Below, one piece after another: positions 1-46,339 of a DNA stretch of 46,339 bases. This DNA is from Alphaproteobacteria bacterium. Its GTDB lineage: Bacteria; Pseudomonadota; Alphaproteobacteria; VGDZ01. The position numbers and the translations under genes are program-made. The DNA is taken from assembly GCA_016869515.1 (NCBI GenBank), contig VGDZ01000019.1:1-46339 (forward strand). Direction: 5' to 3'. The first letter of the stretch is position 1; every line of letters begins with the position of its first letter. The notes beneath the pieces are model-generated. The model saw nothing but the letters and a program-made list of their open reading frames with translations. It was not told the DNA's origin and searched no databases.

Positions 1-485
1 AGCGAGCGAATCTGGCCGCGGATTTCGGAGGCACGCAGCAGCCGGCCGACCCGGATCGCCTCGCCGCTGGCCGGCGCCGCGGTGGTCAGCAGCGCCACGG
101 GGCGCCCGGCGCGATCGGCCTGATCGGCCAGGTCGGCCAGCGCATCCAGCCGCCGCTGCCAGCCGCCGGCCGAAGCCCAGCCGTCGTCGACCACCAACAG
201 CACCGGTCCGTTGCCGGCGAGACGCAGGGACGGATTCAAAAGGGGATGCGCCAACGCCAAAATCACCAGCGCCGCGATCGCAAGCCGCAGCACCAACAGC
301 CACCAGGGCGTGCGCGAGGGCGTGGTCTCGCGGCGCGGGAGGTCGAGCATCAACCGGAGGGCGGGGAATGCGACATGACGCGGCGGCGGCGGCGTCACCC
401 GTACCAGCCACCAGATCACCGGCAAGAGGCCGAGCGCGGCCAGCATCCAGGGATTGAGAAAGGCGAGGGAGCCGAGGCTCAGCAT
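1..485 (-). CDS. BatA/DUF4159-type membrane protein, N-terminal part (runs off the left edge)
   Basis: This is the first 161 codons of a membrane protein whose C-terminus lies outside the window. Two hydrophobic segments are visible, at about residues 9-27 (after the motif FLNPWML) and 56-78. The second is followed by a vWA-like strand with VLLVVDDGWAS, where a MIDAS-type aspartate motif would sit. This matches the N-terminal aerotolerance-regulator (BatA) domain found at the front of DUF4159 proteins. The ATG lies 1 nt after the stop of the DUF58 gene, so it is the third gene of a moxR-DUF58-BatA operon. Such operons are thought to act in envelope stress or metal-dependent protein maturation; the exact role here is unknown. 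The C-terminal DUF4159 domain is inferred, not seen. Confidence 0.8.
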   Translation of the reverse strand, partial: MLSLGSLAFLNPWMLAALGLLPVIWWLVRVTPPPPRHVAFPALRLMLDLPRRETTPSRTPWWLLVLRLAIAALVILALAHPLLNPSLRLAGNGPVLLVVDDGWASAGGWQRRLDALADLADQADRAGRPVALLTTAAPASGEAIRVGRLLRASEIRGQIRS

Positions 486-486
486 G

Positions 487-1365
487 TCAGATCGTCGGCG
501 ACAGCGCGCCGTAAAGCGCGAGCAGCGCGGTCTGCGCGGGCCGGTCGGTATGGTGGCGGGAATAGGTCCAGCCGCTGGCGCGGGCGATGGCGGCGACGCC
601 CTCGTGCTGGCTTTGGAACCGGGTCAAGTAGTCGGCGCGGCTTTGTTCGACCCGCGGCAAGGTGATCACGCCTTCGGCTTCGAGGCCCTCGAAGCGGACA
701 TGGCCGCCATAGGGCAAGGTCTCCTCGGCCGGATCGACGATCTGCAGCAGATGACCGTTGACCCGCCGCGCCGCCAAGCCGCGCACGGTGGCCTCGATCT
801 CGGGCAAGGGCGCGAGAAAATCGCCGAACATCACGACGTTGGAATGGGCGGGAAGCGGCTCGGGCGGCGGCAGGCTGTTCGCGCTCTTGTCGTGGGACAG
901 CCGGTCGGCCAGCCGGATCGACGCCCCGCGGCCGCCGCGCGCGGTGCGGTCGAGGCCGTAAAGCGCGACATGCTCGCCCGCCCGCAGCAACAGCACCGCC
1001 AGGGCCAGCAGCAAAAGCTCGGCGCGCTCGATCTTGGTCTGCAGAACCCGCGCCGAACGCCAGTTCATCGACGCCGAGGCATCGCGCCACAGCCAAACGC
1101 TTTGCGCCGCCTCCCACTCGGTCTCGCGCAGGAATACGCGCTGGCTCTTGGCGGATTGGCGCCAGTCGATGCGGCTGACGGCATCGCCCGGCTGGTAGGG
1201 GCGGAACTGCCAAAAGGCATCGCCGGTGCCGACCCGCCGCCGGCCGTGAACGCCCTGGGCCACGGTGGCGGCGATGCGCTCGGCCGCGACCAGCAAGGGC
1301 GGCAGCGTCGCCGCCAATTGCTCGGCGGCGTGGCGGCGGCGGTCGATGGCGGCGGTTTCGGCCAC
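487..1365 (-). CDS. DUF58 family protein (MoxR-associated)
   Basis: A protein of 292 aa if the GTG at 1365 is used; this start lies 8 nt after the moxR stop and is the only suitable start in the right place (the longer open frame just reads through moxR). The DUF58 signature is clear: GRRRVGTGDAFWQFRPY at about residues 41-57, then PGD, RIDWR and SAKS to about residue 74. A vWA-like DASAS motif follows at about 95-99. DUF58 proteins work with MoxR AAA+ ATPases, and the gene sits between moxR and a BatA-like gene, which is the standard order. The family assignment is secure; the cellular role is not known from the sequence. Confidence 0.88.
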   Translation of the reverse strand: MAETAAIDRRRHAAEQLAATLPPLLVAAERIAATVAQGVHGRRRVGTGDAFWQFRPYQPGDAVSRIDWRQSAKSQRVFLRETEWEAAQSVWLWRDASASMNWRSARVLQTKIERAELLLLALAVLLLRAGEHVALYGLDRTARGGRGASIRLADRLSHDKSANSLPPPEPLPAHSNVVMFGDFLAPLPEIEATVRGLAARRVNGHLLQIVDPAEETLPYGGHVRFEGLEAEGVITLPRVEQSRADYLTRFQSQHEGVAAIARASGWTYSRHHTDRPAQTALLALYGALSPTI

Positions 1366-1373
1366 CTTGCGGC

Positions 1374-2372
1374 TCAGCCGAGACGCTCGGTCAAACGTTC
1401 GATCACTTGTTCCAGGCCGACGCCGTCGGCGCGGGCGGCGAAATTGACCGCCATGCGGTGGCGCAGCACCGGCGCCGCCAGGGCGACGACATCGTCGACC
1501 GAAGGCGCCAGCCTGCCGTCGAGCAGGGCGTGGGCGCGCACCGCCAGCATCAGCGCCTGGCTGGCACGCGGTCCTGGACCCCAAGCGACATGCTTGCGCA
1601 CCAGGTCGAGATCGCTGGTCTCGGGTCGGCCGGCCCGCACCAGATCGAGGATGGCGTTCATCACCGCCTCGCCGACCGGGACGCGCCGCACCAACCGCTG
1701 GGCGGCGATCAGTTCCTCGGCGCTCATCGCCTGGGCGGGGCGCTCGTCGTTGTTGCCGGTGGTCGCCAGCAGCATCAAGATCTCAGCCTCGCGGTCGGGA
1801 TAGCCGACATCGATCTGCATCAGGAAGCGATCGAGCTGGGCTTCGGGCAGGGGGTAGGTGCCCTCTTGCTCGATCGGGTTCTGGGTAGCGAGGACATGGA
1901 ACGGCGCCGGCAGCGCATAGGACTGGCCGGCGACCGAGACCTGGTGCTCCTGCATCGCCTGCAGCAGCGCCGACTGGGTGCGCGGGCTGGCGCGGTTGAT
2001 TTCGTCGGCCATCAGCACCTGACAGAACACCGGACCCTTGATGAAGCGGAAGGCGCGCCGGCCATGCTCGGTCTCTTCCAGCACCTCCGAGCCGAGAATA
2101 TCGGCCGGCATCAAATCGGGAGTAAACTGGACGCGTTTGGCGGAAAGCCCGAGCACCGTGCCCAAGGTCTCGACCAGCCGGGTCTTGGCCAGGCCCGGTA
2201 CGCCGATCAACAGCGCGTGCCCGCCCGACAGGATGGTGATCAGCGACTGGTCGATGACCGTCTTCTGTCCGAAGATCACGCGACCGATCCGGTCGCGTAC
2301 GGCCATCATCTTGCGGCCCAACCCCTCGACGTCGCGGATCAGGGAGTCATCGGCCGCAGTGGCGATCTGCAT
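1374..2372 (-). CDS. MoxR family AAA+ ATPase
   Basis: A 332-aa protein of normal length for the family. Walker A GVPGLAKT is at residues 57-64, Walker B VLMADE at 119-124, sensor 1 ATQNP at 162-166, and LDRF with the conserved arginine at 180-183. MoxR ATPases are chaperone-like and help assemble or activate enzyme complexes, often together with DUF58/vWA partners; both partner genes lie immediately downstream. The ATG is only 8 nt from a perfect TATAAT on the same strand and has no Shine-Dalgarno sequence, so the mRNA may be leaderless. The methanol-dehydrogenase role of the founding member should not be assumed. Confidence 0.93.
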   Translation of the reverse strand: MQIATAADDSLIRDVEGLGRKMMAVRDRIGRVIFGQKTVIDQSLITILSGGHALLIGVPGLAKTRLVETLGTVLGLSAKRVQFTPDLMPADILGSEVLEETEHGRRAFRFIKGPVFCQVLMADEINRASPRTQSALLQAMQEHQVSVAGQSYALPAPFHVLATQNPIEQEGTYPLPEAQLDRFLMQIDVGYPDREAEILMLLATTGNNDERPAQAMSAEELIAAQRLVRRVPVGEAVMNAILDLVRAGRPETSDLDLVRKHVAWGPGPRASQALMLAVRAHALLDGRLAPSVDDVVALAAPVLRHRMAVNFAARADGVGLEQVIERLTERLG

Positions 2373-2380
2373 GGCGGGGA

Positions 2381-2411
2381 ATTATATACGAAAGGCCGGA
2401 AGTCGTGGGAA
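2381..2411 (-). promoter_or_regulatory. Possible promoter of the moxR operon, leaderless start
   Basis: On the minus strand there is a perfect -10 TATAAT (2386 to 2381) and an imperfect -35 TTCCCA (2411 to 2406), with a 19-nt spacer. Transcription from it would start about 7 nt downstream, at or next to the moxR ATG at 2372. The -10 is strong, the -35 weak. Confidence 0.45.
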
Positions 2412-2423
2412 AATGGCAAGGCC

Positions 2424-2987
2424 ATGAGCAGCGACATTGCGCGGAGTTTGGCCGGGTTGAAGGGCGCGGTTCCGAGCGGACCGGGCGGCCGGCCGATGCT
2501 GTTCTGCGGCGACATCGACATGCGCATCGGCCGCGACGGCACATGGTACTACCTGGGCTCGCCGATCGGCCGCAAGCCCTTGGTCAAGCTGTTCGCGACC
2601 GTGTTGCGGCGCGAGGATGACGGCGACTACTACCTGGTGACGCCGGTCGAGCGATGCCGTATCCGGGTCGACGACGCCCCGTTTGTCGCGGTCGAGGTCG
2701 ATGTTGCCGATGGAGGCGACGGGCGGGCGCTGGTGTTTCGTACCAACCTGGACGAACAAGTGACCGCCGACGCCGCGCACCCGATTCGGGTACGAGTCGA
2801 TTCGCTGACCGGCGAGCCGACCCCCTATGTGCTGGTGCGGGCGGGGCTGGAAGCGCTGATCGCGCGGCCGGTGTTCTATCAATTGGTCGGAATGGCCGAC
2901 ACCAGGTTGGTCGATGGGCAGGAGGTTTTGGGCGTGGTCAGTGCCGGCCGGTTCTTCAGCCTCGGCCGCTTGGACGGCAAGCCATGA
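2424..2987 (+). CDS. DUF1285 domain-containing protein
   Basis: 187 aa, cytoplasmic, no signal peptide. The conserved block DIDMRIGRDGTWYYLGSPIG, followed by RKPLVKLFATVLRRE and YYLVTPVE, is the DUF1285 pattern. Function unknown. The ATG at 2424 fits the family's N-terminus; a longer open frame upstream is the antisense of moxR. Its stop overlaps the next start (ATGA), so it heads a translationally coupled six-gene run. No clear Shine-Dalgarno is visible. Confidence 0.85.
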   Translation: MSSDIARSLAGLKGAVPSGPGGRPMLFCGDIDMRIGRDGTWYYLGSPIGRKPLVKLFATVLRREDDGDYYLVTPVERCRIRVDDAPFVAVEVDVADGGDGRALVFRTNLDEQVTADAAHPIRVRVDSLTGEPTPYVLVRAGLEALIARPVFYQLVGMADTRLVDGQEVLGVVSAGRFFSLGRLDGKP

Positions 2988-3610
2988 TCCCCCGTCAGCG
3001 CCTGATCGAGCGGCTGCGAGCGGCCGATGGTTGGCCAGTGCCGGTCGAGACGGCGGTGCGCGGCGCACGCTCGGATTACGATCTCAATCCGAGTGCAGCG
3101 CCCGGACCCAAGCCGCTGACCCGCGCGGCGGTGCTGGTGCCGCTGATTCAGCACGAGGGCGATTGGACGGTGTTGCTGACGCAGCGCACCGATCATCTGC
3201 AGCATCATGCCGGCCAGATCAGCTTTCCCGGCGGTCGGGCCGAAGAGGGCGATAGCGGTCCGGTCGAGACCGCCTTGCGCGAAAGCGAAGAGGAGATCGG
3301 GCTCGATCCGGGATTGGTCGAGCCGATCGGAACGCTCGACACCTACGAGACCGTGACCGGATTCCTGGTGGTGCCGGTGGTCGGATTGGTGCGTCCCGAT
3401 TTTCGGCTCAAGCTCGACAGTTTCGAAGTCGCCGAGGCGTTCGAGGTGCCGCTGGCCTTTGTGCTCGATCGCCGCAATCACCAACGCCACAGCCGGGAGC
3501 GGCAAGGCGTGAAGCGCCACTTCTACGTCCTGCCCTACGAACGGCGCTACATCTGGGGCGCGACCGCGGGCATGCTGGTCAATCTGCACGATCGGTTGGT
3601 GACGCCGTGA
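2984..3610 (+). CDS. Nudix hydrolase, CoA diphosphatase type
   Basis: 208 aa. The Nudix core has G84, R99-E100 and E102-E104 followed by IGL. The usual glutamate early in the box is aspartate (D90), as in many CoA-cleaving members. Just before the box, LLTQRTDHLQHHAGQISFPG (64-83) is the NuCoA motif that marks enzymes hydrolysing CoA or acyl-CoA to 3',5'-ADP and (acyl-)phosphopantetheine. The start overlaps the previous stop by 4 nt. The position just before DUF6111 and the CCA-adding enzyme suggests a conserved alphaproteobacterial operon. Substrate is inferred from the motif. Confidence 0.88.
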   Translation: MIPRQRLIERLRAADGWPVPVETAVRGARSDYDLNPSAAPGPKPLTRAAVLVPLIQHEGDWTVLLTQRTDHLQHHAGQISFPGGRAEEGDSGPVETALRESEEEIGLDPGLVEPIGTLDTYETVTGFLVVPVVGLVRPDFRLKLDSFEVAEAFEVPLAFVLDRRNHQRHSRERQGVKRHFYVLPYERRYIWGATAGMLVNLHDRLVTP

Positions 3611-3954
3611 TCCGCCAGCTGCTGGTCCTTGGCGGCCTGTTCCTGATCCCGTTCGTGGTCTACGGCATCTATCGCCTCTTGGGCGGCGGACGCCCGCCGC
3701 CGCCCGATCCCGAGGCCGAAGCGCGCCGCAAGGCCGAAGAGGCCGCCTTCGCCAAGGCGCACAAGGACGTGCTGCGCGGCCTCAAGCATCAACCGACCGG
3801 CAAGGCGCCGACGGCCGTAGCCAAACCCGTGCCCTGGTTCAGTCTGACGGTGCTGGGCCTGATCATGATCTGCGTCGGTCTGGTTTATTTCGGGCTGGCC
3901 GGGGGCGAGGGGATGTTCAACATCCGCGGCACGCCGGTCAAAGCGGCGCAGTGA
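3607..3954 (+). CDS. DUF6111 family membrane protein
   Basis: 115 aa, GTG start overlapping the Nudix stop (GTGA). Two membrane segments, about 4-25 (ending PFVVYGIYRLL) and 77-98, flank a charged, proline-rich stretch (about 28-60). This length and the LFLIPFVVYGIY motif fit DUF6111, an uncharacterised family usually found between a CoA Nudix gene and the CCA-adding enzyme gene, as here. No function can be proposed from the sequence. Confidence 0.75.
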   Translation: MIRQLLVLGGLFLIPFVVYGIYRLLGGGRPPPPDPEAEARRKAEEAAFAKAHKDVLRGLKHQPTGKAPTAVAKPVPWFSLTVLGLIMICVGLVYFGLAGGEGMFNIRGTPVKAAQ

Positions 3955-5186
3955 GCAAGCCCTGGGTCGCGGTCGAACGTCTGGTCCGCCGCGATTGGCT
4001 GGAGCGGGCAGATACCCGCGCCGTCTTTGCGGCGCTGGCGACCGGCGGAGCCGTGGTGCGGGCGGTCGGCGGCTGCGTGCGCGACTCGCTGCTGGATCGG
4101 CCGGTCGAGGATGTCGACATTGCCACTCCGGAATCGCCCGATCTGGCGACCGAACGACTCGGTCGAGCCGGTATCAAGGTCGTACCGACCGGCCTCAAGC
4201 ACGGCACGGTGACGGCGGTGATCGATCGTCGCGGCTTCGAGATCACCAGCCTGCGACGCGACGTCGCCACCGACGGCCGGCATGCCACCGTCGCCTATAC
4301 CGGGGATTGGCAAGCCGATGCCGAACGCCGCGATCTGACCTTGAACGCGCTTTATTGCGGCGCGGACGGCGAAGTGTTCGATCCGGTGGGCGGCTTGGCC
4401 GATCTGCGGGCGGGGCGGGTGAGGTTCGTCGGCGATCCCGATCGGCGCATCGCCGAAGATCGTCTGCGCATGTTGCGGTTTTTCCGCTTTCATGCCCGCT
4501 TCGGGCGCGGCGAGCCGGATGGTGCCGGGATCGAGGCCTGTCGGCGTGCGGCGCCAGATCTGCTCAAACTGTCGGGGGAACGCCTGCGGGTCGAGACGCT
4601 GAAGCTGTTGGCGTCGCCCGATCCGGTGCCGACGCTGCGCGCCATGCGCCAGGCAGAGGTACTGGAAGTGCTGCTGCCCGAGGCCGATACGTTCCTCGGT
4701 ATCGACAAGCTTGTTGCTTGGGAGCGCGCGCGCGGCCGCTGCGATCCATTGCTGCGGCTGGCGGCGCTGGTGCGCCACCGCGAGACCCGGCCGTTAGCGG
4801 CCCGGCTGAAATTGTCCAATGCCGAGGCCTCGCGGCTGCGCCATTTGACGATTTCGCCGGTGGGGTATTCGGCCACCGCCGCCCCCGAAGCGGTGCGTGC
4901 GGGGGTCTATGCCGTCGGCAAGGCATTGTATCTCGATTTGGTCACGCTGGAGGAGGCGATCGATCCTGCCTTTGCCGCGATCCGTCGCGTGGCCGAGGCG
5001 TTCGAGCCCAAACCGATGCCGGTCGGCGGCGCCGACGCCAAGGCGCTGGGCCTGAGCGCAGGGCCGACGCTTGGCCAGGCGCTGGCCGAGCTGGAGGCGT
5101 GGTGGATCGGGCAGGACTTCCAACCCGATCGCGCTGCGCTGTTGACGAAGCTGGCCGCGATCGTCCGGCGAGAGGCTGCGTCATGA
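3951..5186 (+). CDS. cca: CCA tRNA nucleotidyltransferase (class II)
   Basis: 411 aa. It would add or repair the 3' CCA end of tRNAs. The nucleotidyltransferase head shows GGCVRD (40-45), the metal-binding DVDIAT (54-59), RRDLTLNAL further on, and the class II neck with FDPVGG and EDRLRMLRFFRFHARF. The GTG start overlaps the previous stop by 4 nt, and the end overlaps the next gene (ATGA). The C-terminal part is of the shorter, HD-less alphaproteobacterial form. A poly(A) polymerase is the main alternative, but length and context favour the CCA enzyme. Confidence 0.92.
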   Translation: MSKPWVAVERLVRRDWLERADTRAVFAALATGGAVVRAVGGCVRDSLLDRPVEDVDIATPESPDLATERLGRAGIKVVPTGLKHGTVTAVIDRRGFEITSLRRDVATDGRHATVAYTGDWQADAERRDLTLNALYCGADGEVFDPVGGLADLRAGRVRFVGDPDRRIAEDRLRMLRFFRFHARFGRGEPDGAGIEACRRAAPDLLKLSGERLRVETLKLLASPDPVPTLRAMRQAEVLEVLLPEADTFLGIDKLVAWERARGRCDPLLRLAALVRHRETRPLAARLKLSNAEASRLRHLTISPVGYSATAAPEAVRAGVYAVGKALYLDLVTLEEAIDPAFAAIRRVAEAFEPKPMPVGGADAKALGLSAGPTLGQALAELEAWWIGQDFQPDRAALLTKLAAIVRREAAS

Positions 5187-5827
5187 CCCAGTTGCGGCTC
5201 TTGTTCTTCGGCGATTCGATCGCCAACGGCACTGGCGACAGCAGCTATCTCGGTTGGCCCGGGCGGCTATGCGCGGCCGAGCGCGCCCGGGGCCACGACC
5301 TCACGCTCTACAATCTCGGCGTGCGCGCCGACACCTCGGCGCAGATCCGCCGCCGCTGGCGCAGCGAGGCCGAGGCGCGCTGGCGCAGCGATGTGGCGCA
5401 GGCGTTGGTGTTCGCCTTCGGCGTCAACGACAGCGCCGAGGAAGGCGGGGGCGCAATCCGCGTGCCGCTGGATCAATCGCTGCAAAATGCCGAGGCGATG
5501 CTGACCGAGGCCAAGGCGTTGGCGCCGGTGTTGTGGATCGGACCGGCGCCGATCGCCGATGCCATGCAGCCCTTGCGGCCCTCGGCCACGGTCAGTTTTC
5601 ATTTCCGCAACCGGGTCATCGCCGACTATGTCGCGCGCTATCGCGAACTGGCGGTGCGGATGGGTGTCCCGTTCCTCGATACGTTCGAGGCCCTAGGCCG
5701 CGCCCCGGCCTGGGCGCGTTACGTCGCCGCAGGCGACGGGGTGCATCCCGCGGCGGAAGGCTACGCCATGCTGGCGCGGCTGGTCGATGACTGGCCGGCC
5801 TGGCGGCGATGGATGGGAGGCGCCTGA
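5183..5827 (+). CDS. SGNH/GDSL hydrolase
   Basis: 214 aa, cytoplasmic as far as can be seen (no signal peptide). All four SGNH blocks are present: GDS with nucleophile S12, NLGV with G46, GVND with N82, and DGVH with D185 and H188. It would be an esterase, lipase or thioesterase acting on a small ester; the substrate is unknown. It is coupled by ATGA to cca upstream and by TGATG to the DUF599 gene downstream. Confidence 0.88.
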   Translation: MTQLRLLFFGDSIANGTGDSSYLGWPGRLCAAERARGHDLTLYNLGVRADTSAQIRRRWRSEAEARWRSDVAQALVFAFGVNDSAEEGGGAIRVPLDQSLQNAEAMLTEAKALAPVLWIGPAPIADAMQPLRPSATVSFHFRNRVIADYVARYRELAVRMGVPFLDTFEALGRAPAWARYVAAGDGVHPAAEGYAMLARLVDDWPAWRRWMGGA

Positions 5828-6525
5828 TGTGGCTCGGCCTGACTCTGCTCGATTGGGTGGCGCTGGCGTGGTTCCTGCTGGCCTGGTTCGGCTACACCCG
5901 CATGGCCGACGACCTTTCGGCCAAGGGCGGAGGCGGCCTCAACCAGCGGCTGCAGGTGTTGCGGCGGCGCTGGGCGGTGGCGATGATGGCGCGCGACAAT
6001 CGCATTGTCGATGCGCAGCTGATCGGTCACTCGATCCATTCCGCCACTTTCTTCGCCTCGACCACCATCCTGATCATCGCCGGCCTGGTCGGCGCCTTCG
6101 GCGGCGTCGAGGCGGTGCATCGCATGCTGGCGGAGTCGGGGCTGGCGGTGGACACCACCCGCGCCGTACTGGAACTGAAACTCCTGGCGCTGCTGGCGGT
6201 CTATGCCTACGGCTTCATCAAGTTCACCTGGTCGATCCGGCAGTTCAACTATCTCTGCGTGCTGATCGGCGCCGTGCCCGAGGGCGCGGCGTCGACTTCC
6301 GAATCCCGCGCCCGTCATGCCGAAGGCGTGGTCGGCGTGCTGTCCTTGGCCTCGCACAGCTACAATGCCGGCCTGCGCAGCTACTATTTCGCGCTTGCCA
6401 TGCTGGGATGGTTCTTCCATCCGGGACTGTTCCTGTTCGCGACCGCTTGGGCGGCGGGCGTGCTGCTGTGGCGGCAGACCCGCTCGCCGACCCTCAAGGC
6501 GATCAGCGATTTGGCGCGGGAGTAG
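5827..6525 (+). CDS. DUF599 family membrane protein
   Basis: 232 aa. Hydrophobic segments at about 2-22, 69-93, 117-135 and 186-215 predict four membrane spans. MMARDNRIVDAQLIGHS, the TWSIRQFNY stretch and a late SHSYNAGLRSYYFALA stretch are the conserved DUF599 blocks. Function unknown. The start at 5827 shares one base with the previous stop (TGATG). It is the last gene of the six-gene plus-strand run and meets the ABC operon tail to tail. Confidence 0.83.
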   Translation: MWLGLTLLDWVALAWFLLAWFGYTRMADDLSAKGGGGLNQRLQVLRRRWAVAMMARDNRIVDAQLIGHSIHSATFFASTTILIIAGLVGAFGGVEAVHRMLAESGLAVDTTRAVLELKLLALLAVYAYGFIKFTWSIRQFNYLCVLIGAVPEGAASTSESRARHAEGVVGVLSLASHSYNAGLRSYYFALAMLGWFFHPGLFLFATAWAAGVLLWRQTRSPTLKAISDLARE

Positions 6526-6528
6526 CGC

Positions 6529-7536
6529 TCAGCCCCTCAAATGGCAGGCCACCATGTGGCCGTTCGGGCCGGCCGGCTTGAGCTTGGGGTCCTCGCTGGC
6601 GCAGAGCGGCATTTTGCGGATCGGGCAGCGAGTGTGGAAATGGCAGCCGGTCGGCCGGCGGATCGGGCTTGGCACGTCGCCGGTCAGCGGAATGCGCTGG
6701 CGCTTGGCGGTGGGATCGGGGATCGGCACCGCCGACAGCAGCGCCTCGGTATAGGGGTGGAGCGGCTGGGTGTAGAGGTCGCGCGCGGTGGCGATTTCGA
6801 CGATGCGGCCGAGATACATCACCGCCACCCGCGTGCTGATGTGTTCGACCACCGACAGGTCGTGGGCGATGAAGATGTAGGTCAGTCCGAATTTGGTCTG
6901 CAAGTCCTCGAGCAAGTTGATGACCTGGGCCTGAATCGAGACGTCGAGCGCCGACACCGGTTCGTCGCAGACGATCAGCTTGGGCGAGACCGCCAAGGCG
7001 CGAGCGATGCCGATGCGCTGGCGCTGTCCGCCCGAGAACTCGTGGGGATAGCGCCGCACATGGTCGGCACCGAGACCGACCGTCTCCAGCAATTCGATGA
7101 TACGGTCCTCGAAGGCGCGCTTGGTCGGGGTGAGGCCGTGGATGATCAGCGCCTCGCCGATGATCGCGCCCACGGTCATGCGCGGGTTGAGCGAGGCGAA
7201 CGGGTCCTGGAAGATGATCTGCATGTCGCGCCGCAACGCCGCCAATTCGCGGCCGCCCATGCGCAGCACGTCGCGGCCTTCGAACCAGACCTCGCCGGCG
7301 CTGGGCTCGATCAAGCGCAGCAGGCAGCGACCGGTGGTCGACTTGCCGCAGCCGGATTCGCCGACCAAGCCCAGGGTCTCGCCCTTGATCAGATCGAAGC
7401 TAACGCCGTCGACGGCGTGGACTCGGTCGGTTTCGCCGCCGAACAGGCCCCCCTTGAGCGAAAAGGTCTTGGCCAGATCCTTGATCCGCATCAGCGGCTG
7501 GCCGGGCGTGCGGGCGGTGTCCGGAACTCCGCTCAT
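6529..7536 (-). CDS. Peptide/nickel-type ABC transporter ATP-binding protein (OppF/DppF-like)
   Basis: 335 aa. Walker [10 protein letters not shown] at 59-67, Q-loop [12 protein letters not shown] around 107-118, ABC signature FSGGQRQR at 167-174, Walker B LIVCDEP at 187-193, and the family-typical cysteine-bearing C-terminal region CHFHTRCP. It is one of the two ATPases that power uptake of oligopeptides or related solutes through the inner membrane. The ATG overlaps the stop of the OppD-like gene (ATGA). A longer open frame upstream is an antisense shadow. Confidence 0.93.
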
Positions 7537-8504
7537 AGCACGCAGGCCACCTTGTGGTCGGGCGCAATCTCGCGCAAGGGCGGTTCCGCCTGGATGCAGG
7601 CCGGCATGGCATGCTTGCAGCGCGGTGCGAAACGGCAGCCCGGCGGCAGGCGCAACAGGCTGGGCACCGTGCCGCCGATCGCCTCCAGCCGGGTCTTGTG
7701 CTTGGCGGCGGTGTCGATGCGCGGGATCGAACGGATCAGGCCTTGGGTATAGGGGTGGCGGGGTGCCGCGAACAGCAGGCCGACCGGTGCCTCCTCGACC
7801 ACCTTGCCGGCATACATCACCACCACGCGCTGCGCGGTCTCGGCCACCACGCCCATGGCATGGGTGATCAGCATCACCGCCATGCCGAAGCGGTCCTTCA
7901 TCTCTCGCAAGAGATCGAGGATCTGCGCCTGGATGGTGACGTCGAGCGCGGTGGTCGGCTCGTCGGCGATCAGCAGCGCGGGATCGCAGGACAGCGCCAT
8001 GGCGATCATCACGCGCTGACGCATGCCGCCCGAAAACTGATGCGGATAGTCGTCGATCCGGCGCTCGGGGTTGGGGATGTGCACGAGCTTCAGCATCTCG
8101 ATGGTGCGGTCGCGCGCCGCCTTGCGGCCGAGGCTCTGGTGCAGCCGGACGACCTCGCCGATCTGATCGCCGACGGTGTAGACCGGATTGAGCGAGGTCA
8201 TCGGCTCCTGAAAGATGATGGCGATTTCCTTGCTGCGGATGTCGCGCATCGCCTCCGGGGGCAGCGGAACCAGGTCGCGTCCGCGCCACAGGATCTGGCC
8301 GCCGGCGATGCGCCCGGGCGGCATGGCGATCAGCTTGAGCGCGGTCATGGCGGTGACGGTCTTGCCGCAACCCGACTCGCCGACCACGCCCAGGGTCTCG
8401 CCGCGGTCGATGGTCAGGTCGACGCCGTCGACCGCCGGCACCACGCCGTCGTCGGTGTCGAAATGGGTCTTGAGGCCGCGGATTTCGAGCAGGCGTTCGC
8501 TCAC
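7533..8504 (-). CDS. Peptide/nickel-type ABC transporter ATP-binding protein (OppD/DppD-like)
   Basis: 323 aa. Walker A GESGCGKT at 42-49, [12 protein letters not shown] around 97-108, signature FSGGMRQR at 157-164, Walker B LLIADEP at 177-183, and the C-terminal cysteine-containing extension ([14 protein letters not shown]) typical of the D subunit. GTG start at 8504 with a GAGGTGG ribosome-binding site just upstream. It pairs with the downstream F-type ATPase as the energising heterodimer. Confidence 0.93.
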
Positions 8505-8514
8505 ACAACCACCT

Positions 8515-9441
8515 CTAAATGACCTTGCGCGGATCGAGCGCGTCGCGCAGCCCGTCGCCGATGAAGCTGATGGTCAGCACGACGACGAAGATCGCGGCGC
8601 CGGGGAACAGCGCCCAATGCGGCGCGATGTCGAGATAGTCCTTGGCGTCGAACAACAGCCGGCCCCAGGTCGGAATGTCGGGCGGGAATCCAAGGCCGAG
8701 GAAGGACAGGGTGGACTCGAACACGATCGCGGCGGCGACGTCGATGGTGGCCGCCACCACCAGCGGCCCGAACGAGTTGGGTAGGATATGGCGCACCACC
8801 TGGCGCGTGGTCGAGGCGCCCAAGGCCCGCGCCGCCTCGACGAACTCCTTTTCGCGCAGCGAGAAGAACTGCGCCCGCACCAGCCTTGCCGCCGGCATCC
8901 AGCGGAAGCCGCCGATTATCGCCACGATCAGTATGAAGATGCCGGCTTCGGGTCCGGCGATGGATTTCAGGGAATCGCGGAACAAATAAATGATCAGCAG
9001 CAACAGCGGCAATTGCGGTAGGGCCAGGAACAGGTCCGTCACCCACATCAGCGCGGCATCGATGCTGCCGCGCGACATGCCGGCGATGGCGCCCACCACC
9101 GTGCCGACCAGGATCGCCACCACCATCGCCGCCAGGCCGACCGCCAGCGAGATGCGGCCGCCATAAAGCATGCGGGCCAGCAGATCCTGGCCGAGATCGT
9201 CGGTGCCGAGCGGGTGCTTGGCCGATGGCGCCTTGAGGCGGGCGGTGAAATCGATTTCGTTGATTGGCACCGTCCAGAAGGTGGGGCCGAGCAGGACGGC
9301 GAGGATGATCGCCAGCAGCACGACCGAGCTGACCACCGCCAGGCGATGGCGGCGAAAGCGCCGCCAGGCCTCGTAGGCCAGCGACACCGGCTGGGGTCGC
9401 GCGATCTCAGCGGTAGGTGATGCGAGGGTCGAGCCAACCAT
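8515..9441 (-). CDS. Peptide-type ABC transporter permease (OppC/DppC-like)
   Basis: 308 aa. A cytosolic N-terminus is followed by about six membrane spans. The coupling-helix (EAA) motif is [19 protein letters not shown], then LPNS, and the [19 protein letters not shown] block is diagnostic for the C-type permease. The start at 9441 makes the gene overlap the OppB-like gene by 35 nt; there is no clear ribosome-binding site, so the true start may lie slightly further in. It forms the membrane channel with the B permease. Confidence 0.9.
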
Positions 9442-10366
9442 AGAGCAGGTCCGCGATCAGGTTGAAGGCCACCACCAGGCAAGCGAAAACGAAGGTCACC
9501 GCCATGATCACCGGCGTGTCGTTGGCCAGGATCGAGCTGATCAGCAGCGAGCCGATGCCGGGAATGCGGAAGATCTGTTCGGTGACGATGCCGCCGCTGA
9601 ACACCACCGGCATCTGCAGCGCCACCAGTGTGACCACCGGGATCAGGGCGTTGCGCACCACGTGCTTGATCACCACCACGCGCTCGGCCAGTCCCTTGGC
9701 GCGGGCGGTGGTGACGTAGTCGAGCCGGATCACGTCCAGCACCGCCGCGCGCACGTAGCGCGTATAGGAGGCGGCCTGGAACAGGCCCAACACCGCCACC
9801 GGCATGATGGCTTGGCGGATGTGCTCCCACACCCAGCGCCATCCCGATCCCGAAATATCGGCGCGATAGACGAAGGGCAGCCAATCCAGCGTGATGCTGA
9901 AGATCAGGATCAGCACCAGGCCGGTGAAGAAGGTCGGCAGGGCGAAGCCGATGAAGGCCAGCGTGCTGGCGATCTGGTCGAACACCGAATAGGGGCGGGT
10001 GGCGGCATAGATGCCGACCGGCAGCGCCACCAACAGCGCCAGAATCTGCGACGAGCCGATCACCAGCATGGTGGTCGGCAGGCGCTGCAGGATCAGGGCG
10101 TCGACGTCGATCCGGCTGACGAAGGAGAATCCCCAATCGCCCTGCAGCATCGCCGTCAGCCAGCGCACGTAGCGGACCGCCACCGGATCGTCGAGGCCGA
10201 ACTTCGCGCGCAGATTGGCGCGCACGTCGGGCGGGACATTCGGGTTGGTGGCCAGCTCCTCGAACGGGTCGCCCGGCGCCAACGCCAGAATGGTGAACAG
10301 CACGATGCTGATCCCGAGAATGCTCGGGATCATGATCATCAGACGACGCAACAGATAGCGACTCAT
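9407..10366 (-). CDS. Peptide-type ABC transporter permease (OppB/DppB-like)
   Basis: 319 aa. It begins MSRYLLRRLMIMIPSILGIS, the typical first membrane span of the B permease, has a periplasmic loop and an EAA-type coupling motif TTARAKGLAERVVVIKHVVR, and ends WLDPRITYR. It lies behind the binding-protein gene and a strong hairpin. No Shine-Dalgarno is visible in front of the ATG. Confidence 0.92.
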   Translation of the reverse strand: MSRYLLRRLMIMIPSILGISIVLFTILALAPGDPFEELATNPNVPPDVRANLRAKFGLDDPVAVRYVRWLTAMLQGDWGFSFVSRIDVDALILQRLPTTMLVIGSSQILALLVALPVGIYAATRPYSVFDQIASTLAFIGFALPTFFTGLVLILIFSITLDWLPFVYRADISGSGWRWVWEHIRQAIMPVAVLGLFQAASYTRYVRAAVLDVIRLDYVTTARAKGLAERVVVIKHVVRNALIPVVTLVALQMPVVFSGGIVTEQIFRIPGIGSLLISSILANDTPVIMAVTFVFACLVVAFNLIADLLYGWLDPRITYR

Positions 10367-10390
10367 GGAATCGAACGCGCCCGTGCCAGC

Positions 10391-10422
10391 GACAGGCTCC
10401 GGCCTCGCGGCCGGAGCCTGTC
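10391..10422 (-). terminator. Perfect 13-bp hairpin between binding-protein gene and permease genes
   Basis: Arms 10391-10403 (GACAGGCTCCGGC) and 10410-10422 are exact reverse complements around a 6-nt loop. It lies 12 nt after the stop of the binding-protein gene and 24 nt before the oppB-like start. No T-run follows on either side, so it is not a textbook intrinsic terminator. It may protect the upstream mRNA or partly stop transcription, giving more binding protein than permease. Confidence 0.7.
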
Positions 10423-10434
10423 AGGCTCCTGTGA

Positions 10435-12225
10435 TCAGGCCTCGCGGTACCAGTTGACCAGGTTGAAGAGGTCGTTGTCCCAGCCGCTCAGCGTCACCTT
10501 GAGCTTGCTCGACACCGCCGAGGCGCGCGGCCGGTAGACCACCGGAATCACGGCGTGGTCGCCGCAAACCAGGTCGTTCATCTTGATGAACAAAGCGGCG
10601 CGCTTGATCGGGTCGAGTTCGCCCTCGGCCTCCTTGTAGGCCTTGTCGTATTCCGGATTGGTCCAACGCGTGATGTTGCGGCCCTGCCACAAGTTCGCTT
10701 TGGCGGAGACTTCCACCGAAGTGAACTGGTTCATGAACAGCTCGGGGTCGGGCTCGGTCATGGTGGTGGTATACATTTGGATGTCGCAATAGAACTTGCC
10801 GTAGGTATCGGGATTGGCGACATCCGAGGAGAAATAGACCGAGGCGGTCACCGACTTGAGCTCGACATCGATGCCGGCGCGCTGGCAGGCCTGCTTGACG
10901 ATGGCCTGGTTCTTCTGGCGCGGCGCGTTGATCGAGGTCTGATAGACGAACTTCAGCTTCTTGCCGTCCTTGGCGCGAATGCCGTCGGGCCCGCGCTTCC
11001 AGCCCGCCGCCTCCAGGACCTGGTTGGCCTTGTCGACGTTGAATTCCCACTTGGTGTTCTTGGAGTGGAAGCGCGGCGGGTTGTTGAGGAAGTTGCCGGT
11101 CGCCACGCCGGTGCGGCCATAGATGTGTTCCTGCACCGAGGCGCGATCGATCAGCATGCCCAGCGCTTGGCGCACGGCCTTGTCGGTCAGCGTCGGATGC
11201 CTGGTCTTCAGGCTCGAGCGTTCGCCGTCGACCTCGGTCCAGGGGTCGGTCGAGTTGAGCTGGATGTGCTCGATGTTGCCGCCCGGGGTGATGACGGTGA
11301 CGCCCTTGCCGCCGACTTCCATGCGCTTGAGGATCTCGTCCTCGACCTGCATGTTCCAGGCATAGTCGAACTCGCCGGTCTGCAGCACCGCGCGCGCCGC
11401 CGACACCGCGTCGCCGCCGCCCTTCATCTCGATGGCGTCGAAATGCGGCCGGTTGGGCATGTGGTAGTCGGGGTTGAGTTCGCCCTTGACCATGTCGCCG
11501 GGCGCGAACGAGACGAAGCGATAGGGCCCGGTGCCGACCGGCTTGAGATTGGCCGGCGCTTCGCGCGACTTGGCGCCCGAGTACTCGCCGAACAGGTGCT
11601 TGGGAATGATCATGCCGCGCGTACCGCAGAACGGCACCGCCCAGAACGGCGTCGGCTTGTCGAAGGTCACGCGGACGGTCATGGCGTCGATCTTCTCGGC
11701 CTTGCAGTCCCTGTAGGCGCTGGCCGTGACCGCGGCAGTGGCCGGATCGCGGGCGTATTCCCAGTTGAAGATCAGATCGTCCGCGGTCAGCGGCTTGCCG
11801 TCATGCCACTTGACGCCCGGTTTGATCTTCCAGGTCACGGTCTTGCCGTCGGCCGAGAGGCCGCCGTTCTGCCGCGAGGGAATCTCGGCCGCCAGGAACG
11901 GAACCATTTCGCCATCGGCGTTCCAGCCGGCCATCGGTTCGTAAAAGATGCGCGAGCCTTCCTGGTCCTTGGTGCCGACCGCGAAATGCGGATTGAGCAA
12001 GGTCGTGCCCTGCCACCACAAGACCTTCAGCGTGCCGCCGCCGCCGCGCTTGGTCGGCTTGTACACGAACGCGGTCTGAGCGTGCGCCACGCCGGCATGG
12101 GCGAGCAACTGGGTCGCCATCGGCGCGGTCAGGCCGACCGCCGCCATGCGCTCGATAAAGCCGCGCCGCGACAGCTTGCCGCCTTTGACCTTGTCGATCA
12201 GGCCGCGCAATTGATGTTCGTTCAT
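10435..12225 (-). CDS. ABC transporter substrate-binding protein, family 5 (peptide type), Tat-exported
   Basis: 596 aa. A twin-arginine signal is present: LSRRGFIERMAAVGLTAP starting at residue 18, probably cleaved after AHA at about 49. The mature part shows the SBP_bac_5 pattern: ADDLIFNWEYARDP, the GTGPYRFVSF motif, and LTDKAVRQALGMLIDRASVQ. It would capture peptides or a similar solute in the periplasm for the permeases and ATPases downstream. The ATG at 12225 follows a strong AGGGGGGAC ribosome-binding site; an upstream in-frame start at 12258 is less likely. Solute identity cannot be told from the sequence. Confidence 0.92.
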   Translation of the reverse strand: MNEHQLRGLIDKVKGGKLSRRGFIERMAAVGLTAPMATQLLAHAGVAHAQTAFVYKPTKRGGGGTLKVLWWQGTTLLNPHFAVGTKDQEGSRIFYEPMAGWNADGEMVPFLAAEIPSRQNGGLSADGKTVTWKIKPGVKWHDGKPLTADDLIFNWEYARDPATAAVTASAYRDCKAEKIDAMTVRVTFDKPTPFWAVPFCGTRGMIIPKHLFGEYSGAKSREAPANLKPVGTGPYRFVSFAPGDMVKGELNPDYHMPNRPHFDAIEMKGGGDAVSAARAVLQTGEFDYAWNMQVEDEILKRMEVGGKGVTVITPGGNIEHIQLNSTDPWTEVDGERSSLKTRHPTLTDKAVRQALGMLIDRASVQEHIYGRTGVATGNFLNNPPRFHSKNTKWEFNVDKANQVLEAAGWKRGPDGIRAKDGKKLKFVYQTSINAPRQKNQAIVKQACQRAGIDVELKSVTASVYFSSDVANPDTYGKFYCDIQMYTTTMTEPDPELFMNQFTSVEVSAKANLWQGRNITRWTNPEYDKAYKEAEGELDPIKRAALFIKMNDLVCGDHAVIPVVYRPRASAVSSKLKVTLSGWDNDLFNLVNWYREA

Positions 12226-12413
12226 GGGCAAGTCCCCCCTCGATTTTCGGTGCGGCATGACCGCCCTCGTCGTTGCGCGCGAAGGCTGGCAGCCGAGATT
12301 GGCGGAATGTTAGCCCAATTCCGAAGCCGTCCGCAGGGTTTTTTTGGCCGGACACAAGACTTCAGCGGCGAATTGCGTTTTATTGTCATCGCCGACGGGG
12401 CATGGAGGGGAAG

Positions 12414-13409
12414 ATGGATATCGGGCTGTCACGTCGGGATTTTCTTGCGGGAACGAGCGCTGCGGCGGGCTTCGGCGGCACCCCCGCCTTGGCGCAAGCA
12501 CGGACGGCGCTGACCGTGATGGCGTTTCCCGGCCATTCCAACCTCTCTGTCTTCTCGGCCCAGCACAAGGGCTTTTTTGCCCGGCGCGGCCTGGCCGTCG
12601 AACTCAAGTTCACGCCCAATTCGGGAGCGCTGCGAGAGGGGTTGGCCAAAGGCGAGCACCACATCGCCCATGCCGGCGTCGACAATGCCGTCGCCATGGT
12701 CGAACAGGCAAAAGCGGACGCCGTCATCGTCACCGGCGGCGACAACGGCTTCAACACCATCTTTGTCCAGCCCGAGATCGGCAGCCTGGCGGAAATTCGC
12801 GGCAAGACCATCGCTGTCGATGCTCCCAATACCGCCTACGCGTTGCTGCTCTACAAAGTGCTGAAGGACGCCGGCCTCGGTCGTGGCGACTACCAGGTCA
12901 GGCCGGTCGGCGGCTCGCCCGAACGGCTGGCGGCGCTGCGCCAAGACAAGAACCTGGCGGCCGCGGTGCTGTTCCCGCCGTTTTCCTTCCAGGCGCAGGA
13001 AGCCGGGCTCAAGGACATGGGGCCGGCGGCACGGGTGGTCGGCGCCTACCAGGCCGAGGGTGCCTTTGTGATGCGCGATTGGGCCAAGGCCAATGGCGAA
13101 GTGCTGGTGCGCTATATCGCAGCGCTGATCGAAGGCAGGCGCTGGGCGCTGGATCCGGCCAATCGCAGCGAAGCGACGGGATTGTTGGCGGAGAGGTTGC
13201 GGCTTTCGCCGGAAATCGCCGCCAAGACTTTCGCCGTGATCTCGCATCCCACGGCGGGCATGGCCAAGGACGCCAAGTTCGATCTCGAAGGCTTCCGCAA
13301 CGTGCTCAAGCTGCGGGCCGAGATCGAGGGTCAATGGGGCGGCATTCCGCCGGCGCCCGAACGCTATTTCGATCTGTCCTATTACGATCGCGCCTTGGCG
13401 AACCTGTAG
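12414..13409 (+). CDS. NMT1/TauA-like ABC transporter substrate-binding protein, Tat-exported
   Basis: 331 aa from the ATG at 12414, which follows a GGAGGGG ribosome-binding site. The signal SRRDFLAGTSAAAGFGG (6-22) with ALA-QA near residue 27 points to twin-arginine export. The mature part resembles the NMT1/TauA (periplasmic binding protein type 2) fold: FSAQHKGFFARRGLAVELK, a segment on a small cavity (HAGVDNAVAM), and DAPNTAYALLLYKVLKDAG. Such proteins bind taurine, nitrate, thiamine precursors or aromatic solutes. No permease or ATPase gene is next to it, so it is an orphan here; it is divergent from the peptide-type operon. Confidence 0.82.
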   Translation: MDIGLSRRDFLAGTSAAAGFGGTPALAQARTALTVMAFPGHSNLSVFSAQHKGFFARRGLAVELKFTPNSGALREGLAKGEHHIAHAGVDNAVAMVEQAKADAVIVTGGDNGFNTIFVQPEIGSLAEIRGKTIAVDAPNTAYALLLYKVLKDAGLGRGDYQVRPVGGSPERLAALRQDKNLAAAVLFPPFSFQAQEAGLKDMGPAARVVGAYQAEGAFVMRDWAKANGEVLVRYIAALIEGRRWALDPANRSEATGLLAERLRLSPEIAAKTFAVISHPTAGMAKDAKFDLEGFRNVLKLRAEIEGQWGGIPPAPERYFDLSYYDRALANL

Positions 13410-13811
13410 AGGTTCCGGGCGCGCCGAGACCGGCCGCTGGTTGCCGTTCCTGAAGACCTATCGCACGAAGTGTGTTTCTCCAGGTCCAGGACTTGGTGAG
13501 GTCCTGGTTGGACTCTCAGAAATCCAATGTCAGCAAAATCCGCTCGCCGCTTTTCGACCCCGTCTTGCGGATGGCCAAGAAACAACGTCTTGCAGAAACC
13601 ATCGAGAATCGTTCATTCGTTGATGGCATCACCCATTCAGCGCAATGCCTCGGCGGCGCTCGGGTTTTCGAGGCCGGCGGCGATGCGCAGGCCGCGAAGG
13701 CGCTCGGGCGGGCTTTGCGGAAACGGCACTGATCGGGAGAGTTTGCAAAACCGGCTGCAAAACTTAGGGCGATGCCACTGACGCAATACTCGCTAACCCT
13801 TTGAAATCCGC
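13410..13811. other. Gene-free stretch between binding-protein gene and tRNA-Gln
   Basis: About 400 bp without a supported gene. Several short open frames exist on both strands, but none has a recognisable domain or a good ribosome-binding site. A 7-bp hairpin (13486-13492 with 13501-13507) is present without a T-run. Two copies of TGCAAAAC lie about 10 nt apart near 13746-13763. Confidence 0.6.
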
Positions 13812-13885
13812 TGGTTGGGGGACTAGGATTCGAACCTAGACTGGCGGAGTCAGAGTCCGCTGTCCTACCGTTAGACGATCCCCCA
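13812..13885 (-). tRNA. tRNA-Gln (anticodon CUG)
   Basis: Read on the minus strand, the acceptor stem TGGGGGA pairs with TCCCCCA, the D-arm is GTCTAACGGTAGGAC, and the anticodon stem GCGGA/TCCGC encloses the loop CTCTGAC with anticodon CTG. The T-arm is CTAGG-TTCGAAT-CCTAG. Discriminator A and an encoded CCA end follow. All stems pair fully. It decodes CAG. Confidence 0.97.
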
Positions 13886-13900
13886 ACGGCGGATGGCGCC

Positions 13901-13929
13901 CATTTAGAGACGGCGGTTTGCCTTGTCAA
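13901..13929 (-). promoter_or_regulatory. Promoter of tRNA-Gln
   Basis: On the minus strand a perfect -35 TTGACA (13929 to 13924) is followed after exactly 17 nt by TAAATG (13906 to 13901) as a weak -10. Transcription would start about 8 nt before the tRNA 5' end at 13885. Confidence 0.6.
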
Positions 13930-13953
13930 CGCCGCGGCTGGTAACGTCGCGGC

Positions 13954-14952
13954 ATGAACTTCGGCGATGGCGGTTCGGGCCAGCGCGCGGTCTTCGCCGC
14001 GCTCGACCTGGGCACCAACAATTGTCGTCTGCTGATGGCACGCCGCGCGCCCGAGGGCGCGCGCGAGCCGCTGCGGGTGGTCGAATCGTTTTCGCGCATC
14101 ACGCGCTTGGGCGAGGGCCTCGAAACCGACGGCGCCTTGGCTCAGGCGGCGATGGAGCGGACTTTGGCGGCGCTGGCAATCTGCGCCGAACGCATGGCGC
14201 GCCGCCGGCTGGCGGATCGCCGCTGCATCGCCACCGCGGCCTGCCGCCGCGCCAGCAACGGAGCCGCCTTCCTGCAGCGGGTCGCGGTCGAGACCGGACT
14301 CGAACTCGAAGCGATCTCGCCCGAGCGCGAGGCACGCTTGGCCGCGATCGGCTGCCTGCCGCTGCTCGATCCTGCCGCCGAACGTGCCATCGTGTTCGAT
14401 ATCGGCGGCGGTTCGACCGAGCTGGCGGCGCTGCGGCGCGACGGTCGCGGCGGTTACGTCCATGTGGCGGAAGCGTCCCTGCCGCGCGGCGTGGTGACGT
14501 TGGCCGAGCGCCATGGCGGGGCCGAGATGTCGTCCGACTCCTATGCCGCCATCGTCGCCGAGACGAAGGACTTGCTGGGCGATTTCAGGCGTCGGCTCGG
14601 TGACGCGGGCGAATGGGCGTTGCTGGGCTCGTCGGGCACGGTGACGACGCTGGCGGCGGTGCATCTCGACCTGCCGCGCTATGACCGCCGTCGGGTCGAC
14701 GGATCGTGGATGACGCCCAGGCAGGCCGCGACCGCCATCGACGGTCTGGTGGCGCTGGGCGCGCCGGGTCGGGCGCGGCATCCCTGCATCGATGCCGGAC
14801 GCGCGGATCTGGTGTTGGCGGGATCCGCCATTTTGGAGGCGATCCTGGCCGTGTTTCCGGTCGAGCGGTTCCGGGTCGCCGACCGCGGCCTGCGCGAAGG
14901 CCTGCTGACCGAGATGATGGCCGCGGCGCCGGCGGCGATACGCGCCGCCTGA
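13954..14952 (+). CDS. Ppx/GppA family phosphatase (exopolyphosphatase or pppGpp phosphohydrolase)
   Basis: 332 aa, the short, two-domain form common in alphaproteobacteria. The actin-fold phosphate-1 motif ALDLGTNNCRLLMA is at 16-29 and the phosphate-2 motif IVFDIGGGSTELAAL at 146-160. It would remove terminal phosphates from polyphosphate or pppGpp; the two activities cannot be separated by motif. rlmE starts 4 nt after its stop, so the two are co-transcribed, a common alphaproteobacterial pairing. Confidence 0.9.
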   Translation: MNFGDGGSGQRAVFAALDLGTNNCRLLMARRAPEGAREPLRVVESFSRITRLGEGLETDGALAQAAMERTLAALAICAERMARRRLADRRCIATAACRRASNGAAFLQRVAVETGLELEAISPEREARLAAIGCLPLLDPAAERAIVFDIGGGSTELAALRRDGRGGYVHVAEASLPRGVVTLAERHGGAEMSSDSYAAIVAETKDLLGDFRRRLGDAGEWALLGSSGTVTTLAAVHLDLPRYDRRRVDGSWMTPRQAATAIDGLVALGAPGRARHPCIDAGRADLVLAGSAILEAILAVFPVERFRVADRGLREGLLTEMMAAAPAAIRAA

Positions 14953-14956
14953 CGCC

Positions 14957-15616
14957 ATGGCCGGGATTCGTCTCAAGACAGCCAAGGGGCGACGGCCGTC
15001 CTCGCAGCGCTGGTTGCGGCGCCAGCTCAACGACCCCTATGTCGCCGCCGCCCGCAAGCAGGGCTATCGCTCGCGCGCCGCCTTCAAGCTGAGCGAACTC
15101 GACGACCGCTTCGGATTCCTGCGCAAGGATGCGCACGTGCTCGATCTCGGCGCGGCGCCCGGAGGCTGGAGCCAAGTCGCGGCCGAGCGGGTCGGACCGA
15201 GCGGGCGCGTGGTCGCGGCCGATCTCAATCCGCTCGACCCGATCGCGGGCGTGACGGTCCTGACGTTCGATGCGCTGGCGCCCGAGGCGCCCGCCGCGCT
15301 GCGCGCGGCCATGGGCGGGCAAGCCGATGTCGTCCTGTCGGACATGGCGGCGCCGTCGACCGGCCATCGCGCCACCGATCATCTGCGCATCGTGGCGCTG
15401 GTCGAGGCGGCGGCGGCGATCGCCGGCGACGTTCTGGCTCCCGGCGGCAGCTTCGTGGCCAAGGTTTTCCAGGGCGGCACCGAAGCCAAGCTCTTGGCCG
15501 AGCTCAAGCGGCGATTCGCCTCGGTGCGCCACGCCAAGCCCAAGGCCAGCCGCTCCGAGTCCGCGGAAATCTATGTCATTGCAACGGGTTTTCGATCTGC
15601 GCCCGGAGCGGTTTGA
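14957..15616 (+). CDS. rlmE: 23S rRNA (uridine-2'-O)-methyltransferase RlmE (FtsJ/RrmJ)
   Basis: 219 aa. It methylates U2552 of 23S rRNA late in 50S assembly, using SAM. The SAM site LDLGAAPGG is at 62-70, and the catalytic K-D-K-E tetrad is readable as K44 (in YRSRAAFKL), D129 (LSDMAAP), K169 (FVAKVFQGG) and E204 (SESAEIY). Length is normal. Co-transcribed with the ppx/gppA gene. Confidence 0.95.
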   Translation: MAGIRLKTAKGRRPSSQRWLRRQLNDPYVAAARKQGYRSRAAFKLSELDDRFGFLRKDAHVLDLGAAPGGWSQVAAERVGPSGRVVAADLNPLDPIAGVTVLTFDALAPEAPAALRAAMGGQADVVLSDMAAPSTGHRATDHLRIVALVEAAAAIAGDVLAPGGSFVAKVFQGGTEAKLLAELKRRFASVRHAKPKASRSESAEIYVIATGFRSAPGAV

Positions 15617-15646
15617 CAGCCTGGCCGACGCTCTTTAATAGGGGCC

Positions 15647-16330
15647 ATGGAGCCTGCCCCAGACAGCCTGCGGCCCGCCCGCTTCATCGATTCCGACCAT
15701 CCCGCGATCCAGGCTTACGCCGCCGCCAAGGCCGGCGGAGGGGACGATCTTAGCCGGGCTTTGCGGCTTTACTACGCCGTACGCGACGAAATCCTATACG
15801 ACCCCTATGGCGTGACGCTGACGCCCGAGGCGTTCAAGGCCAGCGTTTGCCTCGCGCGCGGTCGCGGCTTTTGCGTCGAAAAGGCCGGGCTGCTGGCGGC
15901 GGTGGCGCGGGCCGCGGCGATCCCGGCGCGGGTCGGATTCGCCGACGTGCGCAATCACCTTACCACCGAGCGCCTGCGCAGGATCATGGGCGGATCGGAT
16001 CTGTTCGTCTATCACGGCTTCGCCGAACTCTGGCTCGAAGGCCGCTGGGTCAAGGCCACGCCGGCCTTCAATCTGACGCTGTGCCGACGTTTCGGGGTCA
16101 AGCCCTTGGAGTTCGACGGGCGCAGCGATTCGATCTTCCACCCCTTCGATGCGTCCGGCCGCCAGCACATGGAATACGTCGCTGATCGCGGCAGCCATGA
16201 CGACATTCCCTACGACGACATCAAGCGCGCCTTCGCCCAGCACTATCCCGGCATGTTTGTCGGCGCCCAGGCGGTGCCGTCCGGGGCCGATTTCGGGGCC
16301 GACGGCGAGGCCGAACGCAGGAGAATCTGA
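15647..16330 (+). CDS. Transglutaminase-like family protein
   Basis: 227 aa, no signal peptide. A transglutaminase-core pattern is visible with C76 (GRGFCVEKAGLLAAVARA), H123 (FVYHGFAELWLEGRWVK) and then KATPAFN, where the acidic third catalytic residue would be expected. Later blocks EFDGRSDSIFHPFD and HMEYVADRG are conserved in this COG1305-type subgroup. Whether it is a protease or amidase, or has lost activity, is unclear. guaB begins directly after its stop, so the two are probably co-transcribed. Confidence 0.8.
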   Translation: MEPAPDSLRPARFIDSDHPAIQAYAAAKAGGGDDLSRALRLYYAVRDEILYDPYGVTLTPEAFKASVCLARGRGFCVEKAGLLAAVARAAAIPARVGFADVRNHLTTERLRRIMGGSDLFVYHGFAELWLEGRWVKATPAFNLTLCRRFGVKPLEFDGRSDSIFHPFDASGRQHMEYVADRGSHDDIPYDDIKRAFAQHYPGMFVGAQAVPSGADFGADGEAERRRI

Positions 16331-17794
<1,464 letters not shown>

Positions 17795-17805
17795 CGCTGG
17801 GGGCC

Positions 17806-19101
17806 GTGACTCCGGGCGCGCGGCTCGCGGCCGCGATCGAATTGATTGCAGCGATCGAACGCGGCGCGGTGGCGGATCGCGAGATCGGTTCGTATTTCCG
17901 TACCCGACGTTACGCCGGTTCCAAGGATCGCGCGGCGATCTCGACCCTGGTCTACGATTGCTTGCGACGACGCGGGATCGCGCTGTGGGGGTTGGAGCGG
18001 GTGGGGCTCGATCCAAACCCTCGGCATCTGGCGCTGGAACTGCTGGTGCGGGGCCGCGGCGAACCGGCCGAAGCCGTGTTCACCGGAGAAGGTCATGCGC
18101 CCGCGCGTCTTGACGACGCCGAACGGGCGGCGGTCGCGGCGCTAAATGCGCTGGACGACGGGGCGGCGCCGGCCTGGGCGCGGCTAGGGTTTCCGGCCTG
18201 GCTCGAATCCGAGCTGCGGGCGCGTTTCGGCGAGGACCTGGAAACCGAAATGGCGGCGCTCAATCGCCGCGCCGCGGTCGACTTGCGGGTCAATGCGCTG
18301 AAAGCGGTGCGGCCACAAGTGACGGAAGAGTTGGCGCGGCTGGGCGTGACGGCGGCACCGACGCCGCTTTCGCCGTTGGGCTTGCGGATCGAGGGCGAGC
18401 GCGACCTGTCCCGCTTGCCGCCGCTGCGAGACGGTCTGGTCGAGATTCAGGACGAAGGCTCGCAAATCGTGGCGCTGATGGTCGAGGCGCGCCCTGGCGA
18501 ACAGGTGGTCGATTTCTGCGCCGGCGCCGGCGGCAAGACCTTGGCGCTGGCGGCACAGATGCGGCGCCAGGGCCAGGTCTACGCGCTCGACAGCGATGCG
18601 GCGCGGCTGGAACGGCTCAAGCCGCGAGCGCGTCGCGCCGGCGCTCACAATATTCAGCCTCATGTTCTGGCGGGCGCCGACGATCCTTGGCTGAAATGCG
18701 AAGGGGGGCGGTTCGACCGGGTGCTGGTCGATGCGCCTTGCAGCGGCATGGGCGCCTGGCGTCGGGCGCCCGAGGCGCGCTGGCGCTTGACCGGCGAGAT
18801 TCTGGCCCGGCACGTCATGCACCAAGGTGCGATCTTGTCGCGGGCGGCGTCGTTGGTGCGTCCGGGCGGGCGCTTGATCTATGCTGTTTGCTCGCTCTTG
18901 CCGGTCGAGGGCGAAGGCGTAGTCGGAAAGTTCTTGTCCGACCGCCACGATTTCGCATCGGTGCCGGCAGCGGACGTCTGGGCATCGGCGATCGGCAGCG
19001 AATGCCCGGCCGACGCTTCGTCCTATTTGGTCCTCACTCCGGCGCGGCACGGCTGCGACGGGTTTTTTGTCGCCGTTCTCGAACGGCGAGCCGGGGTATA
19101 A
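17806..19101 (+). CDS. RsmB-like rRNA (cytosine-C5) methyltransferase (NOL1/NOP2/Sun family)
   Basis: 431 aa, GTG start at 17806. It has an N-terminal NusB-like helical domain (about 1-130) and a C-terminal SAM-dependent m5C methyltransferase domain. VVDFCAGAGGKTLALAA (234-250) binds SAM; C312 (DAPCSG) and C362 (YAVCSLLPVEGE) are the release and nucleophile cysteines. The architecture matches RsmB/Fmu, which methylates 16S rRNA; the exact target is inferred. It lies between guaB and guaA. Confidence 0.88.
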   Translation: MTPGARLAAAIELIAAIERGAVADREIGSYFRTRRYAGSKDRAAISTLVYDCLRRRGIALWGLERVGLDPNPRHLALELLVRGRGEPAEAVFTGEGHAPARLDDAERAAVAALNALDDGAAPAWARLGFPAWLESELRARFGEDLETEMAALNRRAAVDLRVNALKAVRPQVTEELARLGVTAAPTPLSPLGLRIEGERDLSRLPPLRDGLVEIQDEGSQIVALMVEARPGEQVVDFCAGAGGKTLALAAQMRRQGQVYALDSDAARLERLKPRARRAGAHNIQPHVLAGADDPWLKCEGGRFDRVLVDAPCSGMGAWRRAPEARWRLTGEILARHVMHQGAILSRAASLVRPGGRLIYAVCSLLPVEGEGVVGKFLSDRHDFASVPAADVWASAIGSECPADASSYLVLTPARHGCDGFFVAVLERRAGV

Positions 19102-19102
19102 T
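19097..19102 (+). promoter_or_regulatory. TATAAT -10-like element before the TPR gene
   Basis: A perfect TATAAT spans the stop of the RsmB-like gene, about 40 nt before the TPR gene start. No good -35 is found at 16-18 nt. An 8-bp hairpin (19071-19078 with 19081-19088) lies just upstream inside the coding end. Weak evidence for a local promoter. Confidence 0.25.
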
Positions 19103-19142
19103 GGAATCGATTGTGCGCCTTCCAATAGCGATGGAGGACTCG

Positions 19143-19604
19143 ATGCGCTGGCTGACGATGCTGATGCTGATCTGTGCCCTGGCGATGCCGGTCGGGCGTC
19201 CCTGGGCGATGTCGAGCGGCCCGGCCGCCGGCGGCGGCGAGTTGGCTGAAGCGCAAAAGCAGATTGCGGCCAAGGACTGGACGGCGGCGATCGAGAACCT
19301 GCGCAAATGGGTGGCCAAGGATCCGAAAAGCGCCGAGGGCTTCAATCTGCTCGGCTTCGCCCATCGCAATTTGAAGCGCATGGACGAGGCTTTCGCCTAT
19401 TACGCCAAGGCACTCGAACTCGACCCCAAGCATCGCGGCGCCCACGAATATGTCGGCGAGGCTTATCTGCTGATCGACAACCTGGCCAAGGCGCAGGAGC
19501 ACCTGACCCAGCTCGACAAGCTCTGTACTTTCGGTTGTCCCGAACTGACCGAACTCAAGAACAAGATCGCCGCTTACCGCCGCGCCAAAGGCATGACGGG
19601 CTGA
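19143..19604 (+). CDS. Exported tetratricopeptide (TPR) repeat protein
   Basis: 153 aa from the ATG at 19143, which follows a GGAGG site and gives a signal-peptide-like N-terminus (MRWLTMLMLICALAMP, cleavage probably before residue 25). About two and a half TPR units follow (WTAAIENLRKWVAKDPKSAE; NLKRMDEAFAYYAKALELDP; NLAKAQEHLTQL). It is probably a periplasmic protein-interaction adaptor; its partner is unknown. An alternative ATG at 19101 would extend it by 14 residues and spoil the signal peptide. The SDR gene starts immediately after its stop. Confidence 0.82.
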   Translation: MRWLTMLMLICALAMPVGRPWAMSSGPAAGGGELAEAQKQIAAKDWTAAIENLRKWVAKDPKSAEGFNLLGFAHRNLKRMDEAFAYYAKALELDPKHRGAHEYVGEAYLLIDNLAKAQEHLTQLDKLCTFGCPELTELKNKIAAYRRAKGMTG

Positions 19605-20321
19605 ATGGCCGAACCGACTAGCGCCCTGATCGTCGGCGTCGGCGAGGGCCTGGGCGCGGCCATCGCCCGGCGTTTTGCCGCCGGCGGCTTGAAGGTCGCG
19701 CTGGCGGCGCGGCGGCGCGATGTGGTCGAACGGCTGGCGGCCGGCATTCCCGGCGCACACGGCTATGCGGTCGACGCTCGCGACGAGGCGGCGACGATCG
19801 CGCTGCTCGATCGGGTCGAGGCCGATCTCGGCCCGCTGGCGGCGGCGGTCTACAATCCCGGCGCCAACACCCGCGGCTCGATCCTCGATTTCGACGCCAC
19901 GCTTTATCGCAAGGTGTGGGAGCTGTGCTGCTTCGGCGGCTTCCTGCTCGGGCGCGAGGCGGCGCGGCGCATGGTGCCGCGCGGGCAGGGCACCATCCTG
20001 TTCACCGGCGCCACCGCCTCCTTGCGCGGCGGTAATGGCTATGCCGCCTTCGCCGGCGGCAAGTTCGCCTTGCGCGCGCTGGCGCAAAGCATGGCGCGCG
20101 AACTGGGTCCCAAGGGCATCCATGTCGGCCATGTCGTCATCGACGGCGTGATCGACACCCCGCGCACCCGCGAGCGCTTCGGCGACGCCTTCAAGACCCA
20201 AACGCCGGATGCGCAACTCAAGGTCGACGACATCGCCGAGGCCTATTGGCAGCTTCATGTCCAGAAGCGATCGGCCTGGACGTTGGAGCTCGACCTGCGG
20301 CCATGGGTGGAGAAGTTTTAG
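19605..20321 (+). CDS. Atypical short-chain dehydrogenase/reductase-like protein
   Basis: 238 aa. The Rossmann start [20 protein letters not shown] (9-28) and S139 (TGATAS) are clear, but the SDR NNAG motif is YNPG (83-86) and the position four residues before the catalytic lysine (K153) is F149 rather than tyrosine; Y146 is seven before it. The remainder, [18 protein letters not shown] with VIDGVIDT, fits a known SDR subgroup. It may bind NAD(P) without normal SDR chemistry. It abuts the TPR gene, between guaB and guaA. Confidence 0.85.
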
Positions 20322-20358
20322 TCTTGCATCGCGGAGGCCGGTTGCTAGCTTCCCAGCC

Positions 20359-21906
20359 ATGACCGACACCGTCCTGATCGTCGACTTCGGCTCGCAAGTC
20401 ACCCAGTTGATCGCCCGTCGCGTGCGGGAGTCCGGGGTCTACAGCGAGATCGCGCCCTACACCAAGGCCGAGGAGGCGCTGGCCCGGCTCAAGCCGCGCG
20501 CCATCATCCTTTCGGGCGGGCCGGACTCGGTCACGGCCGAGTCCGCGCCTCGGGCGCCGATGGCGCTGTTCCTGGCCGGGCTGCCGATCCTCGGCATCTG
20601 CTATGGCGAGCAGACCATGTGCGCGCAATTGGGCGGCACGGTCGAAGGCGGCCATCACCGCGAATTCGGCCGCGCCTTGCTGGAGGTGGTCGAGTCCTGC
20701 GCGCTGTTCGACGGGCTGTGGCCGTCCGGGACCAAGACCCAGGTGTGGATGAGCCATGGCGACCGCGTCACCAAGCTGCCGCCGGGCTTCCGGCCGGTGG
20801 GCGTGTCGGCCGGGGCGCCCTTCGCCGCCATCGCCGACGACAGCCGCAGGTTCTATGGCGTGCAGTTCCATCCCGAGGTGGTCCATACCCAGGACGGCGC
20901 CAAGCTGTTGCGGCGCTTCACCCATGCCGTCGCCGGGCTCAAGGGCGATTGGACCATGGCCGCCTTCCGCCAGCAGGCCATCGCCCGCATCCGCGCCCAG
21001 GTCGGCAAGGGCAAGGTGATCTGCGGGCTGTCGGGCGGGGTCGATTCCGCCGTCGCCGCGGTGCTGATCCACGAGGCGATCGGCGATCAGCTGACTTGCG
21101 TCTTTGTCGATCACGGCCTGTTGCGCTTGGGCGAGGCCGAGGAGGTGGTGCGGGTGTTCCGCGACCGCTTCAACATCCGGCTGCTGCATCGCGACGCCGC
21201 GCGGCTGTTTCTCGATCGCCTGGCGGGGATCGACGATCCCGAGAAGAAGCGCAAGACCATCGGCGCCACCTTCATCGACGTCTTCGAAGAAGAAGCGCGC
21301 AAGGTCGGCGGCGCCGAGTTCCTGGCCCAGGGCACGCTCTATCCCGACGTGATCGAGAGCGTCTCCGCCACCGGCGGGCCGTCGGTGACCATCAAGTCGC
21401 ATCACAATGTCGGCGGCCTGCCCGAGCGCATGAACCTCAAGCTGGTCGAGCCCTTGCGCGAGCTGTTCAAGGACGAGGTGCGGGCGCTGGGCCGCGAACT
21501 CGGCATGCCGGACAACGTCGTCGGCCGGCATCCCTTTCCGGGGCCGGGGTTGGCGATCCGGGTACTGTCGGCGGTCAGCGCCGAGAAGCTCGACATCCTC
21601 CGTCGCGCCGATGCGATCTATCTCGACGAGATCCGCAAGGCCGGGCTTTACGACAAGATCTGGCAGGCTTTTGCCGTGCTGTTGCCGGTGCGCACCGTCG
21701 GCGTAATGGGTGATGCGCGCTCCTACGACCACGTGCTGGGCCTACGCGCCGTCACCTCGACCGACGGCATGACCGCCGACAGCTATCCCTTCGAGCACGC
21801 TTTTCTGGCGCGCACCGCCACCCGCATCGTCAACGAGGTGCGCGGCATCAACCGCGTGGTCTACGACGTCACCTCCAAACCGCCCGCCACCATCGAGTGG
21901 GAGTAG
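20359..21906 (+). CDS. guaA: GMP synthase (glutamine-hydrolysing)
   Basis: 515 aa. It converts XMP to GMP. The class I amidotransferase domain has C81 (ILGICYGEQ) and the FHPEVVHT motif; the ATP-pyrophosphatase domain has the PP-loop [12 protein letters not shown]; and the C-terminal dimerisation domain ends PPATIEWE. Start at 20359 matches the family; the longer frame upstream is a shadow. No clear Shine-Dalgarno. The AT-rich island begins directly after its stop, and the 3' end of guaA is a known insertion site for genomic islands in other bacteria. Confidence 0.97.
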
Positions 21907-22072
21907 AATCTCTGATTTAAGTTGTTGATTTATAGAGAGTTTCTAGCTACGCAAGACAGACCCACGCCCTGCCAAATTGTTGACTTAGTTGGGCGTTGGC
22001 ATTAAAGTTACACGTAAAGCTACACAGCGCTATATTGACTTGCGGCCAGCTATTATTAAAGCGGCTGTTGAG
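21907..22072. other. AT-rich left flank of the island behind guaA
   Basis: The base composition changes abruptly at the guaA stop from strongly GC-rich to AT-rich. An imperfect inverted repeat (21905-21913 with 21934-21944) could end guaA transcription. No gene with a recognisable product is present; a short plus-strand frame from 21989 looks like chance. Confidence 0.6.
22003..22025 (+). repeat. Tandem pair TAAAG(T/C)TACAC
   Basis: TAAAGTTACAC (22003-22013) is repeated as TAAAGCTACAC (22015-22025), one mismatch, period 12 nt. It lies about 50 nt beyond the 3' end of the esterase gene. Such short iterated sites can be recombinase arm or regulator sites, but two copies may be chance in AT-rich DNA. 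Confidence 0.35.
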
Positions 22073-23026
22073 TTAGTGTGGGCGACGATACTTATGTATC
22101 GCATCTGCGTAAGCGGTCGCTGTCTTAAGTTGCCCAGTCTCGCTGAAGTGACACAAGTCACGTCTATCTTCATTTTCAAGTAACTCGTCAGTATTTACCG
22201 CTAAAAATATTTGACTATTATCTTGAAGATTTTTTTGTCCTATAGCCGTTGGATTACTTGCCTTCCAATACGGACTGATGCCGCACTTTGTTGCAACAGC
22301 GATAAAGAATGGCGCTGTAACGCCCGCAGTTCTCAAACTATTTTTTAGTGAGTAAAAAGATCTCTCATATATTTTTGTTGACGTGCTATTATAAAAGTCA
22401 GCTTCTCCTTGATGCCATACAACGTCTGTTACTCCATATATTTTGATAGATACCAAAGTGTCCAATAACATTTGGTTTAAGTCACCATCTTCTTGCCAGC
22501 GTGCTATTGGAGTTCCTCCAATTCCAGACGAAATAATGACAATCGCTTTATACGTACCGTATTCAATCAGCTTATCGGCAAGCGGCGTTATAAACTCTCC
22601 TTCTTCCCCGGATGCCCCTAATAATGGCGAGGATGCTACAAAGCATTTACCATCATAATAGTTAAATACTTGATTGGGATAACGGGTAATTACCTTTTTC
22701 TCAGCGAAGTTAGCTGCGTTTGATTGTCCGATAGACAGTAATACACCAGTCTCTGAGCTTTGCGCTGGGCAAGAAACTTCTTTTTTTCCACTTATCGCTA
22801 CAAGTCTTCCAAACTCATCATATTGTCCAATACCTAATGCTGATGTAATATTATATTTGTTTTTTAATGTCCTTATTAAATCAATCGGAAAAATATTGCG
22901 GGCGTAGCTGTGTGCGCCAAAAAGATATGCTGAAGATAATGTGACGAGGGATAAGCAAGTGACAATCAGCGCTTTTCTTATTTTACTGGAAGCATTATTG
23001 CGCGCGCTCTCTCTCGTATCAGTCAT
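22073..23026 (-). CDS. Membrane-anchored sialate O-acetylesterase-like (SASA/SGNH) hydrolase in an AT-rich island
   Basis: 317 aa from the ATG at 23026, with AGGA a few bases upstream; a TTG 18 nt earlier is less likely. An N-terminal membrane segment at about 18-37 would anchor it with the catalytic part outside. The SASA signature is complete: LLSIGQSNAANF with S102, VVWHQGEADF with E208, and RRDLCHFSETGQ with D290 and H293. The family removes acetyl groups from sugars such as sialic acid or xylan; its use in surface polysaccharide modification is an inference. Codon choice is AT-rich and unlike every neighbour, which points to recent transfer. Confidence 0.85.
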   Translation of the reverse strand: MTDTRESARNNASSKIRKALIVTCLSLVTLSSAYLFGAHSYARNIFPIDLIRTLKNKYNITSALGIGQYDEFGRLVAISGKKEVSCPAQSSETGVLLSIGQSNAANFAEKKVITRYPNQVFNYYDGKCFVASSPLLGASGEEGEFITPLADKLIEYGTYKAIVIISSGIGGTPIARWQEDGDLNQMLLDTLVSIKIYGVTDVVWHQGEADFYNSTSTKIYERSFYSLKNSLRTAGVTAPFFIAVATKCGISPYWKASNPTAIGQKNLQDNSQIFLAVNTDELLENEDRRDLCHFSETGQLKTATAYADAIHKYRRPH

Positions 23027-23059
23027 TGCCGATCCTGTCAGCAAGTTGTCGCTATGCTC

Positions 23060-23087
23060 ATTCTACTTGTGCGTCGTAACAGCGCAA
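23060..23087 (-). promoter_or_regulatory. Possible promoter of the esterase gene
   Basis: On the minus strand TTGCGC (23087 to 23082) and TAGAAT (23065 to 23060) are 16 nt apart, ending about 34 nt before the ATG at 23026. The -10 matches consensus at five of six positions, the -35 at three. Confidence 0.35.
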
Positions 23088-23273
23088 GTGCTTGGGTGTT
23101 CTTTTGTTGGGCAACGTGTAACCATAGGCGCGTAGAGTCTAACAAACTCAATAGGTTACTTAAGCTCATGCTGCTACAAAAAAGAACAATAAAGTCGCGC
23201 AACACTTACACGCTAACGATTTGGCGGGCTGTAACCCGATTGGAAAAAAAAGTGGTTTTTGCCAACGTAACTA
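23088..23273. other. AT-rich right part of the island, no gene seen
   Basis: Mostly AT-rich sequence with no supported gene. A poly-A/poly-T hairpin-like element (23240-23265, TTGG plus A-run, GTGG, T-run plus GCCAA) could act as a weak terminator on either strand. Compositional change back to GC-rich occurs after the palindromes that follow. Confidence 0.5.
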
Positions 23274-23334
23274 GACCGCGATCGGTTCATAGGGAATCAC
23301 GGGCGCGATTCCCTATGAACCGTGAATCGCGGTC
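23274..23334. repeat. Long palindrome 1 (25/28-nt arms)
   Basis: Left arm 23274-23298 and right arm 23307-23334 pair over 9 plus 16 bp around an 8-nt loop (23299-23306). The right arm carries 3 extra bases. The paired core is CGGTTCATAGGGAATC. It lies at the right border of the AT-rich island, outside any gene. Confidence 0.85.
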
Positions 23335-23349
23335 CAAAGCAGGATACGA

Positions 23350-23406
23350 GGGCATGACTAACGATCTGTCTTGAACTCTATGGTTCAAGACAGATCTTTC
23401 ATGCCC
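23350..23406. repeat. Long palindrome 2 (imperfect)
   Basis: Left arm 23350-23376 and right arm 23383-23406 pair over GGGCATGA and GATCTGTCTTGAAC, with an internal CTAAC versus two-base bulge and a 6-nt loop (23377-23382). It lies 15 nt after palindrome 1 and 55 nt before hicA. Both palindromes contain GGTTCA followed later by ATC in one arm, so they may be related. Confidence 0.85.
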
Positions 23407-23461
23407 TAAAGAATGGGAGTGACGACCGGCAGTGACGCAGTGAGAAAAACGTCTCGATCGC

Positions 23462-23680
23462 ATGCGCGCCAACCCCGGCGTCGATTGGAAGATCGAGGAT
23501 ATGATTGCGATTGCCGAACGCCTCGGGATCGCATCTCGGCGGCAGGGCGGTAGCCATGTTGCCTTCCGGGCGGCGAGCGGCAACTATGCGGTCGTACCGG
23601 CGCGGCGGCCGATCAAAGCGGTCGACGTCCGGCAATTCGTTGCCATGATCGATGGTTCGGGGAAGAGCGATGATTCGTGA
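23462..23680 (+). CDS. hicA: HicA family toxin (type II toxin-antitoxin)
   Basis: 72 aa. The dsRNA-binding-like fold is suggested by IEDMIAIAERLGI, RRQGGSHVAFR with the catalytic-type H32 in GSH, and YAVVPARRPIKAVDVRQFV. HicA toxins are ribosome-independent mRNA interferases. The ATG at 23462 is the only in-frame start; codons just upstream would encode EKRLDR, which fits family N-termini, but a TGA at 23441-23443 cuts the frame. The end overlaps hicB by 11 nt, the usual coupling. It sits next to the island border. Confidence 0.8.
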   Translation: MRANPGVDWKIEDMIAIAERLGIASRRQGGSHVAFRAASGNYAVVPARRPIKAVDVRQFVAMIDGSGKSDDS

Positions 23681-24071
23681 TCTCGAATATCCCTATGTCA
23701 TCAGACCCCTGTCGCGGCACGAAGGGGGTGGGTCCCTGATCGTCTTTCCCGATCTGCCGGGATGCGCATCGAATGGGGAGACGCCGGAGCAGGCGGTCGT
23801 CAATGGGGCCGATGCGCTGCGGACGTTGCTCCTGACCATGAAGGAGTTTGGCGATCCCGTTCCACCGTCTTCGTGGCCGGAACAAATACGATCGGTTGCC
23901 GGCGTCATGCCGGTTTGGTTGCCGCGGGGCGTGACCAAGAAGCTGGTGGCGCGGGCACACAGCGAAGGCGTGTCGGCCGAGGTCATGGTGGTTTCGCTTG
24001 TGGCGGAGGGGTTGGCGAAGGCGAAACCGAGAACACTACATCGCAAATCGTCCAAACGTCGCGCGGCGTGA
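23670..24071 (+). CDS. hicB: HicB family antitoxin
   Basis: 133 aa from the ATG at 23670, after a GGAAGAG site. The N-terminal HicB-like (partly degraded RNase H) domain shows LIVFPDLPGCASNGETPEQA (23-42). The C-terminal part LPRGVTKKLVARAHSEGVSA looks like a ribbon-helix-helix DNA-binding domain, so it would neutralise HicA and repress its own operon. Start overlaps hicA. Confidence 0.87.
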   Translation: MIRDLEYPYVIRPLSRHEGGGSLIVFPDLPGCASNGETPEQAVVNGADALRTLLLTMKEFGDPVPPSSWPEQIRSVAGVMPVWLPRGVTKKLVARAHSEGVSAEVMVVSLVAEGLAKAKPRTLHRKSSKRRAA

Positions 24072-24084
24072 AAGGATCGCGAGC

Positions 24085-25323
24085 ATGACCGACAATCTGC
24101 GCATCGATGGCGACCGGCTGTGGCGGAGCCTGATCGACTTGGCCAAGATCGGCGGCACCGAGAAGGGCGGCGTCTGCCGCCTGGCGCTGACCGATCTCGA
24201 CCGCCAGGCGCGCGATCTGTTCGTCGCCTGGTGCAAGCAGGCCGGCTGCGCCATCGCGGTCGATCGCATGGGCAACATCTTCGCCCGCCGCCCCGGTCGC
24301 GACGACAGCCTGGCGCCGGTGATCACCGGCAGTCATATCGACACCCAGCCGACCGGCGGCAAGTTCGACGGCGCCTATGGCGTGATGGCCGGGCTGGAGG
24401 TGATCCGCAGCCTGAACGCTGCCAATTACCAGACCCTGCGGCCGATCGAGGTGGTGGTGTGGACCAACGAGGAGGGCTCGCGCTTCGCGCCGGCGATGAC
24501 CGCTTCGGGCGTGTTCGGCGGCGTGTTCGAGCTCGACTATGCGCTGGCGCGCAAGGATATCGACGGCGTGACCTTGGGCGAGGCTCTTAAAACGATCGGC
24601 TATGCCGGCGATACGCCCTGCGGCGGGCGCAAGGTCGAGGCCTGTTTCGAGGCCCATATCGAACAGGGGCCGATCCTCGAGGCCGAGGGCAAGACCATCG
24701 GCGTCGTCACCGGTGCCCAAGGCCAACGCTGGTACGAAATCACGTTGACCGGGCAGGAGGCCCATGCCGGCCCGACGCCGATGCCGCGCCGGCGCGACGC
24801 GCTGGTCGGAGCGGCGCGCGTGATCGACGAGGTCAATCGTATCGGCTTTCGCCACGCGCCCAATGCCTGCGCCACGGTCGGCATGATCCAGTGCCATCCC
24901 AACTCGCGCAACACCATCCCCGGCCGGGTGTTCTTCACGGTCGATTTCCGCAATCCCGACGATGCGGTGCTGGCGCGGATGGATCGCGAACTGCGGGAGT
25001 TCGCGATCCGCACCGCGGCCGAACTCAAGCTCGAACTCAAGCTCGAACAGATTTGGGCCTTCGGCGCCACCGCCTTCGATCGGCGCCTGGTCGAAGGCGT
25101 GCGCAAGGCCGCGGCCAAGGCCGGCCATGGGCATCGCGACATCGTCTCGGGCGCGGGCCACGATTCGGTCTACATCGCGCGCGTCGCGCCGACGGCGATG
25201 ATCTTCGTGCCCTGCAAGGACGGCATCAGCCACAACGAAGTCGAGGACGCGACGCCCGAGCACATCGCCGCCGGCGCCCAAGTGCTGCTGCAAGCCATGG
25301 TCGAGGCGGCGGATCGGCGCTGA
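24085..25323 (+). CDS. M20 family Zn-dependent amidohydrolase (N-carbamoyl-L-amino acid hydrolase / allantoate amidohydrolase type)
   Basis: 412 aa, the usual length. Metal-site motifs: GSHIDTQPTGGKFDGAYGV (82-100) with H84 and D95, WTNEEGSRFAPAM (126-138) with E129-E130, CFEAHIEQGP, and a late GAGHDS. This set defines the hydantoinase/carbamoylase subfamily, which splits N-carbamoyl amino acids, allantoate or beta-ureidopropionate. Substrate cannot be decided here; no hydantoinase or uric-acid gene is adjacent. ATG at 24085 follows AAGGA. Its stop overlaps the start of the acyl-CoA synthetase gene (TGATG). Confidence 0.88.
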   Translation: MTDNLRIDGDRLWRSLIDLAKIGGTEKGGVCRLALTDLDRQARDLFVAWCKQAGCAIAVDRMGNIFARRPGRDDSLAPVITGSHIDTQPTGGKFDGAYGVMAGLEVIRSLNAANYQTLRPIEVVVWTNEEGSRFAPAMTASGVFGGVFELDYALARKDIDGVTLGEALKTIGYAGDTPCGGRKVEACFEAHIEQGPILEAEGKTIGVVTGAQGQRWYEITLTGQEAHAGPTPMPRRRDALVGAARVIDEVNRIGFRHAPNACATVGMIQCHPNSRNTIPGRVFFTVDFRNPDDAVLARMDRELREFAIRTAAELKLELKLEQIWAFGATAFDRRLVEGVRKAAAKAGHGHRDIVSGAGHDSVYIARVAPTAMIFVPCKDGISHNEVEDATPEHIAAGAQVLLQAMVEAADRR

Positions 25324-26846
25324 TGCCGGGTACGCTGGTCTTCGGCCGCAGGCGGATCGGTCCCGAGCAATTGGCGGCGCGGGTGGCGCGCGCCGCCGGC
25401 GGCTTCAAGCGTCTCGGCATCGGCGCCGGCGACGGCGTCGCCCTGTTGCTGCGCAACGATTTCGCCTTTTTCGAGGCGGCGCTGGCGGTGGGCCGGCGCG
25501 GCGGCTATTCGGTGCCGATCAACTGGCATTTCAAGGCCGAGGAGATCGGCCACATCCTGCGCGATTGTGGCGCCAAGGCGGTGATCGCACATGCCGATCT
25601 GCTGCCGGCAATGGGCGCACCGCCGCCGGGGGTGGCGGTGTTGGTTGTCGAGACCCCGGATGAGATCGCCGCCGCCTATGGCATCGTGCCCGATGCCTGC
25701 CATGTCCCCGCCGGAGCGACGCCGTGGGAGGCGTGGCTTGAGGCGGCAACGCCCGATACCGACCCGCCGCAACAGATTCCGGCCAGCATCATCTACACCT
25801 CGGGCACGACCGGCCGGCCCAAGGGCGTCAAGCGTCGACCGGCGCCGCCAGGCACGGATGCGACCTTGCCCATCCGGCGCCAGGTTTTCGGAATAGAGCC
25901 GGGCCGAGTATCGCTTTTGACCGGGCCGCTTTATCACAGCGCGCCCAATTTCTTCGGTCTCTACGCCGTGCGCGACGGCGGCACGCTGGTGCTGATGCCG
26001 CGCTTCGATGCGCTTGAGACCTTGCGTCTAGTGGAGACGCACAAGATCGCCGCCATGCATCTGGTGCCGACCATGATGGTGCGGATGATGCGCTTGCCCG
26101 AGGCCGAGAGGCGGCGCTTCGATCTGTCCTCGCTGCGCCATGTCGTCCATGCCGCCGCGCCCTGTCCGCCCGAGGTCAAGCGGGCGATGATCGAGTGGCT
26201 GGGGCCGATCGTGCACGAATATTACGGCGCCACCGAGACCGGGCCGGTGGTGCATTGCACCAGCGCCGAATGGCTGGCGCATCCCGGCACCGTCGGCAAG
26301 CCGCTGCCCGAGGCGACGGTGCGGATCTACGGCGAGGACGGCAAGGCGCTGGGCGCCAACCAAGTCGGCGAGGTCTTCGTCGTGCTCTCCAACTATCCCG
26401 ACTTCACCTACAACAACAGTCCCGCGGCGCGGGCGGCGGTGGCGCGCGACGGCCTGGTTTCGGTCGGCGATGTCGGGCTGCTCGACGAGGACGGGTTCCT
26501 GCACTTGCGCGATCGCAAGCGCGACATGGTGATCTCGGGCGGGGTCAACATCTACCCGGCCGAGATCGAAAGCGTGCTGATCGGCCTGGCCGGGGTCAAG
26601 GACTGCGCCGTGTTCGGCGTGCCCGACGCCGAGTTCGGCGAGGCGCTGATGGCCGTCATCGAGCTCTTGCCGGGAGTTCAGCTCGGCACGGCCGAGGTCA
26701 GGGCGTGGCTGAGCGAACGCTTGGCCGGCTACAAGGTGCCGAAGCGGATCGAATTCCAGCACGGACTGCCGCGCGAGGATTCGGGCAAGATCTTCAAGCG
26801 TCGGCTGCGCGAGCCCTATTGGCGCGCGGCCGGCCGCAACATCTGA
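25323..26846 (+). CDS. AMP-dependent acyl-CoA synthetase/ligase
   Basis: 507 aa. ANL-family motifs: phosphate loop YTSGTTGRPKG at 158-168, YYGATETG, GDVGLLDEDGFLHLRDRKRD, and SGKIFKR with catalytic K489 near the C-terminus. It would activate a carboxylic acid to acyl-AMP and then acyl-CoA. It overlaps the M20 hydrolase gene by one base, so the two are co-transcribed. Given the acyl-CoA oxidation genes 0.5 kb downstream on the other strand, a fatty or side-chain acid is a plausible substrate, as inference only. Confidence 0.9.
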   Translation: MPGTLVFGRRRIGPEQLAARVARAAGGFKRLGIGAGDGVALLLRNDFAFFEAALAVGRRGGYSVPINWHFKAEEIGHILRDCGAKAVIAHADLLPAMGAPPPGVAVLVVETPDEIAAAYGIVPDACHVPAGATPWEAWLEAATPDTDPPQQIPASIIYTSGTTGRPKGVKRRPAPPGTDATLPIRRQVFGIEPGRVSLLTGPLYHSAPNFFGLYAVRDGGTLVLMPRFDALETLRLVETHKIAAMHLVPTMMVRMMRLPEAERRRFDLSSLRHVVHAAAPCPPEVKRAMIEWLGPIVHEYYGATETGPVVHCTSAEWLAHPGTVGKPLPEATVRIYGEDGKALGANQVGEVFVVLSNYPDFTYNNSPAARAAVARDGLVSVGDVGLLDEDGFLHLRDRKRDMVISGGVNIYPAEIESVLIGLAGVKDCAVFGVPDAEFGEALMAVIELLPGVQLGTAEVRAWLSERLAGYKVPKRIEFQHGLPREDSGKIFKRRLREPYWRAAGRNI

Positions 26847-26901
26847 CCGTCGACAAGGAATCGTAGTTTACAATGGCTCTGAATCGTCGGAGCATATCGA
26901 C

Positions 26902-27288
26902 ATGACGCGGCGGTCCGAGACCTTGTTGACGCGGGCCTATGACGAGATCCTGACGCTTCTGAACGAGGCGCGGGATCTGGCCCAGGAAGAAGTCTTTGCC
27001 GGCCGGGCGCGGCAGATTTCGTTCGACCTGATGCGCGAGAATTTCCGTGTCACGACGCGGCTTGGCGAGGCCCTGGCCTGGGTCGCGGCGCGGCGCGCGG
27101 TCGAAAGCGGCGAGATGTCGGCCGAGGATGCCTTGGCGCCGGTATTCCGCCTCGGCTCGCAGGATACCTGCCTGGCCGGCAACGATCTCGAAGAGATGTC
27201 GCAGCGCCGCCGCGTGCTGGCGGCGCAGACGCTGGCGCTCTATCGCCGCATCGCCCGGCTCGACGGCATGGCCGACCGGGCGGCGTGA
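26902..27288 (+). CDS. rcdA: DUF1465/RcdA-family protein (regulator of CtrA degradation homologue)
   Basis: 128 aa, all helical, no membrane segment. FRVTTRLGEALAWVAARRAV (50-69) followed by ESGEMSAEDALAPVFRLGSQ, and a final LYRRIARLD, match the DUF1465 pattern. In Caulobacter the DUF1465 protein RcdA is an adaptor that helps ClpXP degrade the cell-cycle regulator CtrA; whether this shorter homologue does the same is inferred. A TACAAT element at 26869-26874 could be its -10. It converges with the thiolase gene, 7 nt apart. Confidence 0.75.
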   Translation: MTRRSETLLTRAYDEILTLLNEARDLAQEEVFAGRARQISFDLMRENFRVTTRLGEALAWVAARRAVESGEMSAEDALAPVFRLGSQDTCLAGNDLEEMSQRRRVLAAQTLALYRRIARLDGMADRAA

Positions 27289-27295
27289 GATCGCG

Positions 27296-28501
27296 TCAGG
27301 CGCCGTAGCGCCCGACGATCGACACCGAGCACACGTTCTGCGCGGGGAAGCCGCCCAAATTGTGGGTCAGGCCGAAGACCGGGTCCTGCTTGCGCTGGCG
27401 CGCGCCGGCGCGGCCCTGGAGCTGCAGGTACATCTCGTAGAGCATGCGCAGGCCCGAGGCACCGATGGGATGGCCGAAGCATTTCAGCCCGCCGTCGATC
27501 TGGCAGGGGATCTTGCCGTCGGCGTCGTAGAACCCGTCGAGCACATCCTTGATCGCGCCGCCCTCGGGCGAGATGTGCAGGTCCTCCATCGTCACCAGTT
27601 CGGTGACCGAGAAGCAGTCGTGGACCTCGATCAGGCCGATCTGCTCGCGCGGGCGCTCGATGCCGGCCTCCTTGTAGGCGCGGGACGAGGCCACCCGGGC
27701 GGTGGCGAAATAGCTGCCGTCCCAGGCGTTGTGCGAGGCCTCCTGGCCGTTCGAGACCGCCAATTGCAGCGCCTTGACCGCGATCAGGTCGCGCTTGCCC
27801 TGGCTCTTGGCGATCTCGGGCGTGGTGACGATGGCGCAGGCCGAGCCGTCCGACACCCCGCAGCAGTCGAAGAGCCCGAGCGGCGCGGCCACGGTCGGCG
27901 CCTTGAGCACGTCGTCGATGCTGATCTTGTTGCGCAGGTGCGCCTTGTCGTTGCGGGCGCCGTTGTCGTGGCTCTTGACCGAGACATGGGCCATGGCGCG
28001 CTTGAGGTCGTCGGCCGAGACGTTGTGCTTGGCGCGATAGGCCGCCGCCAACTGGGCGAAGGAGCCCGGGGCCGAGATGTTGGGCCAGTACTGCGAATTG
28101 AGCGCGCCGCGCAGCCGCTGCGGCAGGCCGCCATAGCCGGTGTCCTTGAGCTTTTCGACGCCCAGCGCCAGGGCGATGTCGCAGGCGCCCGAGGCGACGG
28201 CGTAGACCGCGCCGCGGAACGCCTCCGAGCCCGAGGCGCAGTAGTTCTCGACCCGCGTCACGGGGATGTAGGGCAAGCGCAGCGCCACCGCCAGCGGCAC
28301 GCCCGACTTGCCGACATGCTGTTCCTCGATCGCGGTCGAAAGCCAGGCCGCCTCGATGCGGTTCTTCTCGATGCCGGCGTCCTTGAGCGCCTCCTCGAAG
28401 GCCTCGACCATCAGGTCGTCAGCCTCGCGGTCCCAGCGCTCGCCGAACTTCGAGCAGCCCATGCCGAGAATCACCACCTTGTCGCGAATGCCACTGGCCA
28501 T
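27296..28501 (-). CDS. Thiolase family protein (SCP2/acetyl-CoA acetyltransferase-like)
   Basis: 401 aa. Nucleophile C88 lies in VENYCASGSEAF; EVHDCFSV and CFGHPIGASG carry the active-site histidines, and HNLGG is conserved. This is the SCP2-thiolase type, which often works with a separate OB-fold/zinc-ribbon partner, whose gene is just upstream. It would cleave a 3-ketoacyl-CoA or condense acyl-CoAs. The start follows a strong GAGGAGAGG site. It is the last gene of the minus-strand acyl-CoA operon. Confidence 0.9.
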   Translation of the reverse strand: MASGIRDKVVILGMGCSKFGERWDREADDLMVEAFEEALKDAGIEKNRIEAAWLSTAIEEQHVGKSGVPLAVALRLPYIPVTRVENYCASGSEAFRGAVYAVASGACDIALALGVEKLKDTGYGGLPQRLRGALNSQYWPNISAPGSFAQLAAAYRAKHNVSADDLKRAMAHVSVKSHDNGARNDKAHLRNKISIDDVLKAPTVAAPLGLFDCCGVSDGSACAIVTTPEIAKSQGKRDLIAVKALQLAVSNGQEASHNAWDGSYFATARVASSRAYKEAGIERPREQIGLIEVHDCFSVTELVTMEDLHISPEGGAIKDVLDGFYDADGKIPCQIDGGLKCFGHPIGASGLRMLYEMYLQLQGRAGARQRKQDPVFGLTHNLGGFPAQNVCSVSIVGRYGA

Positions 28502-28517
28502 GGAACCTCTCCTCGGA

Positions 28518-29960
28518 TCAGGCGGCGGGCGCCGCTTTCCAGAAATAGCGCGTATAGCCGCGCTGGCTGTCGAATTCCTTGACCCGGAAGGTCATGCGCA
28601 TGCGCGCGCCCACGGCCAGGCTTTCGGAGTCGACATCGGTGAAATCTGCCATAAATCGGCCCCCTTCGTCGAATACCACCATGCCATAGCAAGCCGGCGG
28701 GTCGGGCGAATAGGTCAGCTGATCGGCGGTATAGGACATGATCTTGCCCAGCTTCTCGGCGAAGGGATGGTCGTCCTGGGAATGGAAGGCGTTGCAGTTG
28801 GGGTTGACGCAGACGTTGCTTTGCGGCCACTGCACGGTGCCGCAGATTCGGCACTTGCCGCCCATCAGGCCGAGCAGCATTTCCATGTTGCGATAGCCCG
28901 AGGACAGGGTCGGCGGCAATGCCCCGCCTTCGGCGCGCATGCCGCGCTCGATCGTCACCAGATCGTTCCAGGTCAGGTAGCGCTGATAGTTGGTCTCGGC
29001 CTTGCGGCGCTTGAGCCAACCCTGGACGCCGAGCCGCGCCGGCAGCTTGGCCAGCGCCGGCGTCGTCTCGAACACCAGCACATCGACGCCCTGGCCGAAG
29101 CCGATCACCAGGATGCGCTCGCCCGGCTTGGCCGCGGCCAGCGCATCGGCCAGCATCACCAGCGGATGCGCCGTGCCGGCATCGCCCAGATTGGCCGCCA
29201 GCACGTCGCGCACGCGCTCTTCGGCGATCCCCAGGCGCTTGGCCAGGCCCGGCGCCACACCGCGCATCGCCACCGGCACGCACAGATGCGCGATGTCGGC
29301 GCCGGTCAGGTCGGCCCGCTTCAGCGCCGCACTCACCGCCGGCGGCAGAAGCTTGTTGTAGCCCTCGTCGCGGATCCAGCGCTCTTCCCAGCCATAGTCG
29401 TAATCGGATTGCGGGCCGTGGCCGCGGAAGTGATCGACGAAGTCGACCGCCTCGCTATGGGCAACGACAAGCTTGGCGACGACATTCTCCGATCCGACCA
29501 GAAAGGCCGCGGCGGCGTCGCCGTAGCCGAGCTCCTGCGGGCTTGCCGCCTTGGTGCGGCGGCGTTCGCTGGCGACGATCAGGGTCTCGCCGCTGCCGCG
29601 CAGGGCCTGGATCAGCGCCGAGGTGCCGGCACGTTGCGAGCCGGCGATGTCGAGCGTGCCGATGTCGCGCCTGAGGCTCAGCGCCTGGGCGACGACGCCC
29701 ACGTTCTGGCGGTCCTGGAAAGGCAGGGTGGTCGAAGCCAGGATCGCTTGGCCGATGCGCGCGCGGTCATGGGCGCCGATGCAGTCGCGCGCCGCCTCGA
29801 CCGCCATGGTGATGGCGTCCTCGTCCCAATTGGCGATGGCGCGCTCGCCCTTGGCCTGGGCCTTGAGGGCGGGGTTGAACCAGGCATTGGCCTGCACCGC
29901 CGCCGCGCGCTGCAGGCGAAGACGCGGCACATAGGCTCCGAATGCGACCAGACCTTGCAT
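28518..29960 (-). CDS. Thiolase-fold (HMG-CoA synthase-like) protein fused to zinc-ribbon/OB-fold domain
   Basis: 480 aa. The N-terminal about 330 residues have an HMG-CoA-synthase/ketoacyl-synthase fold pattern (GLVAFGAYVPRLRL; ELGYGDAAAAFLVG; NLGDAGTAHPLVML), but the nucleophile region reads DIAGSQRAGTSAL (104-116) without cysteine, so it is probably not catalytic in the usual way. The C-terminus is a DUF35-type rubredoxin-like zinc ribbon (C370, C373, C384, C389) plus an OB fold. Such proteins partner with SCP2-type thiolases, and a thiolase gene follows 16 nt downstream. Start after a GGAGGA site. Confidence 0.85.
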   Translation of the reverse strand: MQGLVAFGAYVPRLRLQRAAAVQANAWFNPALKAQAKGERAIANWDEDAITMAVEAARDCIGAHDRARIGQAILASTTLPFQDRQNVGVVAQALSLRRDIGTLDIAGSQRAGTSALIQALRGSGETLIVASERRRTKAASPQELGYGDAAAAFLVGSENVVAKLVVAHSEAVDFVDHFRGHGPQSDYDYGWEERWIRDEGYNKLLPPAVSAALKRADLTGADIAHLCVPVAMRGVAPGLAKRLGIAEERVRDVLAANLGDAGTAHPLVMLADALAAAKPGERILVIGFGQGVDVLVFETTPALAKLPARLGVQGWLKRRKAETNYQRYLTWNDLVTIERGMRAEGGALPPTLSSGYRNMEMLLGLMGGKCRICGTVQWPQSNVCVNPNCNAFHSQDDHPFAEKLGKIMSYTADQLTYSPDPPACYGMVVFDEGGRFMADFTDVDSESLAVGARMRMTFRVKEFDSQRGYTRYFWKAAPAA

Positions 29961-29986
29961 GCTTCCTCCGTGTCGCGTGCCGCGAT

Positions 29987-30247
29987 CTAGGCGGCCCGCT
30001 TTTCGCCCTGCTTCTCGGCCAAAGCGAGTTCATATAGGCTTTGAAGATTCATCCAGAACATCGGGGCATTACCGAAATAGCGGCCCAAACGAATGGCCAA
30101 ACCGGCATTGATGCCACGCTTGCACCCAACCACAGCCGAGATCTTCGCCGGGGTCGTTCCTACGGCCCCCGCAAATTCGCGAATCGAGAGGCTGCGAGCT
30201 TCGATCTCGCGTCCCAGAATGCGCCCCGGATGCACCGCCACCGCCAT
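29987..30247 (-). CDS. higA: HigA family antitoxin (HTH)
   Basis: 86 aa from the ATG at 30247 (GAGGG 11 nt upstream). HPGRILGREIEARSLSIREF and VGTTPAKISAVV form the XRE-type helix-turn-helix (about 20-60), followed by LAIRLGRYFGNAPMFWMNLQ, the HigA/VapI signature. It would bind the HigB toxin and repress its promoter. It starts 7 nt after higB. An upstream frame start at 30307 lies inside higB and is not preferred. Confidence 0.9.
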   Translation of the reverse strand: MAVAVHPGRILGREIEARSLSIREFAGAVGTTPAKISAVVGCKRGINAGLAIRLGRYFGNAPMFWMNLQSLYELALAEKQGEKRAA

Positions 30248-30254
30248 ATCCGTT

Positions 30255-30542
30255 CTACCCTCGATGATAGTCGACGATTTCGACATCATAAGCATGACCG
30301 TCGGCAAAGCGAAAGCATAGGCGCCAACGGCCGTTGATCGTCATGGCCCATTGTCCTCTGCGCGAGCCTTTCAATTTGTGCAAACTGACCGACGACAAGA
30401 CGCCAAGATCCGCCAATTTTGTCGCGGCCGAGAGCGAAATCAGTCGTTCGATCGCCAATTCGGCATCCATGCCCCCGAAACCGCCGACGCTATTGCCCTC
30501 GAAAAACCGCCTTGTCCGGGAATTGGCCCAGCTTCGGATCAC
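30255..30542 (-). CDS. higB: HigB family toxin (RelE/ParE superfamily)
   Basis: 95 aa, GTG start. The order toxin-before-antitoxin and the motifs LHKLKGSRRGQWAMTINGRW (54-73), RLCFRF and DVEIVDYH at the end are typical of HigB, a ribosome-dependent mRNA endonuclease. The start overlaps the maoC stop by 4 nt (GTGA), so toxin translation is likely coupled to maoC. The module lies inside an acyl-CoA metabolism operon. Confidence 0.92.
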   Translation of the reverse strand: MIRSWANSRTRRFFEGNSVGGFGGMDAELAIERLISLSAATKLADLGVLSSVSLHKLKGSRRGQWAMTINGRWRLCFRFADGHAYDVEIVDYHRG

Positions 30543-31399
30543 GCCGCGATTTCGGCCAGGCCGTTGCCCAGCACGACCACGTCGCGCTCGACCGCCCGGG
30601 CGCGGAAATGGACCGTGCCGCTGCGGCCCCAGATTTCAGTGCGGATGGTTTCGCCCGGAAACACCGGCGCGGTGAAGCGCGCATCCATCCGCTTGATCCT
30701 TGCCGGATCGTAACCGGCCAAGGTCTTGAGCAAGGCATGGCAGACCACGCCGAAGCTCGACATGCCGTGCAGGATCGGTCGCGGAAAGCCGCCGACCTTC
30801 GCCACCGCCGGATCGGCATGCAGCGGGTTGAGATCGCCCGAGAGCCGATAGATCAGGGCCTGGTTGGCGGCGGTCTTGATGTCGCAGCTACTCTCGGGCG
30901 CGGTCTCGGGCAGCTTGACCGGCTCGGGCACCGGTCCGCTCGGACCGCCGAAGCCGCCATCGCCGCGCGCCACCGTCGTCTGGCGCAGCGTCGCCAGCTT
31001 CTGCCCCGTCGCTTGGTCGGCGACGATGCGTTCCGAGAACAGGAGGGCGCCGACCTTGGGGCCCTTGTCGACGATGGCGGTCATGCGCGAGCGGCCGACC
31101 ACCTTTCCCGCCGGCGGCAAGGGGGCGTGGAGCGTCATGCTCTGCTCGCCATGGACGATCTTCTTCCAGTCGATGCCGGTACCGGCGTCCTTGATCCAGA
31201 ATCCGGGATAGCCCATCACCAGCGCCTGCGTCGGCACCACCTTCTGGCCGTCCTCGTAGACGAACTTGAGCTGATCGGCATCCATCGGGTCGGCGCCGAA
31301 GCCGAGCCCGAGCGCATAGAGGATCGAATCCTTGAAGCCATAGCTCTGCTCGATCTCGCGGATCGGCCAGGCCATCAGCTTGTCGTAGTCGATCGGCAT
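30539..31399 (-). CDS. MaoC family double hot-dog enoyl-CoA hydratase
   Basis: 286 aa. It resembles the hydratase 2 part of eukaryotic multifunctional enzyme type 2: an N-terminal hot-dog (about 1-150) and a C-terminal catalytic hot-dog with LSGDLNPLHADP (186-197; D189, N191, H194) and GFPRPILHGMSS. It would hydrate trans-2-enoyl-CoA to (3R)-hydroxyacyl-CoA. The upstream SDR overlaps its start (ATGA); higB overlaps its stop. Confidence 0.93.
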   Translation of the reverse strand: MPIDYDKLMAWPIREIEQSYGFKDSILYALGLGFGADPMDADQLKFVYEDGQKVVPTQALVMGYPGFWIKDAGTGIDWKKIVHGEQSMTLHAPLPPAGKVVGRSRMTAIVDKGPKVGALLFSERIVADQATGQKLATLRQTTVARGDGGFGGPSGPVPEPVKLPETAPESSCDIKTAANQALIYRLSGDLNPLHADPAVAKVGGFPRPILHGMSSFGVVCHALLKTLAGYDPARIKRMDARFTAPVFPGETIRTEIWGRSGTVHFRARAVERDVVVLGNGLAEIAA

Positions 31400-32322
31400 C
31401 AGATCGGCTCCCAGTTGAAGACGTCGGCGGAGACGTCGAGCGGCAGGAAGCTCTTGCGCATCGCCGGGATGGCGGTGTCGGCGATGGCCTGCGGGGTCCA
31501 GCCCTCGGCGCTATGCACCGAACGGATCGGCCGCGGCTGGCTCATCAGGTAGATCTCGTTCATGCGCACGGCGAAGATCTGTCCGGTGACCTCCTTGGCC
31601 GCGTCCGACAGCAGATAGACCACCATCGGCGCGATCTTGGCGGTGGTCATCTGTTTCATGCGCTCGACCCGCGCCTTTTGGTCCTCGGTCTCTGTGGGGA
31701 TGGTGCCGATCATGCGGCTCCAGGCGAAGGGCGAGACGCAGTTGGAGCGCACGTTGAACCGCCGCATGTCGAGCGCGATCGACTTCGACATGCCGACGAT
31801 GCCCAGCTTGGCGGCGGCATAGTTGGCCTGGCCGACATTGCCGATCAGCCCCGAGGTCGAGGTGAAATGGACATAGGCGCCGGACTGCTGCTCGCGGAAA
31901 TGCTGGGCCGCGGCCTTGGCGACGTAGAAACTGCCCATCAGGTGGACGCCGATGACCTGTTCCCAGTCCAGCGCGCTCATGCGGTGGAAGATGCGATCGC
32001 GCAGGATGCCGGCATTGTTGACCACGCCGTCGATGCGGCCGAAGGCTTCGACCGCCTGGCGCACCATGCGCTCGGCGCCAGCCGGATCGGAGACGCTGTC
32101 GGTATTGGCGACCGCCTGGCCGCCTGCCGCCTTGATTTCCTTGACCACGTCCGATGCCGGGCCCGAGGAGCCACCGCCCTCGCCATCGACCGAGCCGCCC
32201 AGATCGTTGACCACCACTTTGGCCCCTTCGGACGCAGCCAATAGCGCGATGTCGCGGCCGATGCCGCGGCCCGCGCCGGTCACCAAAACGACTTTGCCGT
32301 CGACAATCTTGGAACTCGCCAT
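31399..32322 (-). CDS. SDR family oxidoreductase ((3R)-hydroxyacyl-CoA dehydrogenase-like)
   Basis: 307 aa. TGAGRGIG at 15-22, NNAG at 102-105, serine in HFTSTSG (about 155) and Y168-x3-K172 are all in place. The insert VVNDLGGSVDGEGG is typical of the dehydrogenase unit of multifunctional enzyme type 2, and the next gene encodes the hydratase unit. Together they would run two steps of a D-specific beta-oxidation. The ATG at 32322 follows AGGGGA; a TTG 15 nt upstream is less likely. Confidence 0.9.
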   Translation of the reverse strand: MASSKIVDGKVVLVTGAGRGIGRDIALLAASEGAKVVVNDLGGSVDGEGGGSSGPASDVVKEIKAAGGQAVANTDSVSDPAGAERMVRQAVEAFGRIDGVVNNAGILRDRIFHRMSALDWEQVIGVHLMGSFYVAKAAAQHFREQQSGAYVHFTSTSGLIGNVGQANYAAAKLGIVGMSKSIALDMRRFNVRSNCVSPFAWSRMIGTIPTETEDQKARVERMKQMTTAKIAPMVVYLLSDAAKEVTGQIFAVRMNEIYLMSQPRPIRSVHSAEGWTPQAIADTAIPAMRKSFLPLDVSADVFNWEPI

Positions 32323-32367
32323 CGTTTTCCCCTGCAAAGAGGGGCGGAGTATGGCGAGCGTGCGAAC

Positions 32368-32883
32368 CTAGCGCAATGGCCGCGCTGTCACATTGCCGCC
32401 TTGGCCGGCCGCCGGGCCGCCCCCGCCGGCGGCCGAGTTGGGCGTCATCAGCACGCTGACGGTGGCGCCGCCGGTCAGGATCGAGGACTTGAAGATCTGG
32501 ATGGTGGCGACGCGTCCCATGCGCGAGAACACCAGCGCGCTGGCCTCGGCCCGCACAACAGAGATCTCGGCCCAGCCGAAGCTGGCCATCTCGCGGCGAT
32601 AGAACTCGAACATCTCGACCAAGGTGTAGGGGGTGTCGAAATGAGCCCGCCCAGACCAGTCGTCGCGGCTGCCGAAAATCAGCGTCCGCACCGGATCGAG
32701 TTTGACGTTGTTGGGCACCGGCACGTCGGTCAACGGCACCGTCGGCAGGCCGTCGGTCGATCCCTTGCCGCCGGGCGCGTTGGCCGGCGTCAGCTTGTCG
32801 CCCCGATCGCCGTCGGAAAACCACGAACAGGCGGACAGCGCGATGACCATGGCGGCGGCAAAAGCCCAGCGATGCAGCGTCAT
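32368..32883 (-). CDS. Lipoprotein of unknown function
   Basis: 171 aa from the ATG at 32883, after a GGAGG site. A signal peptide ends in the lipobox LSAC with C19, so it should be lipid-anchored. After a Gly/Pro-rich linker, a compact domain at about 50-150 contains VPVPNNVKLDP, GSRDDWSGRAHFDTPYT, EFYRREMASFGW and a strand-rich end. I do not recognise the family. It lies behind a small membrane-protein gene on the same strand. Confidence 0.8.
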   Translation of the reverse strand: MTLHRWAFAAAMVIALSACSWFSDGDRGDKLTPANAPGGKGSTDGLPTVPLTDVPVPNNVKLDPVRTLIFGSRDDWSGRAHFDTPYTLVEMFEFYRREMASFGWAEISVVRAEASALVFSRMGRVATIQIFKSSILTGGATVSVLMTPNSAAGGGGPAAGQGGNVTARPLR

Positions 32884-32924
32884 GACGCCTCCCCCCGGGC
32901 ACTGGCAGCCCGAATCGAGCGCGA

Positions 32925-33095
32925 TTATAGCAGGCGCATCAGCATCAGGACCGCCACCACCAAGGCGACGCTGGTGAGGCCCAGCAGCAGGATGGTGGTA
33001 TGCGGCCGGCGCGGTCCCCGCCGCAGCCAGGGCAGGACCGCCAAGGCCAGCGCCAGCGAAATCAGGACTTTCCATCCGTCGTCCCAGTTCCACAT
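32925..33095 (-). CDS. Small membrane protein, 56 aa
   Basis: An open frame of 57 codons from an ATG at 33095 to a TAA. It begins MWNWDDGWKVLISLALALAV and consists of two hydrophobic segments (about 9-22 and 33-55) joined by the basic turn WLRRGPRRPH. The positive-inside pattern and clean hydrophobic segments argue for a real gene; no strong ribosome-binding site is seen. It sits between the lipoprotein gene and the divergent yfgM-like gene. Function unknown. Confidence 0.6.
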   Translation of the reverse strand: MWNWDDGWKVLISLALALAVLPWLRRGPRRPHTTILLLGLTSVALVVAVLMLMRLL

Positions 33096-33202
33096 CGCCG
33101 GTAGCCTAATCCCGGACGGCGTCCGCCGTCGACCGCCTCGGTTTGCCTTGAGCCGGGCTCGCGGATATGGTACGCGCCGCCGCCTTCGGTTGGACCACGG
33201 TC

Positions 33203-33847
33203 GTGAGCGATATCTTTCAGGAAGTTGACGAGGATCTGCGGCGCGACCGGATGGAAGCGCTGTGGAAGCGCTATGGTCGATATCTCGTCGGGGCGGCTGC
33301 GGCCATCGTCCTGGTCACGGCCGGCTGGGTCGGCTGGCGCGATTGGCAGGCGGGACGGCGCGCGGCCGAGGGCGGCCGCTTCATGGCCGCGCTCGAGCAG
33401 ATGAAACAGGGCCGCAATGCCGAGGCCGCCGAGGCCTTTGCGGCGCTGGCCGAACAGGGCGGGGGCATCGCCGCCTTGGCGCGGCTGCGTCAGGCCTCGG
33501 CGCTGATCGCGGCCAAGGACGTTGCGGGCGCAATTAAAGTCTTGGACATGGTGGCGGCCGATACCTCGGCCGACGGGGCGCTGCGCAATTTCGCCCGGCT
33601 GCAGGCGGCGATGCAATTGCTCGACAGCGCGCCGCTGGCGGAGATCGAGCAGCGTTTGGCGGCGGTGGCGCAGTTTGCCGCGGCGCGGCCCTTGGCGCGC
33701 GAGTTGGAGGCGCTGGCCAAGCTCAAGGCCGGCGATGCGGCTTCCGCCAAGAGTCTGCTGACCGGTTTGGCCGACGACGCCGAGGCCCCGGCCGGGGTGC
33801 GGGCGCGGGCGGCCGAGTTGCTGGCTGCGCTGGGCGCGGCGCGTTGA
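33203..33847 (+). CDS. YfgM/DUF2659-like membrane-anchored TPR protein
   Basis: 214 aa from the GTG at 33203 (VSDIFQEVDEDLRRDR), the family's typical start. One membrane segment at about 26-45 follows a short charged N-terminus; the rest is helical, periplasmic and TPR-like (AALEQMKQGRNAEAAEAFAA). The order yfgM-bamB-der is the same as in many proteobacteria. E. coli YfgM is an ancillary SecYEG subunit linked to periplasmic chaperones; a similar role is inferred. bamB starts 2 nt after its stop. Confidence 0.85.
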   Translation: MSDIFQEVDEDLRRDRMEALWKRYGRYLVGAAAAIVLVTAGWVGWRDWQAGRRAAEGGRFMAALEQMKQGRNAEAAEAFAALAEQGGGIAALARLRQASALIAAKDVAGAIKVLDMVAADTSADGALRNFARLQAAMQLLDSAPLAEIEQRLAAVAQFAAARPLARELEALAKLKAGDAASAKSLLTGLADDAEAPAGVRARAAELLAALGAAR

Positions 33848-33849
33848 CC

Positions 33850-35151
33850 ATGCGATGGGCGGCGGCGCTGGCGGCAGCCGGCCTGTTGGTCGGCTGCGAA
33901 GGCTCGCTGCCGCCAAAAATCCAGGGAACGCGGGTGTCGGTGATGAGCCTCGAGCGTACGCTCGAGCCCGATCCCGGCATGCGCGAGTTGCGTGTCCGCC
34001 TGCCGCGGCCGCACCGCAATCCGGATTGGCCTCAGGCCGGAGGCTATCCCAATCACGCCTTGCATCATCTCGAGGCCGAAGGCCCCCTAGCGTTGCTGTG
34101 GCGGGCCGACGCCGGCGCGGGATCGTCGAGCGAGCGGCGGCTGTTGAGCGGGCCAGTGGTGGCCGAAGGTCGGCTCTTCACGCTCGATGCCGAGGCCATG
34201 GTGACGGCGTTCGATGCCGGCAACGGCGCGCGGCTGTGGCGGCGCAGCCTGGTGCCGGCGGGGGAACGCGCCGATGCGGGCTATGGCGGCGGGTTGGCGG
34301 TCGAGGACGGCCGCCTCTACGTCGCCACCGGCTTCGGCGATGTCTGGGCGATGGACGCCGGCAACGGCGCCGTGCATTACCGCCGCAGCATCGGCATACC
34401 CTTTCGTGCCGCGCCGACGGTCAGCGGCGACCGGCTGTTCGTCATCAGCTACGACAACCAGCTGCACGCGCTGGCGGCGGCCGACGGCCGCACGCTGTGG
34501 ACCCATAACGGCATCGCCGAGGATGCCGGGCTGCTGGCGTCGTCAGCGGCCGCGGCCGATGCCGGCATCGTCGTCGCGCCCTATTCCTCGGGCGAGCTGG
34601 TGGCGATCCGGGTCGAGAACGGGCGCGTCGCCTGGGCGGATTCGCTGGTGGCGCGCGGCCGCTTTTCGCCGGTCGAGACCCTGGCGGCGATCGCCGGGCG
34701 GCCGGTGATCGATCGCGGCCGGGTCTATGCCGTAAGCCATGGCGGGCAGCTGGTGGCGATCGATTTGCGTTCGGGCTCGCAAGTTTGGGATCAGCCGATC
34801 GCCGCCATCCGGACGCCTTGGGTGGCGGGCGATTATCTTTACCTCGTCACGCTCGACAGCGAAGTCGTATGCCTGTCGCGCCAGGACGGGCGGGTGCGAT
34901 GGGTGCAACCCTTGGTGCGCTGGGTGGACGATCGGCGCAAGGTCGACCGCGTGATCTGGACCGGGCCGCTGTTGGCGTCGGACCGGCTGATCGTCGCCTC
35001 CTCCCAGGGCGTGGCGCTGTCGATCTCGCCCTATACCGGCGAGGTGCTGGGCCAGATCCAGTTGCCCGACGGAGTCAGCATTCCGCCGATCGTCGCCGAC
35101 GGCATGATGTACGTGCTGACCGACGACGCGCGGGTCTTCGCCTACAAGTGA
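33850..35151 (+). CDS. bamB: Outer-membrane assembly lipoprotein BamB-like (PQQ-type beta-propeller)
   Basis: 433 aa. Lipoprotein signal with LLVGC (12-16), then an eight-bladed beta-propeller built from PQQ-like repeats such as LFTLDAEAMVTAFDAGNGAR, VWAMDAGNGAVHYRR, LHALAAADGRTLW and VAIDLRSGSQVWDQPI. BamB helps the BAM complex insert outer-membrane proteins. The position between yfgM and der supports the call. ATG at 33850 chosen; a TTG 6 nt upstream overlaps the previous stop. Confidence 0.9.
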   Translation: MRWAAALAAAGLLVGCEGSLPPKIQGTRVSVMSLERTLEPDPGMRELRVRLPRPHRNPDWPQAGGYPNHALHHLEAEGPLALLWRADAGAGSSSERRLLSGPVVAEGRLFTLDAEAMVTAFDAGNGARLWRRSLVPAGERADAGYGGGLAVEDGRLYVATGFGDVWAMDAGNGAVHYRRSIGIPFRAAPTVSGDRLFVISYDNQLHALAAADGRTLWTHNGIAEDAGLLASSAAAADAGIVVAPYSSGELVAIRVENGRVAWADSLVARGRFSPVETLAAIAGRPVIDRGRVYAVSHGGQLVAIDLRSGSQVWDQPIAAIRTPWVAGDYLYLVTLDSEVVCLSRQDGRVRWVQPLVRWVDDRRKVDRVIWTGPLLASDRLIVASSQGVALSISPYTGEVLGQIQLPDGVSIPPIVADGMMYVLTDDARVFAYK

Positions 35152-35155
35152 TTCG

Positions 35156-36484
35156 ATGGCGCTGGCGCTTGCCATCGTCGGCCGGCCGAATGTCGGCAAG
35201 TCGACGCTGTTCAACCGCCTGGCGGGGCGGCGGTTGGCGCTGGTCGACGACCGGCCCGGCGTAACCCGCGATCGCCGCGAGGGCGAGGGCAAGATCGGCC
35301 CGCTGCGGCTGAAGCTGATCGACACCGCGGGCCTTGAGGAATCGTTCGACGACAGCCTGTCGGGGCGCATGCGCCGCCAGACCGACACCGCCGTCGCCGA
35401 GGCCGATGCGGTGCTGTTCCTGATCGATGCCCGCGCCGGCGTCACGCCCTTGGATCGCGCCTTCGCGGTGTGGCTGCGCAAGCAGGGCAAGCCGGTGATC
35501 CTGGCCGCCAACAAATGCGAGGGCGCGGCCGGCGTGCCGGGGCTGGGCGAGGCTCATGGCCTGGGGCTGGGCGAGCCGGTGGCGCTGTCGGCCGCGCATG
35601 GCGAGGGCATGGCCGAGCTTTACGATCGCTTGGCGCCCTTGGCCGAGGACGGCGCCGCCGAGCGCCACGAGGGGCGGCCGCTGCATCTCGCCATCATCGG
35701 CCAACCCAATGTCGGCAAGTCGACTTTGGTCAACCGGCTGCTGGGCGCCGATCGGGTCGTCACCGGCCCCGAGCCTGGTCTGACGCGCGATGCGGTGGCG
35801 ATCGACTGGTCCTTCAAGGGCCGCGCCATACGCTTGTTCGACACGGCCGGCCTGCGCAAAAAGGCCGCCATCCGCGAGACGCTGGAAAAACTGGCGGCGG
35901 CGGATGCGCTGCGCGCGGTGCGTTATGCCGAGGCGGTGGTGGTGCTGTTGGACGCCACCTCGCCGGTCGAGCATCAGGATCTCGGCCTGATCGATCTGGT
36001 GGCGCGCGAGGGAAGGGCGCTGACGATCGGCCTCAACAAATGGGATCTGGTCGAGGACCGGCGCGCGGCGCTGAAGCGCATCTCCGAGCGGATCGCTGCT
36101 TCGGCGCCGCAGGTGGCGGGGGTCGAGCTGGTGGCGTTTTCGGCCGAGACCGGCGAAAAGCTGGAGCGGCTGATGCCGGCAGTGCTGCGGGCCGAGGAGC
36201 GCTGGAACCGCCGCGTGCCGACCGCGGCGCTCAATCGCTGGCTCGAGGCGGCGCAGGAGCGCCAATCGCCGCCCATGGCCGAAGGCCGCCGCATTCGCTT
36301 CCGCTATGCCGCCCAGGTCAAGGCGCGGCCGCCGACTTTCGCCTTGTTCGCCAACAAGCCGGGCGAATTGCCCGGGCACTACATGCGCTATTTGGCCAAC
36401 TCGCTGCGGGCGGCGTTCGACCTGCCGGGCGTGCCGCTGCGGCTCGGCTTGCGCAAGGGCAAGAATCCCTATGTCGAGGGCTGA
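35156..36484 (+). CDS. der: Ribosome-assembly GTPase Der (EngA)
   Basis: 442 aa. Two GTPase domains in tandem: first P-loop GRPNVGKST (9-17) with DTAGL (56-60) and NKCE (119-122); second P-loop GQPNVGKST (182-190) with DTAGL and NKWD; then a KH-like C-terminal domain. It is needed for 50S subunit maturation. It follows bamB by 4 nt and its 3' end overlaps the convergent SDR gene by 16 nt. Confidence 0.97.
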   Translation: MALALAIVGRPNVGKSTLFNRLAGRRLALVDDRPGVTRDRREGEGKIGPLRLKLIDTAGLEESFDDSLSGRMRRQTDTAVAEADAVLFLIDARAGVTPLDRAFAVWLRKQGKPVILAANKCEGAAGVPGLGEAHGLGLGEPVALSAAHGEGMAELYDRLAPLAEDGAAERHEGRPLHLAIIGQPNVGKSTLVNRLLGADRVVTGPEPGLTRDAVAIDWSFKGRAIRLFDTAGLRKKAAIRETLEKLAAADALRAVRYAEAVVVLLDATSPVEHQDLGLIDLVAREGRALTIGLNKWDLVEDRRAALKRISERIAASAPQVAGVELVAFSAETGEKLERLMPAVLRAEERWNRRVPTAALNRWLEAAQERQSPPMAEGRRIRFRYAAQVKARPPTFALFANKPGELPGHYMRYLANSLRAAFDLPGVPLRLGLRKGKNPYVEG

Positions 36485-37185
36485 GCCTCGACGATCCGGC
36501 CGTGGTGCGCGCAGCCCGGCTCGGCCAAGGCAAGAAAAGTCTCGACCAGCGCCTCGGGCGGCGTCACCGTCTCCGGCTCCTCGCCCGGGAAGGCGAGCGC
36601 GCGCATGGCCGTCCGCACCGCGCCGGGCGAGACCAGATTCACCCGCAGCGAAGTCGCCTTGGTCTCGGCGGCATAGGCCGCGACCATGGCTTCGAGCGCG
36701 GCCTTGGTCGCGGCGTAGAGCCCCCAATAGGGCAGGCCTTTGCGGGCTGCACCCGAGGTGACGAAGATCGCGCGCCCGGCATCGGATGCCCGCAACAGGG
36801 CATCGCATGCCCGGATCAGCCGCCAATTGGCATGGACGTTGACGGCGAAGACCCGCTCCCAATCCCGCGGCGGGAAATGACCCAACGGCGACAGCCGTCC
36901 CAGCAAGCCGGCATTGCCGACCAGGATGTCGAGCCGACCGAAGCGCTCATGGATCGCGGCCCCCAAGCGGTCGATGTCCTCGCCTTTTTCCAGGTCCATC
37001 GGCACCAGCGTCGCCTGTCCGCCCAGCGCCCGGATCTCGTCGTCGAGTTCCTCGAGCCCGCCTTGGGTGCGCGCCACCGCCACCACCCGCGCGCCTTCGG
37101 CGGCAAAGCCGCGGGCGACCGCGCGTCCGATCCCGCGCGAGGCCCCGGTGACCAGGGCGACGCGGCCGTCCAATCTACCGGGCAT
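36469..37185 (-). CDS. SDR family NAD(P)-dependent oxidoreductase
   Basis: 238 aa. TGASRGIG at 13-20, NAG at 91-93, S144, and Y157-x3-K161 make it a classical SDR. It begins 1 nt after the purF stop and is co-transcribed with it; an SDR behind purF is common in alphaproteobacteria. Substrate unknown. The start at 37185 fits the family; the longer frame reads through purF. Confidence 0.9.
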
Positions 37186-37186
37186 G

Positions 37187-38647
37187 TCAGGCGCGTTCGG
37201 CCAGCAACGAAAGCTGCGCGCTGGACGAGCCGCGATCGCGGTCGGCCAGGCGGGTGGGGTAGTCGCCGCTGAAACAGGCATCGCAATATTGCGGCTGGGC
37301 GGCGTCGCGCCCGGCCTCGCCCAGCGCGCGATAGAGCCCGTCCATCGACACGAAGGCCAGGCTGTCGACCCCGAGCTTGCGGCGCATGCCCTCGAGATCG
37401 AGTTGCGCCGCCAACAGGTGCTGCCGTCGTGGCGTGTCGATGCCGTAGAAGCAGGAATGGCGCGTCGGCGGGCTGGCGATGCGCATGTGGACTTCGGCCG
37501 CGCCGGCCTCGCGCACCATCTGCACGATCTTGATCGAGGTGGTGCCGCGGACGATCGAATCGTCGACCAGCACGACGCGCTTGCCGGCGATCTCGGAGCG
37601 GTTGGAATTGTGCTTCAGCTTTACGCCGAGATGGCGGATCTGCGCCGTCGGCTCGATGAAGGTGCGGCCGACATAGTGGTTGCGGATGATGCCAAGCTCG
37701 AACGGGATGCCGGCCTCCTGGGCGTAGCCGATCGCGGCCGGCGTGCCGGAATCCGGCACCGGAATGACGACGTCGGCGGCGATGCCGCTTTCGCGCGCCA
37801 GCTCGGCGCCAATCCGCTTGCGGCCCTCGTAGACGCCGCGGCCCTCGACTTGGGAATCCGGCCGGGCGAAGTAGACGTACTCGAAGATGCAGAACTTGCG
37901 CGCCTCGCCGGCGAAGGGCCGGTGCGAATGCACGCCCTGGCCGTCGATCACCACCAGCTCGCCCGGGGCGATGTCGCGCTCGAAACTGGCGCCGATGATG
38001 TCGAGGGCGCAGGTCTCGGAGGCCAGGATCGGCGCGCCGTCGAGGCGCCCCAGCACCAAGGGCCGCACGCCCTTGGGGTCGCGCACGCCGATCAGCGCTT
38101 GGTTGTGCAATGCCACCAGCGAGTAGGCGCCCTCGACCTGGCGCAGCGCGTCGACCAGCCGCTCGACCAGCCCGGGATGGCGCGAGATCGCCATCAAATG
38201 GACGATGACCTCGGTGTCGGTGGTCGACTGGAAGATGCAGCCGCGCCGCACCAATTCGGTTCGCAAAATTTGCGAATTGGTCAGATTGCCGTTGTGGCCG
38301 AGCGCGAATCCGCCCGAGGCGAACTCGGCGAACAGCGGCTGGACGTTGCGCAGGATGGTGTCGCCGGTGGTGGCATAGCGGGTGTGGCCGATGGCGGCAT
38401 AGCCGGGCAGGCGGTCGATCACCGCCTGGCTGGAAAAGCTGTCGCCGACCAGGCCGAGCGCCTTGTGGGAATGGAATTGCTGGCCGTCGAAGCTGACGAT
38501 GCCGGCGGCTTCCTGGCCGCGATGCTGCAGCGCATGCAGGCCAAGCGCGGCGTGCGCGGAAGCGTCGCGATGGCCGAATATGCCGAAACAGCCGCAATAT
38601 TCGCGCAGCTTGTCGTCGTCGAAAGGATGCGCCGGAAGCCGGTCCAT
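37187..38647 (-). CDS. purF: Amidophosphoribosyltransferase
   Basis: 486 aa. It makes 5-phosphoribosylamine from PRPP and glutamine, the first step of purine synthesis. [12 protein letters not shown] contains the expected N-terminal nucleophile C18, exposed after a 17-residue propeptide. The PRPP motif [14 protein letters not shown] is present. Cysteines in [20 protein letters not shown] and [11 protein letters not shown] fit the [4Fe-4S] type known from Bacillus. C20, where most members have valine, is unusual. Start overlaps the cvpA stop (ATGA). Confidence 0.96.
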
Positions 38648-39315
38648 CACTTCCCCGCTTGGCCCTGGATCAGGCGGTCGAGCTGCTGCCGATCCGCGGC
38701 ACGGTAGCCTTTTTCGGCCGCGCCGACCAGCGGCGCCAGGGCCTTGCCGGCTTGCTGCAATTGCGCGGCGGTGCCGGCGGCGGCCTCGGCGTGACGCCGC
38801 GCCTCGTCGATCTGGGCTTGTAGCCCGCGGCGGATGTGATCGGGCAAAAGCTTGACGATCACGGCGGTGGTGTCGGCGACGAAGGGCCGCAGCCGCGCCT
38901 TCTGCACCACCTCGGGATGGTCCTTGGCCGGCGCCAACCAGGCCAGGCCGAGATAGGCCACGCAGACGATCAGCACGCCGCGTACCAGGCCGAAGACGAA
39001 GCCGAGCGAACGGTCGAGCGGACCGAGCGCGCTTTGCGCGACTCGGCTGACCACGAAATGAATGACCAGCGACAAGAGGATCATCACCACCACGAATACG
39101 CCGATCGAGGCGATCAGCGACGCGACGGTGCCTTCGCCGACATACTGCGCCGCCAGCTTGCGGCACCAGTCGTAACTCCAGGCGGTGATCAGGAAGCCCG
39201 TCACCCAGGCGGCGATCGACAACACCTCCTTGACCAAGCCGCGAAACAGCGCCAGCGTGCCCGACAGCAGCAGGACGACGACGATGCCGATGTCGACCGG
39301 ATTGAGACCGCCCAT
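38647..39315 (-). CDS. cvpA: CvpA family membrane protein
   Basis: 222 aa with about four membrane segments in the first 125 residues ([67 protein letters not shown]), then a helical, charged C-terminus. CvpA is needed for colicin V production in E. coli and for envelope resistance to bile-like stress; its position before purF is widely conserved. Overlaps purF by 4 nt. Confidence 0.92.
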
Positions 39316-39324
39316 CGTCCGCTC

Positions 39325-40698
39325 CTAGGCCCTGCGCCCGGGCGGCTCGGCGAATAGTGCCACCAGGTCGATCAAACGATCGAAGGTTTCGATCTTCAGC
39401 CCTGTCGGCGCACCGCTCGTGCCTTTGGGCACCATGGCGCGCCGGAAACCCAGCTTGGCCGCTTCCTTCAGCCGCGATTCGGCCTGCGCGACCGGCCGTA
39501 CTTCGCCCGAGAGTCCGATCTCGCCGAACACCACGTTGCCCTCCGGCAAAGGCCGATCGGTCAGCGACGAAACCAGCGCCGCCGCCACCGCCAGATCGGC
39601 TGCCGGTTCGCCGATTTTCAGCCCGCCGGCGACGTTGAGATACACGTCCTTGGCCGAAAGCGCCAGACCGCAGCGCGCCTCCAGCACGGCTAGAATCATT
39701 GACAAACGGCCCGAATCCCAGCCGACCACGGCGCGGCGCGGACTGCCCGGCGGCGCGCCCGCTACCAGCGCCTGGATCTCGACCAGCACCGGGCGGGTGC
39801 CTTCGATGCCGGCGAACACCGCCGCCCCCGAGACCGGCCGCTCGTGATTCCCCAACAGCAAGGCCGAGGGATTGGGCACTTCGGCCAGGCCGGCATCGCC
39901 CATCTGGAAGACGCCGATTTCGTTGGCCGGGCCAAAACGGTTCTTGACCGCGCGCAGCAGCCGGAACTGATGGCCGCGCTCGCCCTCGAAATAAAGCACC
40001 GTGTCGACCATGTGCTCGAGCACCCGCGGGCCGGCGATCTGGCCTTCCTTGGTGACGTGACCGACCAGGAACATGACCGTGCCGCGGCGCTTGGCCAGGC
40101 GGATCAGTTCCTGCGCCGCGCCGCGCACCTGGGTGACGGTGCCGGGCGCGGCATCGAGGCTGTCGAGGTACATGGTCTGGATCGAATCGATCACCGCCAC
40201 CTTTGGCGCGGTGCCGGTTTCAAGCGTGGTGACGATGTCGCGCACGCTGGTGGCCGAGGCCAAGGCCAGCGGCGCTTTCTCCAGGCCCAGCCGCCTCGCG
40301 CGCAAGCGGATCTGATCGACGCCTTCTTCGCCCGAAATATAGACGCAAGGGGCGCCGCGCCCGGCCAACGCCGCCACGGCTTGCAGCAAGAGCGTCGACT
40401 TGCCGATGCCGGGATCGCCGCCGACCAACAGCGCCGATCCTTCGACCAAGCCGCCGCCGGCGACGCGGTCGAGTTCGCCGATGCCGGTCACCAGCCTGGG
40501 CGGCGGCGTCGTCTCGCCGGCAAGTCCGACCAGTTCCAGCTTGGCACCCTTGCCGGCACCGAGTCCTTTGGGCGGTGCCGCGGCGGCGGTTTCGGCGACG
40601 ATGCTGTTCCATTCGCCGCAGGTCTCGCAACGCCCGGCCCATTTATGGGCCTGGGCGCCGCAGGCCTGGCAGACGAAGATTTGCTGAGCCTTGGCCAT
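39325..40698 (-). CDS. radA: DNA repair protein RadA
   Basis: 457 aa. N-terminal zinc finger with C10, C13, C24, C27; RecA-like ATPase with Walker A GGDPGIGKST (93-102); the RadA-specific KNRFG motif; and a C-terminal Lon-like domain (LSGEVRPVAQAESRLKEA). It drives branch migration and processing of recombination intermediates. Placed in the usual alphaproteobacterial order before cvpA and purF. Confidence 0.96.
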   Translation of the reverse strand: MAKAQQIFVCQACGAQAHKWAGRCETCGEWNSIVAETAAAAPPKGLGAGKGAKLELVGLAGETTPPPRLVTGIGELDRVAGGGLVEGSALLVGGDPGIGKSTLLLQAVAALAGRGAPCVYISGEEGVDQIRLRARRLGLEKAPLALASATSVRDIVTTLETGTAPKVAVIDSIQTMYLDSLDAAPGTVTQVRGAAQELIRLAKRRGTVMFLVGHVTKEGQIAGPRVLEHMVDTVLYFEGERGHQFRLLRAVKNRFGPANEIGVFQMGDAGLAEVPNPSALLLGNHERPVSGAAVFAGIEGTRPVLVEIQALVAGAPPGSPRRAVVGWDSGRLSMILAVLEARCGLALSAKDVYLNVAGGLKIGEPAADLAVAAALVSSLTDRPLPEGNVVFGEIGLSGEVRPVAQAESRLKEAAKLGFRRAMVPKGTSGAPTGLKIETFDRLIDLVALFAEPPGRRA

Positions 40699-40707
40699 CC
40701 GCCGCGC

Positions 40708-41493
40708 CTAGGGCCTGAACACGTCCATCTTGATCGGACCTTCGGCGCGGCCATGGATGAACTGATCGACATAGGGGTTGCCCGAATTGTCGATTTCCTT
40801 GACCGATCCCTGCCAGATGATCCGGCCCTTGTAGATCATGGCGATGCGGTCGGCGATCTTGCGGGCCGAGGCCAGGTCGTGAGTGATGGAGACGGCGGTC
40901 GCGCCCAGGCGCCGCACGCAGGCCACGATCAGGTCGTTGATGACGTCGGCCATGATCGGGTCTAGGCCGGTGGTGGGTTCGTCGAAAAAAATGATCTCGG
41001 GCTTGGCGGCGATGGCGCGGGCCAGCGCCACACGCTTTTGCATTCCGCCCGATAGCTCGGCCGGATTGAGTTCGCCTACTTCCGGCCCAAGCCCGACCTG
41101 GCCCAGCGTCTGAATCGCCACCGGCTTGGCATCGGCCCGGCTGATGCCGCGGCCCTGGACCAGGCCAAAGGCGACGTTCTCCCAGACCTTGAGGGAATCG
41201 AACAACGCCGAGCCCTGGAACAGCATGCCGATCCTGGCGTTGACCTGCTCGCGCTCGCGCGCGGCCAGATCGACCGTGGGTTGGCCGTCGATCTCGATCG
41301 CGCCCTTGTCCGGGTGGATCAGGCCGAGGATGCATTTCAGCGTCACCGACTTGCCCGAGCCCGAGCCGCCGATGATGACCATCGACTCGGCGCGGCCGAC
41401 GTCGAGATCGACCCCGTCCAGCACCGTTTTGGGGCCGAAGCGCTTGTGCACGTCGCGCAGGCGGATCTTGGGGGTATCGGCCATCGCGGTCAC
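40708..41493 (-). CDS. mlaF: Phospholipid-transport ABC ATPase, MlaF-like
   Basis: 261 aa from the GTG at 41493 that overlaps the mlaE stop (GTGA), or 258 aa from an ATG at 41484. Walker A GGSGSGKS, signature LSGGMQKRVALARAIA and Walker B IIFFDEPTTGLDPIMADVI are of the Mla/MCE type. With MlaE it would move phospholipids between the membranes. No MlaD (MCE-domain) gene is in this operon. Confidence 0.9.
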   Translation of the reverse strand: MTAMADTPKIRLRDVHKRFGPKTVLDGVDLDVGRAESMVIIGGSGSGKSVTLKCILGLIHPDKGAIEIDGQPTVDLAAREREQVNARIGMLFQGSALFDSLKVWENVAFGLVQGRGISRADAKPVAIQTLGQVGLGPEVGELNPAELSGGMQKRVALARAIAAKPEIIFFDEPTTGLDPIMADVINDLIVACVRRLGATAVSITHDLASARKIADRIAMIYKGRIIWQGSVKEIDNSGNPYVDQFIHGRAEGPIKMDVFRP

Positions 41494-42266
41494 TTGGTCC
41501 CGAAGAAGGCTTCGGTGACGAAATAGTTGGCGATCAGGATCAGGATCGAGGCCGAGACCACGGCGTTGGTGGTGGCGCGGCCGACGCCCTGGGCGCCGCC
41601 CTTGGAATGATAGCCGTGATAGCAGCCCATCAGCGCGACGATGAATCCGAACACGCCGGCCTTGACCAGGCCCGAGACGACGTCGTTGGTCTCGAGGTAG
41701 TCGACCGTGTTCTGCAGATAGGTCGCGGGGTTGAAGCCCAGCTTCTGGGTCGAGACCAGATAGCCGCCGAACACGCCGATGATGTCGGCCACCAGCACCA
41801 GCGCCGGCAGGGTGACGGTGCCGGCCAGGACGCGCGGCACCACCAGGTACTTGAAGGGATTGGTCGACAGCGTGGTCAGGGCGTCGATCTGCTCGGTGAC
41901 GCGCATGGTGCCGACCTCGGCCGCGATCGCGGCGCCGACCCGGCCGGCCAGCATCAGCCCGGCCAGGACCGGACCCAATTCGCGGGTCAGGCCGACGACC
42001 ACGATCGCCGCCACCGTGCTTTCGGCGTTGAAGCGCGACGAGCCTTCGTAGATCTGCAGCGCCAGCACCATGCCGGTGAACAGCGCGGTCAGCCCGACCA
42101 CCGGCAGCGAGAAATAGCCGATCGACATCATCTGCCGGCCGATCAACCCGAAATACCAGGGCGGCGTGACCAGGTGGCGGATGGCCTGGAAGGCGAAACC
42201 GGAGATGGCGCCGACCGCCTGCAAGAACGTCAGTATGACGCGGCCGATCGGGGCGAGGGGGTTCAT
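41490..42266 (-). CDS. mlaE: MlaE family lipid-transport permease
   Basis: 258 aa with about five membrane segments. The family blocks IGYFSLPVVGLTALFTGMVL, FNAESTVAAIVVVGLTRELG, GAAIAAEVGTMRVTEQIDAL and GCYHGYHSKGGAQGVGRAT are clear. It overlaps alr upstream and mlaF downstream by 4 nt each. It is the membrane unit of an MCE-type lipid transporter. Confidence 0.92.
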   Translation of the reverse strand: MNPLAPIGRVILTFLQAVGAISGFAFQAIRHLVTPPWYFGLIGRQMMSIGYFSLPVVGLTALFTGMVLALQIYEGSSRFNAESTVAAIVVVGLTRELGPVLAGLMLAGRVGAAIAAEVGTMRVTEQIDALTTLSTNPFKYLVVPRVLAGTVTLPALVLVADIIGVFGGYLVSTQKLGFNPATYLQNTVDYLETNDVVSGLVKAGVFGFIVALMGCYHGYHSKGGAQGVGRATTNAVVSASILILIANYFVTEAFFGTK

Positions 42267-43360
42267 TGGCCGCCTTTGTACACTCTTCGTGGACGCGATC
42301 CCAGCCGAGTCAGGATCTCATAGCCGATGGTTCCGGCATTGGCGCCGACAGCGTCGATGTCGAGCTCGCCGCCGATCAGCACGGCTTCGTCACCGGTCGC
42401 GGCGTGGGGGAGGTGGGTGACGTCGACCGTCACCAGATCCATCGACACTCGGCCGACGATCGGGGCGCGGCGTCCGCCGATCAGCACCGCGCCGCGATTG
42501 CTGGCGCCGCGGTTGAAGCCATCGGCATAACCGATCGCCAGCGTCGCCACCCGCGTCGCCTTGGCGAAGCGATGCGTGGCACCGTAGCCGACGCTGCCCT
42601 GGGGAAGGGCGTCGCGAATTTGCAATATGCGCGTGGTCAGCGTGACCACGGCGCGCATCGGATTGGGTTGGTCCGGGGTCGGATTGCCGCCATAGAGCGC
42701 ATAGCCGGGGCGGGCGAGGTCGAAATGATAGGCCGGGCCGAGGAAAATGCCCGAGGAATTGGCGAAGCTGGCTTTGGTCGTCGGATAGCGTCGCCGCCAT
42801 TCGGCGAACGCCGCCAATTGCGAGGCGTTGAGCGGATGCTGGGGTTCGTCGGAACAGGCCAGATGGCTCATAACCAGTTCGATCTCGATCCCGGCCAAAA
42901 GCGAGGGTTGGCGCTCCAATGCGTCGCTCTCGGCCGCCGACAGGCCGAGCCGGTTCATGCCGGTGTCGCGGTGCAAGGCCGCCTTGAGGGGGCGTCCGGC
43001 GCGCTTGGCGGCTGCCGCCCAGACCTCGATCTGGCCTGGGCTGCCGAGCGCGGGCCGCAGGCCGTGCCGGATCAGGTGTTCTGCCGTGCCGGCCTCGACT
43101 CCGTTCAGCACGGTGATGTTTGCGCCTGGCAGAGTCGCGCGCAGGGCGACGGCTTCGGACAAATGGGCGACGAAGAACTCGCTACAGCCGGCGCGCGCCA
43201 GGGCCGGGGCAATTTGTGCCGCGCCGAGGCCGTAGCCATCGGCCTTGACCACGGCGGCGCAATCCGCGGCACCGACCCTGGTCTTGAGCCCGCGCCAGTT
43301 CTCGACCAACGCGTCGAGGTCGACGGTCAGCGTCGCCGGCGCCGGCTCAACGGGGACCAT
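42263..43360 (-). CDS. alr: Alanine racemase
   Basis: 365 aa. PLP lysine K39 in VVKADGYGLG (37-46), MNRLGL, and VGYGATHRF and VGRVSMDLVTVDVT at the C-terminal domain. It makes D-alanine for peptidoglycan. Its start overlaps the end of dnaB by 14 nt; the dnaB-alr pairing is widely conserved. Confidence 0.94.
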   Translation of the reverse strand: MVPVEPAPATLTVDLDALVENWRGLKTRVGAADCAAVVKADGYGLGAAQIAPALARAGCSEFFVAHLSEAVALRATLPGANITVLNGVEAGTAEHLIRHGLRPALGSPGQIEVWAAAAKRAGRPLKAALHRDTGMNRLGLSAAESDALERQPSLLAGIEIELVMSHLACSDEPQHPLNASQLAAFAEWRRRYPTTKASFANSSGIFLGPAYHFDLARPGYALYGGNPTPDQPNPMRAVVTLTTRILQIRDALPQGSVGYGATHRFAKATRVATLAIGYADGFNRGASNRGAVLIGGRRAPIVGRVSMDLVTVDVTHLPHAATGDEAVLIGGELDIDAVGANAGTIGYEILTRLGSRPRRVYKGGQ

Positions 43361-44846
43361 CGGGCAGGTGCGCGTCGTCGATGTGATCCGAGAACTTGGT
43401 GAATTCGCGTCGGAAGTGCAGGTTGACGACGCCGGTCGGGCCGTGGCGCTGCTTGCCGATCAGCAGTTCCGCCAAATTGTGGACCCTTTCCATGCGATCG
43501 CGCCATTTCAGGAACTTGTCGGAATCGTCGGCCGGCTTGGCGCGCTCGAGATAGTACTCCTCGCGGAACACGAACATCACCACGTCGGCGTCCTGCTCGA
43601 TGGTGCCCGACTCGCGCAGGTCGGCCAGCTGCGGGCGCTTGTCTTCGCGCTCCTCGGCCTTGCGGCTGACCTGGGCCGCGGCCAAGACCGGAACGTCCAA
43701 CTCCTTGGCCAGCGCCTTGAGGCCTTGGGTGATTTCCGAGATTTCCAGCACGCGGTTGTCCTGCGCGCGCTGGCTGGCGGAACGCATGAGCTGCAGATAG
43801 TCGACCACCACCAGGCCGAGGCCCTCGGTGCGCTTGAGGCGGCGGGCGCGGGCGCGCAGATTGGCGATGCTGATCGAGGGCGTGTCGTCGATGAACAGCG
43901 GGATGCGCTCGAGTTCCTGGCTGACTTCGACCAGGCGGTCGAATTCGCGCGCCGACAGCTGGCCGCGGCGCAGCTTCTCGGCCGACATCTCGGTCTGCTC
44001 GGCGAGGATGCGGCCGGCCAATTGCTCGGCCGACATCTCGAGCGAGAAGAAGCCGACCACCGCGCCCTCGGCGGGATGGTCCTCGGTCGCCGGGCGATAG
44101 GCCCGGGCGGCGTTGAAGGCGATGTTGGTGGCCAGCGCGGTCTTGCCCATCGACGGCCGCCCCGCCAGCACGATCAGGTCCGAACGATGCAGACCGCCAA
44201 GCTGGGCATCGAGATCCTTGAGGCCGGTGGTGACTCCGGTCAGGCGTCCGTCGCGCTTGTGCGCCGACTCGATGCTGGTGATCGCCTCGGCCAGCGAGCG
44301 GCTGAAGGCCTTGAAGCCGCCTTCGGGCTGGCCGTTCTCGGCCAGATCGAACAGCTTTTGTTCGGCTTGTTCGATCTGGGTGGTGGCGGTGGTTAGGTCG
44401 TGGACCTCGTAGGCGGTGTTGTGGATGTCCTCGCCGATCAACACCAATTGTCGCCTGAGGTAGAGGTCGTGAATGATCCGGCCGTGGGTCTCGGCATGGA
44501 TGATCGATGTGGCCGATGCCGCCAGTCGCGCCAGGTACTGCACGCCGCCGGCCGCGATCAGCGCCTCGTCGCGTTCGAGGAAGGTCTTGAGCGTGACCGG
44601 GCTGGCGATCTGGCCGCGGTCGATCGCGGTCTTCACCGACTCGAAGATGCGGCTGTGAACCGGCTCGAAGAAATGCTCGGGCTGCAGGAATCCGGTGACG
44701 CGATGCATGGCCTCGTTGTTGACCAGGATCGCGCCCAGCAGCTGCTGCTCGGCCTCGACATTGGCTGGAGGCTGGCGGTAGCTCGGCGCTTCTTCGCCGC
44801 GCGGCGTCAAGGGAATGACGGTGGATGTCGAACGATCGGCTGCCAT
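43347..44846 (-). CDS. dnaB: Replicative DNA helicase DnaB
   Basis: 499 aa from the ATG at 44846 (MAADRSTSTVIPL); a TTG 12 nt earlier is possible but less likely. N-terminal DnaB domain (AEQQLLGAILVNNEAMHRV), linker, and RecA-like motor with Walker A GRPSMGKT (229-236), GFFSLEMSAEQL, VVVDYLQLM and a final arginine-rich HFRREFT motif. It unwinds DNA at the replication fork. A perfect DnaA box lies about 85 nt upstream. Confidence 0.96.
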   Translation of the reverse strand: MAADRSTSTVIPLTPRGEEAPSYRQPPANVEAEQQLLGAILVNNEAMHRVTGFLQPEHFFEPVHSRIFESVKTAIDRGQIASPVTLKTFLERDEALIAAGGVQYLARLAASATSIIHAETHGRIIHDLYLRRQLVLIGEDIHNTAYEVHDLTTATTQIEQAEQKLFDLAENGQPEGGFKAFSRSLAEAITSIESAHKRDGRLTGVTTGLKDLDAQLGGLHRSDLIVLAGRPSMGKTALATNIAFNAARAYRPATEDHPAEGAVVGFFSLEMSAEQLAGRILAEQTEMSAEKLRRGQLSAREFDRLVEVSQELERIPLFIDDTPSISIANLRARARRLKRTEGLGLVVVDYLQLMRSASQRAQDNRVLEISEITQGLKALAKELDVPVLAAAQVSRKAEEREDKRPQLADLRESGTIEQDADVVMFVFREEYYLERAKPADDSDKFLKWRDRMERVHNLAELLIGKQRHGPTGVVNLHFRREFTKFSDHIDDAHLPDGPR

Positions 44847-44888
44847 GAGGGCGCTCAATGTGATCGAAAGCGATTTGCCAGTCGATTC

Positions 44889-44908
44889 CGAATCGAGCCG
44901 GCGATTCG
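44889..44908. repeat. Hairpin CGAATCG/CGATTCG downstream of cfa
   Basis: Arms 44889-44895 and 44902-44908 are exact reverse complements around a 6-nt loop. It lies between the cfa stop and the dnaB start. No T-run follows, so it is more likely a protein-binding or mRNA-stabilising element than a terminator. Confidence 0.5.
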
Positions 44909-44909
44909 A

Positions 44910-44938
44910 ATTCTAACGACTTTTAATCGTGTGGATAA
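44910..44938 (-). promoter_or_regulatory. Possible dnaB promoter overlapping the DnaA box
   Basis: On the minus strand TTATCC (44938 to 44933) and TAGAAT (44915 to 44910) are separated by exactly 17 nt. TAGAAT matches the -10 consensus at five positions; TTATCC matches the -35 at three and lies inside the DnaA box, so DnaA binding would cover the promoter. Confidence 0.4.
44930..44938 (-). promoter_or_regulatory. Perfect DnaA box upstream of dnaB
   Basis: TGTGGATAA on the plus strand is TTATCCACA on the minus strand, the exact high-affinity DnaA box. It lies 3 nt beyond the cfa stop and about 85 nt before the dnaB start. It is consistent with DnaA control of dnaB transcription; I see no second box nearby. 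Confidence 0.7.
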
Positions 44939-44940
44939 AC

Positions 44941-46167
44941 TCAAGCGGCGCGAACGCGTTCGTCGCCGCGATCGTGTTCGTCGACCCTCAGCAGATAGTC
45001 GCGGGTCAGCGGCACCGCGTCGGCGCGCTTGGTCAACTGGATCTGAAACACCACCAAACCGGCATGGCGGAAGGCGGCCTCGCAGCCGGCGAGGTAGAAC
45101 TCCCACATCCGCACGAAGCGTTCGTCGTAGAGCGCTTGTGCCTTGGCCCGATTGGCCAGGAAGCGCGCGCGCCAATGGCGCAGGGTCTCGGCGTAATGCA
45201 GCCGCAGCACTTCGATGTCGGCGACCATCAGGCCCGAGGGTTCGATCGCCGCCATCACCTCCGACAGCGCCGGAACGTAGCCGCCTGGGAAGATATAGCG
45301 CTCCATCCATGGATTGTTGACCGAGGGTCGCGTGGTGCGGCCGATGCTGTGCAGCAGCATGACCCCGTCGTCGGACAACAACCTGGCGGCGGCGTCGAAA
45401 AAGGCCCGGTACTGGGGGACGCCGACATGCTCGAACATGCCGACCGAGACGATGCGGTCGAAGCGGCCCTCGACCGCGCGGTAGTCCTTGAGCTCGAAGC
45501 GGACGCGATCGGCCAGTCCGGTCTGCAACGCACGCTGGCTGGCGGCGGCGTGCTGCTCGGCCGAGAGGGTGATGCCCAGCACCTCGGAGCCGGTGGCGCG
45601 AGCGAGGTGCAGCGCCAGCCCGCCCCAGCCCGAGCCGATGTCGAGCACGCGGCCAGGGCGGTCGATCGCCAGCTTGGCCGCGATCAGCTCGAGCTTGTTG
45701 CGCTGCGCGGCCTCCAGCGTCTCCTCGGGGTCGCGGAAATAGCCGCAGGAGTAGTGGCGGTCGGAATCGAGGAACAGCTCGTAAAGCCGGCCGTCGAGGT
45801 CGTAGTGGTGGGCGACGTTGCGCCGGGCTTGGCTGGCCGAGTTGCGTTGGCGCCAGCAGCTCCAGTGCGAGCGCAGCCGGGCCCAGGGGGTCCAGCCCCA
45901 GGGCTTGCCGCGCGGCCAATTGCGGAGCGCGAGGTCGCACAGCGCATGGATGTCGCCGCGCTCGATCGTCAGGCGGCCGTCGGTGTAGGCCTCGCCGAAG
46001 CGCAGCTCGGGATCGAGCACCAGCGACCACAGCGTGCGGCGATCGGCGACGCGCACCGCCACCCAGGGCTCCTCGCCCGAGCCGAAGCGGCGCAGCGGCC
46101 CCGCGCCGACCGCGATGTCGAGCGTGCCGCGACCGACCAGGCGCCTGAGTATCGTGGCCAGCAGCAT
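44941..46167 (-). CDS. cfa: Cyclopropane-fatty-acyl-phospholipid synthase family methyltransferase
   Basis: 408 aa. ARRNVAHHYDLDGRLYELFL and HYSCGYF (138-144) are the CFA lipid-binding motifs, VLDIGSGWGGLALHLA (174-189) is the SAM site, followed by ISVGMFEHVG-type and FPGGYVPALSEV blocks. It would add a methylene bridge from SAM to unsaturated membrane lipids. It lies between probable rplI and dnaB, where most alphaproteobacteria do not have it. GGGGG precedes the ATG. Confidence 0.88.
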   Translation of the reverse strand: MLLATILRRLVGRGTLDIAVGAGPLRRFGSGEEPWVAVRVADRRTLWSLVLDPELRFGEAYTDGRLTIERGDIHALCDLALRNWPRGKPWGWTPWARLRSHWSCWRQRNSASQARRNVAHHYDLDGRLYELFLDSDRHYSCGYFRDPEETLEAAQRNKLELIAAKLAIDRPGRVLDIGSGWGGLALHLARATGSEVLGITLSAEQHAAASQRALQTGLADRVRFELKDYRAVEGRFDRIVSVGMFEHVGVPQYRAFFDAAARLLSDDGVMLLHSIGRTTRPSVNNPWMERYIFPGGYVPALSEVMAAIEPSGLMVADIEVLRLHYAETLRHWRARFLANRAKAQALYDERFVRMWEFYLAGCEAAFRHAGLVVFQIQLTKRADAVPLTRDYLLRVDEHDRGDERVRAA

Positions 46168-46207
46168 ATCGCCCCCGAAAGCTGCTTACGACCCTGACTC
46201 GTCCTCC

Positions 46208-46236
46208 ATTCTGGTCGCCAATACCGGCAAAGACAA
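46208..46236 (-). promoter_or_regulatory. Possible promoter of cfa
   Basis: On the minus strand TTGTCT (46236 to 46231) and CAGAAT (46213 to 46208) are 17 nt apart and four of six bases each match consensus. Position fits transcription of cfa starting at 46167. Weak. Confidence 0.3.
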
Positions 46237-46249
46237 GACCGTGCCGACG

Positions 46250-46339
46250 CTATTCGGTCGCCTCGCCTTTCTTGGCCTTCTTGGCGCGCGGCTTCTTGGC
46301 CGGCGCGTCCTCGGCCGCGGGCGCCTCGGCAGCGCCTTC
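46250..46339 (-). CDS. rplI: C-terminal tail of probable ribosomal protein L9 (runs off the right edge)
   Basis: Only the last 29 codons are present, rich in A, E and K (ending KKAKKGEATE). This acidic/basic low-complexity tail is typical of alphaproteobacterial L9, and rplI usually precedes dnaB and alr. The tail alone is not diagnostic; another protein with a lysine-rich end is possible. Confidence 0.55.
   Translation of the reverse strand, partial: EGAAEAPAAEDAPAKKPRAKKAKKGEATE

Follow-up and report, generated by a model that had tools for sequence, protein, structure and literature searches.

How did a single AT-rich gene come to lie directly behind guaA in a GC-rich alphaproteobacterial contig? 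We addressed this question in a window of 46,339 nucleotides (the whole stretch of DNA analysed; contig VGDZ01000019.1, here G000:C19), which belongs to a genome of 3.69 Mb in 166 contigs. The reading that we favour, with a probability of about 0.93, is that the island represents a small integrative element, inserted at the 3' end of guaA and now decayed.

Composition, borders and cargo of the island

A sequence-only reading of the window had placed a sharp compositional shift at the guaA stop codon, and this shift is real, with GC falling from 0.68 in guaA to approximately 0.40 straight after the stop codon (21906) and recovering after 23500. GC is 0.41 in 21907-23273, compared to a window mean of 0.667 and to a mean of 0.675 (sd 0.022, minimum 0.614) in 954-bp sliding windows outside the region. 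The same reading had normal composition return from 23406, and in this respect the border needs revision: the AT-rich DNA stops at 23273, positions 23274-23406 (GC 0.52) are a dispersed repeat, and the true right end of the element is the core at 23411-23420. We additionally identified a hicA/hicB-like pair of near-normal GC (23462-24071) directly to the right of this end, apparently outside the element, in which the HicA match is below the Pfam cut-off.

The island contains one coherent gene for a SASA/SGNH acetylesterase with AT-rich codons, as had been proposed. Its product matches Pfam SASA (PF03629) with 54.7 bits (cut-off 24.8), and its coding sequence has a GC of 0.40 and a GC3 of 0.33, against a GC3 of 0.86-0.91 in guaA and two neighbours. 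The gene looks intact, retaining the motifs GQSN (Ser), W-QGE and D-CH (Asp/His) that are conserved among homologues, and a TTG at 23044 is a possible alternative start. Homologues are sporadic (approximately 26-39% identity), occurring on Rhizobium plasmids, in Rhizobium and Agrobacterium phages and in 5 of 384 other Alphaproteobacteria, and where examined were roughly like their surroundings in composition, unlike the window gene. No close relative was found in genome and viral scans, and the esterase is thus not traceable to a donor. The suggestion of a possible promoter within the island gained no support, as the 7 promoter-like matches (2.6 +/- 1.9 in shuffles) are not promoter evidence. 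An open reading frame at 23054-23374 (+) was discarded, as it spans the right arm and the 133-bp repeat.

Table 1. Features of the window (upper rows, with positions) and related loci behind guaA in other genomes (lower rows, with lengths)
Feature or locus	Position or length	Strand	Remarks
guaA (GMP synthase), host gene	20359..21906	+	Pfam GMP_synt_C, GATase
attL			last guaA bases ...GAGTGGGAGTAG, E-W-E-stop; by homology partly element-supplied
Left attachment core GAGTGGGAGT (attL)	21895..21904	+	includes published core GAGTGGGA
Left arm of element	21907..22031	+	70-85% identical, nearly gapless, to 15 other guaA-adjacent arms
Putative deletion junction CTACACAGCGCT	22020..22031	+	left flank matches left arm, right flank integrase 2
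Integrase 2 remnant	22022..22078	+	last 19 codons (TQRYIDLRPAIIKAAVELV), stop codon lost
SASA-family (SGNH) carbohydrate acetylesterase, cargo	22073..23026	-	317 aa from ATG; hydrophobic N-terminal segment
Right arm of element	23186..23273	+	interrupted just before core; resumes 23409-23410
133-bp two-hairpin dispersed repeat (MITE-like), one copy	23274..23406	+	TA duplicated at 23272-23273 and 23407-23408
Right attachment core GAATGGGAGT + stop (attR)	23411..23422	+	displaced native guaA tail, E-W-E-stop in frame
L119, Polynucleobacter	6.3 kb		intact; cargo: RmlD-like reductase and methyltransferase domains in one open frame
L120, Burkholderiaceae	5.5 kb		intact; cargo: no Pfam match, SGNH-type motifs GNSIT, GDN, DNHP read by eye
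L121, Chromobacterium sphagni	5.2 kb		intact; GC ~0.42 in 0.63 host; cargo: methyltransferase
L122, Oligoflexia	1.6 kb		recombinases lost; cargo: PglD_N and hexapeptide acyltransferase
L123, Rhodoferax	3.2 kb		transposase-like insertion in integrase region; cargo: two small ORFs of unknown kind
L125			cargo: acyltransferase-3, partial, contig end

The borders had been noted to share only the 7-mer TGGGAGT, with the mechanism left open. We confirmed the 7-mer, whose copies at 21898-21904 and 23414-23420 are the only ones on the forward strand of the window, a third lying on the reverse strand at 45099. As approximately three copies per window are expected by chance, the 7-mer alone is no proof. 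Both border copies lie in frame as the last codons of GuaA (E-W-E-stop), and GAGTGGGA has been published as the core of guaA islands (PMC9376610, PMC7775301), this context and this core together identifying the shared 7-mer as the attachment core. These published islands also bear out the earlier statement that the guaA 3' end is a known island site. The island is flanked by a direct repeat (GAGTGGGAGT at the left and GAATGGGAGT at the right, with 7 of the 8 core bases of GAGTGGGA), and the right core GAATGGGAGTGA and the left GAGTGGGAGTAG are identical over 7 bases. The junction GAGTGGGAGTAGAA at the guaA end is common to the window and its relatives, and the relatives L119-L122 have GAGTGGGA in both core copies. 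The difference between the left and right cores of the window fits the right copy being a displaced native guaA tail. An empty guaA site, joined to the hicA side without the arms, would read ...GARTGGGAGTGACGACC. The mechanism can now be stated as probable site-specific recombination of a tyrosine-recombinase element at the guaA core, followed by deletion of the recombinases.

The left arm and intact relatives

We investigated the distribution of the left arm in other genomes, the nearest of which share only the class with the window genome. A pattern of the guaA end plus TTGATTTAT was found in 2 of 385 genomes of the class, the window genome and G162, with an identical 39-bp spacing. The G162 flank aligns to the window without gaps over approximately 100 nt, with a local alignment score of 89 (best of 500 shuffles, 28). 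A left-border motif from the best-conserved part, GTTGGCATNAARGTNACNMGNAARGC, was scanned across 84,980 genomes and identified 15 loci, all 15 of them approximately 100 nt behind a guaA stop codon. The hosts are Burkholderiaceae and relatives (including Polynucleobacter, Rhodoferax, Curvibacter and Comamonas), Chromobacterium sphagni, an uncultured proteobacterium, and one MAG each of further Betaproteobacteria, Enterobacterales, Bdellovibrionales, Oligoflexia and Alphaproteobacteria, the last of these represented by the same contig as G162. The loci thereby span Alpha-, Beta- and Gammaproteobacteria and Bdellovibrio/Oligoflexia MAGs, mostly from aquatic bacteria.

Both a recurring border and other cargo in the same place, proposed as marks of an island, were found, since the resolved elements among these loci carry different cargo genes. 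The opposite pattern, one gene shared by all relatives at this position, was not observed: the esterase was found in none of the 15 genomes and only in the few other Alphaproteobacteria given above. The left arm had no matches in phage or plasmid scans, and the 8 matches of the core plus TTGATTTAT in viral sequences were due to chance, none of them lying at guaA. No new copy was recovered when 399 Pseudomonadota and 350 genomes from the family of the Polynucleobacter relative were scanned with patterns, indicating that the element is rare.

This recurrence bears on the idea that the esterase arrived by homologous or illegitimate recombination and that the shared 7-mer is a coincidence. The number of TGGGAGT copies expected in the window would allow for this, but both arms recur at the same site in other genomes (the left arm in 15), and a recombinase fragment lies between the arm and the cargo, such that we give this idea almost no credence.

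Right ends were resolved in five extended loci, L119 to L123 (Table 1). The three intact elements (L119-L121) share the order guaA, left arm, integrase 1, ORFs, integrase 2, cargo, right arm and displaced guaA tail, the tail consisting of the codons E-W-E-stop and the cargo, beside the right arm, being encoded on the opposite strand. Integrase 1 (429 aa) and integrase 2 (217-237 aa) both match PF00589; for integrase 1 of the relatives this was the only integrase domain matched in Pfam, with weak matches to Xer models in NCBIfam. In four of the five relatives the right end reads ...ACGTTACTATTGAGTGGGARTRR or near it, that of L122 having diverged.

These elements allow us to weigh a prophage remnant, in which a temperate phage at guaA has left only a lysogenic-conversion gene, the acetylesterase. 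Phages are known to integrate at guaA, and relatives of the esterase with 27-37% identity occur in Rhizobium and Agrobacterium phages. Such relatives, however, are also found on Rhizobium plasmids and in other alphaproteobacterial genomes, no phage structural gene was recognised in the three intact relatives (5.2-6.3 kb), and searches with integrase 1 gave no match in plasmids, phages (50,697 phage records), E. coli or IMG/VR. We consider a prophage origin very improbable.

The recombinase remnant and the repeat in the right arm

A tblastn search of the window with integrase 2 identified a match of 79% over 19 aa, and the integrase 2 of the relatives ends in ...TTQRYIDLRPAVIKAAVELV-stop. In four relatives, the repeats corresponding to the junction (left arm against integrase 2) agree at 10-12 of 12 positions. 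Loss of the DNA between these 10-12-bp repeats, approximately 4.2-4.5 kb, would give exactly the junction of the window. Integrase 1 was not found in the whole window genome. The earlier statement that no integrase is present was therefore nearly right, except that 19 C-terminal codons of the second recombinase remain. Judged from its sequence, the window copy is a remnant and not a functional member of the two-recombinase guaA element family and, as it lacks everything between the interior of the left arm and the final codons of recombinase 2, cannot move by itself.

We propose the following history for this decayed element. A two-tyrosine-recombinase element would have integrated at the GAGTGGGA core, with recombinase 1 catalysing the reaction and the end of guaA being restored by the element. 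Deletion between short repeats would have removed both recombinases, leaving the arms, the integrase 2 tail and the esterase; this loss may have occurred either before arrival, the element being a non-autonomous passenger moved in trans, or afterwards. The 133-bp repeat would then have inserted into the right arm.

When the repeat and one TA are removed in silico, the 88 nt of the right arm align end to end with L120 (score 74; best of 1000 shuffles, 43) and L121 (61 against 39). The scores for the five relatives sum to 230, against a null maximum of 142, and to 75 with the repeat left in; of the five, L120 and L121 show clear similarity, L119 is a borderline case, and L122 and L123 show weak similarity. 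As the repeat is dispersed and multicopy, and its removal restores the right arm of the relatives, it is not part of the island. By this comparison it is a later, unrelated insertion at a TA in the right arm, extraneous to the element.

A composite or MITE-borne transposition, in which the palindromic repeat itself moved the gene, would agree with the presence of a multicopy repeat at the right edge. There is, however, only a single copy, with none at the left border; this copy lies inside the right arm with a TA duplication, and the repeat is found in at least 41 other places without the esterase gene. We regard transposition by the repeat as scarcely credible, and retain the integrative element as the source of the island.

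The repeat has at least 42 copies in the genome (the 41 further places include L002-L008 and L040-L070), and the 42 full copies that were aligned have a mean column identity of 94%. Two long hairpins are predicted, in which 9 of 45 predicted pairs are changed on both sides with pairing kept, and one subtype exchanges a stem segment along with its partner. TA borders most copies on either side, the usual form being YTA on the left and TAR on the right. According to a simple coding-score count, approximately 16 of the 42 copies supply the stop codon of the upstream gene with their left TAG, approximately 16 have the TAG stop codon of the convergent gene as their right edge, and 11 do both; this MITE-like family seems to favour positions at which the stop codon is preserved (a YTAR target). 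At one place (L065; G000:C80:12293-12844), three repeats were inserted successively, approximately 70 bp apart, in an apparent single protein-coding gene, and their removal gives in-frame joins for two of the three, a second example of target-site duplication. The repeat is lineage-specific in our sample, with a partial match in only one other alphaproteobacterial genome of 371, a 66-bp piece (81%) at G121:C14:49179-49245 (L128). No match was obtained in the genome for an IS630-like DDE_3 transposase (PF13358), and a search of Rfam with the repeat gave nothing above chance.

Possible role of the cargo, known islands and other guaA inserts

We infer that the esterase is exported or membrane-anchored and strips O-acetyl groups from a surface glycan. 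Its removal of these groups could alter recognition by phages, grazers or hosts, and the earlier view of the gene as cargo for phage or host interaction is plausible. An alternative role for the same element is that the esterase acts in catabolism, on scavenged or plant-derived O-acetylated sugars (xylan- or pectin-like), and not on the cell's own surface glycans. Among solved structures its only match is a weak one to 1ZMB, an acetylxylan-esterase-related enzyme, and the rhizobial homologues on plasmids have no obvious adjacent glycan-synthesis neighbours, both of which favour catabolism. Against this, the gene stands alone, with no transport or catabolic genes, and other cargo in the same slot is of the glycan acyltransferase or deoxysugar type. 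We consider the catabolic role unlikely, albeit less so than the other alternatives above.

Returning to surface glycans, we hypothesise that surface-sugar editing is a common theme of the cargo. This is no firmer than a hypothesis given the small sample, as it draws on what family names or motifs suggest for six cargo genes, and two of these contain methyltransferase domains, which are generic. Tentatively, and at somewhat under even odds, 5-6-kb two-recombinase elements that are neither phage nor plasmid may move among Alpha-, Beta- and Gammaproteobacteria and Bdellovibrio-like bacteria via one universal site, the end of guaA, mostly in aquatic habitats, each copy bringing one or two genes for the acetylation, deacetylation, methylation or other alteration of a surface sugar, and reduced copies of arms and cargo perhaps moving in trans. 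Such a surface-glycan switch would be a phage-free counterpart of serotype conversion. Temperate phages carry serotype-conversion genes such as O-antigen acetylases, in which, as in the proposed effect, a single gene alters surface-glycan O-acetylation; in contrast, the elements have no phage genes, and the window gene would remove acetyl groups instead of adding them.

Previously described guaA-associated islands, GIsul2 (PMC9376610) and ICERspD18B (PMC7775301), resemble the window family in the guaA 3' end and the GAGTGGGA core, and the same insertion site is attributed to the islands of Song et al. 2012 in the citation within PMC7775301. In such islands a tyrosine recombinase adjoins guaA, as it does in the intact relatives of the window element. 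The published islands frequently, although not universally, have a P4-type integrase with alpA; no P4-type integrase was found in the window. GIsul2 and ICERspD18B carry resistance or conjugation genes, and the new elements differ in their size of 5-6 kb, two ORF-separated tyrosine recombinases, shared left arm and one or two cargo genes, and the window copy also in the loss of its recombinases. SE elements (PMC10214605) are likewise small, with more than one tyrosine recombinase and cargo on the scale of a single gene, but have an intA-tfp-intB operon plus srap and are known only in Gammaproteobacteria, whereas L119-L121 have their recombinases apart, no intA-tfp-intB operon that we could see, and guaA as target. 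Tycheposons and flexible genomic islands of aquatic bacteria (PMC10872708) similarly carry cargo and tyrosine recombinases and occupy fixed sites in the genomes of freshwater bacteria, with glycocalyx-modifying genes as part of the island content; these have tRNA-gene borders or are gene-cluster replacements, unlike the window element, which uses guaA. The use of guaA as a site, its core and SASA enzymes are already known, and the two-recombinase family, with its conserved left arm and its occurrence in several classes, looks new within the open PubMed Central literature.

A stray AT-rich gene can thereby be read as the fossil of a mobile element. With the left arm behind guaA as a signature, members of the family can be recognised in any bacterial genome, including those in which the recombinases have disappeared, and with a single guaA site the empty state is easy to score. 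If the glycan theme is true, environmental bacteria would swap surface-sugar edits, and possibly phage receptors, without phages or plasmids.

The guaA end can be regarded as an insertion hotspot, with other inserts identified among the members of the same class that were examined. G001 has a 3.3-kb AT-rich insert behind guaA and a duplicated 58-codon guaA tail; the insert (L089; G001:C51, ~1880-5366) contains D12 DNA methyltransferase, ParB-like and Mrr-type restriction genes, and resembles a defence island that lacks an integrase. G011 has a truncated integrase behind guaA that shares 64% identity with integrase 1, the left arm there being a different one (L091; G011:C47), and a degenerate copy of the guaA tail lies on a separate contig (L090; G011:C21). 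The left arms of the G001 and G011 inserts do not align with the window arm beyond chance. G039 has an AT-rich insert of approximately 1 kb directly behind guaA, with one ORF of unknown function (L027; G039:C1). An odd case was found in G010 (L092; G010:C47, ~1864-2400), where guaA is interrupted in frame by approximately 178 codons matching PBECR3, a phage nuclease-like domain (E 2.6e-24), and remains a single open frame of 726 codons.
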